Source of the DNA: Longitalea luteola
Lineage (GTDB): Bacteria > Bacteroidota > Bacteroidia > Chitinophagales > Chitinophagaceae
Direction: 5' to 3'
Assembly (NCBI RefSeq): GCF_017356035.1
Contig: NZ_JAFIQX010000017.1
Span: forward strand, 1-64,000
Length of the DNA: 64,000 bases
Shown piece by piece: positions 1-64,000 of this stretch. The translations under genes were made by a program, and so were the position numbers. Under the pieces are notes generated by a model that saw nothing but the letters and a program-made list of their open reading frames with translations, was not told the DNA's origin and did not search any database. Every line of letters starts with the position of its first letter. The first letter of the stretch is position 1.

Positions 1-647
1 GGTCCTTTTCCAATGTTTCTTGTCCGTTTTATTTGGCTGCAAAACAACTACTTTTCTCCTAAATCCCCCAACTTTTCAACCTGATCCGTTTTTCACGCAT
101 TCACTGTTTACACGACACATAAATGACACATTTAATGACATACAAAAATCAGCTTCGTTTTATGGGTCCCGTTAATCTACGCCCGGAACTGGAGGCTAAT
201 CCACTTCGTTGTACTCAGTTTGTTCCGACGTGACACATGGCTCGTTTTACACTTGTTACACTGATTTAGCAACTTTTCGACTAAAGATGTCGCCAGTATT
301 CTACGCCGACATTTTACAGATTATAAGGGCAAACAGCAAAACACCATTCAGAAAGAAATTGCTACCATCACCCCACATGTGGATCCCCATTCTGGAAGGT
401 TTAAGCGTTTAGACAAGGCGCTTCAGGACTTTTCTTCTGTTAATATTGGCTAAATTATTCCCTCCTGACCCACCAGCACGAAAATCTAAGCACTTTATTC
501 TAAGTGTACCCTATCACGCCATTGAGATCACCCGCCTTGCAACGAACAAATAAATCAAATACGTGAAAAACACCCGTATTTAAAAAGGAGAAAAATTAAA
601 ACTTTGGAATTACAAGTCAATATTTTTTAACCCTTAATTTAACCGGT
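1..647. other. Intergenic region with one decayed reading frame, otherwise no gene seen
   Basis: No convincing intact gene was found. The stretch is AT-rich, with a loosely repeated ATGACACAT-like phrase near 118-150. The only protein-like segment is the open frame at 265-453, listed separately. An ATG-initiated frame at 209-412 overlaps it in another phase and reads as non-coding (Cys/Tyr-rich, no family resemblance). A purine-rich AAAAAGGAGAAAAA tract near 581-595 lies about 60 bases before the first real gene and may belong to its leader. Confidence 0.5.
265..453 (+). pseudogene. Possible 3' remnant of a lost protein-coding gene
   Basis: The frame is open for 62 codons between an in-frame TGA at 262 and TAA at 451, but has no ATG start in a sensible place. 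The translation is well mixed and charged (for example KDVASILRRHFTDY near the start and RFKRLDKALQDF near the end), more protein-like than the overlapping ATG frame. I do not recognise the family. The absence of a start and the lone C-terminal-looking end suggest a truncated gene; chance cannot be excluded. Confidence 0.3.
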
Positions 648-656
648 ATGAGCGCA

Positions 657-2450
657 ATGAAAGTTTCCCTGTCGTTTATTTTATGCCTTTTTTTTTCATA
701 CTCTTATTCTCAAGGCACATCTAAAGCCTCGCCCAACGTGACAGATACGGGAAAAGTAGAAGACATTAAATCGGATACAGCATTACTGAAATCGATTGAA
801 AAAAATACTGAAACATTAACAAAGCCGACGGTAGACGAAATTAATGGCCTTACAAAAATCAAGGAAGCAATTGAAGATGAAATAAAAGCCATTAAGCATG
901 ACAGAAACAAGGCGCTCGCAGAAAGGCAATCTGAAATTGCTGAAAAGGAAAAAAAGTTAAGTGGGGTTAAAGAACAAATAACATCTTTGCAAGAGCAATA
1001 CAATAAGCAAAAAGCCGCTCTTGATGATTTAAAAAGACGAACACAAGACCTCAAGCAGAATGCAGATTCTTTACAAGACGTAGTTAGAAAGTTAGATACA
1101 TCCAAAAATAAATTACAAGCGGTGTCGGATTCATTAAAGAATGATTATCAACAGAAGCTATCTACATATATCAGCGAGCTGGCTAAAAAGGAAGCTGAGA
1201 TCGCTAAAAAGGAAACTGAGCTTGCAAAGAAGGATGATTCTCTCTCTGTGATTGCTAAGATCAGGCTTGAAGACGTAGCGGTAGAGGTGAACAAAAAGCG
1301 GAAAAAGAATTTCGCTATAGATCCTGAAAGGATTTATGATATTGATAAAGGCAGTAAGGAAAATTTTTTATCTGCAAAAGATAGCCTTGCAAAAAAAGAT
1401 ACTGTAGAAATTAATCTGGCGAATATTAAAGAGGTTAGAATAAATGTAAGTGAAGGGTTGATAAATGAAATAATTGTTAAAACAGATATCGGAGTTTTTA
1501 GAAATAAAAAGGCACCTATTGATATAGTTCATTTGGGAGAACGTTGGGAGGATAAATTATACAGAGAAGGGACTGATTCAGCTAGATATATTTTTTTAAA
1601 GCAAGTAATTTCTTACACGCCCATACGATCCTATGGCGATTTACCGTATGCCCAATTTGATATTACTTTGACCCGCGATAGCAGTAATCGAGAATATGAG
1701 ATAAAGGAAAGTACTTCAATTAATTCCTATTTTGATGTTTCTGTTTTTACCGATGTAAAAGGCATTTCAGGTGATGCTAATGGGCTTGCTCAAATTACAG
1801 CTAACGCCAAGTTTATTACCAATACACGCAACGCTGCTAACAAAGCACTTATTTTTAGTAATTATGTTTCATTTTATGGCGGTTTATCCAAATTCGATAA
1901 TGATTTTAAAGGCACCCCAATTTTAAATGGAGATAGTATAAATCGAAAGGACTTATTTCAGCGGTCTAATTATTCATTGGGTTTGAAATACAATGTGCTC
2001 CATTGGGTTAAATCTCCCTATCCGCAGCGATTGATCCAAGATATACAGCTAAATGTTGGATATAACTTTATAGGCTCCAAAGTGCTCAATACCTATTTTA
2101 AAGATAGTGCCAAAACCGCGATGGATACAATCGTTAGTACTGTGACACACAACCAAATATATATTGAACCGATGATTGGGTTTAGTCGGCATAGAAATTT
2201 TAATATGACCATAGGGCTTCCTTTTTTTGTCCAAAACTTGAAAGCAAGTTCAGGTATTGCCAATCGTGAATGGGAGTTTTGGGCTTGTCCGGCAATCACA
2301 CTAATGTACTATTCTGGCAGGGAATCACGAAACAAACTGTTTTTCCGATACAACCATTTCGTCAATCTAAGCAATACAAAACAAGCCTTTACCCAAATGC
2401 AGTTAGGGTATTCGGTGAATATTACCGAGCTTTTGAGTTCGAAAAAATAG
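657..2450 (+). CDS. Coiled-coil plus outer-membrane beta-barrel-like protein, exported
   Basis: About 597 residues from the ATG at 657; an ATG at 648 in the same frame adds three residues, and 657 is preferred because it places Lys at position 2 of a typical signal peptide (hydrophobic core, then SQG cleavage region near residue 20). Residues roughly 60-215 are a long Lys/Glu/Gln-rich heptad-like coiled coil with KKEAEIAKKE-type repeats. The C-terminal half, from about residue 300, alternates polar and aromatic residues (repeated Y/F-x-F patterns), as in an outer-membrane barrel. The likely arrangement is a periplasmic coiled coil attached to a barrel. No named family was recognised. Base composition is visibly AT-richer than the genes after 24 kb. 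A strong hairpin follows at 2482-2526. Confidence 0.75.
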   Translation: MKVSLSFILCLFFSYSYSQGTSKASPNVTDTGKVEDIKSDTALLKSIEKNTETLTKPTVDEINGLTKIKEAIEDEIKAIKHDRNKALAERQSEIAEKEKKLSGVKEQITSLQEQYNKQKAALDDLKRRTQDLKQNADSLQDVVRKLDTSKNKLQAVSDSLKNDYQQKLSTYISELAKKEAEIAKKETELAKKDDSLSVIAKIRLEDVAVEVNKKRKKNFAIDPERIYDIDKGSKENFLSAKDSLAKKDTVEINLANIKEVRINVSEGLINEIIVKTDIGVFRNKKAPIDIVHLGERWEDKLYREGTDSARYIFLKQVISYTPIRSYGDLPYAQFDITLTRDSSNREYEIKESTSINSYFDVSVFTDVKGISGDANGLAQITANAKFITNTRNAANKALIFSNYVSFYGGLSKFDNDFKGTPILNGDSINRKDLFQRSNYSLGLKYNVLHWVKSPYPQRLIQDIQLNVGYNFIGSKVLNTYFKDSAKTAMDTIVSTVTHNQIYIEPMIGFSRHRNFNMTIGLPFFVQNLKASSGIANREWEFWACPAITLMYYSGRESRNKLFFRYNHFVNLSNTKQAFTQMQLGYSVNITELLSSKK

Positions 2451-2481
2451 ATTGCGTGCGCAACCTGCTATTATCGTAATG

Positions 2482-2526
2482 AATAGCGCATAAAAACTTT
2501 ATTTATCAACAATTTTATGCGCTATT
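2482..2526. terminator. Intrinsic terminator after the coiled-coil/barrel gene
   Basis: A perfect 14-bp stem pairs AATAGCGCATAAAA (2482-2495) with TTTTATGCGCTATT (2513-2526) across a 17-base AT-rich loop, followed by TTATATAT. It begins 32 bases after the stop codon at 2450. Confidence 0.75.
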
Positions 2527-2783
2527 TTATATATTTAATTCAAAAGATGTTGATCCTGGACTTCCCAAACTCCACGACTTCGGAGTGGCTGCCTGTCTGG
2601 ATGCTGTTAAAAAAAGGTGAACTACAATACTGATCAAACCAGCTTTTTATTTAAATTACGAAATCTGTTAAGGTTATGATACTGCCGTTATGAATAGATA
2701 TTGTTATTTATCGGTTAGGGTAGCAGCGTTACAACCTAATTTAGCGTCCGTAGGAGTTTTTTTATTCAGAAAAAAATTCGTGT
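2527..2783. other. Intergenic stretch, no gene seen
   Basis: Short overlapping open frames near 2540-2635 (one reading LHDFGVAACLDAVKK) are too short to call. The last bases before 2784 are T/A-rich and could hold the promoter of the next gene, but no clear -7/-33 pair was found. Confidence 0.4.
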
Positions 2784-3371
2784 ATGGATCTCGAAAGCAT
2801 GCAGTACTATGAGGAAAGCCCTGAAGAAAAGCGGAGAAGAAAGAAGGCAGAAGAGGAATCTGCTAAATTTATGGGAGTTCTTTTAAAAACCATTGGTACA
2901 TGGTTTTTACTTGCATTTATTTATAGTAGTTCGCTTTTTGCAGCATATTTTATCCTTAATGATTCTAAATTCTTTGCAAGCCTGAAAGGTTGGGAACAAG
3001 TGATCGCGGTAATGTTTCTGGCCTATTTAATCAGTAGCCTGGTCTTTTTTCTCAAAGGGATCATGATCGTTTTGAGAGCATACCGCAATTGGTGGTGGAT
3101 AGTAATTTGGGTGGTATGCTTTGTTTTTGTGTGCCTGCTGCCTACTGTGATGGTTTATTTTATTCTTGAAAATATATTAGGTCCTTCCATCCCCGCAAAG
3201 AGGGATGGTATAAGCCATTATCAATTCTGGAGCCAGGTAGGTGCTATTGTTGCGGGTGGTTTTATTTACCACAAGTATGGCTTAAGCCGGGATAATGTCC
3301 TGAGAATTAGTGCCTGGGCATATTCATTAGGAAAACGTGCAGGACTTGCTTTGACAGGTCACAGAAAGTGA
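2784..3371 (+). CDS. Integral membrane protein of unknown function
   Basis: 195 residues starting at the ATG at 2784. The N-terminus is highly charged (a run of Glu, Lys and Arg at about residues 8-27) and is followed by hydrophobic segments at roughly 33-57, 70-92, 103-128 and possibly 148-165, which predicts three or four membrane helices with a basic C-terminal tail. A WWWIVIWVV cluster marks the third segment. No family was recognised. It stands alone between an upstream terminator and a region of decayed frames, and like the preceding gene it is AT-rich. Confidence 0.7.
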   Translation: MDLESMQYYEESPEEKRRRKKAEEESAKFMGVLLKTIGTWFLLAFIYSSSLFAAYFILNDSKFFASLKGWEQVIAVMFLAYLISSLVFFLKGIMIVLRAYRNWWWIVIWVVCFVFVCLLPTVMVYFILENILGPSIPAKRDGISHYQFWSQVGAIVAGGFIYHKYGLSRDNVLRISAWAYSLGKRAGLALTGHRK

Positions 3372-3592
3372 TCCATTGCATATCTGATCCAAGTAAATTC
3401 GGTCGATTCTGATAACGCTTTATGCATGCGATATCCTGCATAGATTGAACGTTTATCCTATCATTTTCTGCTTCCTCGACGCTTTTTACTTTTTAGCATC
3501 ATGTTTTCGTTCATGCGGAGTCTGTGCAACTGTAAAAATCTACAATGATTCCCTTGTTGCGGCTTGACAATTATCATTTACTTTATTAATTA

Positions 3593-3794
3593 ATGTCATA
3601 TCGCCGGGCTTACCTGGACAGACAGGTTTTTCCTGGAAATGGGGGCCAGGTTAGAGAAAGATCCCCGGGTGAAAAAAGAAATGTTAAGTGTTAAAAAAGA
3701 AAATATCGCTGCACTCATCAAAGATGTGCAAGCGCTTATGCTCTCGTCAAAGACCGCCTATAAATCAGGAAGAAGTAAACATGAACTCAGCTGA
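3593..3794 (+). pseudogene. Probable frameshifted gene remnant
   Basis: An ATG at 3593 opens a frame reading MSYRRAYLDRQ. In an overlapping phase a frame from ATG 3639 to TGA 3792 reads EMGARLEKDPRVKKEML and then a Lys-rich helical segment for 51 residues. The two halves join smoothly if one frameshift near 3625-3640 is assumed. The helical, charged composition is protein-like, but no family was recognised. The second frame alone could also be a small independent gene. Confidence 0.3.
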
Positions 3795-3896
3795 ACAAAC
3801 ACCATTTTCGGATGTAATATCCCAATCGTGGATATTGTAAGTTCCTTCCACAGTAAGTTTGGCGGGGCCATTGGAGCGTTATTTTAGCTGGCTTAA

Positions 3897-4070
3897 GCTG
3901 TTAATGGAAGTGAACAGACTGCTTATGAATATGACAAAGGCAACAGCGACAGGCGTTATATGCAGAAAAAAGCGTTTCATTGTATGTCGTTGGGTGATGA
4001 ACAAATTGATGATGTAAAACTATTGCCTGGATTTTCCAGAACGTATGACCTTACTAACGGACCAGTCTGA
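3897..4070 (+). pseudogene. Probable 3' gene remnant
   Basis: An open frame of 57 codons bounded by TAA (3894) and TGA (4068) has no start codon near its beginning. It reads NGSEQTAYEYDKGNSDRRY and then DEQIDDVKLLPGFSRTYDL, a composition typical of real protein. A second, overlapping frame is poorer (many Met/Lys/Cys). I do not recognise the family; it is called only as a likely remnant. Confidence 0.3.
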
Positions 4071-4118
4071 CTGATATCAGGTGTGCGGATGACAGTGTAC
4101 CGTTGGGCAATAAAGAAA

Positions 4119-4136
4119 GGCAGCCGGATGGCTGCC
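4119..4136 (-). terminator. Terminator of the HD-domain gene
   Basis: GGCAGCC (4119-4125) pairs with GGCTGCC (4130-4136) over a GGAT loop. On the minus strand the hairpin is followed by TTTCTTTATT, about 85 bases past the stop codon of the minus-strand gene ending at 4222. Confidence 0.6.
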
Positions 4137-4221
4137 CTTGTTCCCTTTTGAAAATCCGGGTTGCGATTTATAGGATTTTTTATGCGTTACTGTCTTTTTT
4201 CTGTCAGTTTTAGCATACCGG

Positions 4222-4872
4222 TTACTCGCTCCATGGCGAATGAATAATAGCATCGCAGAAATTCTTTCTTTCAAAATTCGGGATCATAAAGGCACAGATG
4301 TCGGCATTGATAGTACCATACGTAGTTTCAGGTTTGTGTTTGAAGCCTTCAAAAAACGCAGGAATGATCTTTTTCTTAAAGCCGGTACGTGGAAATTGTC
4401 TAACGATTTCTTCCCGATTTTCTGCAGACAACTGGTCGTATCCCCTGCCAACCACATCCAGTGCCACACCATAATTTAATAACGAGACTTCCGCCTCTTT
4501 ATGGGGCGCGACCCCAGGTATCGTATGCAAGGCGATAGCGTCCCATACGAGCTGTAGTGTCTGCTTTGGCATTCCATGGCTTCTGAGAAATTCACGGGCC
4601 GCATTCGCCCCGTCTACCTCAAAACATTTGTCAGGACTACTGTAATGTGAAGTAAGCCCCAGATCATGAAAAGCCGCGCTGACATACAAAAGTTCAGGGT
4701 CGTACGTGAGCTTTCTTTGCTCGCCATTTAACGATGCAAATAAATAAGTTCGCAATGAATGATTATACAATAATTCGCTTCCATGTTCGAGCAATAATTC
4801 CGTAGCCTGACGGGCAATAATGCTGTCAGGTATTTTGATACCGGCAACAGTTTTAGGCAGCTTCGTTGTCAT
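4222..4872 (-). CDS. HD-domain hydrolase, cyanamide hydratase-like
   Basis: 216 residues, close to the usual size of the cyanamide hydratase-like HD family. The metal-binding pattern is visible: His38, the His69-Asp70 doublet in AAFHDLGL, His116 in AIALHT and Asp139 in GVALDVVG. This indicates a soluble cytoplasmic metal-dependent phosphohydrolase or hydratase; the substrate cannot be read from sequence. It lies upstream-facing of the broken AhpD-like gene on the same strand, with a Crp/Fnr regulator divergent from both, so all three may once have formed one stress- or detoxification-responsive unit. The start at 4872 is the only good ATG. Confidence 0.8.
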   Translation of the reverse strand: MTTKLPKTVAGIKIPDSIIARQATELLLEHGSELLYNHSLRTYLFASLNGEQRKLTYDPELLYVSAAFHDLGLTSHYSSPDKCFEVDGANAAREFLRSHGMPKQTLQLVWDAIALHTIPGVAPHKEAEVSLLNYGVALDVVGRGYDQLSAENREEIVRQFPRTGFKKKIIPAFFEGFKHKPETTYGTINADICAFMIPNFERKNFCDAIIHSPWSE

Positions 4873-4909
4873 AACGTTTCATTTTAATCAATAATTTGCA
4901 TCACTTCAC

Positions 4910-5260
4910 TTAAACGGGTATAGTTTTGGTGGAAATACCCACACGATTCATAAAATTGATATGACATACCAGCACGATTAGATCGGCTATTTCCTTGACC
5001 ATGGCGTTTCAGATGAAACCTTCCCATGCGGAAAGCGCAAAGATCCTGCGCGGCAGTTCTCCTGTTTTTAAAGCTTCATGGGTATGATAATCAATACAAA
5101 AAACACATTTGTTAATTTGAGAAACCCTGATCTTGATCAGCTCTATCAGTGACCTGGGTATTGAAGAGCCATACAGCCGTTGATCCATTGCAGCGATTTG
5201 CTCCCAGTATAATGGTTCTTCTTTCCATACATCTAAGCGATGCTTAATTGACTTTATCAT
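4910..5260 (-). pseudogene. AhpD-like carboxymuconolactone decarboxylase, broken by internal deletion and stop
   Basis: The first 83 codons (5260 to 5009) carry the family's N-terminal half, including the redox CxxC-type segment CVFCIDYHTHEA and the typical RRIFALSAWE. A TGA at 5009-5011 ends the frame early. Reading on in the same phase gives NAMVKEIADLIVLVCHINF to a stop at 4910, which is the expected C-terminal helix of the family. Intact members are about 145-155 residues, so roughly 35-45 codons between the two parts are missing. The likely history is an internal deletion leaving an in-frame stop. Family members are peroxidase-type or decarboxylase proteins. The gene is divergent from the Crp/Fnr regulator at 5396. 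Confidence 0.75.
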
Positions 5261-5371
5261 AAATTAAACGTTTTATATTGACAAAGTTCCACACAGGAGT
5301 TATTTATCTGCTTAAACTGGTTTAAGAAATGTGTTTCGCAATGCAGGCCAGCACTTTCGTTCGAAATCTCC

Positions 5372-5379
5372 TAATTTTG
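5372..5379 (+). promoter_or_regulatory. Bacteroidota -7 box for the Crp/Fnr gene
   Basis: TAATTTTG matches the TAnnTTTG -7 consensus exactly and sits 16 bases before the ATG at 5396. No good -33 TTTG is placed at the normal distance, which would suit a promoter that needs an activator. The regulator itself could act here, which is inference. Confidence 0.45.
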
Positions 5380-5395
5380 GCAGAAAAGGTTTTGC

Positions 5396-5986
5396 ATGCA
5401 GCCTACTCCCTCCATAGAAAACTATGTTCGAAAATATGTTGATCTAAATGATGAAGAATTGGCCCACTTTGCATCAGCTTTTAAAGAAGTGAAAGTCAAA
5501 AAGCGGCAATTCCTCATACAGCCGAACTTTGTGGCCCGTCACCGGTATTTTGTACTCAAAGGCGCTGTAAGAGCTTACGTAGTGGCAGAGGATGACCAGG
5601 ACAATACCATACAGCTGGCCATTGAAGAATGGTGGATATCGGATTATAACAGTTACATGTTTCAGCAGCCTGCCAGTATGTTTGTGATGGCGGTCGAGGA
5701 TAGTACGCTCTTGCAGATCAGTTTTGAAGATGAACAGCGATTAAAAGCATCAAATTATAAATATGAAACCTTTTTCAGGATGATTGCTGAACGCGCCGCA
5801 GCTTTTATGCAAAGACGCGTTATTACAAGCCTCACTATGTCGGCCGAACAGCGATATGATCTGTTGATAGAAAAGTACCCTGAAATGGCAAACCGGTTCC
5901 CTCAATATGTTATTGCCTCTTATCTTGGTATGACTACCGAGTTTCTTTCCCGCATTAGAAAACAAAAGCTTAGGTCAAAAGGATAG
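5396..5986 (+). CDS. Crp/Fnr-family transcriptional regulator
   Basis: 196 residues with the cyclic-nucleotide-binding-type beta-roll at about 25-115 (RQFLIQPNFVARHRYFVLKGAVRAY) and a C-terminal helix-turn-helix at about 165-192 (YVIASYLGMTTEFLSRIRKQ). This short form is the common Bacteroidota Crp/Fnr type, whose ligand is generally unknown; there is no Cys cluster that would indicate an Fe-S Fnr. It is divergent from the AhpD-like pseudogene and followed by a short-chain dehydrogenase, the usual target arrangement in this family. A terminator at 5997-6019 separates it from the dehydrogenase. Confidence 0.88.
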   Translation: MQPTPSIENYVRKYVDLNDEELAHFASAFKEVKVKKRQFLIQPNFVARHRYFVLKGAVRAYVVAEDDQDNTIQLAIEEWWISDYNSYMFQQPASMFVMAVEDSTLLQISFEDEQRLKASNYKYETFFRMIAERAAAFMQRRVITSLTMSAEQRYDLLIEKYPEMANRFPQYVIASYLGMTTEFLSRIRKQKLRSKG

Positions 5987-5996
5987 CGCCAAAAAA

Positions 5997-6019
5997 GTTG
6001 AACCAGTTCAACGTTTTTT
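5997..6019 (+). terminator. Terminator of the Crp/Fnr gene
   Basis: GTTGAAC (5997-6003) and GTTCAAC (6006-6012) form a tight stem with a two-base loop, preceded by AAAAAA and followed by GTTTTTT, 10 bases past the stop codon. Confidence 0.7.
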
Positions 6020-6099
6020 ATTAGCCTGGTTCATTTTTTAAGGTTTTTCAGAAAGTGATTTTTGCATAGTCAATATCGATAATAGTAAAAGATTGAAAC

Positions 6100-6849
6100 A
6101 TGCAAAAATTACAAAACAAAGTAGCTGTTGTCACTGGTGGCGGCAGCGGTATCGGATTGGGTATTGCAAAGGCATTTGCGGCAGCAGGAGCCCGGGTCAT
6201 TATAACTGGCCGAAACAAGGCCACGCTTGATAAAGCAGTGCAGGAAATTGGACACGATGCCGTGGGGCTGCCAGGCGATGTGTCTGATCTTTCACAACTT
6301 ACAGGCATTTATCAAACCATCGACAGAAACTATGGACGTATTGATGTGTTGGTGGCCAATGCCGGCGTGTATATAATAGGGCCGCTTGCTACATTTACTG
6401 AGGAAATGTTTGACAAAGTGAGCGACATCAATTTTAAGGGAACTTTCTTCACGGTGCAAAAGGCATTGCCGGTGCTCAATGAGGGCGCATCTGTGATCCT
6501 CGTTTCCTCTACTGTAAATGGAAAGGGCATTCCAAATCATGCTGCTTATGCGGCTACTAAGGCTGCCACGCGTTCATTGGCCAGAAGCTTCTCCGCCGAA
6601 CTGCTCAACAACAGGATCAGGGTCAATACGCTGACACCTGGTCCCATCGACACTCCCTTGTTTACTACTATAACAAACAATGCAGAGGAAGCAAAAGCAA
6701 TGGCGGAAAGCATGGGCAACTTCACACCCGTAAAAAGACTGGGAACACCGGAAGAAATTGCTGCAGCAGCATTATATCTCGCTTCAGATGACTCTGCGTT
6801 TATGCTTGGTGCCGAAATCCTTCTCGACGGCGGTCTGAGAGATCTGTAA
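6100..6849 (+). CDS. Short-chain dehydrogenase/reductase
   Basis: 249 residues, a classical SDR. The NAD(P)-binding TGGGSGIG is at residues 12-19, VANAG near 88, the catalytic Ser in VSSTVNG, and Tyr150-x-x-x-Lys154 in the YAATK motif; the ASDDSAFMLGAEILLDGG tail is typical. It should be a cytoplasmic NAD(P)-dependent oxidoreductase of unknown substrate. It follows the Crp/Fnr gene by about 110 bases on the same strand but behind a terminator, so it is probably transcribed on its own. SDRs beside Crp/Fnr genes in this phylum are often the regulated target; that is inference here. Confidence 0.9.
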   Translation: MQKLQNKVAVVTGGGSGIGLGIAKAFAAAGARVIITGRNKATLDKAVQEIGHDAVGLPGDVSDLSQLTGIYQTIDRNYGRIDVLVANAGVYIIGPLATFTEEMFDKVSDINFKGTFFTVQKALPVLNEGASVILVSSTVNGKGIPNHAAYAATKAATRSLARSFSAELLNNRIRVNTLTPGPIDTPLFTTITNNAEEAKAMAESMGNFTPVKRLGTPEEIAAAALYLASDDSAFMLGAEILLDGGLRDL

Positions 6850-6921
6850 ACGTCAATACTTCAAATTTATGACGGTTAAAAATGAAGGAGAGCACGGGGT
6901 TTCCCACACATTAATAGAAAA

Positions 6922-6945
6922 CGGGAGCCAGAGAACCGGCTCCCG
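6922..6945 (-). terminator. Terminator of the PAS gene
   Basis: CGGGAGCC (6922-6929) pairs perfectly with GGCTCCCG (6938-6945) around an 8-base loop. On the minus strand the stem is followed by TTTTC, so it ends the minus-strand gene stopping at 6972 and may also protect the convergent SDR transcript. Confidence 0.7.
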
Positions 6946-6971
6946 CAATAGTGTAATTATGTTGATTAAAA

Positions 6972-7787
6972 TTATTCACTTTCCCCGCGCATTAACCGAT
7001 GTGCGATGATCAACACGCCATATACCATTTCTTGAAACGAAAAGGGCGTAATGAATATATCAAAACGACAATTTTCTACCAGGTCTGACGCACTTCTGAT
7101 CCATGAAGGTGTGCCGTCAAAGGCAGCGTTGATCTTAAGGTGCACTTCAGAATCTTTCAAATTCGGAAAACATTCAAAAATATTTTTTCCTTTCAATTCA
7201 TCCGCCGTTTTTCCGCAGCATTTTGATAGGGCTTTATTGACAGCAGCAAGTACCAACTTTTTATCGAGTATCATAATTAGGTCATTGCTGGCGTCAATGA
7301 TAGTTTCTGCCATCTTTGCCCGGTTATTCAACAATAATTGCTTCTCCAGCAAGACCCTGTTCAATTCGGAAATCCTGTTTTCCTGTTGAACGCTGTTCGA
7401 AATATCCTTGATAATACATAGTATACCGTGCAACTGGTCTCGCGTATCATGCAAAGGCATAATCTTCCATTCAAAATACTGGTTGGCTTTTTTCATAGGA
7501 AAGGTGCGTACAAGGGAGCGGCCCTTAAGAACAGATTCAAGATGCTGAAAAATAGCACTCCCATACCTTGCTTCGGGGAAAAAGTAAAACAGGTTTTTTT
7601 GAAACGCATCATTTATTGCACGGCCCAGTTTGTCTTCAGCTACTTTATTTACCATGGTGATCTGTAAATTTTTGTCGGTAGCAATAATCATATCATTTGA
7701 ATGTTCTATAATCAGCCTGCAAAGATCAGTATCTGAAAACATAAACCTTTCCGTTACATATTGCCTGTCTTTATTCTTTTGTTCCAT
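6972..7787 (-). CDS. Protein with two PAS domains and no output domain
   Basis: 271 residues. PAS 1 spans about 22-130 (LIIEHSNDMIIATDKNLQI, ending in GILCIIKDIS) and PAS 2 about 160-265 (ETIIDASNDLIMILDKK, ending in YGVLIIAH), joined by a helical linker rich in Leu and Glu. No histidine kinase, GGDEF or DNA-binding part follows, so it is a stand-alone sensor or partner protein, presumably acting through protein contact in the cytoplasm. It is divergent from the S24-like/receiver pair starting at 7891, with only about 100 bases between starts, which suggests shared control. Ligand unknown. Confidence 0.8.
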   Translation of the reverse strand: MEQKNKDRQYVTERFMFSDTDLCRLIIEHSNDMIIATDKNLQITMVNKVAEDKLGRAINDAFQKNLFYFFPEARYGSAIFQHLESVLKGRSLVRTFPMKKANQYFEWKIMPLHDTRDQLHGILCIIKDISNSVQQENRISELNRVLLEKQLLLNNRAKMAETIIDASNDLIMILDKKLVLAAVNKALSKCCGKTADELKGKNIFECFPNLKDSEVHLKINAAFDGTPSWIRSASDLVENCRFDIFITPFSFQEMVYGVLIIAHRLMRGESE

Positions 7788-7890
7788 AACCGATAATTTT
7801 TAATTATCTATCTTCTTCTATTCTTCTGCTCTTTTCATAGAGCAAACAACCATGCCCCTTACGCAGAATACTGTACAGAATTAACATTTT

Positions 7891-8304
7891 ATGTCAACCA
7901 GAGTAACCAGGCAGCTACCTTCAAAGAATGTAACAACCAACGCTATGGAGCCAAAATTTTCTTATGGCGATAAAGTAGTGGGTAGCTGGGTATTGAATTT
8001 GGAAGACATCAGAGATGGGAATGTGTACCTGTTAGTTACAAGGAACGGCATCTTATTGCGACGAATTGTAAACAAGCTCAGTGACCGGAAAAGTCTGCAG
8101 CTCATTTCCGATACATTAAAGTACAAAGACCAATATCCTTTAATAGAATTGTCTCCAGATATAATATATGAAGTATGGCTTGTGGAATATGTTATCAGCT
8201 CAAATCTTGACCAACCGATACAAAATGTATATGTGAAGATCGCAGATCTGGAAACTAAAATACAGGACTTATATAAATCAATGCAAAAAAGTAACACGCC
8301 TTAG
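7891..8304 (+). CDS. S24/LexA-type peptidase-fold protein lacking HTH and catalytic Ser
   Basis: 137 residues. After about 18 residues the segment AMEPKFSYGDKVVGSWV, then GNVYLLVTRNGILLRRIV, follows the LexA/UmuD/phage-repressor peptidase fold. In active members the first motif is SMxP with a nucleophile Ser and the second carries a catalytic Lys; here the Ser position is Ala and the Lys position is in LLRRI, so proteolysis is unlikely. There is no helix-turn-helix ahead of the domain. It ends in a short helix. The stop is two bases before the next start (8307), so it is co-translated with a one-domain receiver. The ATG at 7891 gives the whole fold; an ATG at 7945 would also keep it. Function unknown; a ligand-binding or scaffold role is inference. 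Confidence 0.6.
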   Translation: MSTRVTRQLPSKNVTTNAMEPKFSYGDKVVGSWVLNLEDIRDGNVYLLVTRNGILLRRIVNKLSDRKSLQLISDTLKYKDQYPLIELSPDIIYEVWLVEYVISSNLDQPIQNVYVKIADLETKIQDLYKSMQKSNTP

Positions 8305-8306
8305 AA

Positions 8307-8717
8307 ATGAAAAAGGACATTAAAATTTACCTTGTTGATGATGATGAGGAAGATAGATTTTTAATGTTACAGGCTTTTAAACATTTAGGCATTGACGAAG
8401 GTATCTTACAATTCTCAAACGGCAAACAACTGATAAAGCATTTGAGCAGCTTGGAGCCTGACCATTTTCCCCAGCTTATCATCCTGGATTATAACATGCC
8501 CGTGCTAAACGGGTATGAAACTTTATCGGAAATCAAAATAAAGAACCTCTCATCTTCTATAAAGATTGTTATATATAGCACATCTATAAACGATCAGCAA
8601 AAGGCACAGTTCAAAAAAAATGGCGCATTAGATTGTTTTATAAAACCGACCACTTTTTCAAGACATCTTGAGATAGCCAGAACCTTTTTCGATATTGCTT
8701 TAGAATCACACAATTAA
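8307..8717 (+). CDS. Single-domain response regulator (receiver)
   Basis: 136 residues, only a CheY-like receiver. The acidic pocket is Asp11-Asp12-Asp13, the phosphoacceptor is Asp61 in LIILDYNMP, the switch Ser/Thr is near 91-92, and the conserved Lys is 113 in FIKPT. No output domain. It starts two bases after the S24-like gene, so they form an operon. The partner kinase is not adjacent; the huge hybrid kinase at 11.4 kb is a candidate only by proximity. Confidence 0.92.
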   Translation: MKKDIKIYLVDDDEEDRFLMLQAFKHLGIDEGILQFSNGKQLIKHLSSLEPDHFPQLIILDYNMPVLNGYETLSEIKIKNLSSSIKIVIYSTSINDQQKAQFKKNGALDCFIKPTTFSRHLEIARTFFDIALESHN

Positions 8718-8730
8718 TCCACTTCGATGA

Positions 8731-8930
8731 CATCCTGCCTATGCAGTTAAACCGGCTAATGGGAATATTGAATGGTGGACGCATCCACAAAAGCGATATA
8801 TTGTCAATATTGCAGGTAATTTTGACATTTTGGTAAATAATAAGACGGCTATGAAATCGGTTTGCCAGCTGGTAATATATGGCAAAAATACAGGCTGAAT
8901 GCCATTTTGTAATGACATGGGCGTTGCTAT
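8731..8930 (+). pseudogene. Decayed small cupin-domain gene
   Basis: An open frame from 8731 to TGA 8896 reads KPANGNIEWWTHPQKRYIV, then NIAGNFDILVNNKT, resembling the start of small one-domain cupins (a His-Pro-x-x-x-Tyr beta strand, then GxxxIxV). At about 8850 a one-base shift continues the fold as GYEIGLPAGNIW, the expected Gly-x-Pro-x-Gly turn. The rest of the cupin (second His motif) is absent. No start codon fits. Family assignment is from pattern memory and moderate. Confidence 0.4.
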
Positions 8931-8976
8931 CGGGTTTGCATACTTTTTGTTGAGCCGGTTATTATAACCGATCACA

Positions 8977-9276
8977 ATGAAAAAGTTGATCGCGGTACTG
9001 TTTTTCCTGGCAATAGGAATAAAAGTGTCAGGCTGCCCGGCTCAATATAGTGAGAACCGGCACAGCATCTTTGCCGTGCCGTTCGAAGAAAGCGATACCA
9101 AATGCCAGCAACTTGATTCGAAAGAAAAGTTTGAGGAAGAATCTGCTGTAGTAACTTATTTCGCTATAGCATGTAATTCGGCAAAGAGTGCCAGGTATAT
9201 TATCCATCCTTATACAGCTGCTTCTTCTCATGAAATGGAACCGTCTTTCCCTCCTCCCAATGTAGGTCTGCATTAG
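8977..9276 (+). CDS. Small exported protein of unknown function
   Basis: 99 residues from ATG 8977. A signal peptide is clear (MKKLIAVLFFLAIGIKVSGC); the Cys after SG at about residue 20 could be a lipobox, although the spacing is imperfect. The mature part is polar and lacks recognisable motifs. It precedes the SulP transporter by 63 bases on the same strand and may share its transcript, but nothing ties the functions together. Confidence 0.55.
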   Translation: MKKLIAVLFFLAIGIKVSGCPAQYSENRHSIFAVPFEESDTKCQQLDSKEKFEEESAVVTYFAIACNSAKSARYIIHPYTAASSHEMEPSFPPPNVGLH

Positions 9277-9339
9277 CAAACGTCTCCTGAATCAATCGAC
9301 TGTTTTTCAAAATTTGCTTAACCATAAATACGGTAAGAC

Positions 9340-10923
9340 ATGAAAGGTGTGTTTAATTCAATAAAGAATGACATCTCTTCAGGTATAGTTGTATTTCTTG
9401 TGGCTGTCCCATTGTGCTTAGGTATCGCGCTTGCCTCAGGGGCTCCTTTCTTTAGCGGCATGATTGCCGGAATAATTGGGGGTATTGTTATAGGTTCCAT
9501 AAGCAATTCATCCCTGAGCGTCAGTGGCCCGGCAGCAGGCTTAACTGCTGTTGTACTGACAGGCATTGCGACGCTTGGATCGTTTCAGATCTTCCTATGT
9601 TCCGTATTTCTTGCCGGAGCCTTACAGTTTGTGCTCGGTATGCTAAGAGCTGGCAGTGTAGCCAATTACTTCCCGGGAAGTGTTATTAAAGGAATGCTTA
9701 CCGGTATAGGCATTATCATAATCATGAAACAGCTTCCACATGTAGTGGGTTATTATCAAACAACAACTGCAATAAATAGTGTTAGTGATCTGTTATCAAA
9801 CTTTCATCTCGGGGTAACAATTATCTCACTGTTGGCTTTCCTTGTGCTCATATTTTGGGAGAAAAAATTGGTAAACAAAATCAGGCTAATACCGGGCGCC
9901 CTTGCAGCAGTTATCCTGGGCGTTATCGTGAACCAGGTCTTTGTCCTTCTTTATCCGGAAATGGCCCTTGAAGGCCGCTATCTCGTAAATGTGCCCGTGG
10001 CCGATACTGTAACAGATTTCCTGAATTTTTTTACCTTACCCGAATTTTCTTCAATATGGAATGACGATGTATGGATAACAGCCGCTACCATAGCGGTAGT
10101 GGCTTCTGTTGAAACATTGCTTTGTATTGATGCAGTAGATAAGATGGACCCTTTACGCAGGGTGACCGACCAAAACCGGGAATTAAAAGCGCAGGGTGTT
10201 GGTAATATGGTTTCCGGACTGCTTGGCGGCTTGCCGCTTACAAGCGTCATAGTGCGTTCTTCTGCCAACGTGCAGGCGGGAGCAAAAACAAAAGCATCCA
10301 CCATTACGCATGGGCTGCTGTTGCTGGCATCATGCGCACTGGTGCCTCAACTGCTTAACAGAATTCCTTTGGGTTCGTTGGCGGCCGTCCTTATCGTTAC
10401 AGGATATAAACTGGCGCGCATCGAGATATTTAAAAAGATGTACCGCAGTGGGATCTATCAATTTCTTCCTTTCATAATAACCATTGTGGGAGTGGTTGCT
10501 ACCGATTTGCTTAAGGGTGTGGCATTGGGGCTCGTTACCAGTGCAGCCAGCATTCTTTATTTAAATATGAAAAACGCCTATTATTTTCACAAAGAAAAAT
10601 ATCACGACGGAGAGATCATAAAAATCCATCTTTCAGAGGAAGTTTCGTTCCTGAATAAAGCAAGTATAAAGATGACACTGCAGCATCTTCCGGCGCATTC
10701 AAAAGTGATCATCGATGCCAGCAATGCAAAATACATTGATTTTGATGTGCTGGAACTGATCAGGGAGTTTAAAGACATACAGGCTCCCGAAAAACAAATT
10801 GATTGTCAGTTAATGGGCTTCAAAGACTCTTATGGTGTAAACAACATGTACGCTGTAACTTCTGAGCCTGCATCAGCCTTTAAAAACAATATTGTTCACT
10901 CAGATAAATATGCAAATGTTTGA
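9340..10923 (+). CDS. SulP-family inorganic anion transporter
   Basis: 527 residues. The membrane domain covers about 10-410 with the conserved N-terminal AVPLCLGIALASGAP segment, SVSGPAAGLTAVV (the anion-binding half-helix region) and a later ATIAVVASVETLLCIDAVDKM; 10-14 membrane segments are likely. The cytoplasmic tail, about 430-520, is a divergent STAS-type domain (KVIIDASNAKYIDFDVLELI). Family members carry sulfate, bicarbonate or other anions across the inner membrane; the substrate cannot be fixed from sequence, and no carbonic anhydrase gene is adjacent. A strong terminator follows at 10964. Confidence 0.92.
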   Translation: MKGVFNSIKNDISSGIVVFLVAVPLCLGIALASGAPFFSGMIAGIIGGIVIGSISNSSLSVSGPAAGLTAVVLTGIATLGSFQIFLCSVFLAGALQFVLGMLRAGSVANYFPGSVIKGMLTGIGIIIIMKQLPHVVGYYQTTTAINSVSDLLSNFHLGVTIISLLAFLVLIFWEKKLVNKIRLIPGALAAVILGVIVNQVFVLLYPEMALEGRYLVNVPVADTVTDFLNFFTLPEFSSIWNDDVWITAATIAVVASVETLLCIDAVDKMDPLRRVTDQNRELKAQGVGNMVSGLLGGLPLTSVIVRSSANVQAGAKTKASTITHGLLLLASCALVPQLLNRIPLGSLAAVLIVTGYKLARIEIFKKMYRSGIYQFLPFIITIVGVVATDLLKGVALGLVTSAASILYLNMKNAYYFHKEKYHDGEIIKIHLSEEVSFLNKASIKMTLQHLPAHSKVIIDASNAKYIDFDVLELIREFKDIQAPEKQIDCQLMGFKDSYGVNNMYAVTSEPASAFKNNIVHSDKYANV

Positions 10924-10963
10924 GAGCTTACCTCAATACCACCCGCGTTGCCAAAAAATAAAA

Positions 10964-10990
10964 CCGCGATGTAGAAACATCGCGGCTTTT
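10964..10990 (+). terminator. Terminator of the SulP gene
   Basis: CCGCGATGT (10964-10972) and ACATCGCGG (10977-10985) form a 9-bp stem with an AGAA loop, followed by CTTTTGG and preceded by AAAA, 40 bases after the stop codon. Confidence 0.85.
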
Positions 10991-11355
10991 GGTTTAAGGC
11001 CCTGACAAGTAGCTTAATTAAAATAGGGTTCATCGTTAGCAACTGGTTTACTGTTCATTTACAAAGATTGTAGTTTATTATCTCATTGATTTATTCCTAA
11101 AGGATTAAATATAAATAATAAATTACATGTTATGATATTCTGTTTTATCGAAGCTGCCAGCTTGCACGAATGTATGTAACTAAGAAATCTTAGCGGTGAT
11201 GTGAAGGCATTGCAACAAAAAATTTCCTAAAAAATGTGACCTAACTGTGTTTGAATTGATATGGGCCGGCATTTAATGTTTAAGACCAACTTCATGCTAA
11301 CCCGATTAATACTCAGGGGGATTGGTGCAATTTCGTAACTTGAGTGACTTTAAGT
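10991..11355. other. Long upstream region of the hybrid kinase, no gene seen
   Basis: About 365 bases with no open frame of interest. The segment is AT-rich (a TAAATATAAATAATAAATT tract near 11107). No perfect TAnnTTTG box could be paired with a -33 element, so the kinase promoter remains unplaced. Confidence 0.45.
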
Positions 11356-14300
11356 ATGGAACATCGTTTAATTCAGAATACAGATAACACTATCCCGGAC
11401 TATTTATCCGGCGGAGGTGAAATGGGGCGATTTATTCGAGAAAAAGACTGGTCAAAAACTCCGTTAGGAAATCCAATCGGCTGGCCTCAAAGTTTGCGTT
11501 CAACCCTTAGTATTTGCCTTAATTCCAATTTTCCCATTGCGATCTACTGGGGAAATGATCTTATCCTTCTTTATAACGATGCATGGAGTCCAATACCTGG
11601 CAACAAACATCCGTGGGCATTGGGCAAACCTGCAAAGGAAGTGTGGCCCGAAATATGGGACGCAATAGAACCTCAGTTCAGAAAGGCTTTCAGTGGCGTA
11701 CCGGGCGGTTCCAAAGACGCTTTTCTTCCCATGAACCGTCACGGCTATCAGGAGGAGTGTTATTTCAATTTTACATTTACTCCCATTTATGGCGAAGGTG
11801 GAAAGGTGGAAGGTGTTTTTAATGCGGTAATCGAAACCACAAAGACTGTTCTGAACGAACGTCAATTGCAAACATTGCGTGAATTAGGAAATCTTGACAG
11901 AACCTCCAAAACAGTAGATGAAGTGTTGGCATCTGCAGCAAAAGTGCTGCAAGGAAATAACAAAGATTTTCCTTTTGCGATCATTTATAAAATTGTTGCG
12001 GAAGAAAATAAGGCCATTCCGATTTCATACGTAGGAACAACGGATGCGCAAGAATTCTTTCCATCATGGATCAATCTGGATAGCTCAGCCGACGATTCAA
12101 TAAGCATTTGTAAAGCATATTCCACCAATGCTCTGGTTGTGTTTGAGAATAAGGAAAATAGAAAGGCTTTGCCGAAAGGTGGCTGGGACATTGAAGCGAC
12201 AAAATTTATTCATCTGCCAATCGTTAGTCAAAGCAGAAAAACTCCAATAGCTATATTGTCGGCTGCATTGAACCCTTACAGGCAATTCGATGAACTATAC
12301 AAGCAATTTGTACAATTAATAGCCGATCAAATATCCACGGAAGTCAACAATGCATTGGCTTATGAAGAAGAACGTAAACGTGCGCAAGCCCTGGCCGAAA
12401 TTGATAAAGCCAAAACAGCCTTTTTTACTAATATTTCACATGAATTCCGTACACCTTTAACTTTAATTCTCGGATCGCTTGAGCAATTGCTTAACAGAAA
12501 AACAGAAGAAATTGTAACTGAACATAAAGACGCAATAGAAACCTCACATCGCAACGCATTAAGAATGTTGCGCCTGGTTAATAATCTGCTTGATTTTAGT
12601 CGTATTGAAGCCGGAAAGGTCAAAGCCCGATTTCAGCTTACCGACCTTTGCCAGTATACGTCCGAACTTGCTTCTAATTTTCGTTCTGTAATTGAACATG
12701 GCGGATTGCAGTTTTACGTTCATTGTGAATCAATTTCTCAGCCGGTGTATGTAGATAAAGAAATGTGGGAAAAAATTGTACTTAATCTGTTATCTAATGC
12801 ATTTAAATATACGCTGAACGGCAGTATCAGCATTTCGCTGCAATCAAAAAATGGTAGTGTTATTCTAAAAGTCAAAGATACAGGAACCGGTATACCGGAA
12901 GAAGAAATTCCAAAGATGTTCGAGCGTTTTCACCGCGTACAAAATGTTACGGGGAGAACTTATGAAGGGACAGGTATCGGACTTTCTCTGGTCAAAGAGC
13001 TTGTATTGCTTCATGGCGGAAATATATCAGTGAAAAGCAAGACCGGTGAAGGAACAGAATTTATCATTTCAATTCCGACCGGAAAGCATCATTTGCCTGC
13101 GGAATATGTTGTGGACAAAGAAACTGATCTCGATACGGCTGTTTCCGTCGCGTTCATTGAGGAGGCTGATTCACTATTAAGGAAGCCTGTCGCTTCAGAT
13201 ACGCAAGATCGCTTTAAGAACGCACCTACGATTTTAGTAGTAGACGATAACGCTGATATGCGGAGCCATATCAGGAACATTTTATGTAAAGATTTCAGTG
13301 TAGTTACCGCCAACAATGGAATGGATGCGCTGTTGAAAATAAAAGAAGAGGAAGTTGATGTCGTGGTAAGTGATGTGATGATGCCGGTAATGGATGGCAT
13401 ACAACTGCTTAAAACAATTAAGAACACGCAACGTACGTCAACTCTTCCGGTCATTTTGGTGTCTGCAAGAGCAGGAGAGGAGGCTAAGATTGAAGGCTTT
13501 GATATTGGTGCAGATGACTATCTTATTAAGCCTTTCTCAGCAAAAGAATTGTTAGCAAGGGTACGTTCGCAAATCAGTATTTCACAAAAAAGAGACAAGG
13601 CCTTAAGAGATGTTTATAATCTTTTTAATGAGGTGCCATTCGCGGTCGCTGCTTTGAAAGGCCCTGAGTTGATAATTGAATACATCAATCAGTATAGTCT
13701 TGCTATTTGGCAGCTGTCAAAAGATGAAGTTGTAGGCAAACCTTTGTTTGACGTTCGGCCTGACCTTCGTAAAAGTGCTGCACCTATTCACGAAGAAGTT
13801 TATCGTACCAAAAGGAGGTTCGAAGCCAGGGAGGCGCCGATACAAATGCTTGTAAACGGCAATGAGGAACTTCGTTATTTTAATGTTACTATTGATCCTA
13901 TGAAAGACGATGAAGGCAATATAGTGGGTCAGCTTGCTACTTCTATTGATGTAACCCAACAAGTTGTAGCAAGAAAAAAAATCGAGGAAAGTGAAACCAG
14001 GGTTCGCATAGCGGTGGAATCAGGACAATTGGGAACCTTTGATATAGACCTGGTTCGCCATTCCATTGTTTTTTCTGATAGGCTTGCTGTTATTTGCGGT
14101 TTAGATCCGACAAAGAAATGGTCGCATCACGATTTATTAAATACACTGCATCCGGAGGATTTGCCTGTCAGGAACAAAGCCTATGAAATAGCATTACAAA
14201 CGGGCAACTTACATTATGAAGCCAGAGTTATTTGGGGCGACGGCTCTGTTCATTGGCTTCGCATTCATGGTAGGGTAAAATATGAAAATGGTGAAGCGAA

Positions 14301-16272
14301 ACGAATATTTGGGATTGCACATGATATAACAGATGAAAGAATTGCTCAGGAAAAAATCAGGGAAAGCGAAGAACGCTTTCGGGCCCTTGTGAATGCCACC
14401 TCCGATGTGGTATATCGGATGAGCCCTGACTGGACCCAAATGCAGGAATTGAAGGGCCGCGGATTTATTTCCGATACCGGAGAACCTATTAAAGACTGGG
14501 TCAATAAATACATTCATCCAAAAGATCAGGAAAGAGTACAGCAAGCAATTGCCACGGCGATAAAGACAAAGTCTATATTTGAGCTGGAGCACCAGGTAAT
14601 CAGTGCTGACGGTACATTGGGCTGGACCTTTTCAAGAGCGATCCCTATTTTGGATAAAGAAGGCGATATAGTTGAATGGTTTGGCACTGCCAGTGATATA
14701 ACTGAAAGGATTCGGATTGAAAGCCAATTAAAAATAAACGAGGAAAGGTATGCTCTTACTATCAATGCGACAAATTTAGGCATCTGGGATTTTGATGTAA
14801 AGAACCAGGTAGTTGTTGGCAGTGGCAAAATAGCTGCCATATACGGACTGGCTTCCAATGAGGAATACAACCTTGCTGTTGCATTCGACAGCATATATCC
14901 TGATGACAGAAATGAACAGAATAAACTATTTGAATCTATTATAAATGGCAGGGTTAATAAAAGTTTTGCAACAGAATATCGTATTATTCATAAAAAGAGT
15001 GGTGCCGTTAAATGGATAAGGGCACACGGGAAAGCCTTTTTTGATGAGCAAGGCCAACTGACCCGCACTGTTGGTACCGTTGCCGATGTTACGGAAGCTA
15101 AATTAGCAGAAGATGCATTGAAAGAAAGTGAAAATCGCTTTCGAACATTAACGCAATCATTGCCGCAATTGGTTTGGACAGCCACCAGGGAGGGCTATTG
15201 CGATTTCTTTAATCAACAGTGGTACGATTACACGGGTAGCACGCCTGAACAATCATTTGGTGATGGGTGGGCGAAATACATTCATCCGCAACATGTTTCG
15301 GCTTTATATGCAAAATGGCAGCAAAGTATAAAAAGTGGTCAACCAGTGGTGTTTGAATTTCAGTTAAAAGCAAAAGATAATGGCTACCAGTGGTTTTACG
15401 TGTTGGGTAACCCTGTAACGGATGAAAATGGAAGTGTCATTAAATGGGTTGGCGCATTAACGAATATTGAGGAAAGAAAAACAATTGAGGAAAAGCTTGA
15501 GCGTCTTGTTGCAGACCGGACATCTGAGCTGCGGCAGGCCAACCAGGAATTGCATCGCTCCAACGATGACCTTCAGCAATTTGCCCATGTTGCCTCACAT
15601 GATTTAAAAGAACCTGTTCGAAAGATAAGAACTTTTGTCAGCCGTTTAAAAGAAGAATACCGTACATTCTTACCGGAACAAGGTGAGCGTTTTTTGCAAA
15701 AAATTGAAAACGCAGCTAACCGAATGAATGCCATGATCGACGGTGTATTAACGTACTCGTCTCTTACCGGCAGCGAACAAAAGAAAGAATCAGTGGATCT
15801 GGGAGAAGTGTTGGAACAAATTGAATCAGACCTGGAATTGCTTATTCAACAAAAGAGCGCCATAATTGAAAAAGGAGAACTTCCTTGCATTACCGGTTCA
15901 CGAATGTTGTTATACCAGTTGTTTTACAATTTAATCAATAACTCACTGAAGTTTGTAAGGCAGGCTGAAAGTCCCGTTGTAAGAATTTTATCAAGGCGAT
16001 TAACGCCGGATGAAATAGACAGTAGGAGATTGGATGAGGGGAAGGAATACGTTCAAATCATCGTTACAGATAATGGTATTGGCTTTAACGAAAGCAATGC
16101 AGAGATTATATTTAAGACTTTTACACGTTTGAATTCAAAAGACCAATATGAAGGTACAGGACTGGGGCTTGCCCTTTGTAAAAAAATTGTGGAGCGGCAC
16201 GGTGGTCATATAACTGCAAATGGCAAAGAAGGAGAAGGAGCGCAATTTTATATAACGCTTCCCATAAGTTAA
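11356..16272 (+). CDS. Giant hybrid sensor histidine kinase with two kinase cores
   Basis: About 1638 residues from the ATG at 11356; an upstream in-frame GTG (11344) is less likely. Order (approximate residues): PAS-like 20-165; GAF-like 170-345; first HisKA with phospho-His in NISHEFRTPLT near 362 and an HATPase with VKDTGTGIP and GTGIGLSLV; receiver about 625-745 with acidic DD in VVDDNADM and phospho-Asp in VVVSDVMMP near 671; five PAS/PAC modules about 755-1380, each ending in an ITD/TNIEER-like linker; a coiled linker; second HisKA with HVASHDLKEPVRK near 1415; second HATPase with VTDNGIGF and GTGLGLAL to the C-terminus. There are no membrane segments, so the protein is cytoplasmic. Nine bases downstream lies a one-domain receiver, its likely phosphotransfer target. 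Signal unknown. Confidence 0.93.
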   Translation: MEHRLIQNTDNTIPDYLSGGGEMGRFIREKDWSKTPLGNPIGWPQSLRSTLSICLNSNFPIAIYWGNDLILLYNDAWSPIPGNKHPWALGKPAKEVWPEIWDAIEPQFRKAFSGVPGGSKDAFLPMNRHGYQEECYFNFTFTPIYGEGGKVEGVFNAVIETTKTVLNERQLQTLRELGNLDRTSKTVDEVLASAAKVLQGNNKDFPFAIIYKIVAEENKAIPISYVGTTDAQEFFPSWINLDSSADDSISICKAYSTNALVVFENKENRKALPKGGWDIEATKFIHLPIVSQSRKTPIAILSAALNPYRQFDELYKQFVQLIADQISTEVNNALAYEEERKRAQALAEIDKAKTAFFTNISHEFRTPLTLILGSLEQLLNRKTEEIVTEHKDAIETSHRNALRMLRLVNNLLDFSRIEAGKVKARFQLTDLCQYTSELASNFRSVIEHGGLQFYVHCESISQPVYVDKEMWEKIVLNLLSNAFKYTLNGSISISLQSKNGSVILKVKDTGTGIPEEEIPKMFERFHRVQNVTGRTYEGTGIGLSLVKELVLLHGGNISVKSKTGEGTEFIISIPTGKHHLPAEYVVDKETDLDTAVSVAFIEEADSLLRKPVASDTQDRFKNAPTILVVDDNADMRSHIRNILCKDFSVVTANNGMDALLKIKEEEVDVVVSDVMMPVMDGIQLLKTIKNTQRTSTLPVILVSARAGEEAKIEGFDIGADDYLIKPFSAKELLARVRSQISISQKRDKALRDVYNLFNEVPFAVAALKGPELIIEYINQYSLAIWQLSKDEVVGKPLFDVRPDLRKSAAPIHEEVYRTKRRFEAREAPIQMLVNGNEELRYFNVTIDPMKDDEGNIVGQLATSIDVTQQVVARKKIEESETRVRIAVESGQLGTFDIDLVRHSIVFSDRLAVICGLDPTKKWSHHDLLNTLHPEDLPVRNKAYEIALQTGNLHYEARVIWGDGSVHWLRIHGRVKYENGEAKRIFGIAHDITDERIAQEKIRESEERFRALVNATSDVVYRMSPDWTQMQELKGRGFISDTGEPIKDWVNKYIHPKDQERVQQAIATAIKTKSIFELEHQVISADGTLGWTFSRAIPILDKEGDIVEWFGTASDITERIRIESQLKINEERYALTINATNLGIWDFDVKNQVVVGSGKIAAIYGLASNEEYNLAVAFDSIYPDDRNEQNKLFESIINGRVNKSFATEYRIIHKKSGAVKWIRAHGKAFFDEQGQLTRTVGTVADVTEAKLAEDALKESENRFRTLTQSLPQLVWTATREGYCDFFNQQWYDYTGSTPEQSFGDGWAKYIHPQHVSALYAKWQQSIKSGQPVVFEFQLKAKDNGYQWFYVLGNPVTDENGSVIKWVGALTNIEERKTIEEKLERLVADRTSELRQANQELHRSNDDLQQFAHVASHDLKEPVRKIRTFVSRLKEEYRTFLPEQGERFLQKIENAANRMNAMIDGVLTYSSLTGSEQKKESVDLGEVLEQIESDLELLIQQKSAIIEKGELPCITGSRMLLYQLFYNLINNSLKFVRQAESPVVRILSRRLTPDEIDSRRLDEGKEYVQIIVTDNGIGFNESNAEIIFKTFTRLNSKDQYEGTGLGLALCKKIVERHGGHITANGKEGEGAQFYITLPIS

Positions 16273-16281
16273 GTTAGTCGT

Positions 16282-16722
16282 ATGAAACCAATATTTTTAT
16301 TAGCTGATGATGATATCGATGATAGAGAATTGTTTTGTGAAGCGCTGGGAACGGTTGATCCATCCATAACCTGTTACTGCGCAGACAATGGACGGGTTGC
16401 TTTGCACATGCTTGACAGTAAACAACCGTCAGAATACCCGCACTTGATTTTTCTTGATATCAATATGCCGGTAATGAATGGGTGGGAATGTCTGGTACAA
16501 TTGAAAAGAAGCGAAGCTTACAGGCACATACCCGTTTTCATTTATACGACTTCTTCTCACCAAAGAGAGGCAAATATAGCATTTGACCTGGGAGCAGATT
16601 GTTTTTTTACAAAGCCGGCTGAATACAATGAGCTAAAATCCATACTTAAAATAATCGCGAATAACATAGGGGGGGATTGGGTAAGTGCAATAAGTCATTT
16701 CGATAACATTAAATCGAGATAA
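16282..16722 (+). CDS. Single-domain response regulator in operon with the hybrid kinase
   Basis: 146 residues. Receiver with Asp9-Asp11 acidic cluster, phosphoacceptor Asp59 in LIFLDINMP, Thr89/Thr90 and Lys111 in FFTKPAEY; a short extra C-terminal tail has no recognisable domain. It begins nine bases after the kinase stop and is certainly co-transcribed. It belongs to the Rcp1-like class of receivers that pair with PAS-containing kinases whose last core carries the ASHDLKEP motif, as here. Confidence 0.93.
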   Translation: MKPIFLLADDDIDDRELFCEALGTVDPSITCYCADNGRVALHMLDSKQPSEYPHLIFLDINMPVMNGWECLVQLKRSEAYRHIPVFIYTTSSHQREANIAFDLGADCFFTKPAEYNELKSILKIIANNIGGDWVSAISHFDNIKSR

Positions 16723-16755
16723 AAGTTTTCACCTGTGTTGGAAACTAAGGTCTTT

Positions 16756-16932
16756 TTAGATTAACTGTTTTCCCATGCGAAAAATCTCCAGCATTGTCAC
16801 TCCGCCAGGATCTGGAAAATACTCGTGTACTTTCCAAATGCCATTATCATTTTGGATTCCAACTAAAAGGGTCTTATCCCAATGTATAGCTCTGGATACC
16901 CATTTATTGTGTGCACAACCATACCAATCGCG
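16756..16932 (-). pseudogene. Truncated copy of the 124-aa protein family found at 30892
   Basis: On the minus strand, 58 codons bounded upstream by an in-frame TAA (16933) read NKWVSRAIHWDKTLLVGIQ, then GIWKVHEYFPDPGG, to a stop at 16756. The intact gene at 30892-31266 has RYYFRAVYWDKTLLIGAR, then TWIIKEYFENPSG, at the same spacing. The first half of the protein is missing and no start codon is available. It stands directly behind (convergent to) a single-domain receiver, as the intact homologue also sits near one. Confidence 0.65.
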
Positions 16933-17231
16933 TTAAAACTACACGAAACTTAGAGAATCTCTATTAATAAAAGCGTCAGAATTAGTTTTTTTATTAATGT
17001 AACTGTTTGCCAATTGATCAACTTAACCGTTTTAAACATCTTGTTTCAGACTTCCCAATACAACTTAATGTCTTCCATTTGAGGATGTAAAAACGGATGT
17101 TGATACTAAATGATACCAACATACGCACATGATAATTTGTGAAATAATTTAACTTTAACAATACAGTAAAGCGATTTTGTTTTCTTTTATATTTAATGAT
17201 CAAAAACCTTTTTATCATTAAACTGAATTGT
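16933..17231. other. Intergenic, no gene seen
   Basis: AT-rich, about 300 bases. A minus-strand frame at 17018-17443 overlaps the next real gene and is judged a shadow. A near-match to the -7 box (ATAATTTG) lies near 17130, too weak to call. Confidence 0.4.
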
Positions 17232-18029
17232 ATGCAAGTACAAGTAAGAAGAACCATCCTAAAAGAAGTCAGAAAAATTGGAACATTGCTTTCGCTCGAA
17301 AAAGCAAAGGAAATGATCGAAGCCTGGCAAAACCAGGAACCTGAAGCCGTTAAATCGTTCCTGTATGGCAGAAAGATCTTTGAACAATTACTGCAGGTGC
17401 CTGGGTGTGTAGGTATACGCGTTTTTAATGGAATTGATGACAATGGCCAGCAGGCTTTGGTATTTGTACCTGTTGGTGAAAAAAATCAGAACATCCTGAA
17501 TTACTCAGTCACGACAACCGAAGGTATCGTTGTGGTAGAAGCGCCGGTTGCAGATGGCGGATTGAAGTGTCCTACGTATTGTCCTGCCCCCGCCACCGAT
17601 ATTGAATCACCGGCCTGGGAAACGTATATTGTTGATAAACAAAAAGGCGTTACCCGCATAATTGCTGATCTGGGAGAACTCATTTCGCGTAAAAAGGCGA
17701 TGGAAATGGTAGAAAAATGGCAAAGTGAAGAACCGGAAGGCATAAAGTCAGTTTTATATGGCAGGGAAATATTCGATCAGTTGCTGGCTGTTCCTGGTTG
17801 CGAAGGCATTCGCGTGTTTAATGCTTATGATGATAATGCCATGCAAACTTTTGTTTTTGTCGCTGTAGATGGCCGTAATAACAACATAAGAGAATACAAA
17901 AGCCTGGACGGTAAAGAAACTATAAAGGCGCCCATTGCTGATGGTGGATTAAGATGTCCTTCCTATTGTCCTAATCCCGATTCACCAACACCTGTACCCG
18001 GCTGGGAAGATTATATAATTAATGAGTAG
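17232..18029 (+). CDS. Internally duplicated protein of unknown function
   Basis: 265 residues from the ATG at 17232; an in-frame ATG at 17196 would add 12 hydrophobic residues but lacks a family reason. Two repeats of about 125 residues (roughly 8-133 and 140-265) match at many positions: KAKEMIEAWQ/KAMEMVEKWQ, SFLYGRKIFEQLL/SVLYGREIFDQLL, VPGCVGIRVFN/VPGCEGIRVFN, VADGGLKCPTYCP/IADGGLRCPSYCP and a closing W-E-x-Y-I. The CPxYCP pairs could bind a metal or form disulfides. No signal peptide. I do not recognise the domain. A strong terminator follows. Confidence 0.75.
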   Translation: MQVQVRRTILKEVRKIGTLLSLEKAKEMIEAWQNQEPEAVKSFLYGRKIFEQLLQVPGCVGIRVFNGIDDNGQQALVFVPVGEKNQNILNYSVTTTEGIVVVEAPVADGGLKCPTYCPAPATDIESPAWETYIVDKQKGVTRIIADLGELISRKKAMEMVEKWQSEEPEGIKSVLYGREIFDQLLAVPGCEGIRVFNAYDDNAMQTFVFVAVDGRNNNIREYKSLDGKETIKAPIADGGLRCPSYCPNPDSPTPVPGWEDYIINE

Positions 18030-18047
18030 AGGTATTGTTTAAAAGAT

Positions 18048-18083
18048 AAAAAAGAGGCTGTTTAAATGCAGTCTCTTTTTTAT
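18048..18083 (+). terminator. Terminator of the duplicated-repeat gene
   Basis: AAAAAAGAGGCTG (18048-18060) pairs with CAGTCTCTTTTTT (18069-18081) with one G-U pair and an 8-base loop; the right arm provides the T tract. Confidence 0.8.
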
Positions 18084-18173
18084 ACAATGCACTGCTGGTG
18101 TTTTGGCATTTTTAGTTAGTTCGCCTGCTCGCAAATACTTAAATAAGCTATTATCATCCTCATCCTGGCTGTT

Positions 18174-19262
18174 ATGAATACGATGTTGCGTCAATTGCTT
18201 TTAGTAATGGTTCTTAAACTATTGATATGTACCGCCTCGGCCCAACCAGTCGGTATGAATCTGTACCCGTTAACATTACCCTACGGGAAAGTGATGGACT
18301 GGCATTCAGCAATAGTAAATGATAGTTTCCGCATATATGTTTATTTTCCGCCCGGATATGACAGCTCGCATTGTTCCTATCCTGTATTGTTTTTAACCGA
18401 TGGCGATTGGAGTTTCACAGCGGCAGTCAATGCCTTTGGCAGCTTAAAGCAGGATTACCGGATCGTTGAACCTGTTATAGTGGCCATAGGTTATGGTCAT
18501 CGGCCTAATCGCCGGGATCGGGATCTTGATCCGGAGAAAGGCGGTTACGCCTTCCTGGAAGCTTTAAAGAAAGAAGTTATACCATGGACGAACGCACATT
18601 TGAAAGTAAACGATAACCGTGCTTTATACGGATATTCACTTGGTGGCAAGTTTGCTACTTTTGCCTTATTTAACGAACCTGAGTTGTTCACATCTGTATT
18701 GATAGGTGCTCCTGCCGAAGGAGGCAGACATTTATTACCGGCGGCTCATCGATATAAAACGAATGCTGTTCGAATAACCTCAAAGGTGTTTTTAGCAACC
18801 GGTGAGTATGAGCGTGAAACAGTCGCTAATATAAAACACTTTGAGCAGTACCTACAGTCTCAATCTCCTTCAATACCTGTTACTACCTGGGTGGCGCCTG
18901 CAATGAATCATGGAGCGGCAATACCTGCCGTATTACAGGAAGCGATCAAAGTTACCTACGCTGAAATAAATAAAGAGATTGAAGTTTCAGGAAAGCTGCT
19001 TAAAACTTATTCGGGAACATACATAGATTCCGCAAATAATGAAAAGTTCCGCTTGTTTGTGAAAAATAGGGCACTTTATATAATGTTGCATGGATATACC
19101 GCCGACTTTCCTTTTCAATTACGCGCCACTTCAAAAAACACATTTTCCCTTAGAGAATATGAGCGTATAGCGTTTACTTTTAGTGGTAATCGTCTTACTG
19201 TAATGTGGCCGGATGGACATGAAAGCAAGTATTTAAAAGTAAAAAATGGTAACAGGAATTAA
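18174..19262 (+). CDS. Exported alpha/beta hydrolase of the putative esterase (Fes/esterase D) type
   Basis: 362 residues with a signal peptide ending near ASAQP (about 22-24). The fold starts with FRIYVYFPPGYD and YPVLFLTDGD, has the nucleophile elbow GYSLGG near residue 156, and a likely catalytic His in MNHGAAIP near 246. The last 90 residues form a small beta-rich extra domain (YSGTYIDSANNEKFRLFVKN onwards), common in Bacteroidota serine hydrolases. It is likely periplasmic or surface-associated and cleaves an ester bond; substrate unknown. It is isolated, between a terminator and a convergent gene. Confidence 0.85.
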   Translation: MNTMLRQLLLVMVLKLLICTASAQPVGMNLYPLTLPYGKVMDWHSAIVNDSFRIYVYFPPGYDSSHCSYPVLFLTDGDWSFTAAVNAFGSLKQDYRIVEPVIVAIGYGHRPNRRDRDLDPEKGGYAFLEALKKEVIPWTNAHLKVNDNRALYGYSLGGKFATFALFNEPELFTSVLIGAPAEGGRHLLPAAHRYKTNAVRITSKVFLATGEYERETVANIKHFEQYLQSQSPSIPVTTWVAPAMNHGAAIPAVLQEAIKVTYAEINKEIEVSGKLLKTYSGTYIDSANNEKFRLFVKNRALYIMLHGYTADFPFQLRATSKNTFSLREYERIAFTFSGNRLTVMWPDGHESKYLKVKNGNRN

Positions 19263-19329
19263 TTTCACCGAAGCCAATTGGTTATCCACGGTTTGCATTA
19301 CATCGCAGAGAACTGTACCATTAGGATTA

Positions 19330-20214
19330 TTATAGTATCTTTGTCCGCGTCTCTTCCTTTGCTTTTACCGCTTCCAGATATTTGCGAACATTTCTTTCCA
19401 ACTCTGTAGGATACGTGTAGTTTAATCTTTGCGCAAGTTCAACACCTAATTCACTCGCTATCTCAGCATATGCAAACAGCGCATTCCAGTTTTCTTCAAT
19501 ATCACTTCCCGAGAACGTTCTTTCAATTCGTTTCCACAGCTCTGAGGGCAAATATTTTTTAAACAGCCTTCCATGTTTGTTCGTTGTTATATTCCATTGA
19601 TGAGCGCTGGCAATATACCATTCTATCATGGGGACCAGATAATCAGTTCTCATCATGTTCTCCGACATAAACTTGGCGTAGAACAGTTCGTCCCGTGCCA
19701 GGCATTTCGCTACATAGGTCATATCCCACCAAAAGTCATTTAACAGTTGCTTAAATCTTTTTTCTGTGGGTTTTTTGATCAGGACAGATTGATAGGTCGG
19801 TGGTTTTATGCCCTTTGTAATACCATCTTTATCAAGTAGAATCGTATAGCCTACATCCCAATCTTCAGGTAATTCAGGTTGTCCGGCATCGTTTATGAAC
19901 TCTGGTTTTTTATAAAGTTTGAAATCGACTTTTACATTGTCATTGTAAAGCACCATTTTCATAGCATGCTTTCCATCGAAAAAGGTTTCATCTTCCTCAA
20001 CCATTGTTATCGGATAGCCAAAGATCGAAACCCATGTGTTATTATACTGATACGGGTCAATGTTGTCAAAAACGAGATCTATATCGATGTCACTGAAATC
20101 GTCCACTGGCGCCAGCGGGTTTACCAGAGAACTGGTTAGTAATGCAGCCCGAATATCATTGTTGCTTTTGGCCCAATCGATAATTTGTTGCAGCTTTTCG
20201 TCCCTTGCTTTCAT
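19330..20214 (-). CDS. Aminoglycoside 6-adenylyltransferase-like nucleotidyltransferase
   Basis: 294 residues from the ATG at 20214 (a start at 20244 would add ten residues; 20214 matches the family's usual MRxxxE beginning). The nucleotidyltransferase motif is NPLAPVDDFSDIDIDLVF with the Asp-x-Asp pair near residues 43-45, followed by VKVDFKLYKKPEF with the third acidic residue, and the alpha-helical C-terminal region with NDFWWDMTYVAKCL and MIEWYIAS typical of the AadE/AadK (ANT(6)) family. Similarity in length and order is good, but many environmental homologues do not confer resistance, so resistance is not claimed. Confidence 0.82.
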   Translation of the reverse strand: MKARDEKLQQIIDWAKSNNDIRAALLTSSLVNPLAPVDDFSDIDIDLVFDNIDPYQYNNTWVSIFGYPITMVEEDETFFDGKHAMKMVLYNDNVKVDFKLYKKPEFINDAGQPELPEDWDVGYTILLDKDGITKGIKPPTYQSVLIKKPTEKRFKQLLNDFWWDMTYVAKCLARDELFYAKFMSENMMRTDYLVPMIEWYIASAHQWNITTNKHGRLFKKYLPSELWKRIERTFSGSDIEENWNALFAYAEIASELGVELAQRLNYTYPTELERNVRKYLEAVKAKEETRTKIL

Positions 20215-20370
20215 CTGTTGTTTTCCGTTATTGAAAATTTCCAAAAAGAATTAGTAAATATACAAAAACATACCTGTTGCAAAAACGGCTGACAGTTCGC
20301 CGCGTTTGTATTTCTCCGCATCTTCGGTTTTGGGCATGTAGTAATAAAAGTGATAATGCCTGAAAGTATG

Positions 20371-21411
20371 TTACTTTTTATTTATTCTCATATACAATCC
20401 AACTTCACCTATAAACACCGCGTCGTCATAGCGGATGTTTAAATAGTCGCGTCCAACATAACCGTGAATCAAAAAGCCCACTTCATTGGTGATAGAAGGC
20501 ATATAAGTTAAATAAGTGTGGGCCCCCAGCCGGTACTTGTTTTCAAGGGTGAAGTTTGACAGGTCACCTAAAATATATTCCAGATCTGTCCGGATTGAAA
20601 ACTGCCGCTTTTTAGTTACTTTTTTCACCTTTGAGCTGAGTGCATTATTGATGGTTACCAAACGGGAAGCTTTCAACCACTGAAAACTGAATAACAGCCG
20701 TTGCTTTCCATAGCTATTATATAATTCACCGTTCATGCCCAACGGACCTTTGAAATCTATTTCTTTCTGCCATCCTACAGCGGTTGATATAACATGATTG
20801 CGTGCAGAAACATTGGCTACATTAAATAAAATGCGCAATGAATTGGTGCTGAAATCTCCGGATCGATAGTTGTGCCGTTGATTACCGTCTTCGTCTTTTA
20901 TAAAAAAGGAATCAGCCTGGCCATTTGAGTAATGTAATAGCTGAATAGTTATCCAGGCTGGCGTGGTTCGTTCTTTTATTAAGCCACCTACAGATGTTAC
21001 AAGGAGGTCAAGACCTAATCCGAATTTGTTATTAGAGGGCAGTAGTGGGCTTGAATCGTCTCGCGTTAGCCGCGGTGTAAGTCCTACGTCGAAGGTAAAC
21101 CGAACCCGCTGCAGCCATTTAGGATTGTAGTATTTGCCTTTGTGAATGACAAACCGGTTTGAGAAATTTCCTTCCAGCCAATAACCGTTTTTTCCTTCTC
21201 CATCCCGCAGCGGTATCTTTCTTGTTTCAAGTGGATCGATGAGGGGGAAGGCCAGGTACATTAACTGGTCATGGTATCCCAGCAGCTGATGGTACCGGCT
21301 CATGGCAAAGTTGGGGGAAGAAGTTGATAGCGAATCGGGTGACCATAAACTTTCCTGCGAGTGAGCGAAAAAAGCGCTTAACAGTCCGCCTATTGTGAGT
21401 AACCGTTTCAT
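20371..21411 (-). CDS. Outer-membrane beta-barrel protein of unknown function
   Basis: About 346 residues from the ATG at 21411 (MKRLLTIGG); in-frame ATGs at 21417 and 21444 are upstream alternatives. A signal peptide ends near HSQES. The rest is a series of alternating hydrophobic strands with aromatic girdles (RVRFTFDVGLTP, WITIQLLHYSNGQ, RLLFSFQWLK) ending in a charged turn and FIGEVGLYMRINKK, consistent with an outer-membrane barrel. No named family recognised. It follows the adenylyltransferase gene on the same strand but about 155 bases away. Confidence 0.72.
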   Translation of the reverse strand: MKRLLTIGGLLSAFFAHSQESLWSPDSLSTSSPNFAMSRYHQLLGYHDQLMYLAFPLIDPLETRKIPLRDGEGKNGYWLEGNFSNRFVIHKGKYYNPKWLQRVRFTFDVGLTPRLTRDDSSPLLPSNNKFGLGLDLLVTSVGGLIKERTTPAWITIQLLHYSNGQADSFFIKDEDGNQRHNYRSGDFSTNSLRILFNVANVSARNHVISTAVGWQKEIDFKGPLGMNGELYNSYGKQRLLFSFQWLKASRLVTINNALSSKVKKVTKKRQFSIRTDLEYILGDLSNFTLENKYRLGAHTYLTYMPSITNEVGFLIHGYVGRDYLNIRYDDAVFIGEVGLYMRINKK

Positions 21412-21462
21412 TACCATGCTTTTGATAAGTACTATAAAAAGCATGCCTGCTGTTATACGTTA

Positions 21463-21609
21463 AATCAATCTCCTGGTTGTAAATATCAACTGTATGCGCC
21501 CGTTATGAAACGAAGTATCGCCATGACAAGCGATGCACCGCCTGGCGCCTGGGTTATTACCAATTCCGGTGACGGGTACAGGGTACATGTCATGTATGGA
21601 GCAAAATAA
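21463..21609 (+). pseudogene. Remnant of a paralogue of the following small lipoprotein
   Basis: The frame reads PGCKYQLYAPVMKRSIAM and then SDAPPGAWVITNSGDGYRV to TAA at 21607. The lipoprotein gene just downstream has ECKIWIPGLPP, then FHAPLGAWVIARANNWYEI, at a similar spacing. The upstream signal peptide is missing. An ATG at 21505 could start a 34-residue peptide, but the homology begins before it, so a truncated tandem duplicate is the better reading. Confidence 0.5.
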
Positions 21610-21682
21610 GAACAGTGTTATCAGCAGCGCGCTGGTGCAAGGAATAATTATTGCAACTGGTAGCTTATAAAATACCAGCGAA

Positions 21683-22024
21683 ATGAAACGCCTGTTTTTG
21701 ATTTTTGCTGTCCTGGGATGCTCCTTTTTATTTGCCGGTTGCGATAAGGATCATGATGATGATTTTGAAGAGGTTATAATTTACCCTTTTACTGCCCTCG
21801 GAATACCATATGGCCATCTGCCGCCTCCTGGTGAATGTAAGATCTGGATCCCCGGTCTTCCGCCCGGTCAGCAGGGGCCTCCACAGTCGTGTGAATCAGC
21901 AATGTTCCATGCGCCATTAGGGGCCTGGGTCATTGCCCGTGCAAATAATTGGTACGAGATACATGTAATAAGCGATACAAGACCGCCGGTCGTTGTAGAA
22001 ACACGCTATTATGCATTGCCATAG
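21683..22024 (+). CDS. Small lipoprotein of unknown function
   Basis: 113 residues. A lipoprotein signal peptide ends in FAGC (Cys about residue 20), followed by an acidic DKDHDDDFEE stretch. The mature part is Pro-rich with two further Cys and a GAWVI motif shared with the remnant upstream. It is likely anchored on the periplasmic or outer face. No known family. The BrkB gene begins 53 bases later on the same strand. Confidence 0.65.
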   Translation: MKRLFLIFAVLGCSFLFAGCDKDHDDDFEEVIIYPFTALGIPYGHLPPPGECKIWIPGLPPGQQGPPQSCESAMFHAPLGAWVIARANNWYEIHVISDTRPPVVVETRYYALP

Positions 22025-22076
22025 TTGGCTGCATATTTAAGCAGGGTTGTTAATTGATCATTATTCATACAAAGAC

Positions 22077-23012
22077 ATGAAAGCGCTTTCACTCAAAGGG
22101 ATTGGATCGCTGCTTAAGGATTCCTTCAAAGGCTTCTCCGAAGATAAAGTAGCCAAGTTGGGCGGCTCACTGGCTTATTTTACCATCTTTTCACTTGGAC
22201 CTATGCTGTTGGTCATTATCTTCCTCGCTGGCCTCATCCTGGGGCAAAAAGCGGTGGAAGGATCATTGTATGAGCAGATCAACGAAATGGTCGGCTCCTC
22301 TGCGGCACAACAGGTGCAGCAGCTTATTAAAAGTGCTGCTGCCAGTGAAGGTGGCATTGCTGCCGTTATCGGATTGGTAACCCTGTTCATTGGAGCCACG
22401 TCTGTATTCACCGAGATCCAGGATTCTATAAATACCATTTGGCACCTCAGGATGAAACCAACGAACACCTGGAGGACCTTGCTGAAAAGCCGCTTGTTGT
22501 CTTTTGGAATTATTGCAGGGATCGGATTTTTGCTGCTGGTGTCTCTGGCTGCTTCCGCTCTTATGGAAGGGCTTGGCAAAAAAATAAGTGAACTGATCCC
22601 GGCGGCTGGTGTCTGGTTTATGTTTCTTCTTAGTTATGCCTTTACATTGTTCCTGGCTGTCTTCCTGTTTGCTATCATCTTTAAAGTGTTACCTGCCGCT
22701 TATATAACCTGGCGGGAGGTGTGGCCCGGCGCCATTACTACGGCTATATTGTTTATGCTCGGTAGATTCCTGATCTCATTTTATATTAGTAAAAGTGATC
22801 TGGGAAGTACTTACGGTGCGGCTGGCTCACTCGTGGTGTTGCTGGTATGGGTGTATTATTCCTCCCTGATCCTGTATTTTGGTGCTGAGTTTACCAAGGC
22901 CTATGTCGGCCGCTTTGGAACCGGTATTCGCCCGAAGGGCTATGCCTTATTGGCCGACGAACAAACTGCCGCCGGCAAGAACAAGCACGATCGAAGGGAA
23001 ACCAAATCTTGA
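22077..23012 (+). CDS. YihY/BrkB-family inner-membrane protein
   Basis: 311 residues from ATG 22077; an in-frame TTG at 22047 is less likely. The family signature KLGGSLAYFTIFSLGPMLL is at about 25-43, followed by several membrane segments (about six in total) with STYGAAGSLVVLLVWVYYSS near 250 and FGAEFTKAYV just after. Members are widespread inner-membrane proteins once misannotated as ribonuclease BN; their transport role is unsettled. The basic C-terminal tail is soluble. It converges on the metal-binding lipoprotein gene with 48 bases between stops. Confidence 0.9.
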   Translation: MKALSLKGIGSLLKDSFKGFSEDKVAKLGGSLAYFTIFSLGPMLLVIIFLAGLILGQKAVEGSLYEQINEMVGSSAAQQVQQLIKSAAASEGGIAAVIGLVTLFIGATSVFTEIQDSINTIWHLRMKPTNTWRTLLKSRLLSFGIIAGIGFLLLVSLAASALMEGLGKKISELIPAAGVWFMFLLSYAFTLFLAVFLFAIIFKVLPAAYITWREVWPGAITTAILFMLGRFLISFYISKSDLGSTYGAAGSLVVLLVWVYYSSLILYFGAEFTKAYVGRFGTGIRPKGYALLADEQTAAGKNKHDRRETKS

Positions 23013-23060
23013 TAACCGTCGTGGCTGCAGATCCATCACTTCTTGAATAATACCATAACG

Positions 23061-24014
23061 TTAATGGTTATGGCCATGATGGTCATGACTGGTTTCAGCG
23101 CTGGCGCCTTCCTGCACATCAACGGTGAAGTCGGCGGTTCGTACTTTTCCCGCAACTTGAAACTGTACCCACATCCTGTATATGCCGGGTTTGTCAACAT
23201 GTGTTTCAGCATATATCGGGTAGCTCTTGCTGGCAACCGGGTGAATATGCAGAAGGTCTTTATCGGCCTTGCCGATCATAACAATATGCGCCGATGCCCC
23301 CAGATAGTTTTCTATATCTCTTGCTGCAAGCCTGCTGCCGTTTTTTTCTATAGTGAATTGAAGCGCTTGTGTTCTGTTTGTTTTAAAGTCGTTTCCGTTT
23401 TGCAGGCTTACGGTGTAGCCGTCAACTGTTGAAACAAACCTGGTAGATGCCGCTGCTGCGTTTGAAAAGGGGGCGCCTTTTACTTCGATTGCCTGCTTGT
23501 TCACATTTTGTGAACCGCCGGCCGGCTTATAGTCGGTAAACAACCAATATTTTCCTCCACCGGGAAATGTTTCGGTTACCACGTAGCTGCCATCGGGCTG
23601 CTCCTGTGGGTGTATATGGTGGAACCAGGTCAGCTCCTCATTTACCAGCAGCAGATGCACTTTCATTTCATGTGCAATATCCAGCGTAACCTTTTCGCCA
23701 TTTTGCGTTATGGAAAGTTTTAGTGTGACCGGTTGGCCCGCTTCAATAACCTGTGGTGTTGAAGCGATCGTTACCTCAGATCGGGCGGCATCGTCCTTTT
23801 TGACCGGCTCCAGGTCCATGCCACAGGTAGGGCATTTATCTCCTTTTTTGCCAGTAACCTCCGGGTGCATCGGGCAGGCGTAAACAGTTGCTGCCTCTGC
23901 ATGTTGATGGTGTTCCATTTTTATTGATTGGTTTTGAGTGTCTTTGCAGGAAGTGAACGGTGCTCCTGCAGCTAATGAACTTATAATTATTGATGTTTTG
24001 ATCAGGTTGTTCAT
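23061..24014 (-). CDS. Lipoprotein with heavy-metal-binding domain and His-rich tail
   Basis: 317 residues from ATG 24014; the longer open frame from 24086 lacks a signal sequence. The signal peptide ends in FTSC, a plausible lipobox. At about 45-75 lies the HMBD motif YACPMHPEVTGKKGDKCPTC followed by GMDLEP, as found in CusB-type efflux subunits and copper ATPases. Two immunoglobulin-like halves follow, each with His-x-His motifs (FHHIHPQ, LLHIHPV). The protein ends in HDHHGHNH. It probably binds copper or a similar metal in the periplasm. No efflux pump gene is adjacent, so the partner is unknown. Confidence 0.85.
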   Translation of the reverse strand: MNNLIKTSIIISSLAAGAPFTSCKDTQNQSIKMEHHQHAEAATVYACPMHPEVTGKKGDKCPTCGMDLEPVKKDDAARSEVTIASTPQVIEAGQPVTLKLSITQNGEKVTLDIAHEMKVHLLLVNEELTWFHHIHPQEQPDGSYVVTETFPGGGKYWLFTDYKPAGGSQNVNKQAIEVKGAPFSNAAAASTRFVSTVDGYTVSLQNGNDFKTNRTQALQFTIEKNGSRLAARDIENYLGASAHIVMIGKADKDLLHIHPVASKSYPIYAETHVDKPGIYRMWVQFQVAGKVRTADFTVDVQEGASAETSHDHHGHNH

Positions 24015-24235
24015 TTCGATACTTTTTGTGCTTGTCAGAATACTGCTTTTGATCGTCAGTTTGATAATACAAAGTTCATTTATCACAGTTTACCCATTGT
24101 TACAAAATTTTGAAAAAGATTTATATTTAATGGTTGTCTGCCTTCTACATTGTGGATATCTATTTTCAGCTGAATATTTTTAGCAACTTCGTTTGTAAGT
24201 CTTTGTTAGTATTTTTAGCTTCTAATAAACCTTAT

Positions 24236-27199
24236 ATGAAAAAATTCGCCTTATCCTTATTAATGGCGGTAGTGTGCTCTGCCGCCACCTCCCAGACAGA
24301 TATCTTCACTTTAATGGAGCGGACGGATCTCCGGCTCACCGAAATTGAACGCATCGCCAATCGTTACTTTGACAGCGCAGGCACCGGCAGAGGTACAGGC
24401 TATAAACAGTATCAGCGCTGGTTGTATGAAAGAAAGTTTCACACCGATGAGAACGGTTTCTTTATCAATGCTGAAACCGAAGCTGCCCGCTACAAAGCAG
24501 CTAAAGCGGCCATGAGAACCCGGTCAATTGAATCTTCTGCAAGAGGCACTTTTGGCTCGTGGACCGAACTCGGTCCGCAAAACTGGACCTACACCAGCGG
24601 CTGGAATCCCGGCGTAGGCAGAATAACCTCGATAGCCATTCATCCTTCAAATCACGCTATAATATATGTAAGCTCGCCCGGTGGCGGCATCTGGAAAAGC
24701 ACGAACAGCGGCGCTTCCTGGACGCCACTCGTTGATTTTACCTCATCGGCCTGGATGAATATTTTCAACCTTTGCATCGACCCTTTGAACCAGCATGTTA
24801 TTTATGCGGCCGTACAAAATGGAGGCGTTATCAAATCAACAGATGCCGGTGTATCATGGACGGCAACGGGCGCAGGACCCAGTGGTTCCAAAAAAGTACT
24901 GGTACATCCTGCCAATTCATCGATCGTATTCGCCACAGGTACTAATGGCGTCTTCCGTTCTACTGATGGCGGCGCCAGCTGGGCACAGGTTCATACAGCA
25001 GCTAAAGAGGACATTGAGTTCCACCCAACCAATCCCGATATTATGTATACTTCCGGATCAGGCGGTACCAGCTGTTTTTGGCGGTCGGTTGATAATGGCG
25101 TTACATGGACAGCCATAACTGCAGCGAACGGCATGACCAACGTGGGAAGAACGTTGATCGGCGTTTCGCCTGCCGACCCCGCGGTAGTGTATGCCGTGCA
25201 GGCAAACGGCAGCGCCTTTGGCAGAATGTACAGATCGACCGATGCAGGCCAAACATTTGTGACCACTGTTGTAGGCAATGCCGCCAGCGGTACCAATTAT
25301 TTTGGTTATGAAACAACGGGTATGGGTACGGGCGGCCAGGCTACGTACGACATGGCTATCTGCGTTAATCCCGTTAATATTAATGAGGTGATGATCGGCG
25401 GGATCATTTGCTGGAAATCTACCAATGGCGGCACTTCCTTTGTTGCTCAAACCGCCTGGAGTTATCCCAATTCGGTTGGTTATAACCATGCCGATGTACA
25501 TGCGCTGGAATGGATCGGCACCACTATTTACTCCGGCAGCGATGGCGGCATTTACAAAAGCAACAACAACGGCGGCGACTGGATAGATCTTTCAGCAGGC
25601 CTGGGCATCAGGCAGTTTTACCGAATTGCCTGTTCCAAAACAGATCCCGATGTGATCACTGGCGGTGCGCAGGATAATGGCTCCTCATTCAGAAGAACAG
25701 ACAGCACCTGGAAAGACTGGCTCGGCGCCGATGGTATGGATAATGTTATCAGTCCCACCAATGCCAATATTGCCATCGGCACCTCTCAGAACGGGGCTAT
25801 CTATAAAACCACCAATGCCGGGCAGTCACGGACCAACCTGTCGCAACCTTCGGGCGGCAACTGGATAACGCCGCTGGTAATGCACCCCGCGAACCATAAT
25901 ACTGTTTATGGCGGCTGGACGGGTATTTATAAATCGGTCAATGGTGGTACCAGCTGGACCAAAATTTCCGGAACTGTGATAGGCGCCATGTTGAATACGC
26001 TGGCAGTAGCGCCAGCTGATACCAATTATATCTATGGTTCTGTAGGCGCTAAATTATATCGCACGAACAATGGCGGCACAACCTGGGATTCAGTGACAGT
26101 CCCTGCAGCGATCAATGCCATTTATGTCAGCCAGGTAAACCCTGCAAAGATCTACCTGGCGCTTAACAGCACGGTGAACCGCGTTTTTGTATCTACCGAC
26201 CGGGGCACGACCCTTACCAATATTTCTGCAGGATTGCCGGCCCTGGTTGCCCGGTCAATAGTCGTAGACAACAACCCTTCTGAAAGTATTTATGTGGGGA
26301 TGAATGTGGGCGTGTATTACCGTGACAATATAGATACCAACTGGGTGGAGCATGCCAGTGGTTTGCCACTGGTAGCTGTGAACGAGGTGGAGATACAGAA
26401 ATCGTCCGGGAAACTGCGCGTAGCCACCTACGGAAGAGGCGTTTGGGAAACCAACCTGTGGACACCGGTGTTGGTAGGTACTACTGATATCACAGACGAC
26501 GGCGGTGTACTGTACGCGCAATATACGACCGGTTCTCCTGCCAATGAAGATTATACCAAAGCGATCGATAATAATAACGCTACCAAATACCTGACCTTTA
26601 ACTGTGCTGCCTGGCTGCGTTACAGCGCCGCCAATAACTGGGTGCCGAAAGGATACAGCATCGTTTCGGGTAATGATGCGCCTGACAGGGATCCTAAAAG
26701 CTGGACCTTACTGGCTTCAATAGACAGTGTCAACTGGGTAGTACTGCATTCGGTGTCAAATGAGTTCTTCAGCGGCCGTGCCCAGGAAAAAGTATATGTT
26801 TTCAACAACACGGCTACCTATAAATACTTCCAGTTCAACTTCACCTGCAAGGCGGGAACGCTCTTCCAGTTTGCCGAAATGCGCATCTTTGGAATTCAGC
26901 AACCGGTTATTCTCACCAAAGCAGCTGTTCCCACTAAACCTGTTGCTACGCCCGAAGAATTACCGGCAACCGGCATCAAGGCTTACCCGAACCCTGTTTC
27001 CGGAAAATTAACGATAACGGGACTTCAGCAGGCGCATACGATAATCATGTATGACATGAATGGGAAAAAACTGTTAACGCAACAGGTAAGCGGACATACC
27101 AAAGTATTGGATATGCAAAAGCTCACCCGCGGCATTTACCAGCTGATCATCATCGACAAAGACGAGGGACATACGAATCTCAGGATCATCAAAGAATAA
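24236..27199 (+). CDS. Secreted BNR/sortilin-like repeat protein with discoidin-like domain and T9SS sorting signal
   Basis: 987 residues from ATG 24236 (MKKFALSLLMAVVCSAATSQ signal peptide); the open frame runs further upstream without a signal sequence. Residues about 110-770 hold many Asp-box-like repeats (STNSGASWT, STDGGASWAQV, SNNNGGDWIDL, TNNGGTTWDSV), predicting one or two beta-propellers as in sortilin/VPS10 and BNR glycosidase-like proteins. About 785-905 resembles an F5/8-type carbohydrate-binding domain (YTKAIDNNNATKY through FAEMRIFG). The final 80 residues, from IKAYPNPVSGKLTI to the end, are a type A T9SS sorting domain. It is exported and surface-attached or released. A catalytic role cannot be decided. 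A TonB-dependent receptor follows. Confidence 0.85.
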   Translation: MKKFALSLLMAVVCSAATSQTDIFTLMERTDLRLTEIERIANRYFDSAGTGRGTGYKQYQRWLYERKFHTDENGFFINAETEAARYKAAKAAMRTRSIESSARGTFGSWTELGPQNWTYTSGWNPGVGRITSIAIHPSNHAIIYVSSPGGGIWKSTNSGASWTPLVDFTSSAWMNIFNLCIDPLNQHVIYAAVQNGGVIKSTDAGVSWTATGAGPSGSKKVLVHPANSSIVFATGTNGVFRSTDGGASWAQVHTAAKEDIEFHPTNPDIMYTSGSGGTSCFWRSVDNGVTWTAITAANGMTNVGRTLIGVSPADPAVVYAVQANGSAFGRMYRSTDAGQTFVTTVVGNAASGTNYFGYETTGMGTGGQATYDMAICVNPVNINEVMIGGIICWKSTNGGTSFVAQTAWSYPNSVGYNHADVHALEWIGTTIYSGSDGGIYKSNNNGGDWIDLSAGLGIRQFYRIACSKTDPDVITGGAQDNGSSFRRTDSTWKDWLGADGMDNVISPTNANIAIGTSQNGAIYKTTNAGQSRTNLSQPSGGNWITPLVMHPANHNTVYGGWTGIYKSVNGGTSWTKISGTVIGAMLNTLAVAPADTNYIYGSVGAKLYRTNNGGTTWDSVTVPAAINAIYVSQVNPAKIYLALNSTVNRVFVSTDRGTTLTNISAGLPALVARSIVVDNNPSESIYVGMNVGVYYRDNIDTNWVEHASGLPLVAVNEVEIQKSSGKLRVATYGRGVWETNLWTPVLVGTTDITDDGGVLYAQYTTGSPANEDYTKAIDNNNATKYLTFNCAAWLRYSAANNWVPKGYSIVSGNDAPDRDPKSWTLLASIDSVNWVVLHSVSNEFFSGRAQEKVYVFNNTATYKYFQFNFTCKAGTLFQFAEMRIFGIQQPVILTKAAVPTKPVATPEELPATGIKAYPNPVSGKLTITGLQQAHTIIMYDMNGKKLLTQQVSGHTKVLDMQKLTRGIYQLIIIDKDEGHTNLRIIKE

Positions 27200-27211
27200 T
27201 AACGTGTTTAT

Positions 27212-27353
27212 GGTTTGTAGTTTGTGGTTTGTGGTTGCTGCCGCGCTTTGAGATGCGCGATTGATGCAACTCATTTGATATGCAGCGGGAAGTAGAGGCT
27301 GCAATTAATAAGGCGTCACGAGTTTGTAAACAACAAACTACAAACTACAAACC
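27212..27353. repeat. Inverted repeat built of TTTGT-heptamers
   Basis: The left arm, 27212-27234, is GTTTGT(A/G) heptamers in tandem; the right arm, 27331-27353, is the reverse complement with 21 of 23 positions matching. They are separated by about 96 bases. In RNA this would fold into a long stem between the two genes. It begins 12 bases after the stop of the BNR protein and ends 17 bases before the receptor ATG. Confidence 0.7.
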
Positions 27354-27369
27354 GGTTATAACCCTTATC

Positions 27370-29568
27370 ATGAAACATTTTATAGTAATGCAGCTCCTTT
27401 TGGTAGGGTCATCGCTTTGCGCTTATAGCCAGTTGCCGGTAGATTCAACCGGCGTATTGGAAGAAGTGATCGTAACAGCCAATAAATTTCCGGAGATAAG
27501 AAAGAATATTGCCCAGCCAACATTCGTATTCGCCAGAAAAGATATCGACAGGTCCCTGTCGAACAACACCGCCGGTTTGCTCGAGCATAGCGGGAAGGTA
27601 TTCGTACAACGAAGCCAGTTGGGCGGGGGAAGCCCGGTCATCAAAGGATTTGAGGCCAGCCGTATTTTACTGGTGGTAGATGGGGTACGCCTGAATAATG
27701 CCATTTACCGCACCGGTCATTTACAAAATGTGATCACCATCGATGATGATATTCTGGAAAGGGTAGAGGTGTTGTCCGGTCCCGCTTCTACGATGTACGG
27801 ATCCGATGCCTTAGGCGGGGTGATCCATTTACAAACAAAACGACCGCTGCTCGAAAAGATCAGAACGAATGTATCTACCCGCTATAGCAGCGCATTTAAG
27901 GAATTTACCGGTCATGCCGACGTTAATATAGGCACGCGCCGTTTTGCCTCACTCACTTCTTTCAGTTATAGCAGTTATGGTAACCTGCGGCAGGGCGGCC
28001 GGCGCCGGGCGAAATATGCCGGATTTGGTAAAAGGAACGAATACATCATGCAGATCGATGGCATCGATTCCATTGTGGCAAATGAGAATGTCAATGTTCA
28101 AAAGTACAGCCATTACCATCAGTATGATCTGTTGCAGAAGTTCCTGTGGCAGAAAGATCCGCGGCAGTCGCACGAAGTGAACTGGCAATATTCCAATAGC
28201 AGTGATATTCCCCGTTATGACCGGCTTACCGATACCCGCAATGGCGCCTTACGATGGGCAGAATGGTATTATGGTCCGCAGGAAAGGCTTATGGCGGCAT
28301 ATAATTACCAATCCAGCGAAATGAAAGGATTCTTCGATGCGTTGAAAGCCGGCGCCAGTTACCAGCACATAGAGGAAAGCCGCATGCAGCGTGCTTACAG
28401 GCGACCCTTACGCGAGAACAGGGTAGAACGGATAGATGTATGGGCGCTGAACCTGGACCTTCGCAAGATCACGGCGCAGCACGACTGGCATGTAGGCGCC
28501 GACGCTCAATTCAATAAGCTCCGTTCCATTGCGTTCAATTATGATATTCATTCCGGTATCAGATCGTCGGGCCTGGTCACCAGGTATCCCGACGGTAAGA
28601 ACACCATGAGCTATAGCGGGGTTTATGCACAACACACGTTCCGGATCATACCCGGTAAATTGATCCTGAATGACGGCATCCGCTTAAATTATGTGAGTCT
28701 GGATGCCCATTTCAATGACACCGCCCTGCTTCATTTGCCATTTACGAAAGCGGCACAGCGGCATCTGGCTTATAGTGTCAATGCGGGACTGGTGTTTTTA
28801 CCAGGCGGCGCCGGCAGCAGGATGGCGCTTAACGTGTCCAGTGGATTTCGGGCGCCCAATATCGATGATCTTGCCAAAGTGTTCGAATCAGCGGGTGGCG
28901 TACAATTGGTGGTACCCAATCCTGATCTTACACCAGAACATACCTGGCAATTCGATCTGGATCTGAGCAAACGTTTCGGTAAATGGATCGAGCTGGAAGT
29001 AAACGCATTCTACACCCTGTTCCGGGATGCAGTCGTTTTGGACAGGTTCAATTTGAACGGCGCAGCCAGTGTATTGTACGATGGACAATTAACCCCCGTG
29101 GTAGCCAATCAAAATAAAGCACGCGCCTGGTTGTATGGGTTGCAGGGTGGGTTCAGGCTTCGGCCGGCTTCCTTTGTCAGCGTTTACTCACATCTTACTT
29201 ACACTTACGGGCGATATAAGCAGGAAGATAAGTCGACCGTACCGATGGATCATATCCCGCCTGTATTTGGAAAAACAGGGATTACAGGCCGGTATAAACT
29301 CCTGGAGGGTGAGCTTTATCTACTCTACAACGGCGGCAAAAAGCTGCAAAACTATAATCCTTATGGAGAAGATAACCTGCAGTATGCTACGCAGGATGGA
29401 ATGCCGGGCTGGCAGATCCTGAACCTGTCGGCCAGTTATAATATAAGTAAACAATTTACCGTACAACTGGCTGTGGAAAATTTATTCGATACAAATTACC
29501 GGACATTTGCTTCCGGTATCAGCGGCGCAGGACGGAACCTGGTAATGAAACTGCGGGCAGGCTTTTGA
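27370..29568 (+). CDS. TonB-dependent outer-membrane receptor
   Basis: 732 residues from ATG 27370, which gives a signal peptide ending CAYSQ; the open frame from 27280 crosses the intergenic repeat and is rejected. A TonB box-like EEVIVTANKFPE lies at about 32-43. The plug is about 45-160 (NTAGLLEHSGKVFVQ, ASRILLVVDGVRLNN, VEVLSGPASTMYGSDALGGVI). The 22-strand barrel follows, with the usual SGFRAPNIDDLAKV, QFTVQLAVENLFDTNYR and a terminal aromatic (RAGF). There is no CarboxypepD-like N-terminal extension, so it is of the classic siderophore/heme/cobalamin class, not SusC. Substrate unknown. Confidence 0.92.
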   Translation: MKHFIVMQLLLVGSSLCAYSQLPVDSTGVLEEVIVTANKFPEIRKNIAQPTFVFARKDIDRSLSNNTAGLLEHSGKVFVQRSQLGGGSPVIKGFEASRILLVVDGVRLNNAIYRTGHLQNVITIDDDILERVEVLSGPASTMYGSDALGGVIHLQTKRPLLEKIRTNVSTRYSSAFKEFTGHADVNIGTRRFASLTSFSYSSYGNLRQGGRRRAKYAGFGKRNEYIMQIDGIDSIVANENVNVQKYSHYHQYDLLQKFLWQKDPRQSHEVNWQYSNSSDIPRYDRLTDTRNGALRWAEWYYGPQERLMAAYNYQSSEMKGFFDALKAGASYQHIEESRMQRAYRRPLRENRVERIDVWALNLDLRKITAQHDWHVGADAQFNKLRSIAFNYDIHSGIRSSGLVTRYPDGKNTMSYSGVYAQHTFRIIPGKLILNDGIRLNYVSLDAHFNDTALLHLPFTKAAQRHLAYSVNAGLVFLPGGAGSRMALNVSSGFRAPNIDDLAKVFESAGGVQLVVPNPDLTPEHTWQFDLDLSKRFGKWIELEVNAFYTLFRDAVVLDRFNLNGAASVLYDGQLTPVVANQNKARAWLYGLQGGFRLRPASFVSVYSHLTYTYGRYKQEDKSTVPMDHIPPVFGKTGITGRYKLLEGELYLLYNGGKKLQNYNPYGEDNLQYATQDGMPGWQILNLSASYNISKQFTVQLAVENLFDTNYRTFASGISGAGRNLVMKLRAGF

Positions 29569-29664
29569 TGTATGCATTATTGAATACAACGCATAATTAC
29601 ATTATTTACCCTGGTATATGATTTGCAAATCATTCCATGGTTTTTCATAGGATATTGGAATAAA

Positions 29665-29698
29665 GGGGGCTTTATGTCTATAGAGCCCCACTTTTTGT
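29665..29698 (+). terminator. Terminator-like hairpin with loop TATGTCTAT
   Basis: GGGGGCT and AGAGCCCC pair around a loop containing TATGTCTAT and are followed by ACTTTTTG. It lies about 100 bases after the receptor stop and about 100 bases before the next small gene, so it can end the receptor transcript. A hairpin with the same loop lies at 30710-30738 on the other strand. Confidence 0.7.
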
Positions 29699-29799
29699 TT
29701 TAATCTTAAAGGTTATATTGACACATATTTTAATGTATTTTAATAATTCCGATATTATTTTGGAATAAGAATTGAGGGGTTAAACGACAAAAAAGCTTC

Positions 29800-30033
29800 A
29801 TGGAATCCCGGTTTCAAAGTCTTACGGCTGCTCAGCTTAGGACAATTATTATAAATGAAATGAGAAAGTTTGCCCTCGCGTTAGAGTACGGTTCTACCAT
29901 TAGTGATCTTCAGGAGATCAAAGAGCACATCAAGTTACTGTCAGATACGCTTGCCATCAAAGAGAAAGAAGAATATTCAGGATCTGCTGTAGAAATTCCT
30001 CAACAGTCGAAGCAAATGCGGCCGGTTAACTGA
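29800..30033 (+). CDS. Small helical protein, paralogue of the next gene
   Basis: 77 residues. The pattern EMRKFALALEYGSTISDLQE, with IKEHIKLL after it, is helical and aligns with EVRNFLEALQ, then RELIAIRKNAKEIF, in the convergent gene at 30041. No family recognised; it may be a small protein-binding or anti-type regulator. It ends seven bases before the stop of its convergent paralogue and is next to a receiver gene. Confidence 0.6.
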   Translation: MESRFQSLTAAQLRTIIINEMRKFALALEYGSTISDLQEIKEHIKLLSDTLAIKEKEEYSGSAVEIPQQSKQMRPVN

Positions 30034-30040
30034 ACGGAGG

Positions 30041-30229
30041 CTAACCACTCTCGTTATCCGTCAGCTTTGATTTGTTTTTTATTTCATTAAATATTTCTTT
30101 GGCGTTTTTCCTTATAGCGATGAGTTCTCTTGGGGAGGCGTCTTTTTGTAATGCTTCCAAAAAGTTCCTCACTTCCGCAATGTATCTGCGCTCCAGCTCC
30201 TCCAGGTAATTTTTCAAACGTTCATCCAT
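30041..30229 (-). CDS. Small helical protein, paralogue of the previous gene
   Basis: 62 residues from ATG 30229 (an in-frame ATG at 30265 adds 12). The shorter start is preferred because it puts the shared EVRNF motif at residue 19, as in the paralogue (EMRKF at 20). All-helical and charged, no membrane segment. It lies downstream of the receiver gene at 30288 on the same strand with about 58 bases between them, so they probably share a transcript. Function unknown; a regulator partnered with the receiver is inference. Confidence 0.55.
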   Translation of the reverse strand: MDERLKNYLEELERRYIAEVRNFLEALQKDASPRELIAIRKNAKEIFNEIKNKSKLTDNESG

Positions 30230-30287
30230 ACACAATAGCATCTGATCACAAAGAACAGATCGCAATTCCTGTACCCACCTTTTTTCC

Positions 30288-30686
30288 TCAGGGTAGGGTG
30301 GTAGCCAGGATCTCCCGGACGATATTGCGGAATTCGGTCAGCGAGAATGGTTTAACAATATATTTATAAGCGCCTGCTTTTTGCGCCGTATCAATGATTG
30401 ACGGTTCACTGGCTGTAGAAAATATGATCACAGGAATATTGTAAAGATTCAACTCTTTTTTTATGGAGATCAAACAGTTTTGGCCGCTCATTTTAGGCAT
30501 ATTCATATCCATTACTATCAAGCATGGTAATTCGCTGGTCGTTTTTAAAAACTGTAACAATTCCTCGCAGTTTTGAAACCAGGAGAGTTTAATGTTCCTG
30601 TCTATTTCAGTGAGGACTTCTAGGAATAAATAGTGGTCGTCAGGATCGTCTTCCGCCAAACATATATGTTTGATTTCCCGTTTCAT
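30288..30686 (-). CDS. Single-domain response regulator
   Basis: 132 residues from ATG 30686 (in-frame ATG at 30704 adds six). The receiver residues are Asp13-Asp14, phosphoacceptor Asp60 in LIVMDMNMP, Ser/Thr in IIFSTAS, and Lys in YIVKPFS. The sequence HICLAEDDPDDHY is nearly the same as in the receiver at 33437, which lies on the opposite strand, so the two are paralogues. A terminator-like hairpin lies directly upstream (30710-30738). No kinase is adjacent. Confidence 0.9.
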   Translation of the reverse strand: MKREIKHICLAEDDPDDHYLFLEVLTEIDRNIKLSWFQNCEELLQFLKTTSELPCLIVMDMNMPKMSGQNCLISIKKELNLYNIPVIIFSTASEPSIIDTAQKAGAYKYIVKPFSLTEFRNIVREILATTLP

Positions 30687-30709
30687 CCGGTGGAATTGTT
30701 TCATAATAG

Positions 30710-30738
30710 AAAAAGGGCCCCCATAGACATAGGGTCCC
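30710..30738 (-). terminator. Terminator-like hairpin directly upstream of the receiver gene
   Basis: On the minus strand GGGACCC, loop TATGTCTAT, GGGGGCCC, then TTTTT. The stem has a bulge (A opposite GG). The T tract ends 24 bases before the ATG at 30686, so it sits in the leader and could attenuate the receiver; the true gene end upstream already has its own terminator at 30811. Confidence 0.6.
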
Positions 30739-30810
30739 GCTTATCCATTCAATTAAAACTTTGGGTAACAAATGCAAAAGATATTCCATGTGATTGGGAC
30801 GCATTTTCAT

Positions 30811-30831
30811 AAAAAAAGGGGCAGTTGCCCC
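30811..30831 (-). terminator. Terminator of the 124-aa gene
   Basis: GGGGCA (30818-30823) pairs with TGCCCC (30826-30831). On the minus strand it is followed by seven T residues (30817-30811), 60 bases past the stop at 30892. Confidence 0.75.
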
Positions 30832-30891
30832 TTCATTGTTACTTACTTTTACTTGTGCCGGTTTTTGCCAGCTGTTCCTATGTGGAAGGTT

Positions 30892-31266
30892 TCATAATTC
30901 GATACTCATAACCCGATCTTCATTTGTTTGAATAAGCGTTACGCTGCCCTGCAGCAAATTTTTCTTCATCAAACTGAGCACAAAATAGCCTGATGGGTTC
31001 TCAAAATATTCCTTTATTATCCAGGTGCCATTAATGAGTCTGGCGCCAATGAGTAATGTCTTATCCCAATAAACTGCCCGAAAATAATACCGTATGCGTG
31101 CGTCGCCATTTAGTTCAATGATTATAGCCGGTGATGAAATAGTTCGCACCGTTTTGGTATAGTGTTCTGCTGATACATTTATCAGCTCATTTTTCTCATC
31201 TAAAACATGATCTTCAAAAAATAAAAGACTATTCGTACAATCATAAACGTGCAATAGCCGCTCCAT
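30892..31266 (-). CDS. Protein of unknown function, 124-aa family
   Basis: 124 residues, beta-rich, no signal peptide or membrane segment. The core RYYFRAVYWDKTLLIGARL, then TWIIKEYFENPSG, is also present in the truncated copy at 16756-16932, so this is a real family. The region 31309-31341 upstream carries two small adjacent hairpins. It lies ahead of the receiver at 30288 on the same strand but is separated by a terminator. Function unknown. Confidence 0.65.
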   Translation of the reverse strand: MERLLHVYDCTNSLLFFEDHVLDEKNELINVSAEHYTKTVRTISSPAIIIELNGDARIRYYFRAVYWDKTLLIGARLINGTWIIKEYFENPSGYFVLSLMKKNLLQGSVTLIQTNEDRVMSIEL

Positions 31267-31512
31267 AAAAGATGGTATTGTCGGGTGAACAAATGTGTAT
31301 CAGTGAAAACTCTCTATAAGGAGAGTGTGCTAATTCAGCACGGCTTAACCTGATTGGGGCACAGCTTGTGGGACGATCCTTCGGTTTGGAGTTTAAGGAA
31401 ATTTATTATAAGGTAGAAAACTTATGCTACATGAACAAATGATTCTGATCATTAATACGCGGTGCCTGGGTTTAAAATGACACCTGGTGCAGGCCAGGTT
31501 GTTTATAGAAAG
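31267..31512. other. Intergenic, two small tandem hairpins
   Basis: ACTCTC-TATAAG-GAGAGT (31309-31326) is followed immediately by GTGCT-AATTC-AGCAC (31327-31341). Neither has a T tract. They lie about 45-75 bases upstream of the 124-aa gene start on the minus strand and may be in its leader. No gene seen in the rest. Confidence 0.45.
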
Positions 31513-31547
31513 AAGTCCGAAAGCTCTTTACAGAATCTTTCGGACTT
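31513..31547 (-). terminator. Terminator of the sugar dehydrogenase gene
   Basis: AAGTCCGAAAG (31513-31523) pairs perfectly with CTTTCGGACTT (31537-31547) over 13 bases, and on the minus strand is followed by CTTTCT. It begins 24 bases past the stop at 31571. Confidence 0.75.
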
Positions 31548-31570
31548 GTTCACCATTGGACGTATACTCA

Positions 31571-33013
31571 TTAATAACCGGTATTACCGTTATTGCCGCT
31601 GGTAGTATCAGTGCCATTCCCATTTCCCATCTCATGTTTAGCGCTCACTTCAACGAGCTTATATACCTTTCCGGTATTACCTTGCGGCCCGAGCATGGAA
31701 GAAACGGTGAGATATATTTCTCCTTTATTATCCTGCCCGAATCCCCTGAGGTAGTATCCGATATCATCGGGATGGCTCTTTAAACTCACTTCTTCATAAG
31801 GCCATGAATGTCCGGCAGGCGTCGCTGCATATAATTCTCCATTCGGCGTTGTGGGCGTTTGTGAAAATGTGCCGAAGATGTATTTGCCATGCCAGCCATG
31901 AATTGAATGTCCGCGATAAACATGACCGCCAATAACAGTGGTTGCTTTTCCGCCGGCCGGATTTTGCCAGTTGTTCAATTCAATTACCGGATCTATCAGC
32001 GGATTGCCCAGGTTATCAACAGTAGGACAAGCCGGCAACACCTGCAGTGCGTTGGCTGCATTGAAACAATGCCTGCCTTCTTTTACATTCCAACCGTAAT
32101 TACCACCCCTGGTAACTACACTTATTTCTTCCCACAATAACTGACCAGCGTCACCTGCAATTAACTGGTGCGATCCGCCCATGTCGAAGGAGAACCTGTA
32201 TGGGTTACGAAAGCCGAATGCATAAATTTCATCTCTGCCTGCTTTGTTTACGAACGGGTTATCAACCGGGATACCGTATGGGCTTCCTGAGTTTACGTCA
32301 ATACGCAAAATGTTGCCGAATAAATTCGCTTCATTATCCTGCCCGTTGCCACCCCTGTTGGCAGCGTACCAGTCTTCAACATGGCCTACTGCAGTATCAT
32401 TAGCGCCGCCGCCATCGCCAATTGAAATGTACAGGTAGCCATCATGGCCAAAGGCCAGCGTTCCACCATTATGATTGAATTGTGGATCATCCCATTCAAG
32501 CAGCACTTTTTCGGTGCTCAGATCGGCTACTCTTTGTTCACAGTTAGCAGTGAATTCCGATACCCGGCTCAGATTGTTCCAGGGAACGCCAGGCGCCGGC
32601 CCACCGGCACGGGGCGGCAATTGATAATAAACATAAAACCGGCAATTGTTCCGGTAATCCGGGTGAAAAGCCAGTCCTAACAAGCCACGTTCATCAAATG
32701 CAGGATTAAGCGTTACAAGTCTGCTGGAAATATCCATAAAGGGCGTACTGCCCTTATTACCATCATTATCAATTCGCCAGATCTTTCCGATCTGATCAAC
32801 AACATAAAGATTTTGACTGCCGGGAACAGATACCAGCTGGATAGGAGAAACGAATCCTTCTGCTATCAGCTGGATGTCAACTGCTCTGTGCTTGTTCGGA
32901 AGATCTATTTTTTTACAACCCGGCAGTATTGCTACTGTTACAATTGCTATTAAGCATAATGCGTTGAATGCAGGCTTACAATGGCAGAAGTTGTGAGGTA
33001 GTTTAACTTTCAT
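31571..33013 (-). CDS. PQQ-dependent sugar dehydrogenase-type lipoprotein
   Basis: 480 residues. The signal peptide ends in LPGC (Cys about 33), a lipobox. The soluble glucose/sorbosone dehydrogenase propeller follows: LYVVDQIGKIWRI, DERGLLGLAFHPDY, YYQ and SRVSEFT strands, GGTLAFGHDGYLYISIGDGG (conserved catalytic region with His), RNPYRFSFD, and GGNYGWNVKEG. The last 30 residues are a Gly/Asn/Thr-rich tail. Members oxidise aldose sugars with PQQ in the periplasm. A second, shorter member lies at 61839 on the other strand. A PQQ biosynthesis locus is not in this window, so the cofactor source is unknown. Confidence 0.88.
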   Translation of the reverse strand: MKVKLPHNFCHCKPAFNALCLIAIVTVAILPGCKKIDLPNKHRAVDIQLIAEGFVSPIQLVSVPGSQNLYVVDQIGKIWRIDNDGNKGSTPFMDISSRLVTLNPAFDERGLLGLAFHPDYRNNCRFYVYYQLPPRAGGPAPGVPWNNLSRVSEFTANCEQRVADLSTEKVLLEWDDPQFNHNGGTLAFGHDGYLYISIGDGGGANDTAVGHVEDWYAANRGGNGQDNEANLFGNILRIDVNSGSPYGIPVDNPFVNKAGRDEIYAFGFRNPYRFSFDMGGSHQLIAGDAGQLLWEEISVVTRGGNYGWNVKEGRHCFNAANALQVLPACPTVDNLGNPLIDPVIELNNWQNPAGGKATTVIGGHVYRGHSIHGWHGKYIFGTFSQTPTTPNGELYAATPAGHSWPYEEVSLKSHPDDIGYYLRGFGQDNKGEIYLTVSSMLGPQGNTGKVYKLVEVSAKHEMGNGNGTDTTSGNNGNTGY

Positions 33014-33374
33014 AATGAATCAATTTTGGTGATGTAAAAGATGTACTGTCACTAACACGACAAACCGTAGCATTAACCAATGCATGATATTCAATGGTAA
33101 TCCGGAATGGTGTATTTGCTGAAAGCGTTTAAACCCTTACAATCTTCCTAGAGTTCAGAAAAGATGATTCAGGTAGCAGAAAAAAAGGATAAAAATTGAG
33201 CAGAGAATTGTTGATAATAGCAGTACGACAAATTTAATGCAAACGTTGTTCCCAGGGCAAATAATCTCAACCTGATCACACTTCAGGCTGAATGTGCAGC
33301 CGGTTGGTTGTGGCATGTGATTTTATTTATAATGCGGCAAGAGCGTTTTTATGAGTCATAGCATTTATGTCCTG
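33014..33374. other. Intergenic region, no gene seen
   Basis: About 360 bases between divergent genes. No open frame of interest. A TTATAATG near 33330 could be a promoter, and the terminator-like hairpin at 33375-33403 closes the stretch. A short non-coding transcript between the two is possible but unproven. Confidence 0.4.
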
Positions 33375-33403
33375 AGCTCCCGTAGATTTCGGGAGCTTTT
33401 ATT
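33375..33403 (+). terminator. Terminator-like hairpin upstream of the second receiver gene
   Basis: AGCTCCCG (33375-33382) pairs perfectly with CGGGAGCT (33390-33397) and is followed by TTTATT. No plus-strand gene precedes it; the nearest plus-strand gene upstream ends at 30033. It sits 34 bases before the receiver ATG (33437), so attenuation or the end of a small RNA are the options. Confidence 0.65.
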
Positions 33404-33436
33404 ATGTTATGGTGCAAAAGCAAACGTAACCTGTCT

Positions 33437-33841
33437 ATGAAACGAACAATTAAACATATCTGTTTGGCCGAGGATGACCCCGATGATTTTTATATTTTTT
33501 CCAACCTGCTGCATGAAGTAGACAGTTCAGTGAAACTCACCTGGTTTCAAACCTGCGAAGATCTGCTCCGGTATTTAAAGAATGGCAGCGATCTGCCATG
33601 CCTGATCGTTCTGGACATGAATATGCCAAAAATGGATGGTCAAACCTGTTTGGTAACGCTCAAAAAGGAAATAACACTACGCCATATCCCGGTCATTATA
33701 CTTTCTACAGCGTTTAAGCCTGGCGCCATTGACCTGGCTATCGAAGCCGGCGCTAATAAATATTATCAGAAACCATATTCGCCAAAAGAGTTCAAAACGA
33801 TCATAAGCGAAATACTTGCGATGCCGGTTGCCGAACAATGA
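33437..33841 (+). CDS. Single-domain response regulator
   Basis: 134 residues from ATG 33437 (MKRTIKHICLAEDD); the open frame from 33404 adds 11 residues that overlap the leader. Receiver residues are Asp13-Asp14, phosphoacceptor Asp60 in LIVLDMNMP, and Lys in YYQKPYS. It is a paralogue of the receiver at 30288 (identical KHICLAEDDPDD start and LDMNMPKM phrase region). No kinase adjacent. Confidence 0.9.
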   Translation: MKRTIKHICLAEDDPDDFYIFSNLLHEVDSSVKLTWFQTCEDLLRYLKNGSDLPCLIVLDMNMPKMDGQTCLVTLKKEITLRHIPVIILSTAFKPGAIDLAIEAGANKYYQKPYSPKEFKTIISEILAMPVAEQ

Positions 33842-34062
33842 GAAGGTACAGGATTTGCATTTTTTGTTAGGTTACTTTATAAACACGCGACTGAATATCA
33901 ACTGTATAAATAACTAATTAACAAATATTTGTGGCCTTTATCGCAAAGTTGGAATATTGTTTCTTCGTATCCCATGTAAACATCCGGTGAAACACGTTGG
34001 TAAGCGACCTGACCACCAAACCTTGTCTGAAGTTGATTCCCGTGTTAAATACCGAAATGTAC

Positions 34063-34971
34063 ATGAAAAGCGGCATCTGGACTTATTTCCTTTTTTTATC
34101 GATTACCTTGATATTGATGGTTGTTGCCTGCAATAAGGCTGACCAAACGGTTAGTGATAAAACTGATCTGACAACAGCCGATTCTACTATCGACACGAGC
34201 ACTTCTTTACCTGTAAAATTATGCCTTAATGCACCGGATTATGGGGACAGTATCGTTTACGTAAAACCCCAGAATGGGGGCGATTTTTTTGTGGAACCCA
34301 CGAACAACATCGGTATTGAAGGAACATATCTATCCTGGCCCGAAGGACTGCAAATAAACCGGAACACCGGCGTTATTAATCTTTCACAAAGCGAAACGGG
34401 CGTTCGATACCAGGTTGCATTCGTAAAGAAAGGAACTACCGATACCTGTGTAAGCCAGTTGATCGTGGGCGGACTAACTTATATGGATGGGATCTATGTG
34501 CTCGACCAACACGATACGCTGGCAAAACCGGTCTTCAACGCCGATCCTTTTAAATCTTCTGTCTGCGATGTCAGCGACGACACCGATTATCCCGATAACA
34601 ATGGTAATGGCAACAACCAATGCGCCTTTGACGATGATGCACCCGGGCAGCGGGCCAACGATCATAAACTGCGTGTACGTACGAAAAGCGGCATCATTAA
34701 CATGAAGAAGTCAGTGGATGATGGGTTGTTCGGTAAAAATCCGAAGAACGGCGCCACGAAAATGGTGCAGATCCGCTACAGGCTGAATGATGCCAGTCAG
34801 AAAGCACTTCAAAAAATAGCTGTACAGGTAATGTATTATGACAAGGTGTCGAGCATCCCACTTACATTACAACAGGAAATTGCCGGTAAACGAAACAGCA
34901 TGTTCAACTACAAGATCGTTAAGGGAAAACCCAGACCACCGTTGCTGATCATTGCGGGATTCTCCAGGTGA
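34063..34971 (+). CDS. Lipoprotein of unknown function
   Basis: 302 residues from ATG 34063 (MKSGIWTYFLF), with an alternative ATG at 34057; the frame is open back to 33997. A lipoprotein signal peptide ends in VVAC. The mature part contains a putative Ig/cadherin-like stretch (EGLQINRNTGVINLSQSETG) and an acidic Asn/Asp-rich segment (DYPDNNGNGNNQCAFDDD) that could bind calcium. No family recognised. Plausible surface or periplasmic lipoprotein. Confidence 0.65.
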   Translation: MKSGIWTYFLFLSITLILMVVACNKADQTVSDKTDLTTADSTIDTSTSLPVKLCLNAPDYGDSIVYVKPQNGGDFFVEPTNNIGIEGTYLSWPEGLQINRNTGVINLSQSETGVRYQVAFVKKGTTDTCVSQLIVGGLTYMDGIYVLDQHDTLAKPVFNADPFKSSVCDVSDDTDYPDNNGNGNNQCAFDDDAPGQRANDHKLRVRTKSGIINMKKSVDDGLFGKNPKNGATKMVQIRYRLNDASQKALQKIAVQVMYYDKVSSIPLTLQQEIAGKRNSMFNYKIVKGKPRPPLLIIAGFSR

Positions 34972-35141
34972 TCAACAGCCTCATTATCCGCGAGCTTTTT
35001 TTGTTTTTACACTTCGGGCCATTGCTTTATTTCTCTTCTTTTATAACAACGGTCATCAGTAACAGCTGGTAACACAAAAATATTTGCCTTGTACTGTTTT
35101 ATTTTGGGTAGTATATTCGCCGATGTACTCAAAAGATGCAC

Positions 35142-36497
35142 ATGTCATTCACTACAGACAAACAAACCCTGGAAGACCTGAACATTTTCGGTAAACATGG
35201 CGGAGATTCCATTTACAACATCTTCAACCGCTGCGTTACAAGAGGCGGGGCGGCGGTTCTGGCGGAATTGTTCCGGTATCCCCTTGCTGATTTTGAAGCT
35301 ATTAACAAACGCAGTGGAATTATACAATCGTTTGCGTTAGCGGGAACTTCGTTCCCTTTTAAAGGCGCCGACTTCGATGCGGTTGAATCTTATCTTGCTA
35401 ACACCGATGAGCGCTCCAAACTAACTGTGCAGGAAAATACGGTGGCCCGCAAGCTCACGAACATGATCGCAATGGACATTGAGACCCAGCAGATCTATAA
35501 GGGTGTTGAAGCCCTCGTGGCGCTGATGAAGAAAACGCAGGAATTGATGGAAGAGCTGAATGAGAATAAATTTTACAAACAGGAGAATGAGGAAATACGA
35601 ACCATTCTTAACAACCCCGCTTTCACTGAAATGAATCAAAGCAGGGGAAAGCTTTCACCCACACAAATAGCAGACTTTGATGTGATGCTGCGTTTCCGGT
35701 ACCGGACCCTGGTTGAAAAGCTGTTGCAGCATATCTTTCACCTCGACGTATACCTGGCGATCGCAAAAGTGGCCAATGAAAGAAAGTTTGTTTTTCCGAA
35801 AGCCCTGCCCGCCGGCCAGCCTGATCTGCTGAAGCTGGAAGGAGTGTACCATCCCCAGGTAAAAAACGCAGTACCGAACAATATTCATGTTACCACAGAT
35901 AACAATGTTATTTTCCTTACCGGCGCCAATATGGCCGGTAAATCAACTTTCATGAAATCGCTTAGCATTGCGATGTTCCTGGCGCATATGGGTTTTCCCG
36001 TTGCAGCACAGCAAATGGAATTTGCCGTGCTCGATGGTGTTTATACCACTATCAATTTACCCGATAACCTGGGCATGGGCGCCAGCCACTTTTACGCAGA
36101 AGTGTTGCGCGTAAAGAAAATGGCTGAAGAACTGCAACTGAAGAAAGGCCTCTTTATTGTTTTCGATGAACTGTTTCGCGGAACCAATGTGAAAGATGCT
36201 TATGAGGCTACGATTGCCATTACTTCGGCCTTCGCAAAGAAAAGAAAGAGCATTTTCCTGATCTCCACACATATTATCGAAGCGGGGGATGTGCTGAAAG
36301 AAAAGTGCAGCAATATCAATTTCGTTTACCTGCCCACGCGCATGAACGGCCATCAACCTGTATATACCTATACATTGGAACAGGGGATTACCGGCGACCG
36401 GCACGGCATGGTGATCATCAACAATGAAAAAATACTGGAGATCCTGCAAAACGGAAAAAAGCAATTACGAAAAACTACTGCAAACTATGGGATTTAA
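35142..36497 (+). CDS. MutS-like ATPase, first of a tandem pair
   Basis: 451 residues from ATG 35142 (MSFTTDKQTLEDL); ATG 35136 adds two. It carries the MutS core (domain III) helices and the C-terminal ABC-type ATPase: Walker A GANMAGKST near 261-269, Walker B and signature in FIVFDELFRGTN, and the switch STHIIEAGD. The N-terminal mismatch-binding domain (with the Phe-x-Glu motif) and connector of true MutS are absent, and length is about half. It is therefore a MutS-related ATPase of unknown target, cytoplasmic. The last codons overlap the start of the second copy by 11 bases. Confidence 0.88.
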   Translation: MSFTTDKQTLEDLNIFGKHGGDSIYNIFNRCVTRGGAAVLAELFRYPLADFEAINKRSGIIQSFALAGTSFPFKGADFDAVESYLANTDERSKLTVQENTVARKLTNMIAMDIETQQIYKGVEALVALMKKTQELMEELNENKFYKQENEEIRTILNNPAFTEMNQSRGKLSPTQIADFDVMLRFRYRTLVEKLLQHIFHLDVYLAIAKVANERKFVFPKALPAGQPDLLKLEGVYHPQVKNAVPNNIHVTTDNNVIFLTGANMAGKSTFMKSLSIAMFLAHMGFPVAAQQMEFAVLDGVYTTINLPDNLGMGASHFYAEVLRVKKMAEELQLKKGLFIVFDELFRGTNVKDAYEATIAITSAFAKKRKSIFLISTHIIEAGDVLKEKCSNINFVYLPTRMNGHQPVYTYTLEQGITGDRHGMVIINNEKILEILQNGKKQLRKTTANYGI

Positions 36498-37800
36498 AAC
36501 TGATAAGCAAACACTGGACGATCTGAATATTACCGGCAGGTTTAAAGCACAATCTGTCTTCAGTCTTTTTAATGACACGCAAACGGGCGGTGGTGAAAAG
36601 CTGCTGGAAGGTATGTTCCAGCAGCCGCTGACGGATGCTGCTGCTATAAACAACCGCAGTGATGTGTTTAACTATTTTCACAACAAGCAGCTGTCTTTTC
36701 CTTTCAATCCGTCAACCATCCAGGCAGCAGAAACATACCTGGGTGAAGAAACCGGCAGTTCTTACCTGCTAGCGGCGGGGGCGCATTTACGCAGGAAGTT
36801 CCTGCAAATGGCCATGAAAGACGAACAGTATGGCCAGTTGCAGAGCGGCCTGTTGGCGACCATCGATATGTTGAAGGCTTTGCAGCAGTTCCTGCCATTG
36901 ATGGAAGGCTGTCCTGCCACCGGACTGTTTGAAACGGTTGCCGTCACTTTCAAAGGTGATAAGATGAAATGGCTGCAGGAGGTAGGGGTTGATCAACCGC
37001 TTACGCTCTTACAGCTGGCGCGGTATGACCATCTTGTGCGGCATGTACTGCGCAATGAAATGGAAGGCATACTCCGGTTTATTTATCATCTCGACGTTTA
37101 TATCGCGGTAAGCAATGTGGCCCGCGAGCGGAATTTTTTGTATGCCCGGGCCCTTCCAAAGGATCAGCATATCTTTCAGACGACTGCATTACACCATCCG
37201 GCGCTGAAGAACGGGGTGGCCAATCCGCTTCACCTGCACGAGGACCGGAATGTGCTGTTCCTGACCGGCGCCAATATGGCCGGCAAATCTACATTGATGA
37301 AGTCGCTTGGTATAGCCGTGTACCTGGCTCATATGGGATTTCCTGTTGCTGCCAGGGATCTGGTGTTTTCGGTCAGGGACGGGCTTTATACGTCGATCAA
37401 TGTATCAGATAATCTAAACCTCGGGTATAGCCATTTTTATGCAGAAGTGCTGCGGGTGAAGAAGGTAGCCGAGCAAGTGGCGGAAGGCAATGACCTGGTG
37501 GTCATCTTCGACGAACTTTTTAAGGGCACCAATGTGAAAGATGCCTATGATGCAACGCTGGCTGTTACAAAAGAATTTGCTGCCTATCGCAATAGCTTTT
37601 TTGTCATTTCAACACATATTATTGAAGTGGGCGCTGCGCTTCAACAGGAATGTGACAACCTGCAATTTTCTTATCTCCCCACCATTATGGAAGGCAGCGT
37701 GCCCAGATACCCGTATACACTTACGGCAGGCATTACGAATGACCGCCATGGTATGATCATCATTGAAAATGAAAGGATCCTCGAAATGATACAAGAATAA
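36487..37800 (+). CDS. MutS-like ATPase, second of a tandem pair
   Basis: 437 residues from ATG 36487 (MGFKTDKQTLDDL), whose ATGGGATTTAA overlaps the upstream stop, so translation is coupled. The open frame extends to 36424 but that part lies inside the upstream gene. Walker A GANMAGKST is again at about 261-269, with VVIFDELFKGTN and STHIIEVG. Its N-terminal halves match the first copy closely (TDKQTL-DLNI). The two probably form a heterodimer; that is inference from the pairing. Confidence 0.88.
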   Translation: MGFKTDKQTLDDLNITGRFKAQSVFSLFNDTQTGGGEKLLEGMFQQPLTDAAAINNRSDVFNYFHNKQLSFPFNPSTIQAAETYLGEETGSSYLLAAGAHLRRKFLQMAMKDEQYGQLQSGLLATIDMLKALQQFLPLMEGCPATGLFETVAVTFKGDKMKWLQEVGVDQPLTLLQLARYDHLVRHVLRNEMEGILRFIYHLDVYIAVSNVARERNFLYARALPKDQHIFQTTALHHPALKNGVANPLHLHEDRNVLFLTGANMAGKSTLMKSLGIAVYLAHMGFPVAARDLVFSVRDGLYTSINVSDNLNLGYSHFYAEVLRVKKVAEQVAEGNDLVVIFDELFKGTNVKDAYDATLAVTKEFAAYRNSFFVISTHIIEVGAALQQECDNLQFSYLPTIMEGSVPRYPYTLTAGITNDRHGMIIIENERILEMIQE

Positions 37801-37857
37801 AAAAAGCCGCAATTTGTTGTATATTGATGAATAAAATCTAATACCAACGATGGTCTT

Positions 37858-38445
37858 ATGTCGACTGTTGAACTTGACTATGACACGATATTGAAATTTA
37901 AAAATGGGGATGAATCGGCTTTCACCGTCGTTTACAATCATTTCTACAACAGCATATTCTCATTTTGCAAGTACCTGCTGCCTAATATCGAGGATGCGAG
38001 GGATATGACCGCACAACTTTTTATCCAGGTTTGGGAAAAAAGAGACAGATTCGATTCCTACAAAAACCTCCGGGGCTTTCTCTTTTTAAATGCACGAAAC
38101 AAATGTTTCAATTACCTGCGCGACCAAAAGGCCCGCTCTGCCATTGACAAACAGCTTGGCGATTTTACCATTGCAGAACAAAGGTCTATTCTCTTTGCTG
38201 AAATTGAATCTGAGCTGGTCACCTGTATCCGCGAAGAAGTGGAAAAACTGCCCGACTACTACAGGAATATCCTGAAATTGTCGTATTTCCAGGGATATGA
38301 TAACCAGGAGATCGCCGACATGCTTCAGATCAGTGAAAAAACGGTGCGCAATGCGAAATCGATTGCATTGAAGACGGTCAGGTTACTCTTTCAAAGCAGG
38401 AATGCGAAAATCGGCTTTGCCGTCAGCTTCTATTATTTTTTTTAA
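37858..38445 (+). CDS. ECF RNA polymerase sigma factor of the SusCD-linked type
   Basis: 195 residues. Region 2 is about 22-85 (FTVVYNHFYNSIFSFCKYLL, DARDMTAQLFIQVWEKRDRF) and region 4 about 130-180 (LPDYYRNILKLSYFQGYDNQ, then EIADMLQISEKTVRN). This is the Bacteroidota FecI/ECF type transcribed with a FecR anti-sigma. It heads a co-directional locus that includes FecR, SusC and SusD. The last 12 residues are aromatic-rich. Confidence 0.93.
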   Translation: MSTVELDYDTILKFKNGDESAFTVVYNHFYNSIFSFCKYLLPNIEDARDMTAQLFIQVWEKRDRFDSYKNLRGFLFLNARNKCFNYLRDQKARSAIDKQLGDFTIAEQRSILFAEIESELVTCIREEVEKLPDYYRNILKLSYFQGYDNQEIADMLQISEKTVRNAKSIALKTVRLLFQSRNAKIGFAVSFYYFF

Positions 38446-38554
38446 ATCTTTCGGGACAAACAACACTCCTTACGGGTTATATATGCAGCAAAAGGAATTT
38501 CAACGATTTGCTTTTTCCTGATTCCTGTTTGTATACCTTATCAACTAACGGTTT

Positions 38555-39775
38555 ATGAATGAAATGTCGAGAAATATTGCCGGTCTCATTATGAAATACC
38601 TGAACGACGAACTGAACGATCAGGAGAAACAGGAACTGGACGAATGGGTGCACCAGTCGGAAGATCATCAACGGTTTTTCCGGCAGTTTACCGGGGAAGA
38701 AGCGTTTGCTGCAACACTGGAAGAATATGAGACAAGCAAAGGCATCGTTTTAACGAAGATAAAAGAAGAGATTCACTTTGGCGCGCAGCGCCGGTCGAAA
38801 AGCAGGATCGTGTGGTTGAACCGGCGAACACTTACAGCTGCAGCTGCTTCCGTCATAATAGCTGGCGGCGCATGGCTGTGGTGGGTAACCGATAAAAAAG
38901 AAAAGCGGGTTACAGCAACCGTGACCGTACAGCCGGCGCACGACAGGCAACCCGCATCCGAAGGCGCTGTGTTGAAGCTGGCTGATGGAAAAGAGATCAT
39001 CCTCGACGATGCGCAAAATGGTGCTGTTGCCATACAGGGCAATACCCGGGTAACCAAACAGGGAGGCCTGTTATCCTACAACAATAACGATGAGGGCGAT
39101 ACGGTTTTGTACAATACCTTGTCCACGCCGGAGGGTAAGATCTATAAATTGTTATTGCCTGATGGCTCCATGGTTTGGTTGAATGCGGCCAGTTCGATAC
39201 GTTTTCCCACCGCATTTACAAACGGCCAGCGAAGTGTAGAAATAACCGGTGAAGTGTATTTCGAAGTAGCATCCGTTCGGCTTGGCTCAGGAGAAAAAAT
39301 GCCCTTCCAGGTAACGGCCAACCAACGCGCCAGGATCAATGTGCTGGGTACTCACTTCAATGTGAATGCGTATGACAACGAGGCATTGCTTCGTACGACC
39401 CTGCTGGAAGGAAGCGTGCGTATACAGTTGATGCAGGAACCTGGTAACGCCGTTGTTTTGAAAGCCGGGGAACAGGCGCAAATAAGGAATGCGCAGGCCG
39501 GCCGCATCACCGTTCATCATGCGAATATCAAAAATGTGATGGGGTGGAAAGATGGCTACTTCAGCCTTGACGATCTGTCGCTGGAAGCATTGATGCGCGA
39601 GGTGGAACGCTGGTATGATGTAGAGGTAGTGTATGAAAAAGGGATTCCGGTGAAATCGTTCTTTGGAAAAGTGAACAGGGACCTTTCCTTACTTGATTTT
39701 ATGGAAGGGTTGAAAGACTGGGGCGTTCGGTTCAGGCTGGAAGGAAGAAAGCTGATCATTACAGGAATCGAATAA
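38555..39775 (+). CDS. FecR-family anti-sigma factor
   Basis: 406 residues. N-terminal cytoplasmic sigma-binding helix part about 1-88 (YLNDELNDQEKQELDEW), one membrane helix about 92-112 (TAAAASVIIAGGAWLWWV), then the periplasmic FecR domain (TPEGKIYKLLLPDGSMVWLN, ITGEVYFEV) and the DUF4974 C-terminal domain (FSLDDLSLEALMREVERWY, FFGKVNRDL). It would receive the SusC signal and release the sigma factor. About 110 bases lie between it and the sigma gene. Confidence 0.93.
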   Translation: MNEMSRNIAGLIMKYLNDELNDQEKQELDEWVHQSEDHQRFFRQFTGEEAFAATLEEYETSKGIVLTKIKEEIHFGAQRRSKSRIVWLNRRTLTAAAASVIIAGGAWLWWVTDKKEKRVTATVTVQPAHDRQPASEGAVLKLADGKEIILDDAQNGAVAIQGNTRVTKQGGLLSYNNNDEGDTVLYNTLSTPEGKIYKLLLPDGSMVWLNAASSIRFPTAFTNGQRSVEITGEVYFEVASVRLGSGEKMPFQVTANQRARINVLGTHFNVNAYDNEALLRTTLLEGSVRIQLMQEPGNAVVLKAGEQAQIRNAQAGRITVHHANIKNVMGWKDGYFSLDDLSLEALMREVERWYDVEVVYEKGIPVKSFFGKVNRDLSLLDFMEGLKDWGVRFRLEGRKLIITGIE

Positions 39776-39869
39776 CGCGGAACGCTTAACGCTCAACGCT
39801 TAACGCTTAACACGGAACGCGGAACGCTGAACGCTTAACGCGGAACGCTGAACGCGGAACGCAAAGCGC
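39772..39869. repeat. Tandem heptamer repeat NNAACGC
   Basis: Thirteen consecutive seven-base units from 39772 to 39862 follow NNAACGC (GGAACGC, TTAACGC, TGAACGC, TCAACGC, one TTAACAC), and one degenerate AAAGCGC closes it at 39869. The first unit overlaps the FecR stop codon. The order of variants is irregular, unlike a simple microsatellite. Confidence 0.9.
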
Positions 39870-40002
39870 CCCGTTAGGATGGATCCGTTCAGACGGGCTT
39901 AAAGCCGGAAACCTGGCTTTACCTATTGCCTGTTATCTATAGCAAATTGATTCAATCTATAGGCTTTTCAGAAGCCATGACCCAACCAAAACACTGTTGA
40001 CA

Positions 40003-43000
40003 ATGAGATTGACTGTTTTATTGATTGCCGGGATCTTCCTGGCACAAGGGGCTGTTATAGCCCAAACGATCACCTTCTCGGGGAAAGATATAGCCATGAA
40101 CAAAGTGTTTGAAGTGATCGAACAACAAACCGGTTACGTAATTTCCGGCGACAAGAGCATCCTTACTTCTTCCAAACCTGTTACCGTGGCTGTTAGCAAT
40201 GTTCCGCTGGATCAGTTCCTGTACCTAATATTTAAGGACCAGCATATTGCTTATCGCATCCGCGGGAAGAACATTTTCCTTTCCCGCAGCAGGGATCCGT
40301 CTACAAAAAATGAACTGTCAGTAACAGGTACACCTGCGCCATTTCCGCTGGCGATCATTACCGGCACGGTCCGGTCGCGCAAGGGCGAATTACTGCCGGG
40401 CGCATCCATCCGGTTGAAGGGTATGCAGTCAGGCACCACCACCGACGCCCAGGGAAATTTCAGTCTGCGCAACATACCCGAAAAGACCATCCTGCAAATA
40501 TCCAGCATCGGTTATGAAACCATTGAAGTAGTGATAAACGAAGTACCGGAGGGTTACACCGCAGTGGCCGTTAAAAGAGACCAGGTTGATAACGTAAGGG
40601 CCATTCCCGGCAAATTGCTCACCATCGACATTCTGTTGGAGAACAGCAATAGCCAGATGAACCAGGTCATTGTCAATGGCTATTCAAATATCAATAAAAG
40701 CAATTTTACCGGCTCCGCCGTCACGATCAAACGCGACGAACTGTTGAAAGTAGCGCCAACCAATGTATTACGCAGCCTGCAAATATTCGATCCTTCCTTC
40801 AAAGTGACCGATAACAACAGCCTGGGTGCTGATCCGAATAACATCAACCCCGTCTATATCCGCGGCCGTTCAGGCATTGGGGATGTTACATTGCCAAACG
40901 ATGAAGCCGCCCTAACGCCCACACAGCTTCGCAATGACCCCAACCTGCCCACCTTTATTCTCGATGGTTACGAGGTAACGGCGCAAAGGATCTTTGACCT
41001 GGATCCCACCCGGGTGGAGTCTATCACCATTCTCAAAGACGCGGCTTCTACTGCCATCTATGGGTCACGGGCTGCCAATGGGGTAGTGGTGGTAGAAACG
41101 GTAAAACCCGTGAGTGGAAAATTGCGGATAAATTATTCATTGAACGGAAGCGTAACAGCACCTGACCTGTCGGGTTACCACCTGTTGAACGCAAGGGACA
41201 AGCTGGAGCTGGAACGAATAACGGGTATGTTTGAACCCCGGCCGGATGATCAACCTTCGGGGGCGCTGGCCCGTGAGCGAAGCTATTACGGCAAACTGGC
41301 AGAGATCGACCGCGGCGTGGAAACAGACTGGCTCTCACAACCGTTACGCACCGGTTTAAATCAGCGCCACAACATCCTGGTGGAAGGCGGTTCCAAAGAG
41401 TTTATCTTCGGCGGTGACCTGAATTTTGCGCGTACGCAGGGGGTGATGAAAGGTTCCGGACGCAATAACAATTCGATTGGCTTTTCCATTTCTTACAGGA
41501 AGAATAACCTCATGTTCCGGAATTATATCCAATGGAATAATATTCAGTCACAGGAATCTCCCTTTGGTTCGTTTGCTACCTATGCCATGCAGAACCCTTA
41601 TGATGATTTCCGGGACGAGGACGGCGCTTACAAAAAACTGTTGACAAACTGGGGACATCCCGGAAGCCCTTTAGGCAATCCCCTGTATGATGCACATCTG
41701 AAAAGCTACAACCGGACTGCACACAACGATTTTTCGAACAACTTCAGTCTCCGCTGGACCATCGCCAATGGCTTACGGCTGGATACGCGCCTATCCGTTT
41801 TGCTGCAAAAAAGCCAGCAGCAACACTTTAAAGATCCGGCTTCGTCGCAGTTCAATAATATGGAATTCACAAAAAGGGGAACAAAAAGCATCCTGGATGA
41901 TGAACTGCGCACCTGGGATTTCAATGCGCTGCTGTTGTATGGCAGGGGCTATGGCAAACACTTTCTCAACATGACCCTGGGGGCGAATGCCAACCAGAAA
42001 GATCTGATCCGGTCCGGCTATTCCGTTCAGGGGTTTCTCACGGGTAATACAGACGATGTGAATTTCGCTGCTGAGATCCTGAACAAACCAACCGGTGACA
42101 ATGAGAAATCGCGGTTGGTCGGCTTCCTGGCCTCGGCCAACTATAGCTACGACAATATCTACCTGCTCGATTTTTCAGGCCGGTACGATGGCGCTTCGCA
42201 ATTTGGTTCCAATGTGCGGTTTGCACCTTTCTGGTCGTTGGGCGCGGGTATCAACATTCATAACTATGCAGGTATAAAACAAAACTATCCCTGGTTGAAC
42301 AACCTTAAGGTTCGGTCGAACTACGGACAGGTTGGTAAGGCCGGGTTTTCACAAAGTGTATCTAAAAGCACGTACGGCTATAATTTTGAGGACTGGTATG
42401 TTTTTGGGATCGGCGCTAATTTAGTTACACTTGCCAATCCTGACCTGAAGTGGGAAAAAACAACGATGCTCGATTATGGTGTCGATGTCACCGTTTTTAA
42501 CCGGCTTAGCATCACCTTTAATTACTACCATAAAAATACAGTCGACCTCATAGGGGATATTACCTTGCCTGTGTCTACCGGTTTTACTTCGTACAAAAGT
42601 AACCTGGGTGAGATCCTGAACAAGGGCTATGAGTTCAATGTACGGTACCAGTTGATCAATCGGCGCTCCGTGAGCCTCAGCCTGTATGCTACTGCGGCGC
42701 ACAACAGTAATAAGTTCCTGAAGATCGGCGATGCGCTCAAAGAGTACAACAAGCGCGTGGAGAAATATTACCAGGATAACGATGTGGTAGATAAACCGCT
42801 GAACAAATATTTTGAAGGCGCCTCGCTAACGGCTATGTATGCTATGCGATCGCTGGGTGTGAATCCGGCAGATGGCAGGGAAATCTTCCTTGACCGGAAC
42901 GGCGATGTTACCTATACCTGGAACCAGACCCAGCATGTGGTCGTAGGCGATACGGAGCCCGATTGGCGCGGATCATTCGGATTTAATTTTACTTACAAGA

Positions 43001-43410
43001 ACTTCTTCGTCTTTACCGGCTTCCTGTACGAACTGGGCGGCGACATGTACAACAATACGCTGGTAAGTAAAGTGGAAAATGCAAACGTCTACTGGAACGT
43101 AGACAAGAGGGTGTTCTCAGACCGCTGGCAAAAGCCGGGTGATATCACCTATTTAAAAGATGTGCGCTTATGGAATGAGACAACACAGGTGACCTCACGT
43201 TTTGTGCAGCGCAATAATTATATCGACTTCAATTCCATTACTCTTGGCTACGACCTTCCGCAGCGGTTACTCAGCAGGTGGAAGATAAACAACTGCCGGG
43301 TGCAGATAACCAGTAATGAACTGGGACGCATTTCCTCTATCGACATCGAACGCGGAACCGATTATCCTTACGCCAGAACCCTCAACTTTACTTTAAACCT
43401 CGGCATTTAA
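40003..43410 (+). CDS. SusC/RagA-type TonB-linked outer-membrane protein with STN domain
   Basis: 1135 residues from ATG 40003; the open frame from TTG 39997 adds two. Signal peptide to about 22 (VIAQT). The secretin/TonB N-terminal (STN) domain, about 25-100 (KDIAMNKVFEVIEQQTGYVI), is the part that contacts FecR. A CarboxypepD-like domain covers about 125-200 (ITGTVRSRKGELLPGASIRL), the plug about 225-370 (VNGYSNINKSNFTGS, TILKDAASTAIYGSRAANGV), then the barrel. It imports a ligand captured by the SusD lipoprotein. Start codon of SusD follows with no gap. Confidence 0.95.
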   Translation: MRLTVLLIAGIFLAQGAVIAQTITFSGKDIAMNKVFEVIEQQTGYVISGDKSILTSSKPVTVAVSNVPLDQFLYLIFKDQHIAYRIRGKNIFLSRSRDPSTKNELSVTGTPAPFPLAIITGTVRSRKGELLPGASIRLKGMQSGTTTDAQGNFSLRNIPEKTILQISSIGYETIEVVINEVPEGYTAVAVKRDQVDNVRAIPGKLLTIDILLENSNSQMNQVIVNGYSNINKSNFTGSAVTIKRDELLKVAPTNVLRSLQIFDPSFKVTDNNSLGADPNNINPVYIRGRSGIGDVTLPNDEAALTPTQLRNDPNLPTFILDGYEVTAQRIFDLDPTRVESITILKDAASTAIYGSRAANGVVVVETVKPVSGKLRINYSLNGSVTAPDLSGYHLLNARDKLELERITGMFEPRPDDQPSGALARERSYYGKLAEIDRGVETDWLSQPLRTGLNQRHNILVEGGSKEFIFGGDLNFARTQGVMKGSGRNNNSIGFSISYRKNNLMFRNYIQWNNIQSQESPFGSFATYAMQNPYDDFRDEDGAYKKLLTNWGHPGSPLGNPLYDAHLKSYNRTAHNDFSNNFSLRWTIANGLRLDTRLSVLLQKSQQQHFKDPASSQFNNMEFTKRGTKSILDDELRTWDFNALLLYGRGYGKHFLNMTLGANANQKDLIRSGYSVQGFLTGNTDDVNFAAEILNKPTGDNEKSRLVGFLASANYSYDNIYLLDFSGRYDGASQFGSNVRFAPFWSLGAGINIHNYAGIKQNYPWLNNLKVRSNYGQVGKAGFSQSVSKSTYGYNFEDWYVFGIGANLVTLANPDLKWEKTTMLDYGVDVTVFNRLSITFNYYHKNTVDLIGDITLPVSTGFTSYKSNLGEILNKGYEFNVRYQLINRRSVSLSLYATAAHNSNKFLKIGDALKEYNKRVEKYYQDNDVVDKPLNKYFEGASLTAMYAMRSLGVNPADGREIFLDRNGDVTYTWNQTQHVVVGDTEPDWRGSFGFNFTYKNFFVFTGFLYELGGDMYNNTLVSKVENANVYWNVDKRVFSDRWQKPGDITYLKDVRLWNETTQVTSRFVQRNNYIDFNSITLGYDLPQRLLSRWKINNCRVQITSNELGRISSIDIERGTDYPYARTLNFTLNLGI

Positions 43411-44826
43411 ATGAAAAAAGCATACTCTTTAATAATAGCGGCCATCCTGTTCATGAACACGGGTTGCGTAAAGAAGTGGCTTGAGCTGGAGCCCAAATCG
43501 GAAGTGTCTTCAGATGTGCTGCTGTCAACGCCGGAAGGCTTTTCCGTAGCGCTCAACGGCATTTATACAAATCTTTCATCCGACCGTTTATATGGCGGCG
43601 AACTGGCGTTCAACCTGGTGGATGTACTGGCCCGCGTATACGAAACGAAGAATACGCTGTACGACGGCCTGAAGAATTATGATTATGTATCGTCTGATAT
43701 GGATGATAAGTTCAACGGCATCTGGTCCCTGGCCTATAGCACCATTGCCAATTGCAACGGCCTGCTGGAAGAGATGAATAAAAAAGGCGACGGGTTTTTC
43801 AAACCGGAAGAACGCGCCAGGCTGGAGGGCGAACTGTTAACTATACGCGCCCTGTTGCATTTCGACCTGCTTCGCCTGTTTGCGCCGGCGCCCATTGTGA
43901 AAGATGCAGCGGCTATTCCTTATTACACAACCTTGAGCAATATGCCCATGCCCGATAAGCTCACCAGCGAAATACTGCAATCGATCATTGCCGATCTGGA
44001 GCGCAGCAAAGCGCTTCAGCAGGCATTTGATACCCATCCCGAGGCTAAAAGAAATTTTCATAAGGACTATCGCTTCGAATTCAGCAGTAACATCAATCCG
44101 GCTTTTTACGGATCAAGCAAAAGAGGTTACCGGATGGGTTTTTACGCCACTACCTCGTTGCTGGCGCGCGTTGCCCTGTATGCCGGCAACAACCGGCTGG
44201 CGCTCGATAACGCCATGGAAGTGATCAATGATAAAATGCCGGACAATGAACCGGTGATCAACTTTACACCCGCTACCCTAATCGATGTAGGTGAATATAA
44301 CCGGCTGTTGTCAGACGATGTGTTGTTTGCGCTGTACCGGAAAGACTATGAAGAAGGCTTCAATAATGTGACCTTTTTATTGCCCAACACGAACCAGATC
44401 TTTGGCGCCGACCTTAATTCGGATTACAGGAAGAAATGTTATCTCACCGCCGACGGAAAGCAATTGCTGAAGTATGAGACCAATCAGGACGACAAACGCG
44501 AAAGAGGCGTTAAGTCGTTGATCCCCGTAATGAGGTTGAGTGAGCTGTACCATATTGCCGCCGAAGCGTTATATGATACCGATCCTAACGGCGCCCTCAA
44601 CCTGCTGAATACCTTGCGCACGAAACGCGGCTGCACCATTCCGCTGTCTCCTTTCCCCAACAAAACTGATTTCGTAGATGCCATTATCAACGATGCCCGC
44701 AGGGAGTTTATGGGTGAAGGCAAATTGTTCTTTATGTACAAGCGATTGAACAAGACCATACTCGATGAAACCAATGGCAACCAAACCCTCACCGACAAAT
44801 TTGTATTGCCCGTAACCGAAAGATAA
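43411..44826 (+). CDS. SusD/RagB-type substrate-binding lipoprotein
   Basis: 471 residues. Lipobox NTGC (Cys about 18), then LELEPKSEVSSDVLL and helical TPR-like body (LLTIRALLHFDLLRLFAPAP, ARVALYAGNNRLALDNAMEV) and the C-terminal half (RLSELYHIAAEALYDTDPNG, DARREFMGEGKLFFMYKRLN). It forms the lid of the SusC transporter on the cell surface. Ligand not identifiable. Starts immediately after the SusC stop. Confidence 0.93.
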   Translation: MKKAYSLIIAAILFMNTGCVKKWLELEPKSEVSSDVLLSTPEGFSVALNGIYTNLSSDRLYGGELAFNLVDVLARVYETKNTLYDGLKNYDYVSSDMDDKFNGIWSLAYSTIANCNGLLEEMNKKGDGFFKPEERARLEGELLTIRALLHFDLLRLFAPAPIVKDAAAIPYYTTLSNMPMPDKLTSEILQSIIADLERSKALQQAFDTHPEAKRNFHKDYRFEFSSNINPAFYGSSKRGYRMGFYATTSLLARVALYAGNNRLALDNAMEVINDKMPDNEPVINFTPATLIDVGEYNRLLSDDVLFALYRKDYEEGFNNVTFLLPNTNQIFGADLNSDYRKKCYLTADGKQLLKYETNQDDKRERGVKSLIPVMRLSELYHIAAEALYDTDPNGALNLLNTLRTKRGCTIPLSPFPNKTDFVDAIINDARREFMGEGKLFFMYKRLNKTILDETNGNQTLTDKFVLPVTER

Positions 44827-44831
44827 ATAAC

Positions 44832-45536
44832 ATGAAACATTTCTATTTGATAACCCTGTTAGGCTGCTGGCTGATGAGTTGTAAGAAGGATGCGGTGGAG
44901 GTATTCGGCGGAACCAGTTACGTGTACTTCGCCAACCATCCGGGTGATAGCAGCGACGTGAAGCCTATAGAATATTCTTTTGCCTTTCATCCCGGCGCAA
45001 ATAAAGATACCATACCCCTGCTGATAAAGCTGATAGGCAGGCTGAGCAACGACGACCGGCCTGTGGAGGTGGCGGTAGATGCATCGAACACCACCGCCTT
45101 ATCCGGCGATTACGAGCTGCCCGGCCCTAACGCATTGCGTGCAAGACATGCCTGGGATACCATTGCGCTGGTGCTGCATAATTCTGACCGGCTCAAGACC
45201 GGCAAGTTCAAACTCAGGCTTTTGCTGCATGAAACTGAGCTTTTCCGGCTGGGACCTTCCGGCAACCGGCACATCGATATCACTTTTTCAGACATGATCG
45301 CCCGCCCTGCCTGGTGGAACCAGGATATGGAACAACTTTTCCTGGGCGCCTATTCCGACACCAAGTACCGGTTGTTCATTGAAGCTACAGGTATTGCCGA
45401 CCTCACCGGCGTAACGGGAACCGAACGGCGCGCCTATGCCATCATCTTCCGCGATTTCCTGGCACGCGGCCGCGAAAATGGGGAAGTATATGTAGATGAG
45501 AATGGCCAGATCAATGTATCACCCAATTTACTCTGA
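44832..45536 (+). CDS. DUF4843-family lipoprotein
   Basis: 234 residues with a lipobox LMSC (Cys about 17), followed by YVYFANHPGDSSDVKPIEYS, the recognisable start of DUF4843, and a beta-sandwich body. Members occur after susCD genes in Bacteroidota and are thought to be accessory surface lipoproteins. The start lies five bases after SusD. Function not known. Confidence 0.8.
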   Translation: MKHFYLITLLGCWLMSCKKDAVEVFGGTSYVYFANHPGDSSDVKPIEYSFAFHPGANKDTIPLLIKLIGRLSNDDRPVEVAVDASNTTALSGDYELPGPNALRARHAWDTIALVLHNSDRLKTGKFKLRLLLHETELFRLGPSGNRHIDITFSDMIARPAWWNQDMEQLFLGAYSDTKYRLFIEATGIADLTGVTGTERRAYAIIFRDFLARGRENGEVYVDENGQINVSPNLL

Positions 45537-45539
45537 CAC

Positions 45540-47069
45540 ATGAAACAAACAACGATCTATAGTCTCTTATTTGGCTTGTTCCTCTTGTCTTCCTGTTATA
45601 AAGACAAAGGCAATTACGACTATGCTGAGCTGAACAAAGTAACCATCCTGTTTGATGGCGATACGAAATATATCAGGCCCCGGGTGTCTGATACGCTGAA
45701 CATCGATCCGCAGTTGGTGTATAAGGGGGATACCCTTCGCGCAAGTAAACTGGCCGAGACCTTTGCATTTACCTGGTATTGCAACAACGAGCAGATCAGC
45801 AGTTCGCCCGTACTGCATTATCCGGTACGCAGCCTCACCGGCGTAAGGCCTTACCTGAAGCTGAAAGTGGTGAATAAGAACGACGGGTCTACTTTCCTGG
45901 AGGGGATGACCGTAGAGCCCATACCTGCCTACCTTACCGGATGGGTGGTGCTAACAAAAAAGGATAACCGCAGCATCATTTCTTTTATTGACCCTGTAAG
46001 CTTTGAGGTGAATGCCGACTTTTATGCCACCATCTCAGAAAAGGAGCTTGGCCCAAATGCGGTGCAGGTGAAAGAGATCTGGATGGCGAACGCGGGGCTC
46101 AGCAATGCGGGCAATATCCTTATTGTTAGGAATGACGCCGGCGGTAATATAGAGCTGGATGGCATCAAGCTGAATCCCATTGCCAATAGCAATAACTTTT
46201 TTCTGGGAAATACACTTCCGCCTGATTTTCGCCCACGCGGTGAGTTTTATATGTGGGACTACACCATTATGCTGGATGATAACAGGAACATTTATGTGCG
46301 CAAGCATGTTGACAACAGCCTTACGCAATCCGGTGTATATCCCAATAAACCCCTCTTCATTCCGGGCGGCGTGAAATTCGACCAGGGCTGGGACGGCACC
46401 TTTTTAAGCGGGCAAACCCTTCTGTATGATAAAACCCAGGGCAGGCTATTCCTTGCTTCCGACGATTGGGGCGCGGTACTGCCGGTGACCTATTTACCCG
46501 GACCGCCGCTGCCGCCCGGCACAACACTTATCCATGCCATGGATAAAGAACTGGTGTATGTGGGCAGGCTGCAGCAAGGGCGTTTCACCTCTTCTTACTA
46601 CCTGGTATTCTTCGATGGGACTAAGTATTACGAGCAAAAGATCATGATCATGGACCAGCGCTTTACTGTGAACGCTTTATTTATGGGCGAAGTGCCTTTA
46701 GGCGCAGGTACCGCCAATGCGCAGAGCGTGTTCTGCCAGTTGCCGCGCATCGATAACTATATGTTCTATTCCGGCGGCAGCGGCAACAAAACCCTTTACC
46801 TGCACGAGCAGGGGCCAGGCATGAGCTCGGAATATTTCACTTTTGATTCACCTATCAAAATCATTGCTGCCGCACAGAACCAGCTCATGGGCGTTCATAC
46901 CCATGATCAGCTGATGGTAGCGCTGGAAAACGGTCACGTGTATATCCTGGGCATTTTACCAGATCAAATGGCCGATCCCTCCAAACGTTTGATAAAAAAG
47001 ATCGAGCTGAACCAGGGCGTACCTGTAAGCGGCATGTATAAAATGGGATATGGCTATTTCCAAATGTAA
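45540..47069 (+). CDS. PKD-like family lipoprotein
   Basis: 509 residues. Lipobox LSSC (Cys about 19) and then YKDKGNYDYAELNKVTI, the characteristic start of the Bacteroidota PKD-like lipoproteins. An Ig/PKD-like domain follows (about 25-130) and a propeller-like body (LTGWVVLTKKDNRSIISFID). Usually found with DUF4843 behind susCD, as here. The start lies four bases after the DUF4843 stop. Likely surface-exposed; substrate unknown. Confidence 0.82.
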   Translation: MKQTTIYSLLFGLFLLSSCYKDKGNYDYAELNKVTILFDGDTKYIRPRVSDTLNIDPQLVYKGDTLRASKLAETFAFTWYCNNEQISSSPVLHYPVRSLTGVRPYLKLKVVNKNDGSTFLEGMTVEPIPAYLTGWVVLTKKDNRSIISFIDPVSFEVNADFYATISEKELGPNAVQVKEIWMANAGLSNAGNILIVRNDAGGNIELDGIKLNPIANSNNFFLGNTLPPDFRPRGEFYMWDYTIMLDDNRNIYVRKHVDNSLTQSGVYPNKPLFIPGGVKFDQGWDGTFLSGQTLLYDKTQGRLFLASDDWGAVLPVTYLPGPPLPPGTTLIHAMDKELVYVGRLQQGRFTSSYYLVFFDGTKYYEQKIMIMDQRFTVNALFMGEVPLGAGTANAQSVFCQLPRIDNYMFYSGGSGNKTLYLHEQGPGMSSEYFTFDSPIKIIAAAQNQLMGVHTHDQLMVALENGHVYILGILPDQMADPSKRLIKKIELNQGVPVSGMYKMGYGYFQM

Positions 47070-47076
47070 ACAACGT

Positions 47077-48009
47077 ATGAATCATCCAATAATAAAAGCG
47101 GTTCAGCTATCGCATCGTTATACGGCACAATGGGCTGTCCGTGATATCGATTTTGAGATACCGGTTAAAGGCATCTACGGATTGTTGGGATCCAACGGTT
47201 CGGGCAAGTCTACGATGATGAACATTATATGCGGTGTCTTGAAGCCTTCCAAGGGCGAAGTGTTTATCAATGGTATTGATATTCGTAAAGAGCCTATTGC
47301 AGCCAAAAGTTTAATAGGATTTCTTCCGCAACGGCCACCGCTGCATATAGACCTGAACATTGAAGAGTACCTCACCCATTGTGCAGGATTGAGATTGATA
47401 CCACGCAAAGAACAGGCGCGTTCGGTGAACAAGGTGCTCGACCTCTGCGGTATCACGCATTTCAGAAAACGGCTGATCCGGAATTTGTCGGGCGGTTATC
47501 AGCAACGGGTAGGTATTGCACAGGCTATCATTCACAACCCTGAACTCGTGGTATTGGATGAACCTACCAATGGCCTCGATCCTAACCAGATCATCGAGAT
47601 CCGTAACCTTATCAAGGAGATCGCCCGCGAACGAACCGTCATCCTGTCTACACACATGCTTTCCGAAGTACAGGCCGCCTGCAATTACATCCTGATGCTG
47701 GCGGAAGGACGCGTGGTATTCTCAGGCAGCATGGATGAGTTTGACCGCTATGCGGCGCCCGGCACCATTGTGCTCACGATGCTGGAGCCACGGGGAGCAG
47801 AAGCATTGAAAGGGCTGGCAAATGTGCTGGATGTGGAATCACTCGGCAGCTTTCGCTACCGGGTGAAGGTAGACGGTGTGGATGATATGCTGGAAACGAT
47901 CATCGGTCAAAGCGTTCAACATGGCTGGCGCCTGAAAGAGATCAACGCAGAGAAAAACTCGATGGATACCATTTTTGCCACGCTCTCTAAAAAGCAAACC
48001 CGTTCCTGA
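47077..48009 (+). CDS. GldA-like ABC transporter ATPase
   Basis: 310 residues from ATG 47077; the open frame overlaps the previous gene from 47050. Walker A GSNGSGKST at 38-46, Q-loop LPQRPP, signature LSGGYQQRVGIAQ, Walker B LVVLDEPTNGLDP, and His in STHM. The C-terminal domain (about 220-310) is the GldA/NatA-type extension. It forms the ATPase of the fused permease protein downstream (18-base gap). In gliding bacteria GldA, GldF and GldG form one ABC complex. Confidence 0.9.
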   Translation: MNHPIIKAVQLSHRYTAQWAVRDIDFEIPVKGIYGLLGSNGSGKSTMMNIICGVLKPSKGEVFINGIDIRKEPIAAKSLIGFLPQRPPLHIDLNIEEYLTHCAGLRLIPRKEQARSVNKVLDLCGITHFRKRLIRNLSGGYQQRVGIAQAIIHNPELVVLDEPTNGLDPNQIIEIRNLIKEIARERTVILSTHMLSEVQAACNYILMLAEGRVVFSGSMDEFDRYAAPGTIVLTMLEPRGAEALKGLANVLDVESLGSFRYRVKVDGVDDMLETIIGQSVQHGWRLKEINAEKNSMDTIFATLSKKQTRS

Positions 48010-48026
48010 ACGTAGAAATTGAAATA

Positions 48027-50345
48027 ATGAAACAAACGATAAGAATCGCCCGTACCGAATTGCAGTTGCTTTTTTATTCACCTATTGCCTGGTTGATCCT
48101 GATTGTGTTCACCATCCAGGCCAGCCTTGTTTTTACCGGTTCCCTGGAAGGGTTCGTGAATACAAAGGAATTGGGCTACCCGCTGCACAGCGTTACCCTG
48201 AACTTATATACCGATCCCTGGAACGGGTTTTATGCAAAGTTGCTCGGCTACCTGTACTTCTATATACCGCTGCTTACGATGGGTATGATGAGCCGTGAGC
48301 TGAGCAGTGGCTCCATCAAACTATTGTATTCTTCACCCATCAGCGACGCCCAGATCATTTTCGGAAAATTTATGTCCGTTGCCGCTTATGCGCTGCTGAT
48401 GACCGGTATCGTTTCCCTTTTTACCCTGTATGGCGTCTTTGCGGTGGACAACTTCGATCTGCCCGCTACGCTAACAGGTTTGCTGGGTATTTTTCTGCTG
48501 ATTGGTGCTTATGGTGCCGTAGGGCTTTTCATGTCGAGCTTGACCTCTTACCAGGTGGTAGCCGCCATGGGCACCTTTGCCGTTTTTGCCGTGCTCAGCT
48601 ACACCAGCCAGTTATGGCAGAATGTTCCTTTTGTTCGTGATATCATGTTCTGGTTGTCGATCAGCGGCAGAACGAATGAATTCATTGGAGGCATCATCAG
48701 CAGTGAAGATGTTATTTATTTTCTGGTGGTTATCGGCCTGTTCCTGGGGTTGAGCATCTACCGGTTCCGTTCGGTTCGTCAGAAAACGCGTGCCTCTGTG
48801 TCGCTGGTGCGCTACCTGTTGGTGATCGGCAGTGCGGTGATCATCGGTTACCTGAGCTCACGCCCTGCGTTGATGTTCTTTTATGATGCCACCAGGACGA
48901 AATTGCGTACGCTGACGAAGGCCAGCCAGGATATTGTGCGTAAGGCCAAAGGTGGTTTAACCATCACCACCTACGGCAACGCGCTGGATGAAGACCGGTT
49001 GTTGATCTTCGGATTACCTCCGTTTGAGCTGCAGGATATGCGGATGTTCAGGGAATACATCCGGTTTAAACCAGAGATCAAAATGAAGTATGTGCATTAT
49101 TACGCTAAAGGCAACAATGAGCAGTCATTGAATATGCGCTATCCAAAACTGAGTGACAAGGAACGGGTGGGAAAGATCGCGCAGACCTTCGGATTGGATT
49201 CAACTATGTTTGTGCCGGTGAACGACTTACATAAGATGAAAGAGACCCTGGCAGGGGAGCATTTCAGGCATGTAAAAGTACTGCAGCGTGACAGCGGGCA
49301 GCAGTCGGTATTGCGCATCTTTAATGATCCCATGCTTTTTCCTTCAGAAGCAGAAATAAGCGCCGCCATTAAACGGCTGGTTACCACTTTACCGAAAGTA
49401 GGCTTCGTGGGAGGGCATGGTGAACGCGATTGCATTAAGGAAGGCGACCGCGACTATAACAAGTTTGCCAGGGAAAATACATTCCGGTATTCATTGATCA
49501 ACCAGGGCTTCGACTTCGAGCAGTTGACGCTTGACCAGGAAGTGCCGGCGCACGTGAGCATCCTCGTTATTGCGGATATGAAAACCGCCCTGCCTGAATT
49601 ACACCTGCAGCATCTGCAGCAATATATTGACCGGGGAGGAAACCTGCTTATAGCCGGTGAGCCCAAACGGCAGGAGACCATGAATCCTGTTGCAGGTCTT
49701 TTTGGCGTGCAATTGATGGAAGGCAGGCTGGTAAGACCTAATAAAGATTTCCAGGCAGATCTGCTGTTTGCCCATCCTACACAAGAGGCGGGAAAGATCG
49801 CCGAGGCCTTTGGTCTCATTGGCAAGAACAGGCAGATAGTGGTGATGCCATCAGTAGCCGGATTGCAATACAACAACGCAGCTGCGAAAGGATATACCGC
49901 CACACCCTTGCTGGCAGCAGATACAGCGGGGGTATGGAATGAATTGGAAACGGTTGATTTTGTTGACGACTCTGCCGTGTTGAACCCGGCGGCAGGCGAA
50001 GCGGCAGCCAACAGAACAGCCACTGCCGTTGCACTGAGCCGCCAGGTGAATGGAAAAGAACAGAAAGTGATTGTGCTGGGCGATGCCGATTGTATCAGCA
50101 ATGGAGAGCTTGGCCATTCGCGCAAGGATATCTTTCCGGCCAATTTTCTGCTGATCGCCGGCGCCTTCAACTGGTTGTCTGACTACCAGGCGCCTGTGGA
50201 TGTGGCCCGTCCGCCATTCACTGATAACGATATTCATATCGGCAAAACAGGCTTCAAAGTTTCCAAAATAGCATTTACGGGTGTGCTTCCCGGTTTGATG
50301 CTGATCAGCTACCTGGTCATCTGGATCAGGCGAAGAAGACAATAG
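48027..50345 (+). CDS. Fused GldF-like permease and GldG-like ABC auxiliary protein
   Basis: 772 residues. About 1-250 is a six-helix ABC-2 type permease (IARTELQLLFYSPIAWLI, MMSRELSSGSIKLLYSSPIS) matching GldF. From about 270 a further membrane helix leads to the GldG/ABC-type auxiliary domain (EVPAHVSILVIADMKTALPE, GNLLIAGEPKRQETMNP, VIVLGDADCISNGEL), ending in a C-terminal membrane helix and RRRRQ. GldF and GldG are usually separate genes; here they are one polypeptide. It is the permease of the preceding ATPase. The locus may act in gliding or in export linked to the SusCD system; undecided. Confidence 0.88.
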   Translation: MKQTIRIARTELQLLFYSPIAWLILIVFTIQASLVFTGSLEGFVNTKELGYPLHSVTLNLYTDPWNGFYAKLLGYLYFYIPLLTMGMMSRELSSGSIKLLYSSPISDAQIIFGKFMSVAAYALLMTGIVSLFTLYGVFAVDNFDLPATLTGLLGIFLLIGAYGAVGLFMSSLTSYQVVAAMGTFAVFAVLSYTSQLWQNVPFVRDIMFWLSISGRTNEFIGGIISSEDVIYFLVVIGLFLGLSIYRFRSVRQKTRASVSLVRYLLVIGSAVIIGYLSSRPALMFFYDATRTKLRTLTKASQDIVRKAKGGLTITTYGNALDEDRLLIFGLPPFELQDMRMFREYIRFKPEIKMKYVHYYAKGNNEQSLNMRYPKLSDKERVGKIAQTFGLDSTMFVPVNDLHKMKETLAGEHFRHVKVLQRDSGQQSVLRIFNDPMLFPSEAEISAAIKRLVTTLPKVGFVGGHGERDCIKEGDRDYNKFARENTFRYSLINQGFDFEQLTLDQEVPAHVSILVIADMKTALPELHLQHLQQYIDRGGNLLIAGEPKRQETMNPVAGLFGVQLMEGRLVRPNKDFQADLLFAHPTQEAGKIAEAFGLIGKNRQIVVMPSVAGLQYNNAAAKGYTATPLLAADTAGVWNELETVDFVDDSAVLNPAAGEAAANRTATAVALSRQVNGKEQKVIVLGDADCISNGELGHSRKDIFPANFLLIAGAFNWLSDYQAPVDVARPPFTDNDIHIGKTGFKVSKIAFTGVLPGLMLISYLVIWIRRRRQ

Positions 50346-50369
50346 CAGCCATGAAAAGTAGTATACAGC

Positions 50370-50396
50370 AAAGGATCGCGAAAGCGGTCCTTTATT
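50370..50396 (+). terminator. Terminator of the SusCD/Gld locus
   Basis: AAAGGATCGC (50370-50379), loop GAAA, GCGGTCCTTT (50384-50393) with one G-U pair, then ATTATG. It is 25 bases past the fusion-gene stop and is the first good terminator after 37.8 kb, supporting a single long transcript. Confidence 0.75.
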
Positions 50397-50564
50397 ATGT
50401 TCTCATAAACTTGCATTTTTGAGCGGAAGTCGTGCGGAAATATTATATAACAGTTAAATACAAACGATAGATACTCACAGGCTTAAATTTAATTCTGGTT
50501 TTGTTTGATTAAATGACTGACCTGAATTATCTTAGATGTAGTTAAACCATTAAATACTTATCCA

Positions 50565-51311
50565 GTGAAGCATCCGAAATTATCAATTCTACTAATCTCA
50601 TTTTCCATTGCCGCTTCTGCATGTATTCTGACCGACGGCAAACCGGAAAACTACAGCGAAGAAGGCGTTTTTCACCTAAGAGCTTACATGGCCGACGGAA
50701 AAGATACTTTTGATTTCAGCAAGGCGTTACGTTTAATAGACTCTGGAATGTATTTGGTAAAGGGGAACAAGATCAGGCGAAAGGCTTACCATTCAAGGGA
50801 ACAACGCATTGATAGCAATAACGGGAAAGCGCTGAACACAACGATCGAAAAGATCGAAAACGAGTACCTGATTGATTTTGATAATGGTTTAATATTCTCT
50901 TACAGCCCCGATCCACCGGTAATCAGTGAACGGCCAATAACTGCGCTTAACTTTGACTTTCTATATGGTCCGCGCGCACAACATGTCACCAAATTAAGGG
51001 TTTTAAATATCGACACTATTAATATAAGCCGTTTCAATGGAAACCCTGTTTATCGTGGAACAGCTTTCATGCCTGAGACAAACGATACCGCAGTATTCCT
51101 GGCAACTTCACACCCGCTTCCTTTAAGATCTCCCATAAATAACTGGATCCCCGGCTTCAAACATGACATCCTCTCACTTGCGATGAAGTTCAAAAAAAAC
51201 GTGGAAACGGGCGATGTCATCTGGTTTGTTTTGGAGATCTATGACATTACCAGCCGTAAAGTCGATCCGGTAGAATTCATTGTGGATTCCAGCAAAATCA
51301 TCCGCAGTTAG
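50565..51311 (+). CDS. Lipoprotein of unknown function, GTG start
   Basis: 248 residues. The only start that gives the complete signal peptide is GTG at 50565 (KHPKLSILLISFSIAASAC, with SAC as lipobox). The body is beta-rich without recognised family signatures. It precedes another lipoprotein by about 33 bases and may be in its operon. Likely exposed in the periplasm or on the surface. Confidence 0.65.
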   Translation: MKHPKLSILLISFSIAASACILTDGKPENYSEEGVFHLRAYMADGKDTFDFSKALRLIDSGMYLVKGNKIRRKAYHSREQRIDSNNGKALNTTIEKIENEYLIDFDNGLIFSYSPDPPVISERPITALNFDFLYGPRAQHVTKLRVLNIDTINISRFNGNPVYRGTAFMPETNDTAVFLATSHPLPLRSPINNWIPGFKHDILSLAMKFKKNVETGDVIWFVLEIYDITSRKVDPVEFIVDSSKIIRS

Positions 51312-51344
51312 CTTAGCTTTTTTATTCATTAAATCAATACATGT

Positions 51345-51974
51345 ATGAATCAACGTTCATTCCTGCTAGGCATGCTATGCCTTGGCCTTGCCTTATCATC
51401 ATGCAAAAAAGAGGGTACTAATGCTTCAAAGGACCTGCCTCCTCAAAACACCCGTGAAGTTGTCTGGAAAGAAATTGCGCAAATTTCAGCAGTATCAAAA
51501 TTCTCAAAGATTGACACATTAAGAGTCAACCAAAGCATCGACAAAGGGGAACTTACTGTTGCCAAATTGCGTCAAACATTTGGTACGCTTACGGACGGGA
51601 CACCAATACAGGAGAGTGAATATATGGATTATACAAATGATTATAGCCCATCAGGTGTGGGGTGTAACCAACATTTAACATTCATTTTCTGGAATTTAAG
51701 ATCCAGGGGATATCCGTCTGTTTACAACATCAGTTGGACCAGTGGGAGTACCAGTGGGTTGCATAATTTAACTTACGACGGTTACGATCCGATTGCCACT
51801 TACACGTTTTCAAGCACCGGTGTCACTAATCACTGCACAGGTGCTGAGGGTTGGGCGAACCTGGATGAGAATATTTTCGGATTCCATAGGAATTGGAAGG
51901 TCGAAACAAAGGTAAGCGCCCAAGGTTCGGGTGTATGGTATGCAACCATAAAATTGACGAGAATAGGAATTTGA
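51345..51974 (+). CDS. Lipoprotein of unknown function
   Basis: 209 residues. Lipobox LSSC (Cys about 20), KKEG follows. The C-terminal half is Ser/Gly/Thr/Tyr-rich and beta-like (VYNISWTSGSTSGLHNLTYD). No family recognised. It lies 33 bases after the preceding lipoprotein gene and is followed by a strong terminator, so the pair forms one unit. Confidence 0.65.
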   Translation: MNQRSFLLGMLCLGLALSSCKKEGTNASKDLPPQNTREVVWKEIAQISAVSKFSKIDTLRVNQSIDKGELTVAKLRQTFGTLTDGTPIQESEYMDYTNDYSPSGVGCNQHLTFIFWNLRSRGYPSVYNISWTSGSTSGLHNLTYDGYDPIATYTFSSTGVTNHCTGAEGWANLDENIFGFHRNWKVETKVSAQGSGVWYATIKLTRIGI

Positions 51975-52001
51975 CGAAAAAGGTCGGTAGGCTCAACCAC
52001 T

Positions 52002-52042
52002 AAAAATATATAGCTCGCCCTCGCGGGCTATATATTTTTTTT
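52002..52042 (+). terminator. Terminator of the lipoprotein pair
   Basis: AAAAATATATAGC (52002-52014) pairs with GCTATATATTTTT (52027-52039), followed by TTT, 27 bases past the stop. Confidence 0.85.
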
Positions 52043-52185
52043 GGCATGTATACGACCCGTTAAATGACACAATTTTCCCGTAATCGTTGATTTGGTTACA
52101 ACAACCATAGAATTGGCTACGTCCATGCTTTGTGTTCTTTTCAACTTTGTAGTGCAAACAATTAATAACATAAAGCATAAAAAAA

Positions 52186-53022
52186 ATGAGCACAAAAAAA
52201 GTATGGTTCGTAACCGGCGCATCAAAAGGATTGGGTTTAACCCTGGTAAAAAGATTATTGAAAGAAGGGTTCAACGTAGCGGCCACTTCCAGAACAGTTA
52301 AAAGTCTAAAAAGCGAAGTTGGCAACGCTTCCAATTTTCTTCCGCTGGAAGCAGATGTAGTAAATGAAACAAGTATCAAAAATGCCATTGCCAAAACCGT
52401 GGAAACTTTCGATGGCATAGATGTAGTGGTGAACAATGCAGGCTATGGACAATTAGGCACTTTGGAGGAATTGAGCGACAAGGAAGCCCGCCGGAATTTT
52501 GATGCCAATGTGTTTGGCCCGCTGAATGTGATCAGAAGCGTAATGCCGCATTTCAGGGCTAAAAATTCGGGTTATATCATTAATATTTCTTCCATTGCAG
52601 GATTTCTTGGAGGATTTCCGGGCTGGGGCATTTACAATGCCACCAAATTTGCTGTAGCTGGTTTTACCGAGGCGTTATCAGCAGAAGCCAGATCTTTGGG
52701 CATCCATGCAACCGTTGTTTACCCCGGCTATTTCAAAACCAACTTCTTATTAAAAGGCTCCCTTCACTTTGCTGAAAACCCGATCGCAGACTACAAAGAA
52801 GCCAGGGAACTGGATAGAGCGCATATAGAAGATATTCCGGGCAACCAGCCGGGCGATCCTGAAAAAGCAGCCCTTGCGTTGGTTCAATTAGCTGGCATGG
52901 AAAATCCGCCGCTGCATTTCTTTATGGGAAGTGATGCTTACGGAATGGCCAATAATAAAATTGAGCTGCTGCAAAAAGAACTGAGCACGAATGAGGCATT
53001 GAGCAGATCAACAGATTTCTAA
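52186..53022 (+). CDS. Short-chain dehydrogenase/reductase
   Basis: 278 residues. NAD(P)-binding TGASKGLG at 10-17, VVNNAGYG near 85, NISSIAG, and Tyr150-x-x-x-Lys154 in YNATK. The long C-terminal region (substrate loop with KTNFLLKGSLHF) is typical of the SDR group often mis-named oxidoreductase. Cytoplasmic. It is followed by an AraC-type regulator, likely its controller; between them lies a terminator. Confidence 0.9.
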   Translation: MSTKKVWFVTGASKGLGLTLVKRLLKEGFNVAATSRTVKSLKSEVGNASNFLPLEADVVNETSIKNAIAKTVETFDGIDVVVNNAGYGQLGTLEELSDKEARRNFDANVFGPLNVIRSVMPHFRAKNSGYIINISSIAGFLGGFPGWGIYNATKFAVAGFTEALSAEARSLGIHATVVYPGYFKTNFLLKGSLHFAENPIADYKEARELDRAHIEDIPGNQPGDPEKAALALVQLAGMENPPLHFFMGSDAYGMANNKIELLQKELSTNEALSRSTDF

Positions 53023-53032
53023 TAAACCCGGC

Positions 53033-53070
53033 GAAAAGAGATAGAACAGCTGTTGTTTCTATCTCTTTTC
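53033..53070 (+). terminator. Terminator of the SDR gene
   Basis: GAAAAGAGATAGAA (53033-53046) pairs with TTCTATCTCTTTTC (53057-53070), a 14-bp stem, 11 bases past the stop. The right arm ends two bases before the -7 box of the next gene. Confidence 0.8.
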
Positions 53071-53079
53071 CTAAATTTG
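53053..53079 (+). promoter_or_regulatory. Promoter of the AraC gene inside the terminator
   Basis: TAAATTTG (53072-53079) is a perfect TAnnTTTG -7 box, and TTG at 53053-53055 lies 16 bases upstream as the -33 element. The ATG of the AraC gene (53088) is nine bases further. The -33 element falls inside the SDR terminator stem. Confidence 0.5.
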
Positions 53080-53087
53080 AAAGAATT

Positions 53088-54005
53088 ATGAAAAACAAGC
53101 ATGTACATACGTTCAACAGCATCAGTTCATTTCACAGCATGAGCGGATTGCCAAAACCCGAACACCCCCTGGTAAGTCTGGTGGATTATGGCCTGGTTGA
53201 TTATCAAACCCAGGAAAAAGAGATCAGCTGGGTGCAGGATTTTTATTCCATCGGGTTGAAGCGGAATATCCAGGGAAAATTCCGGTATGGGCAACAGCAA
53301 TATGATTTTGATGAAGGGTTGATGTCGTTTGTTGCCCCGGGACAGTTAGTGCATCTTGCCGTAGAAAAACCCAAAATTAAACCTACCGGTTTTCTATTGC
53401 TCATTCACCCTGACTTTATCTGGAACACACCTTTGGCAAAGAATATCAGGCAATATGAGTTCTTCGGGTATTCAGTAAATGAAGCGCTGTTCATGTCGGA
53501 AAAAGAAGAAGCTGTTATTACAGACATTATGCTAAACATTCAGCGGGAATACCATTCAAATATCGACAGGTTTAGTCACAACATCATCATTGCGCAAATA
53601 GAACTGTTGCTTAATTATTGTGAACGTTTTTATCAACGTCAATTTATCACCCGCAAGAAGAGCAGTCACCAGATCCTGGAACGATTGGAGAAGATACTCG
53701 ATGATTGTTTTAATAATGATAATTTGATAAACAATGGCCTGCCTACCGCCCAATACATTGCAGGATTGTTGAATATATCACCCAACTACCTGGGTAGTTT
53801 ACTGAAATCACTGACAGGGCAACACACGCAACAGCACATACACAACAAGCTGATTGAAAAAGCCAAGGAAAAATTATCGACCACTGATCTGTCAGTGAGC
53901 GAGATCGCTTATGAACTCGGCTTCGAACATCCGCAATCATTCAGTAAACTGTTCAAAACAAAAACGAATCTTTCGCCTTTGGAATTCAGAGCTTCTTTTA
54001 ACTAA
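53088..54005 (+). CDS. AraC-family transcriptional regulator
   Basis: 305 residues. The N-terminal beta-barrel ligand domain spans about 45-110 (YSIGLKRNIQGKFRYGQQQY, FDEGLMSFVAPGQ). The C-terminal DNA-binding domain, about 215-305, has two helix-turn-helix motifs (YIAGLLNISPNYLGSLLKSL; SVSEIAYELGFEHPQSFSKL, then FKTKTNLSPLEFR). It follows the SDR gene and probably regulates it. Confidence 0.92.
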   Translation: MKNKHVHTFNSISSFHSMSGLPKPEHPLVSLVDYGLVDYQTQEKEISWVQDFYSIGLKRNIQGKFRYGQQQYDFDEGLMSFVAPGQLVHLAVEKPKIKPTGFLLLIHPDFIWNTPLAKNIRQYEFFGYSVNEALFMSEKEEAVITDIMLNIQREYHSNIDRFSHNIIIAQIELLLNYCERFYQRQFITRKKSSHQILERLEKILDDCFNNDNLINNGLPTAQYIAGLLNISPNYLGSLLKSLTGQHTQQHIHNKLIEKAKEKLSTTDLSVSEIAYELGFEHPQSFSKLFKTKTNLSPLEFRASFN

Positions 54006-54142
54006 GAATAAGACTGTATAAACATATCCGTTTCCCTCAAAAGTAGTCACAACGCACCCTCCGCCTTACGTGCAGTTTCAGCAAAGAAGCCGGTGTTTTG
54101 TAACTGAAATAGCTTCTGTGTGTTCCTTTGAATTTTTAATGT

Positions 54143-54150
54143 TATTTTTG
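54143..54150 (+). promoter_or_regulatory. -7 box of the methionine aminopeptidase gene
   Basis: TATTTTTG matches TAnnTTTG exactly and ends six bases before the ATG at 54156. This spacing would put the start of transcription at or next to the start codon, giving a leaderless or nearly leaderless mRNA. Confidence 0.4.
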
Positions 54151-54155
54151 TAACT

Positions 54156-54920
54156 ATGTCAATAACAAAAGAAGCTGAATTAACAGGGATGCAGAAAGCG
54201 GGTGAGGCGGTTGCTTATACCCTGAAAGAAATGAGGGCCTATGCCCAACCGGGGATGAGTACAAAGGCGCTGGACCAGTTCGGTGCTGAAATACTGGCCG
54301 GATTTGGGGCGAAATCAGCGCCATATTTAACCTACGGATTTCCCGGCTATACATGCATAAGTGTAAACAATGAATTCTGCCATGGAATTCCCTCCGATAA
54401 AAGGATCTTACAGGAAGGTGATCTGATCAATATCGATGTTTCAGCTGAACTGAATGGCTTCTGGGCCGATAACGGCGGGTCGTTTGTGCTTGGTAATGAC
54501 ATTCATCAGCATCAAAGATTGGTGGATGCGTCCCGGGAAATATTGCACAAAGCAATCGATAATATCAGGGGAGGCGTGAAAATAGCTGATATTGGCTACC
54601 TGATGGAAACGGAAGCTAAAAAGAAGGGCTTTAAAGTAATAAAGAATCTCGGCGGGCATGGGGTAGGCCGCAGTTTACACGAAGAGCCGGGTGATCTGCT
54701 GAACTATAAGAACCGGTATGATCTGCGGCGTTTCAAAAAGAATTCGGTGGTAGCTATTGAAACATTTATTGCTACCGCTTCAACGTACGCTACAGAGCTT
54801 AGTGACGGATGGACGATGGTTGGCGATAAAGGCGGCTATATGGCGCAGCATGAACATACCATTGTAGTAACTGACGGCAAACCGGTTATTTTAACCGCAA
54901 TGAATGGAATATTAAATTAG
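54156..54920 (+). CDS. map: Type I methionine aminopeptidase
   Basis: 254 residues. The five metal ligands are in place: Asp94 (NIDVSAE), Asp105 (WADNGGSF), His168 (GGHGVGRSLHEEP), Glu202 (AIETFI) and Glu233 (QHEHTI); the substrate His76 is in FCHGIP. It removes the initiator Met of new proteins in the cytoplasm. The second Asp region is the DNGGSF variant, seen in secondary M24 copies, so this may not be the housekeeping copy. A very strong terminator follows. Confidence 0.92.
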   Translation: MSITKEAELTGMQKAGEAVAYTLKEMRAYAQPGMSTKALDQFGAEILAGFGAKSAPYLTYGFPGYTCISVNNEFCHGIPSDKRILQEGDLINIDVSAELNGFWADNGGSFVLGNDIHQHQRLVDASREILHKAIDNIRGGVKIADIGYLMETEAKKKGFKVIKNLGGHGVGRSLHEEPGDLLNYKNRYDLRRFKKNSVVAIETFIATASTYATELSDGWTMVGDKGGYMAQHEHTIVVTDGKPVILTAMNGILN

Positions 54921-54944
54921 CAGCTGTTGTTCAGCAGCAAAAGC

Positions 54945-54976
54945 GGCCGGCTCCAGAATGAGCCGGCCGTTTTCGT
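54945..54976 (+). terminator. Terminator of the methionine aminopeptidase gene
   Basis: CGGCCGGCTC (54945-54954) pairs perfectly with GAGCCGGCCG (54961-54970), loop CAGAAT, then TTTTCG. Confidence 0.9.
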
Positions 54977-55345
54977 TTAGATGCAGATACCACCTGTGCA
55001 ACCGGGATAATAAAAGACAAATCGCTCATCACGCTGACAGTGATGCAGCTGCGATGGGAATATTTTATAAAATTCCAAACCGGCGCGCCATTGGCTTTTT
55101 TATCAAATCCCTGTTTTTATGTATCTTAGCTCAAATTAATTCCTTCAGGAATTAAGGCGTACGATGTACGCGTCTCATCGGTTTCATGTACCATCAAGCC
55201 CCCCCTTTTTCATTCAGGTTAAGCACTTTTTTGTAGTTATTTATCTGCGTAATTGAATGCATGTGACAACGCTATCAGTTGGTATTTCTACCAGCCTGAC
55301 AAGCTGTTGCTGAAACAATTACCTGATAAATACACTCATCTACTT
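54977..55345. other. Long leader region of the T9SS cargo gene with two hairpins
   Basis: TATCTTAG (55122-55129) is a one-mismatch -7 box. Downstream lie two perfect hairpins one base apart: TTAATTCC-TTCA-GGAATTAA (55136-55155) and GCGTAC-GAT-GTACGC (55157-55171). The gene starts at 55346, so the transcript would have a leader of about 215 bases. No gene is seen; small frames here are chance. Confidence 0.5.
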
Positions 55346-57004
55346 ATGAAAAGGACAATCAGCTTCGCACTTGCATTTTTAATTTTACAGATCAAAGGAA
55401 TTGCCCAGGTTTCATTTACGCCAGGAAATATCGTTGTATACCGGGTAGGCACAGGTCCTGCAACCCTGGGCAATGCTTCAGCGGCCGTTTTCCTCGATGA
55501 ATATACCACCGCCGGCACACTGGTTCAATCTATTGCCATGCCCGTAACGACCAGTGGCTCCAACAAGGCCCTAACGGCAACAGGCAGGGGTGATACCGAG
55601 GGTATACTTACTTTATCTGCAGACGGCCAGTATCTTGTTTTTACCGGCTATAATGCGCCGGTAGGCACCGGCGGTATTGGCGGAACATCCAGTACCTCGC
55701 GACCAAGGACCATCGGCCTGGTCAAATATGATGGTACCATCAACACTTCTACAGCGCTCACCGATCTTTCTTCCGCCAATGCGGTCAGGTGTGCGGTTTC
55801 TACAAACGGTACAGATCTGTGGGCTGTTGGCGCCGGAAGTTTCGGAACTACCGGGGGCGTTCGGTACGCAACAGTGGGCGCATCAACCTCCACGCAAATT
55901 ACCGATCCAACTGAAAGTACCGGTTTTCTCAGGTGTCTGGCCATCATAGGAGGACAGTTATATGTATCCGGCAACAGCAATACGCCCCGGATAGGTACAG
56001 TGGGTACCGGATTACCAAAAACGGCAGACCAGACAATTACTAATTTACCGGACTTCCCGGACACGATAATGCCCGGACAGTTTGCGCTGCTCGATATGAA
56101 TGCAGGGGTTCCGGGACCCGATGTCCTTTATTACACGAATGACAATACCGGTATTGAAAAATATTCTCTCGTGTCGGGAAGCTGGGTGCTGAATGGTAAT
56201 GTTGGCGCCAGTGTGGACGATTACAGGGCATTTACTGCAATATTGTCTGGAAATACCGTTACGTTATATGCAACCAGGAGGGGAGCGAATAATACTACGA
56301 TCAAGGGAGGGCAGCTGGTGCGCCTTACAGATGCAAGCGGCTATAATGGTGTTTTTTCGGCTACTCCCGTTGCACTGGCTAATGCCATTACCAACCAAAC
56401 CGCTTTCAGAGGTGTTGCGCCTGCGCCTGTCCTGAATGTATTACCTGTTAAACTATTAGGTTTCACCGCAGGTAAAGTAAACAATGATGTACGATTGAAC
56501 TGGTCGGCCACAGAAGCTGTGCGGTTCAGTCACTTTGAAGTAGAGCGCTCCATGGACGGAATGACATTTTCTGCTATTGGAAAAGTCGAATGGCAGCTCT
56601 CAGCGATTGGTAATGCCACCTTCAATTTTACAGATCCCGGGATTTTACAGGCTGCACCCAATAACATGCTTTACTATCGTCTAAGAATGGTTGATGCCGA
56701 TGGTAAGGTTGACTATTCAAAGATCGTTCGGGTGGCAACTGATCACAACCCGCTCAGCTTAATTAATGTATATCCAACGCCATTCGTTAATGAAATATTC
56801 GTTAAGACAGCAATGATAACAACGGGTAAAGTGGATCTGTCGCTTGCAGATCTTTCGGGGCGGGTACTAACATCAAAAAATACTTTTGTGCCATCAGGTG
56901 AGAATGTCATTTCCGTTCCGCTGCCGGCTGAATTGCCAAAAGGGATCTATTTGCTGCGCGTAAGGATAAATGACCAGGTAACCACGGTAAAACTTTTTAA
57001 GTAA
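55346..57004 (+). CDS. Secreted protein with T9SS type A sorting domain
   Basis: 552 residues from ATG 55346 (MKRTISFALAFLILQIKGIAQ signal peptide in 21 residues); the open frame from 55253 lacks a signal. The main part is a repeat-rich, Gly/Thr/Ala beta-propeller-like body (TEGILTLSADGQYLVFTGYN, then a series of similar strands). From about residue 360 a fibronectin-type linker (VKLLGFTAGKVNNDVRLNWS) leads to the C-terminal sorting domain (INVYPTPFVNEIFV through LPKGIYLLRVRINDQ). Exported by the T9SS to the surface or medium. Function unknown. Confidence 0.85.
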   Translation: MKRTISFALAFLILQIKGIAQVSFTPGNIVVYRVGTGPATLGNASAAVFLDEYTTAGTLVQSIAMPVTTSGSNKALTATGRGDTEGILTLSADGQYLVFTGYNAPVGTGGIGGTSSTSRPRTIGLVKYDGTINTSTALTDLSSANAVRCAVSTNGTDLWAVGAGSFGTTGGVRYATVGASTSTQITDPTESTGFLRCLAIIGGQLYVSGNSNTPRIGTVGTGLPKTADQTITNLPDFPDTIMPGQFALLDMNAGVPGPDVLYYTNDNTGIEKYSLVSGSWVLNGNVGASVDDYRAFTAILSGNTVTLYATRRGANNTTIKGGQLVRLTDASGYNGVFSATPVALANAITNQTAFRGVAPAPVLNVLPVKLLGFTAGKVNNDVRLNWSATEAVRFSHFEVERSMDGMTFSAIGKVEWQLSAIGNATFNFTDPGILQAAPNNMLYYRLRMVDADGKVDYSKIVRVATDHNPLSLINVYPTPFVNEIFVKTAMITTGKVDLSLADLSGRVLTSKNTFVPSGENVISVPLPAELPKGIYLLRVRINDQVTTVKLFK

Positions 57005-57022
57005 GCGGCGTAATGAATAAAT

Positions 57023-57054
57023 AAGTCTGCCACACGAAGCCGTGTGGCAGACTT
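57023..57054. terminator. Bidirectional terminator between convergent genes
   Basis: AAGTCTGCCACACG (57023-57036) and CGTGTGGCAGACTT (57041-57054) form a perfect 14-bp stem with AAGC loop. It serves the T9SS gene (plus) and the DUF6520 gene (minus, stop 57067). Confidence 0.85.
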
Positions 57055-57066
57055 AAGTTTAAATTG

Positions 57067-57450
57067 TTATGGTGCTTTCAAATCTGCAATTTCATTAAAA
57101 TCCTGCTGCGCATTGTCCTCGCCTGTCATCAAAGCAAAAGAAACAACATTGGAGATGGCAGAAGTAATATCATCTACTTTTGGTTTTCCGGCATACGGTC
57201 CCGAAGCATAAATATCACTTGGGTCAACACATGCGCCACACAGGTCGCCGCCCTGGTCGGGACATGAAGCTGTTCCGCCAGATAACACATATTTCGCTGG
57301 ATCATATTCTTCACCCGGCGTACCGGTAAAATTAAACCAGGTACAGGTGAACATGGCCCTGTTTTTCTCTTCTGCCTTACGGAATGCAAATGATGTTGTA
57401 ATTGCAAGCACAAAAACCATAGCGGAAATACCAATTTTGAAGCGTTTCAT
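57067..57450 (-). CDS. DUF6520-family small exported protein
   Basis: 127 residues from ATG 57450 (MKRFKIGISAMVFVLAITTS), a signal peptide; the open frame from 57573 runs over the upstream region and lacks a signal. The mature part has four Cys (two in DLCGACVD, others in FTCTW and ASCPD) that could form disulfides. It matches the DUF6520 pattern known to me from Bacteroidota. It is downstream of the MauE-like gene on the same strand, a frequent pairing. Confidence 0.7.
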   Translation of the reverse strand: MKRFKIGISAMVFVLAITTSFAFRKAEEKNRAMFTCTWFNFTGTPGEEYDPAKYVLSGGTASCPDQGGDLCGACVDPSDIYASGPYAGKPKVDDITSAISNVVSFALMTGEDNAQQDFNEIADLKAP

Positions 57451-57580
57451 AGTTTTAAATGAATTTTTGATTATTAAAGAAGCCTGCATTATTGGGCGCA
57501 GGCAGTACCCTTTTTTTGTTGCAACAAAAATATTTTGATAACCGTGCATCATGTCAAACAGTCCCGGCGACATCGGCCGA

Positions 57581-58114
57581 TCATTTCCTGTATGACCTGA
57601 GCATTATGAAAATGGCTCTTATTGTTATAGCTATAAAAAAGTAGTTAAATAGCAGGTGCTGGGTCCACGACATCAGTGAAATGACCCCACCGCAAACACA
57701 AGGGAGATTGTGAGAATAGGCATTCAGGATATAAATTATGTAAGCAGTAAATAAAGTAAGTAAAAGCAGTGAAACATAATAACCGGCTATTTTCGTTTTA
57801 TTGAAAAGCAACAATAAACAGGCTGCTATTTCACTTGCCGGTATCATCCAGGCAAGCACATGGAGATATGGGCGTAATACAGGCGATTTAGACATGGCTT
57901 CCTTGAATGAGGACACATCAACCAATTTAAAGCTCTCCCAGGAAAACGGGACGGTATAGGAAAACAGATTTAATTTACTTACAGCCGTATATGCAAATAG
58001 AAAAATAAGAAAGTAGTTGATCTTTATGTTCCTGGTTATCCAGTTATAGACGGTTAAAAGTGGACTGCCGGATGCTGGTTTACCAATGTTCTTTAACCAG
58101 TGTAGATATGTCAT
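57581..58114 (-). CDS. MauE/DoxX-like redox membrane protein
   Basis: 177 residues with four membrane segments (about 33-52, 88-104, 110-133, 148-168). A CVCGG motif lies in the loop after the third. Membrane proteins of this type feed disulfide exchange in the periplasm (MauE role in methylamine dehydrogenase maturation). The pairing with a small Cys-containing exported protein suggests that the DUF6520 protein is the target, which is inference. No thioredoxin-like gene is adjacent. Confidence 0.75.
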   Translation of the reverse strand: MTYLHWLKNIGKPASGSPLLTVYNWITRNIKINYFLIFLFAYTAVSKLNLFSYTVPFSWESFKLVDVSSFKEAMSKSPVLRPYLHVLAWMIPASEIAACLLLLFNKTKIAGYYVSLLLLTLFTAYIIYILNAYSHNLPCVCGGVISLMSWTQHLLFNYFFIAITIRAIFIMLRSYRK

Positions 58115-58335
58115 AACAAGGGTTTAATGGTTCTGTACAAGGTTAACTAACACAATACTGTAGCTGAATGTGTTGCTATTGTATTTCATGATAAAGGTAG
58201 CATCATATCAATTCAAAAAATAATATAGCAAACGTTATCTTATTACACTGCTCACTAATCCCAATGAATGCGTACATGTAAGTGTGTAGGATGAAGGGAA
58301 GATCCTTCAGCTTTCGCAAATTCGATGAGTTATAG

Positions 58336-58782
58336 CACATAGAAAATGACGCAGGTTCGGTCACTGGCATTAAAGTTAAAAGACTGAGCTCAGGCTGTGT
58401 TTCAACAGCCGCCGATTGCGACGCATCCGATTGCTCACAAACAGCGGCAAGATCAGCAACGACAGCTTCAATACAAAACAAAGTGGAGGCCATACCTGGC
58501 AATGATATTCCCCGACAGGTACAAACTACCATTAAAGTGTTTCCCAACCCATTTAACGACCATGTAAGATTTGTAGTAACCGCTCCAGGCGGCGGGAAGG
58601 GAAGCCTGGAACTGTTCAATTCATTGGGGCAAAAGATAAAGACTGTTTTTCAGGGGCGTTTACAGCCCGGCGTCAATATGTTCCAGGTGATCCTGCCATC
58701 AGGTAAGTCTGCCCAGCTGATCTATGTGCTTCGAATAGGCGCTAAACAGGTAACGGGTAAATTAGTGCAGTTAAATCAATAA
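58336..58782 (+). pseudogene. Decayed 3' end of a T9SS cargo gene
   Basis: The open frame after TAG (58333) reads HIENDAGSVTGIKVKRLSS, then a Cys/Ser/Ala-rich stretch, then KVFPNPFNDHVRFVVTAPGG through GVNMFQVILPSG and LIYVLRIGAKQVTG to a stop at 58782. The last 80 residues are a clear T9SS type A sorting domain. The frame continues upstream beyond TAG for about 15 codons (MKGRSFSFRKFDEL), so at least one in-frame stop breaks it. The passenger part is gone. A minus-strand frame at 58203-58619 is a shadow. Confidence 0.65.
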
Positions 58783-59266
58783 ATTAATTAAACGAAAATA
58801 AGGCCTCCGTACAAAAACCTGATAAAGATCAGGGTTTCTATAACGTTTCGTTGAAAAGCCATACGGCGACATCGGTTATACTGTACATTTCTGCTCATTA
58901 AAAAAAAACGACCTGACGGGTCGTTTTTTTTAATAACACCCTGGTTTATTTGTTATAAAAACAATTAGTGCAAAATTGATCAATGACAATCTTTTGGGCT
59001 AAGCAGTCAAAACTTTTTGGGAAAAGTGAAAAAATAACTAATTTAAATCAATTATTACCCTTCTAAAGAATAGCCCCTGATATCTTAATGAAATTACCGG
59101 AAGTACCTTTTCTGTGTTAATCCCATAAGCAATATTGTAACTGTAATTATTCAGATATAATTACAAGAACTGTTTTTACTAAAACCAGGTAAAGAACAGC
59201 TATGTATACTAACAGAGATCATTGACCGTACCTTCACAATGCTTCCCTGAAATAAAATAAAAAATT
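58783..59266. other. Intergenic region, one terminator
   Basis: About 480 AT-rich bases with no gene. The bidirectional hairpin at 58901-58931 is described separately. The promoter of the next gene is likely near 59200, but no clean -7/-33 pair was identified. Confidence 0.45.
58901..58931. terminator. Bidirectional terminator
   Basis: A tract of eight A (58901-58908), CGACC, five-base loop, GGTCG, then eight T (58924-58931). It can end transcripts from both sides. Confidence 0.8.
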
Positions 59267-60991
59267 ATGCAATTGGTAGATCGTCCCGAAGGTAAAGTGT
59301 TTAACGTGCCAGTCCCCAGCCATAAGACAACGGTCGTTAATGACATCAGCACGCATTATAAGAAAGCCTCCTCCCTTGAATTGATAACGGGCGCCGCAGT
59401 GATCGATCTGTTACAAAAACCGGAATTTCAAAGAAGCTGGGATACGCTGGTTGAGTCCTGTACCTGGTCAACCGTATTCCAGGGAAGGCCTTACATCACT
59501 GCCTGGTACCAGGTATACTGCAACAGACATCTGCCGGTGATGGTTATAGCCACGACGAATGGACAACTTACAGGTGCGCTGCCGATGGTGTTGTTAGATA
59601 GCCAGACAAGTGACCGCACGAAAAAAGGAAACAGGATAACAGGCGCAGGGCATTACGATGCAGAATACCAGTGCTGGCTGGCGATGCCTTCCTGTACGGA
59701 AACTTTTATAAAGGATGCGCTATCGTTGCTTTTGAAACAATTTCCGGGAAACCCCATCTCATTCAGGTACCTGCCCCCGGGCACACCTCTTCATTGGTTA
59801 CAAAATGATAGAAAATGGCGCCGGTATGGCATCTTGCAGTCCTACACCCGGCCTTTGATCAATTTGAGCCGGCCAGACGCCGCAAAGTTATTAAAGAGCA
59901 GACAGTTCCGCAACAAGTTGAACCGCTTGAAACGAGTCGGCGAAGTGCAGCTGGAGGTTGTCACGTCCATCGAGCGCTTTAGAAACGTCCTGGATGAGTT
60001 GGCCGTGTTGTATGACTTCCGGTTTACCGCATTATTTAATAAACACCATTTCAGGGATGACCCGGCAAAGAAAGAATTATTGCAGGAGTTGTTTCGTTTA
60101 CAATTATTACATGCAACCCTGTTTAAAGTGAACGGAAAAATATTCGCAGGGGTAGTGGCCGTACAAGGGAAAGAGTGGGTATACCTCTCCGGCTTCAGTT
60201 GTCATTCGCCGTTTAAAGCCAGGGCATATTCCCCGGGACTTTTACACTTCTCCTTCCTGGCAAAGAAGTTACAGGAAGAAAAAATGCAATTTTTTGATCT
60301 AACCCCCGGTTATGATTCTTACAAAGAAAAACTGGCTAACCAACATGATGAAGTGCACGAACTGTTCGTCAGTAATGAGCTCCTGTACCAATGTAAAAAG
60401 CGCTTCAGGAAATGGATGCATATTCGCCTGCTTGCCGCGGGAATAAGGCCTATGACTGCAGAAGTTAACCTCAAGAAATATTTTTACCGGCTTCAGAACA
60501 CCAGCTTAACAGCGGGAATTAAAAAAATAGCAAAAGCCTTTCAAAAGAAAGCGCCTGAAAAGCGGTATGAAATACCGGCAGCGCTTTCTATGTCGGGTAA
60601 TAAAATAGCATTGCAAAAAGACAATCTCAACGACTTGCTGCAATTCAAAGCTGAAAAAGGCGCCGGCATCACAGAATGGGATTTTCTGGCCGATGCCATG
60701 TATCGCTTTGAGACCGGAGAACATTGTTTTACCACGGTGGAAAACGGGCGCCTGCTGCATTGTGCCTGGTTCAGTGCTCCTGATGCAGAAGAAAAAAAAG
60801 ATGCCATAAATTTCAACGAGGTCCGGCTAATAAAACTGTATTGTCAAGGCGCTGGTAAAGCTCAGTTGTCCGTGTTCTTGTACAGTGTAATTGATGCGGT
60901 TGTCGCAGCAAAGAATGGAAATTATATAAGCTCCGCTAATCCCTTATTTTGCCAGGTGCTGGAAGGTATCGGATGTAGTCAGGTCAACTGA
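59267..60991 (+). CDS. CelD/FemAB-like acetyltransferase, fused to a second GNAT-like domain
   Basis: 574 residues. About 55-350 is the BioF2-like (Acetyltransf_6) double-GNAT fold with WDTLVESCTWSTVFQGRPYI and SRQFRNKLNRLKRVGEVQLE, then AGVVAVQGKEWVYLSGF and DLTPGYDSYKEKLA. About 450-570 a further GNAT-like part (WDFLADAMYRFETGEHCFTT, GRLLHCAWFSAPD). Related proteins act in cell-surface polysaccharide or lipid acylation. A glycosyltransferase begins at 63335 and supports that context. Cytoplasmic. Confidence 0.78.
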   Translation: MQLVDRPEGKVFNVPVPSHKTTVVNDISTHYKKASSLELITGAAVIDLLQKPEFQRSWDTLVESCTWSTVFQGRPYITAWYQVYCNRHLPVMVIATTNGQLTGALPMVLLDSQTSDRTKKGNRITGAGHYDAEYQCWLAMPSCTETFIKDALSLLLKQFPGNPISFRYLPPGTPLHWLQNDRKWRRYGILQSYTRPLINLSRPDAAKLLKSRQFRNKLNRLKRVGEVQLEVVTSIERFRNVLDELAVLYDFRFTALFNKHHFRDDPAKKELLQELFRLQLLHATLFKVNGKIFAGVVAVQGKEWVYLSGFSCHSPFKARAYSPGLLHFSFLAKKLQEEKMQFFDLTPGYDSYKEKLANQHDEVHELFVSNELLYQCKKRFRKWMHIRLLAAGIRPMTAEVNLKKYFYRLQNTSLTAGIKKIAKAFQKKAPEKRYEIPAALSMSGNKIALQKDNLNDLLQFKAEKGAGITEWDFLADAMYRFETGEHCFTTVENGRLLHCAWFSAPDAEEKKDAINFNEVRLIKLYCQGAGKAQLSVFLYSVIDAVVAAKNGNYISSANPLFCQVLEGIGCSQVN

Positions 60992-61173
60992 TAACCAGGG
61001 GCGTCGATATTTCATCCATGATCGAATAATATATGTCTAACGCTTAAGCTGCGTGTAACAAAAAAAACATCGCTATAATCCGTCATTTCGCAATACGGCT
61101 CTGCTCCCGCAGAACGGAAATTTATTCTCATCCGCGTCTCTTGCTTATTTATTAAATTTATACAGCAAGGTTT

Positions 61174-61193
61174 CGATTAGCAGGTTCTAATCG
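61174..61193. repeat. Short inverted repeat upstream of the beta-barrel gene
   Basis: CGATTAG-CAGGTT-CTAATCG (61174-61193) lies about 43 bases before the ATG at 61236 and could be an operator or leader hairpin. Confidence 0.4.
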
Positions 61194-61235
61194 ATTGGAA
61201 ATCTTTTAAAAAAGACGAAGCCTTCATCCCTCGTT

Positions 61236-61802
61236 ATGAAAAAGAATACAAAACTATTTCTGGTCGCATTTTTTTCGGGTTTAGGTATGGCGAACGCGCA
61301 GCTGGAAAAAGGCACTGCCATGTGGGGCGGCAATCTTATCGGAGGTTATGTTCAAACGGACAATGCGGGTGAGCTCAGTATATTTTTATCTCCTAAAATG
61401 GCTTATTTCATCCGGAATGGCCTGGCTGTAGGTGCTTATGCCAACCTGGGCATGGCCCGCTCGTACCAGGTAGCTATTGAATGGACCTATCAGGGAGGTA
61501 TCCTTGGCCGTTACTATTTTGGTAGCAGCAACGTTGGGAATTTATCAGGAAATGGCCGCTTGTTCGTGGAGGGCACTGTTGGGTACGGCGGAACTACCAT
61601 TGCGGAAATCACTTCCTCAGGCGTTAATGCAGGCATTGGCCCCGGCTTCGCCTATTTTATCAGAGAGTATGCAGCCATAGAAGGCATTATAAAATATGAT
61701 GCATTCTTCAGGTCCAATAATGAAACTGCCATCAACGAGATCAGGTTTGGTTTGGGTTTTCAGCTTTACCTGTTTCCACGCAGGGAAAAGCGGATGCGTT
61801 AA
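61236..61802 (+). CDS. Small outer-membrane beta-barrel protein
   Basis: 188 residues. Signal peptide to about 20 (GMANAQ), then about eight amphipathic strands (TAMWGGNLIGGYVQTD, AYFIRNGLAVGAYANLG, FVEGTVGYGGTTIAE) ending in FGLGFQLYLFPR. OmpX/OmpW-size barrel typical of Bacteroidota. The next gene starts 36 bases later and is likely co-transcribed. Confidence 0.82.
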   Translation: MKKNTKLFLVAFFSGLGMANAQLEKGTAMWGGNLIGGYVQTDNAGELSIFLSPKMAYFIRNGLAVGAYANLGMARSYQVAIEWTYQGGILGRYYFGSSNVGNLSGNGRLFVEGTVGYGGTTIAEITSSGVNAGIGPGFAYFIREYAAIEGIIKYDAFFRSNNETAINEIRFGLGFQLYLFPRREKRMR

Positions 61803-61838
61803 TGAACTTATTTGATCCAACCACCAAAATTTACCGGT

Positions 61839-62942
61839 ATGAAAAGCGGATACCTGTTTTTAGCAATCCTGAATGTACTCCTGTTGTTTTTCAGTGCATC
61901 GTGCAAAAAGAAAGACGCCGTCATAAACGGCTCACTTGATCAATCGCCCCGCGTGGTAAAAGAGGGACTGCAATTTCCGTGGGAAATTATCTGGGGCCCC
62001 GACAATCGTATCTGGATTACCGAAAGGACCGGAAGAATATCCCGCATCGATCCTGACAATGGAAATACAGACTTCTCTTTTGTGATCGATGAAGTACAGG
62101 CAATGGGCGAGGGCGGTTTGCTTGGAATGGCGCTGCATCCGTCATTCGCCAGCAATGGCTTCCTCTATGTAGTATATAATTATGAAAGTAATACCGGGTA
62201 CAGGGAAAAACTGGTGCGATACACTTATACAAACAATTCACTTGCCGATCCGGTTGTTATTTTGGATGGCATACCGGCTGCCGGCCTTCATAACGGTTCC
62301 AGGTTATGGATAACAAATGAAGCTGCTCCCAAGATCTTCATGACTACCGGCGAAGCTGGCGATCAGGCGGCCGCGCAAAAAACGAATTCGCTTGGCGGAA
62401 AAGTGCTCCGCCTCAATATAGATGGAAGTATTCCCGCCGATAATCCATTTCCCAATGATCCGGTATGGAGTTATGGGCACCGCAATCCTCAGGGACTGGT
62501 GATGTTTAATAATATGCTGTACGCTTCTGAGCACGGACCCGGTGTAGAAGACGAACTGAATATTATTGAAAAGGGACGTAACTACGGTTGGCCGGTGGTG
62601 TTGGGTCCCTGTGATGTGGATGAAGGCCGGTTTTGTAAAGAAGCAAATGTAAAGACACCTATATGGAGCAGTGGGCGAGGAACGATTGCTGCTTCCGGCC
62701 TCGACTACTACTCCAACGATCTTATACCGGAATGGAAAAACTCCTTGCTGCTCGCCACCCTGAAAGATGAAACGTTGTGGCAGTTGAAACTGGATGCCTC
62801 GGGACAAAAAGTGACCAATGTTGCGGTTTATTTACGGGGAAGCTTCGGAAGGCTGCGCGATATATGTATTTCGCCGCAGGGAAAAGTATATATATGTACC
62901 TCCAATGGAAGCAATGATATGATAATTGAAATTAACGGTTGA
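61839..62942 (+). CDS. PQQ-dependent sugar dehydrogenase-type lipoprotein
   Basis: 367 residues from ATG 61839 (the open frame from 61812 begins at TTG). Lipobox SASC (Cys about 21). Glucose/sorbosone dehydrogenase propeller with IWITERTGRISRI, GEGGLLGMALHPSF, YGHRNPQGLVMFN and GRNYGWPVVLG. Shorter than the homologue at 31571 and lacking its long loops and Gly-rich tail. Periplasmic PQQ enzyme; substrate not identifiable. Confidence 0.88.
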   Translation: MKSGYLFLAILNVLLLFFSASCKKKDAVINGSLDQSPRVVKEGLQFPWEIIWGPDNRIWITERTGRISRIDPDNGNTDFSFVIDEVQAMGEGGLLGMALHPSFASNGFLYVVYNYESNTGYREKLVRYTYTNNSLADPVVILDGIPAAGLHNGSRLWITNEAAPKIFMTTGEAGDQAAAQKTNSLGGKVLRLNIDGSIPADNPFPNDPVWSYGHRNPQGLVMFNNMLYASEHGPGVEDELNIIEKGRNYGWPVVLGPCDVDEGRFCKEANVKTPIWSSGRGTIAASGLDYYSNDLIPEWKNSLLLATLKDETLWQLKLDASGQKVTNVAVYLRGSFGRLRDICISPQGKVYICTSNGSNDMIIEING

Positions 62943-63334
62943 AGGCAAAGCCTATAAAATAAATAGCGAAGATCACAACAAAAAAGCGCTTGCTTTGTTT
63001 GAATGAATAGCTCCTATGAAGTTCAAAAAGCACGCATTCCCGACAGGGGCAATTATTACCCAAAAATTACACAGGTTCAATACCGGAATAAGTGTTTGTT
63101 TTCTTGTCAATGAACCGGAATGTATTAGATGATGGCTGTGACGAGGCCAGGATTGATCTAATGGTGGTATGGTTTTTTTACATTTATTAGTATCTTATTT
63201 GGACTTCTTACAATTAATTCAACCCTGTCAAGCCTTTTAGTCCACCAGATCTCCATTAAGAAAACTACATACATATTGTGACCAGGAAATTAGCCTGCTG
63301 GCTATTTACACGCATATTATAACACATAAAAGTT
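62943..63334. other. Intergenic region, no convincing gene
   Basis: A 36-codon ATG frame (63003-63113, MNSSYEVQKARIPDRGNYY) is open but too short to support. The rest is AT-rich with no clear promoter or terminator. Confidence 0.4.
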
Positions 63335-64000
63335 ATGATCAGTATTGATATTATCTGTTTTTGTCATCTCAGATGGAACTTCGTATTTCAACGACCGCAG
63401 CACCTATTGAGCCGGTTTGCGAGGAATCGCCGCGTGATCTTTATTGAAGAGCCGGTTTTTGATACAACCAGCAATCATATGGAAGTTACCACGCACGATA
63501 CCAATAATGTTTGGATCGTGGTGCCCCATTTAAAAGCCGGGATGAAAGAAGCTGCCATTTTGGAAGCGCAGCGGATGCTGTTGGATCGTTTGTTGGTGTC
63601 TATGCAAATAAAAAAGTATTTGTTATGGTATTATTCGCCGCTTGCCTTCAGGTGGAGTGATCACCTGGACGCGGAACTGGTTGTGTACGATTGTATGGAC
63701 GAGCTTTCCGCTTTCAAATTTGCGTCCCCACAATTGGTGCAACAGGAGCAACAGCTAATGAAGAGAGCTGACCTGGTATTTACAGGTGGTCAATCTCTTT
63801 ACGAAGCAAAAAAACATTTGCATAACAATATATACCTGTTCCCCAGCAGTATTGATAAAAATCATTTCAACATTGCCCGTTCCGAATTGCAGGAACCAAC
63901 AGACCAGGCAACCATTCCGCACCCACGAATTGGCTATTATGGAGTGCTGGATGAGCGGCTGGATACCGCTTTGTTGCAGGATCTGGCAGTATTACGGCCC
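63335..64000 (+). CDS. Glycosyltransferase, N-terminal part (runs off the window)
   Basis: 222 codons from ATG 63335 to the window end, open throughout, so the gene continues beyond. It begins ISIDIICFCHLRWNFVFQRP, QHLLSRFARNRRVIFIEEPV, then YYSPLAFRWSDHLDAELVVY DCMDEL, and LVFTGGQSLYEAKKHLHN. This is the N-terminal Rossmann half of a GT-B enzyme of the type that opens with a WxFVFQRPQHL motif, acting in surface polysaccharide synthesis. The catalytic C-terminal half is outside the window. Confidence 0.85.
   Translation, partial: MISIDIICFCHLRWNFVFQRPQHLLSRFARNRRVIFIEEPVFDTTSNHMEVTTHDTNNVWIVVPHLKAGMKEAAILEAQRMLLDRLLVSMQIKKYLLWYYSPLAFRWSDHLDAELVVYDCMDELSAFKFASPQLVQQEQQLMKRADLVFTGGQSLYEAKKHLHNNIYLFPSSIDKNHFNIARSELQEPTDQATIPHPRIGYYGVLDERLDTALLQDLAVLRP

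Follow-up and report, generated by a model that had tools for sequence, protein, structure and literature searches.

Two hairpins in a receiver island of Longitalea luteola appear to terminate members of a many-copy Chitinophagaceae small-RNA family

Overview of the island

Judged by sequence, two of the three terminator-like hairpins in an island of receivers and small orphan proteins of Longitalea luteola appear to terminate members of a small-RNA family that is unannotated and has many copies in the Chitinophagaceae. We name the family FopS-like; it resembles a known group of RNAs silencing outer-membrane nutrient transporters. We consider it probable that 29665-29698 terminates a FopS-like small RNA with a sigma-54-type promoter, and that the R1 hairpin (30710-30738) belongs to a diverged copy sharing the promoter of the receiver gene. 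The island lies in the window, the whole 64,000-nt stretch that was analysed, and its predicted features are as follows.

29612-29627, plus: sigma-54-like promoter TGGTATATGATTTGCA (GG-N10-GC), whose GC lies 12 nt ahead of the start of the RNA
29639-29699, plus: FopS-like small RNA gene with 5' seed GGTTTTTCATAGGATATTGG, terminator hairpin 29666-29689 and T tract
29761-29776, plus: degenerate sigma-54-like site (GG-N10-GA) before P77
29800-30033, plus: P77, a 77-aa orphan, probably helical
30041-30229 by ATG (62 aa) or to 30265 by TTG, minus: P74, a small orphan downstream of R1
30262-30275, minus: sigma-54-like site GGTACAGGAATTGC before P74
30288-30704, minus: R1, a single-domain receiver (Pfam Response_reg, E 1.7e-17)
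30705-30761, minus: diverged FopS-like unit, the leader of R1, whose terminator hairpin has the loop TATGTCTAT and a T tract
30773-30788, minus: sigma-54-like promoter TGGAATATCTTTTGCA in front of the R1 leader
30815-30834, minus: ordinary terminator after P124
30892-31266, minus: P124, a 124-aa orphan
33374-33398, plus: third hairpin, before R2, not FopS-like
33437-33841, plus: R2, a single-domain receiver (Pfam Response_reg, E 2.1e-15)
33845-33858, plus: sigma-54-like site immediately past the R2 stop codon

A conserved, multicopy family of predicted RNAs

Both units span ~60 nt, with a sigma-54-like site (TGG-N10-GC) about 12 nt ahead of their start. The unit at 29639-29699 scored 70.3 bits (E 2.6e-14) and the R1 leader unit 27.8 bits (E 1.5e-4) with covariance model R3, which was trained without any sequence of the window or of receiver leaders. 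Members of the family share a near-invariant 5' end, GGUUUUUCAUAGGAUAUUGGAUU, which is unpaired by prediction and is followed by a terminator. At E<=0.05 the family was found in 48 of the 60 sampled genomes of the Chitinophagaceae (43 of them below E 1e-4), compared with weak matches in 3 of 39 genomes outside it, and the 11 of 395 genomes that matched at E<=1e-4 in a scan of the phylum are all Chitinophagaceae.

The conservation is evident in the alignments themselves. In the 20 best loci of other genera, which were picked by score, the first 23 nt are identical throughout and the next downstream ORF is always convergent; by eye, at least 13 of these 20 neighbours are UvrC-like and two are RecA-like, with Pfam tests confined to the L. 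luteola genome. The hairpin shows covariation in 13 double-change cells, a number reached by none of 500 shuffles. As a point against the small-RNA reading, five of the nine copies examined in the L. luteola genome have a gene on the same strand 134-433 nt downstream.

A preliminary description of this DNA had pointed to a loop common to the two hairpins. This 9-mer alone is not significant (it occurs twice in the window, a count reached in 9 of 100 shuffles), but the whole shared unit is, and we considered and rejected chance as the origin of the shared loop. The same description held the system to be undescribed, which is half right: an Rfam search of the window at gathering level gave no match and we found no report of the RNA family in the open-licence PMC literature, but the RNA resembles FopS.

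T tracts accompany all three hairpins, which occupy 29666-29689 on the plus, 30734-30719 on the minus and 33374-33398 on the plus strand. The third had been likened to the other two; its sequence differs, it is absent from the covariance-model matches, and a single class of three hairpins was rejected, 33374-33398 being unrelated. An earlier suggestion of a small-RNA-linked system fits the first two, which covariance search places in a conserved multicopy family with its own promoter-like boxes, but not the third. From the layout in relatives, the third hairpin is perhaps a relic of the terminator of a lost P68 gene.

Similarity to FopS

FopS (Rfam RF04319, gathering score 56 bits) is reported to be a paralogous sRNA family of Bacteroides thetaiotaomicron, with 12-15 copies per genome, that represses SusC translation, base-pairs at the start codons of SusC-type mRNAs and binds the RRM protein RbpB; 14 copies are assigned housekeeping promoters, and a sigma-factor split of paralogous sRNAs is named as a general possibility (PMC11697453). 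Our family is like it in its number of copies per genome (10-16 within the genus), in a conserved 5' seed that is single-stranded (here by prediction) and followed by a Rho-independent terminator, in a similar seed (GUUUUUCAU.G..UAUURGAUUU) with complementarity to AUGAAAAA starts, and in a housekeeping-type promoter box on most copies. It differs in its Chitinophagaceae host, a seed longer by 2 nt, the lack of the AAGGUUAAUAA segment, a conserved hairpin loop and scores short of the Rfam threshold, and in that some copies have sigma-54-like sites at receiver islands and some are leaders of receiver genes.

The FopS scores of four copies were 15.3-22.7 bits (E 0.2-5.7), far below the gathering score. 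FopS was the top-scoring Rfam family for three of the four copies tested, while at one copy (L140) MicC (26.8 bits), frnS, rseX and SorY all outscored it, and for the window unit some Rfam families had lower E-values. The best score of the FopS model on the L. luteola genome, 31.1 bits, fell at another element, L244. Conversely, covariance model R2 recovered three of five FopS loci at E 0.02-0.025 and missed L231 (E 0.11) and L229 (E 1.1). The seed is similar to that of three FopS genes but for a 2-nt insertion, and 0, 3 and 14 of 5000 dinucleotide shuffles, respectively, scored as high.

That each model barely recognises the other family would also be expected if the likeness were convergent, each seed having on its own become complementary to the frequent start AUGAAAAA, and by eye some other sub-threshold matches of the FopS model in the phylum resemble the antisense of gene starts. 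We take convergence to be a serious possibility, though not the favored one, as the likeness extends beyond UUUUUCAU (GUUUUUCAUAG--UAUURGAUUU), anatomy and register are shared, and L244, in the same genome, and L235 share parts of both families.

Two classes of promoter-like sites

A GG-N10-G[CT] site lies 12-14 nt before the start of 10 of the 47 FopS-like units listed (12 nt in eight, 13 and 14 nt in one each), the start being inferred from the family 5' end and, in receiver-type units, fixed by the search string. Eight of these ten units are at R, P77, P68 or P124 genes and one is at another orphan receiver, as against none of the 37 units without a site (Fisher 1.4e-7, with orthologs that are not independent). 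Among these 37, the 22 upstream regions compared have TAnTTTnA at -12 to -5. Both the fixed spacing of the boxes and the clustering of the sigma-54-type copies at receiver islands can be read directly from the sequences, and the receiver-side copies appear to use a different RNA polymerase partner (sigma-54) than most copies. The sigma-54-like sites before the two hairpin RNAs had been overlooked in the preliminary description.

Sites of this kind are also found before island genes: GG-N8-TTGC precedes four of nine (P124 counted) versus 21 of 626 background genes (Fisher 2.1e-4), and none of 16 other receivers. The site upstream of P77 reads GG-N10-GC in most homologous copies, no sigma-54-like site was found in the upstream region of R2, and in the window P77 and R2 are both without an intact site. 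The site at 33845-33858 corresponds in position to the P74 promoter after R1; no P74 was seen after R2. P124 was rejected as a member of the sigma-54 set, no site having been found for it. All ten genomes of the genus have two rpoN genes, the second of which, in the L. luteola genome, adjoins a REC-Sigma54_activat-HTH_8 regulator and PAS kinases.

Candidate targets

At the starts of 292 secreted-like genes the seed pairs more strongly than any of 60 full shuffles; when UUUUUCAU was kept, 8 of 60 shuffled seeds did as well. Internal windows also pair well with the seed (8 of 60 full shuffles were as strong), and the difference between start and internal windows was equalled in 4 of 60 full shuffles, and in 50 of 60 when UUUUUCAU was kept. 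Across the whole genome there are 26 near-exact targets, consisting of eight family sRNA genes and 18 other matches, compared with 11 for the reversed pattern; a long ORF begins at just one of the 18, L213.

Proposed mechanism

From these data we infer that 29639-29699 is transcribed from its sigma-54-type promoter as a ~60-nt small RNA, for which the hairpin at 29665-29698 would serve as intrinsic terminator. Its 5' end (UUUUUCAU..., complementary to ..AUGAAAAA) would most likely pair with the start-codon regions of mRNAs for secreted or outer-membrane proteins, and this pairing would lower translation of the targets, as FopS does. The R1 leader copy and the receiver gene would have one common sigma-54-type promoter, from which most transcripts would end early as a short RNA, the receiver mRNA arising by readthrough.

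More tentatively, a phosphorelay might act through RpoN2 and the adjacent NtrC-type activator on islands that each hold new receivers and a private FopS-like sRNA, such that one signal would rewire both two-component signalling and surface-protein translation; some sRNA copies would have been captured as receiver leaders, with the terminator setting the ratio of sRNA to receiver. The Qrr sRNAs of Vibrio are likewise multicopy, have sigma-54 promoters and are linked to a phosphorelay. Our family is like them in copy number, in its predicted sigma-54-type promoters and in the link to phosphorelay signalling, but here only a minority of copies is of the sigma-54 type. The Qrr sRNAs are also named in the paper on FopS (PMC11697453). 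If the proposal is correct, start-codon-pairing RNAs of the FopS type extend from Bacteroidaceae to Chitinophagaceae, paralogous sRNAs are divided between sigma factors, and orphan receivers without output domains become tied to a promoter class and to testable partner genes.

The R1 leader and attenuation

In terminator-born leader sRNAs and attenuators, a short terminated RNA and the ORF downstream of it have one promoter; the R1 leader differs in that it belongs, as a diverged copy, to an RNA family with free-standing members. Its seed is altered and shortened, and R1-type seeds are without the anti-start-codon part. Model R3 also matches the leaders of receiver R3 (an R1 paralogue whose leader is likewise a diverged copy), of L. 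arenae R1 and R3, and of G008 (28-36 bits), and the hairpin and T tract are kept in the leaders of L. arenae R1 and both R3 genes. Attenuation at R1 and R3 is possible in such an arrangement, where the RNA is a leader and termination would limit the receiver.

The R1-type hairpins might instead be cis-acting attenuators rather than small RNAs, with a leader peptide or ligand choosing between termination and readthrough. The hairpin and T tract lie 24 nt before the R1 ATG, leaving little space for a second promoter, and the leader contains an ORF of 15 codons that ends in a TGA overlapping the ATG of the receiver. The units of L. arenae R1, of both R3 genes and of G001 have in-frame ORFs that begin with similar residues. 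We nevertheless think this unlikely, if still worth weighing. RNA conservation could explain the leader ORF without selection on a peptide, and the G008 leader has, by eye, neither an ATG in the unit nor a clean T tract. In G001, an R1-type unit (missed by model R3) and its sigma-54-like site are kept with no receiver behind them: a convergent 86-aa ORF follows, and some 500 nt beyond it comes P77, which has a GG-N10-GC site to itself. In G004, too, a convergent gene comes after one unit. The preliminary description had named hairpin-free homologous loci as counterevidence, and in part these exist: the G004, G005 and G009 homologues of R carry a sigma-54-like site and no leader hairpin, from which it follows that these receivers as a class do not need it, but the R1, R3 and L. 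arenae leaders retain theirs. Finally, a cis attenuator leaves 29639-29699 unaccounted for.

Improbable readings: gene-end terminators and mobile repeats

It is improbable that the hairpins are plain gene-end terminators, 29665-29698 for a TonB-receptor gene and 30710-30738 as a second one after P124. The former does lie ~100 nt past the TonB-receptor stop on the same strand, and terminator-like sites are common in the region (20 in 10 kb versus a mean of 10.6 in shuffles). Conservation, however, is not confined to the hairpin but takes in the 25-nt stretch ahead of it and a promoter box at constant spacing, copies adjoin unrelated genes and face convergent ones, and P124 already has its own terminator. 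The earlier view that these are not simple gene-end terminators is upheld for 29665-29698 and 30710-30738; 29665-29698 might in addition terminate the TonB gene. That the units are mobile-repeat copies, REP-like or otherwise, is more improbable still: there are many near-identical copies per genome and one (L144) is, by eye, beside transposase-like ORFs, but the UvrC-like and RecA-like neighbours recur across genera and one core is joined at fixed spacing to two unrelated upstream boxes.

Genes of the island

R1 and R2 are 62-63% identical and both match Response_reg, in agreement with their description as paralogous one-domain receivers; the R2 ORF has a longer version from 33404. The genes had been placed each behind a hairpin, which fails for P74, with none listed before it, and for P124, whose hairpin is a different one. 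The P124 terminator at 30834-30815 had been overlooked.

P77, P74 and P124 have no Pfam match at E<=0.001, and searches of P77, P74, P68 and P124 against NCBIfam and Pfam gave no usable match. The ORFs of the small-protein pair P77 and P74 are real, but instead of close paralogs they are at most distant relatives (hhalign probability 81%, E 1.3e-5). We claim no kinship of P77 with P68 (24%, E 8e-4), and P74 and P68 gave no match. A PDB match of P77 to an engineered uteroglobin was rejected as a duplicated weak match with a per-copy E of about 0.01. The P77 family is present in nine of ten genomes of the genus and in none of 49 other relatives, and a relative of P74 is found at the equivalent place in L. 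arenae. P124 stands as the orphan it was taken for, and a survey of the neighbourhoods of its family, which had been proposed earlier, found a receiver at 10 of 16 loci, compared with 3.2% of random 3.3-kb windows of the L. luteola genome.

Island Genes and Hairpins

The genes and hairpins of the preliminary description were found where it had placed them, in an island at 29665-33841 of the window:

29639-29699, plus strand: RNA unit of about 60 nt with terminator hairpin
29800-30033, plus strand: P77, small orphan protein
30041-30229, minus strand: P74, small orphan protein
30288-30704, minus strand: receiver R1
30705-30761, minus strand: R1 leader, an RNA unit (hairpin 30710-30738)
30892-31266, minus strand: P124, small orphan protein
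33375, before R2: third hairpin
33437-33841, plus strand: receiver R2

The nearest named relative of receiver R1 is that of Longitalea arenae (Chitinophagaceae; 84% identical). P124 is already closed by a terminator at 30834-30815, so its end is not marked by the hairpin at 30710-30738. As judged by covariance matches (model R3, below), two of the three hairpins proposed as a small-RNA-linked set belong to a conserved family of FopS-like RNAs with a putative function; the proposal does not extend to the hairpin before R2, which was absent from the matches of this model in the window.

Comparison of three upstream regions, those of receiver R1, its L. arenae counterpart and R3, a third close receiver of the 7.3-Mb genome (C4:100239, 58%), revealed one common block, consisting in order of TGG-N10-GC, about 35 bases, a hairpin with loop TATGTCTAT and a T tract. 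The order is the same at 29612-29698, before P77. Model R1, a covariance model built on seven units of sigma-54 site and hairpin, identified further copies throughout the genus (10 of 10 genomes), most of which lack the sigma-54-like site and have a near-invariant 5' end, GGTTTTTCATAGGATATTGGATT. Model R3 was trained on 18 copies, with the window sequence and receiver leaders excluded. Its two leading matches in the window were 29639-29699 (70.3 bits, E 2.6e-14) and the R1 leader (27.8 bits, E 1.5e-4); the third had 14.2 bits. Outside the window, it recovered the R3 leader, both L. arenae leaders (R1 and R3) and that of a receiver in the related genome G008, all at 28-36 bits, and missed the unit of relative G001. 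The hairpin showed compensatory change (93% of cells paired, with 13 double changes, a number reached by none of 500 shuffles), and three of the nine pairs are invariant.

Similarity to FopS

PMC11697453 describes FopS RNAs as repressors of SusC-type mRNAs that bind close to the start codon. FopS (Rfam RF04319, cut-off 56) was the highest-scoring Rfam family in three of four copies tested, all below the cut-off, with 16.3 bits for the window unit, 19.9 for locus L138 and 22.7 for one copy at L140. For L138, MicC was level with FopS in one search and below it in another. For the second L140 copy, FopS (15.3 bits) was outscored by MicC (26.8), frnS, rseX and SorY. By E-value some other families were ahead of FopS for the window unit, and FopS did not appear when seven loci were searched more widely at E<=5. 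The FopS alignments to the copies are in register, end to end. Reciprocally, model R2, a covariance model of the RNA alone, recovered three of five FopS loci fetched as RF04319 matches above cut-off (E 0.02-0.025); the other two gave E 0.11 (L231) and 1.1 (L229). Tested on three FopS genes with 5000 dinucleotide shuffles each, the seed alignment GTTTTTCATAG--TATTRGATTT was equalled 0, 3 and 14 times.

Of 395 genomes drawn from the phylum, 5 have an RF04319 match above cut-off, and these belong to two families other than Chitinophagaceae; sub-threshold matches (E<=1) are present in 115. By eye, some sub-threshold matches in other families (L238, L246 and others) resemble antisense of gene starts, ATGAAAAA, which would fit FopS being a mimic of a common start region. 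A different FopS-like element, TTTTCATAGGATAAGGTTTAA-GGTTA plus hairpin, occurs at G000:C39:221337-221417 in the L. luteola genome (L244) and in two further Chitinophagaceae genomes, at L235 (genome G067) and at L234, with 31-36 bits for RF04319; L244 and L235 have TTTTCATAGGATA in common with the unit family and GGTTTAATGGTTAAT partly in common with FopS.

Distribution and Neighborhood

A covariance search of Chitinophagaceae genomes, of the kind suggested in the preliminary description, yielded family matches in 48 of 60 (model R2, E<=0.05; 43 below 1e-4), out of 51 matching genomes among 99 relatives, as tallied per family from the result table. In the order's other families, 3 of 39 genomes matched, all weakly (E 0.003-0.005). 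By this model, copy number within the genus (10 genomes) is 10-16 per genome. Eleven genomes of the 395-genome phylum sample matched at E<=1e-4, all Chitinophagaceae, and at least three further Chitinophagaceae genomes there had no match at this threshold.

In the 20 best loci from other genera, picked by score, the first 23 bases are always identical and the next downstream ORF, by a longest-ORF rule, is always convergent. Nine copies examined in the L. luteola genome divide into four that face a convergent gene and five with a same-strand gene 134-433 nt downstream, their neighbors including UvrC, RecA and a CBM48/alpha-amylase protein. Every genome of the genus (10 of 10) has two copies in tandem, about 190-210 nt apart (G000:C22:335269-335519 in L. 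luteola, the one genome in which the CBM48/alpha-amylase neighbor was identified).

Two Putative Promoter Types

A putative sigma-54-type branch of the FopS-like family is tied to orphan receivers, based on 47 distinct units listed by regular expression. GG-N10-G[CT] ends 12-14 nt before the RNA start in 10 units (exactly 12 in eight; the start of receiver-type units was fixed by the search string used) and is absent in 37. Eight of the 10 lie <=1.6 kb from R-family receivers (homologues of R1-R3), P77, P124 or P68, a small protein encoded before a receiver, and none of the 37 is near R-family, P77, P68, P74 or P124 genes (Fisher 1.4e-7, with orthologous rows not independent and flank lengths unequal). 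The remaining two are 153 nt from another orphan receiver (L120) and near none (L143). A generic receiver is within 2.5 kb of 5 of the 37.

The Bacteroidota housekeeping promoter box is TAnnTTTG. It is resembled by a TAnTTTnA trend at -12 to -5 of the units without the site (T 20, A 18, TTT 19-20 of 22 upstream regions, taken from the 37 with near-duplicates removed).

All 10 members of the genus carry two rpoN genes; the second one in L. luteola adjoins a REC-Sigma54_activat-HTH_8 regulator as well as histidine kinases carrying PAS or CHASE3 domains. GG-N8-TTGC lies <=120 nt from four of nine island-type genes of this genome (R1, R3, the C4 P77 and P74; absent for R2, window P77, C1 P74, P68 and P124) versus 21 of 626 background genes (Fisher 2.1e-4), or six of nine versus 47 of 626 with TTGT also allowed (1.8e-5), starts being set by homology for island genes and by longest ORF for background; 0 of 16 other receivers have it. 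Five of the window's 13 GGNAN6TTGC sites are inside the 4.2-kb island, the total being at shuffle level (12.3). An intergenic GGAACAACGTTTGC site before R2 (33239-33252, minus) is directed toward a GSDH gene.

Leader or Small RNA

In relative G004 the unit is flanked by an OMP gene and a convergent PAP2 gene. G001 keeps an R1-type unit with no receiver behind it; a convergent ORF comes next and P77, with its own GG-N10-GC site, some 500 nt farther along. Homologous loci without hairpins, which the preliminary description had named as counter-evidence, do occur: some of the R genes with a promoter-like site lack the hairpin. The hairpin is kept in the leaders of L. arenae R1 and R3. Promoter, RNA unit and receiver are thus separable, and the leaders of R1 and R3 are best read as putative diverged small-RNA units ahead of a receiver gene. 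It is possible that the R1 leader is instead an attenuator of its receiver gene, consistent with a 15-codon ORF within it that ends on the receiver start codon.

Small Proteins

G004, G005 and G008 each have a single cluster made up of P77, an R receiver and P68, and a receiver-like ORF is present at 10 of 16 P124 loci (one a 62-aa fragment, one inside a 422-aa ORF), compared with 3.2% of 3.3-kb windows drawn at random from the L. luteola genome (binomial 6e-12). Relatives of P77 are present in 9 of the 10 genus members and in 0 of 49 other relatives, those of P124 in 8 of 59 genomes, all within the genus, and P68, searched for within the genus, in 10 of 10. The kinship of P77 and P74 is weak. 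Our guess is that the small proteins might bind or dephosphorylate receivers.

A hairpin with a T run, unlike the FopS-like hairpins, precedes the P124 ATG (31304-31328, minus) and relatives at L045, L031, L032 and L033; by eye, the exact repeat is best in the window, L045 and L031, and a TATACATATTT-like box follows.

Predicted Targets

Targets were sought among 688 genes (about 0.96 Mb of the L. luteola genome), 292 of them secreted-like by a crude rule. Pairing of the seed with the start regions of these 292 averaged -10.58 kcal/mol, compared with -8.88 (sd 0.62) for full shuffles, of which 0 of 60 were as strong; with UUUUUCAU kept and the remainder shuffled, 8 of 60 were. Gene-internal windows also paired well (8 of 60 shuffles as strong), and the start-minus-internal difference was equalled by 4 of 60 full shuffles and 50 of 60 with UUUUUCAU kept. 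These values modestly support a predicted anti-AUGAAAAA role in general and nothing more specific. Near-exact complements numbered 18 genome-wide outside the family's own genes versus 11 for the reversed pattern, one of the 18 being at a long-ORF start.

Elsewhere in the window, a broken or short P124 relative (16777-16923, minus) adjoins a one-domain receiver (16282-16722, plus) behind a 1642-aa ORF resembling a hybrid kinase, and 35136-37800 holds two neighboring genes, of 453 and 458 aa, whose translations look by eye like MutS-type ATPases.
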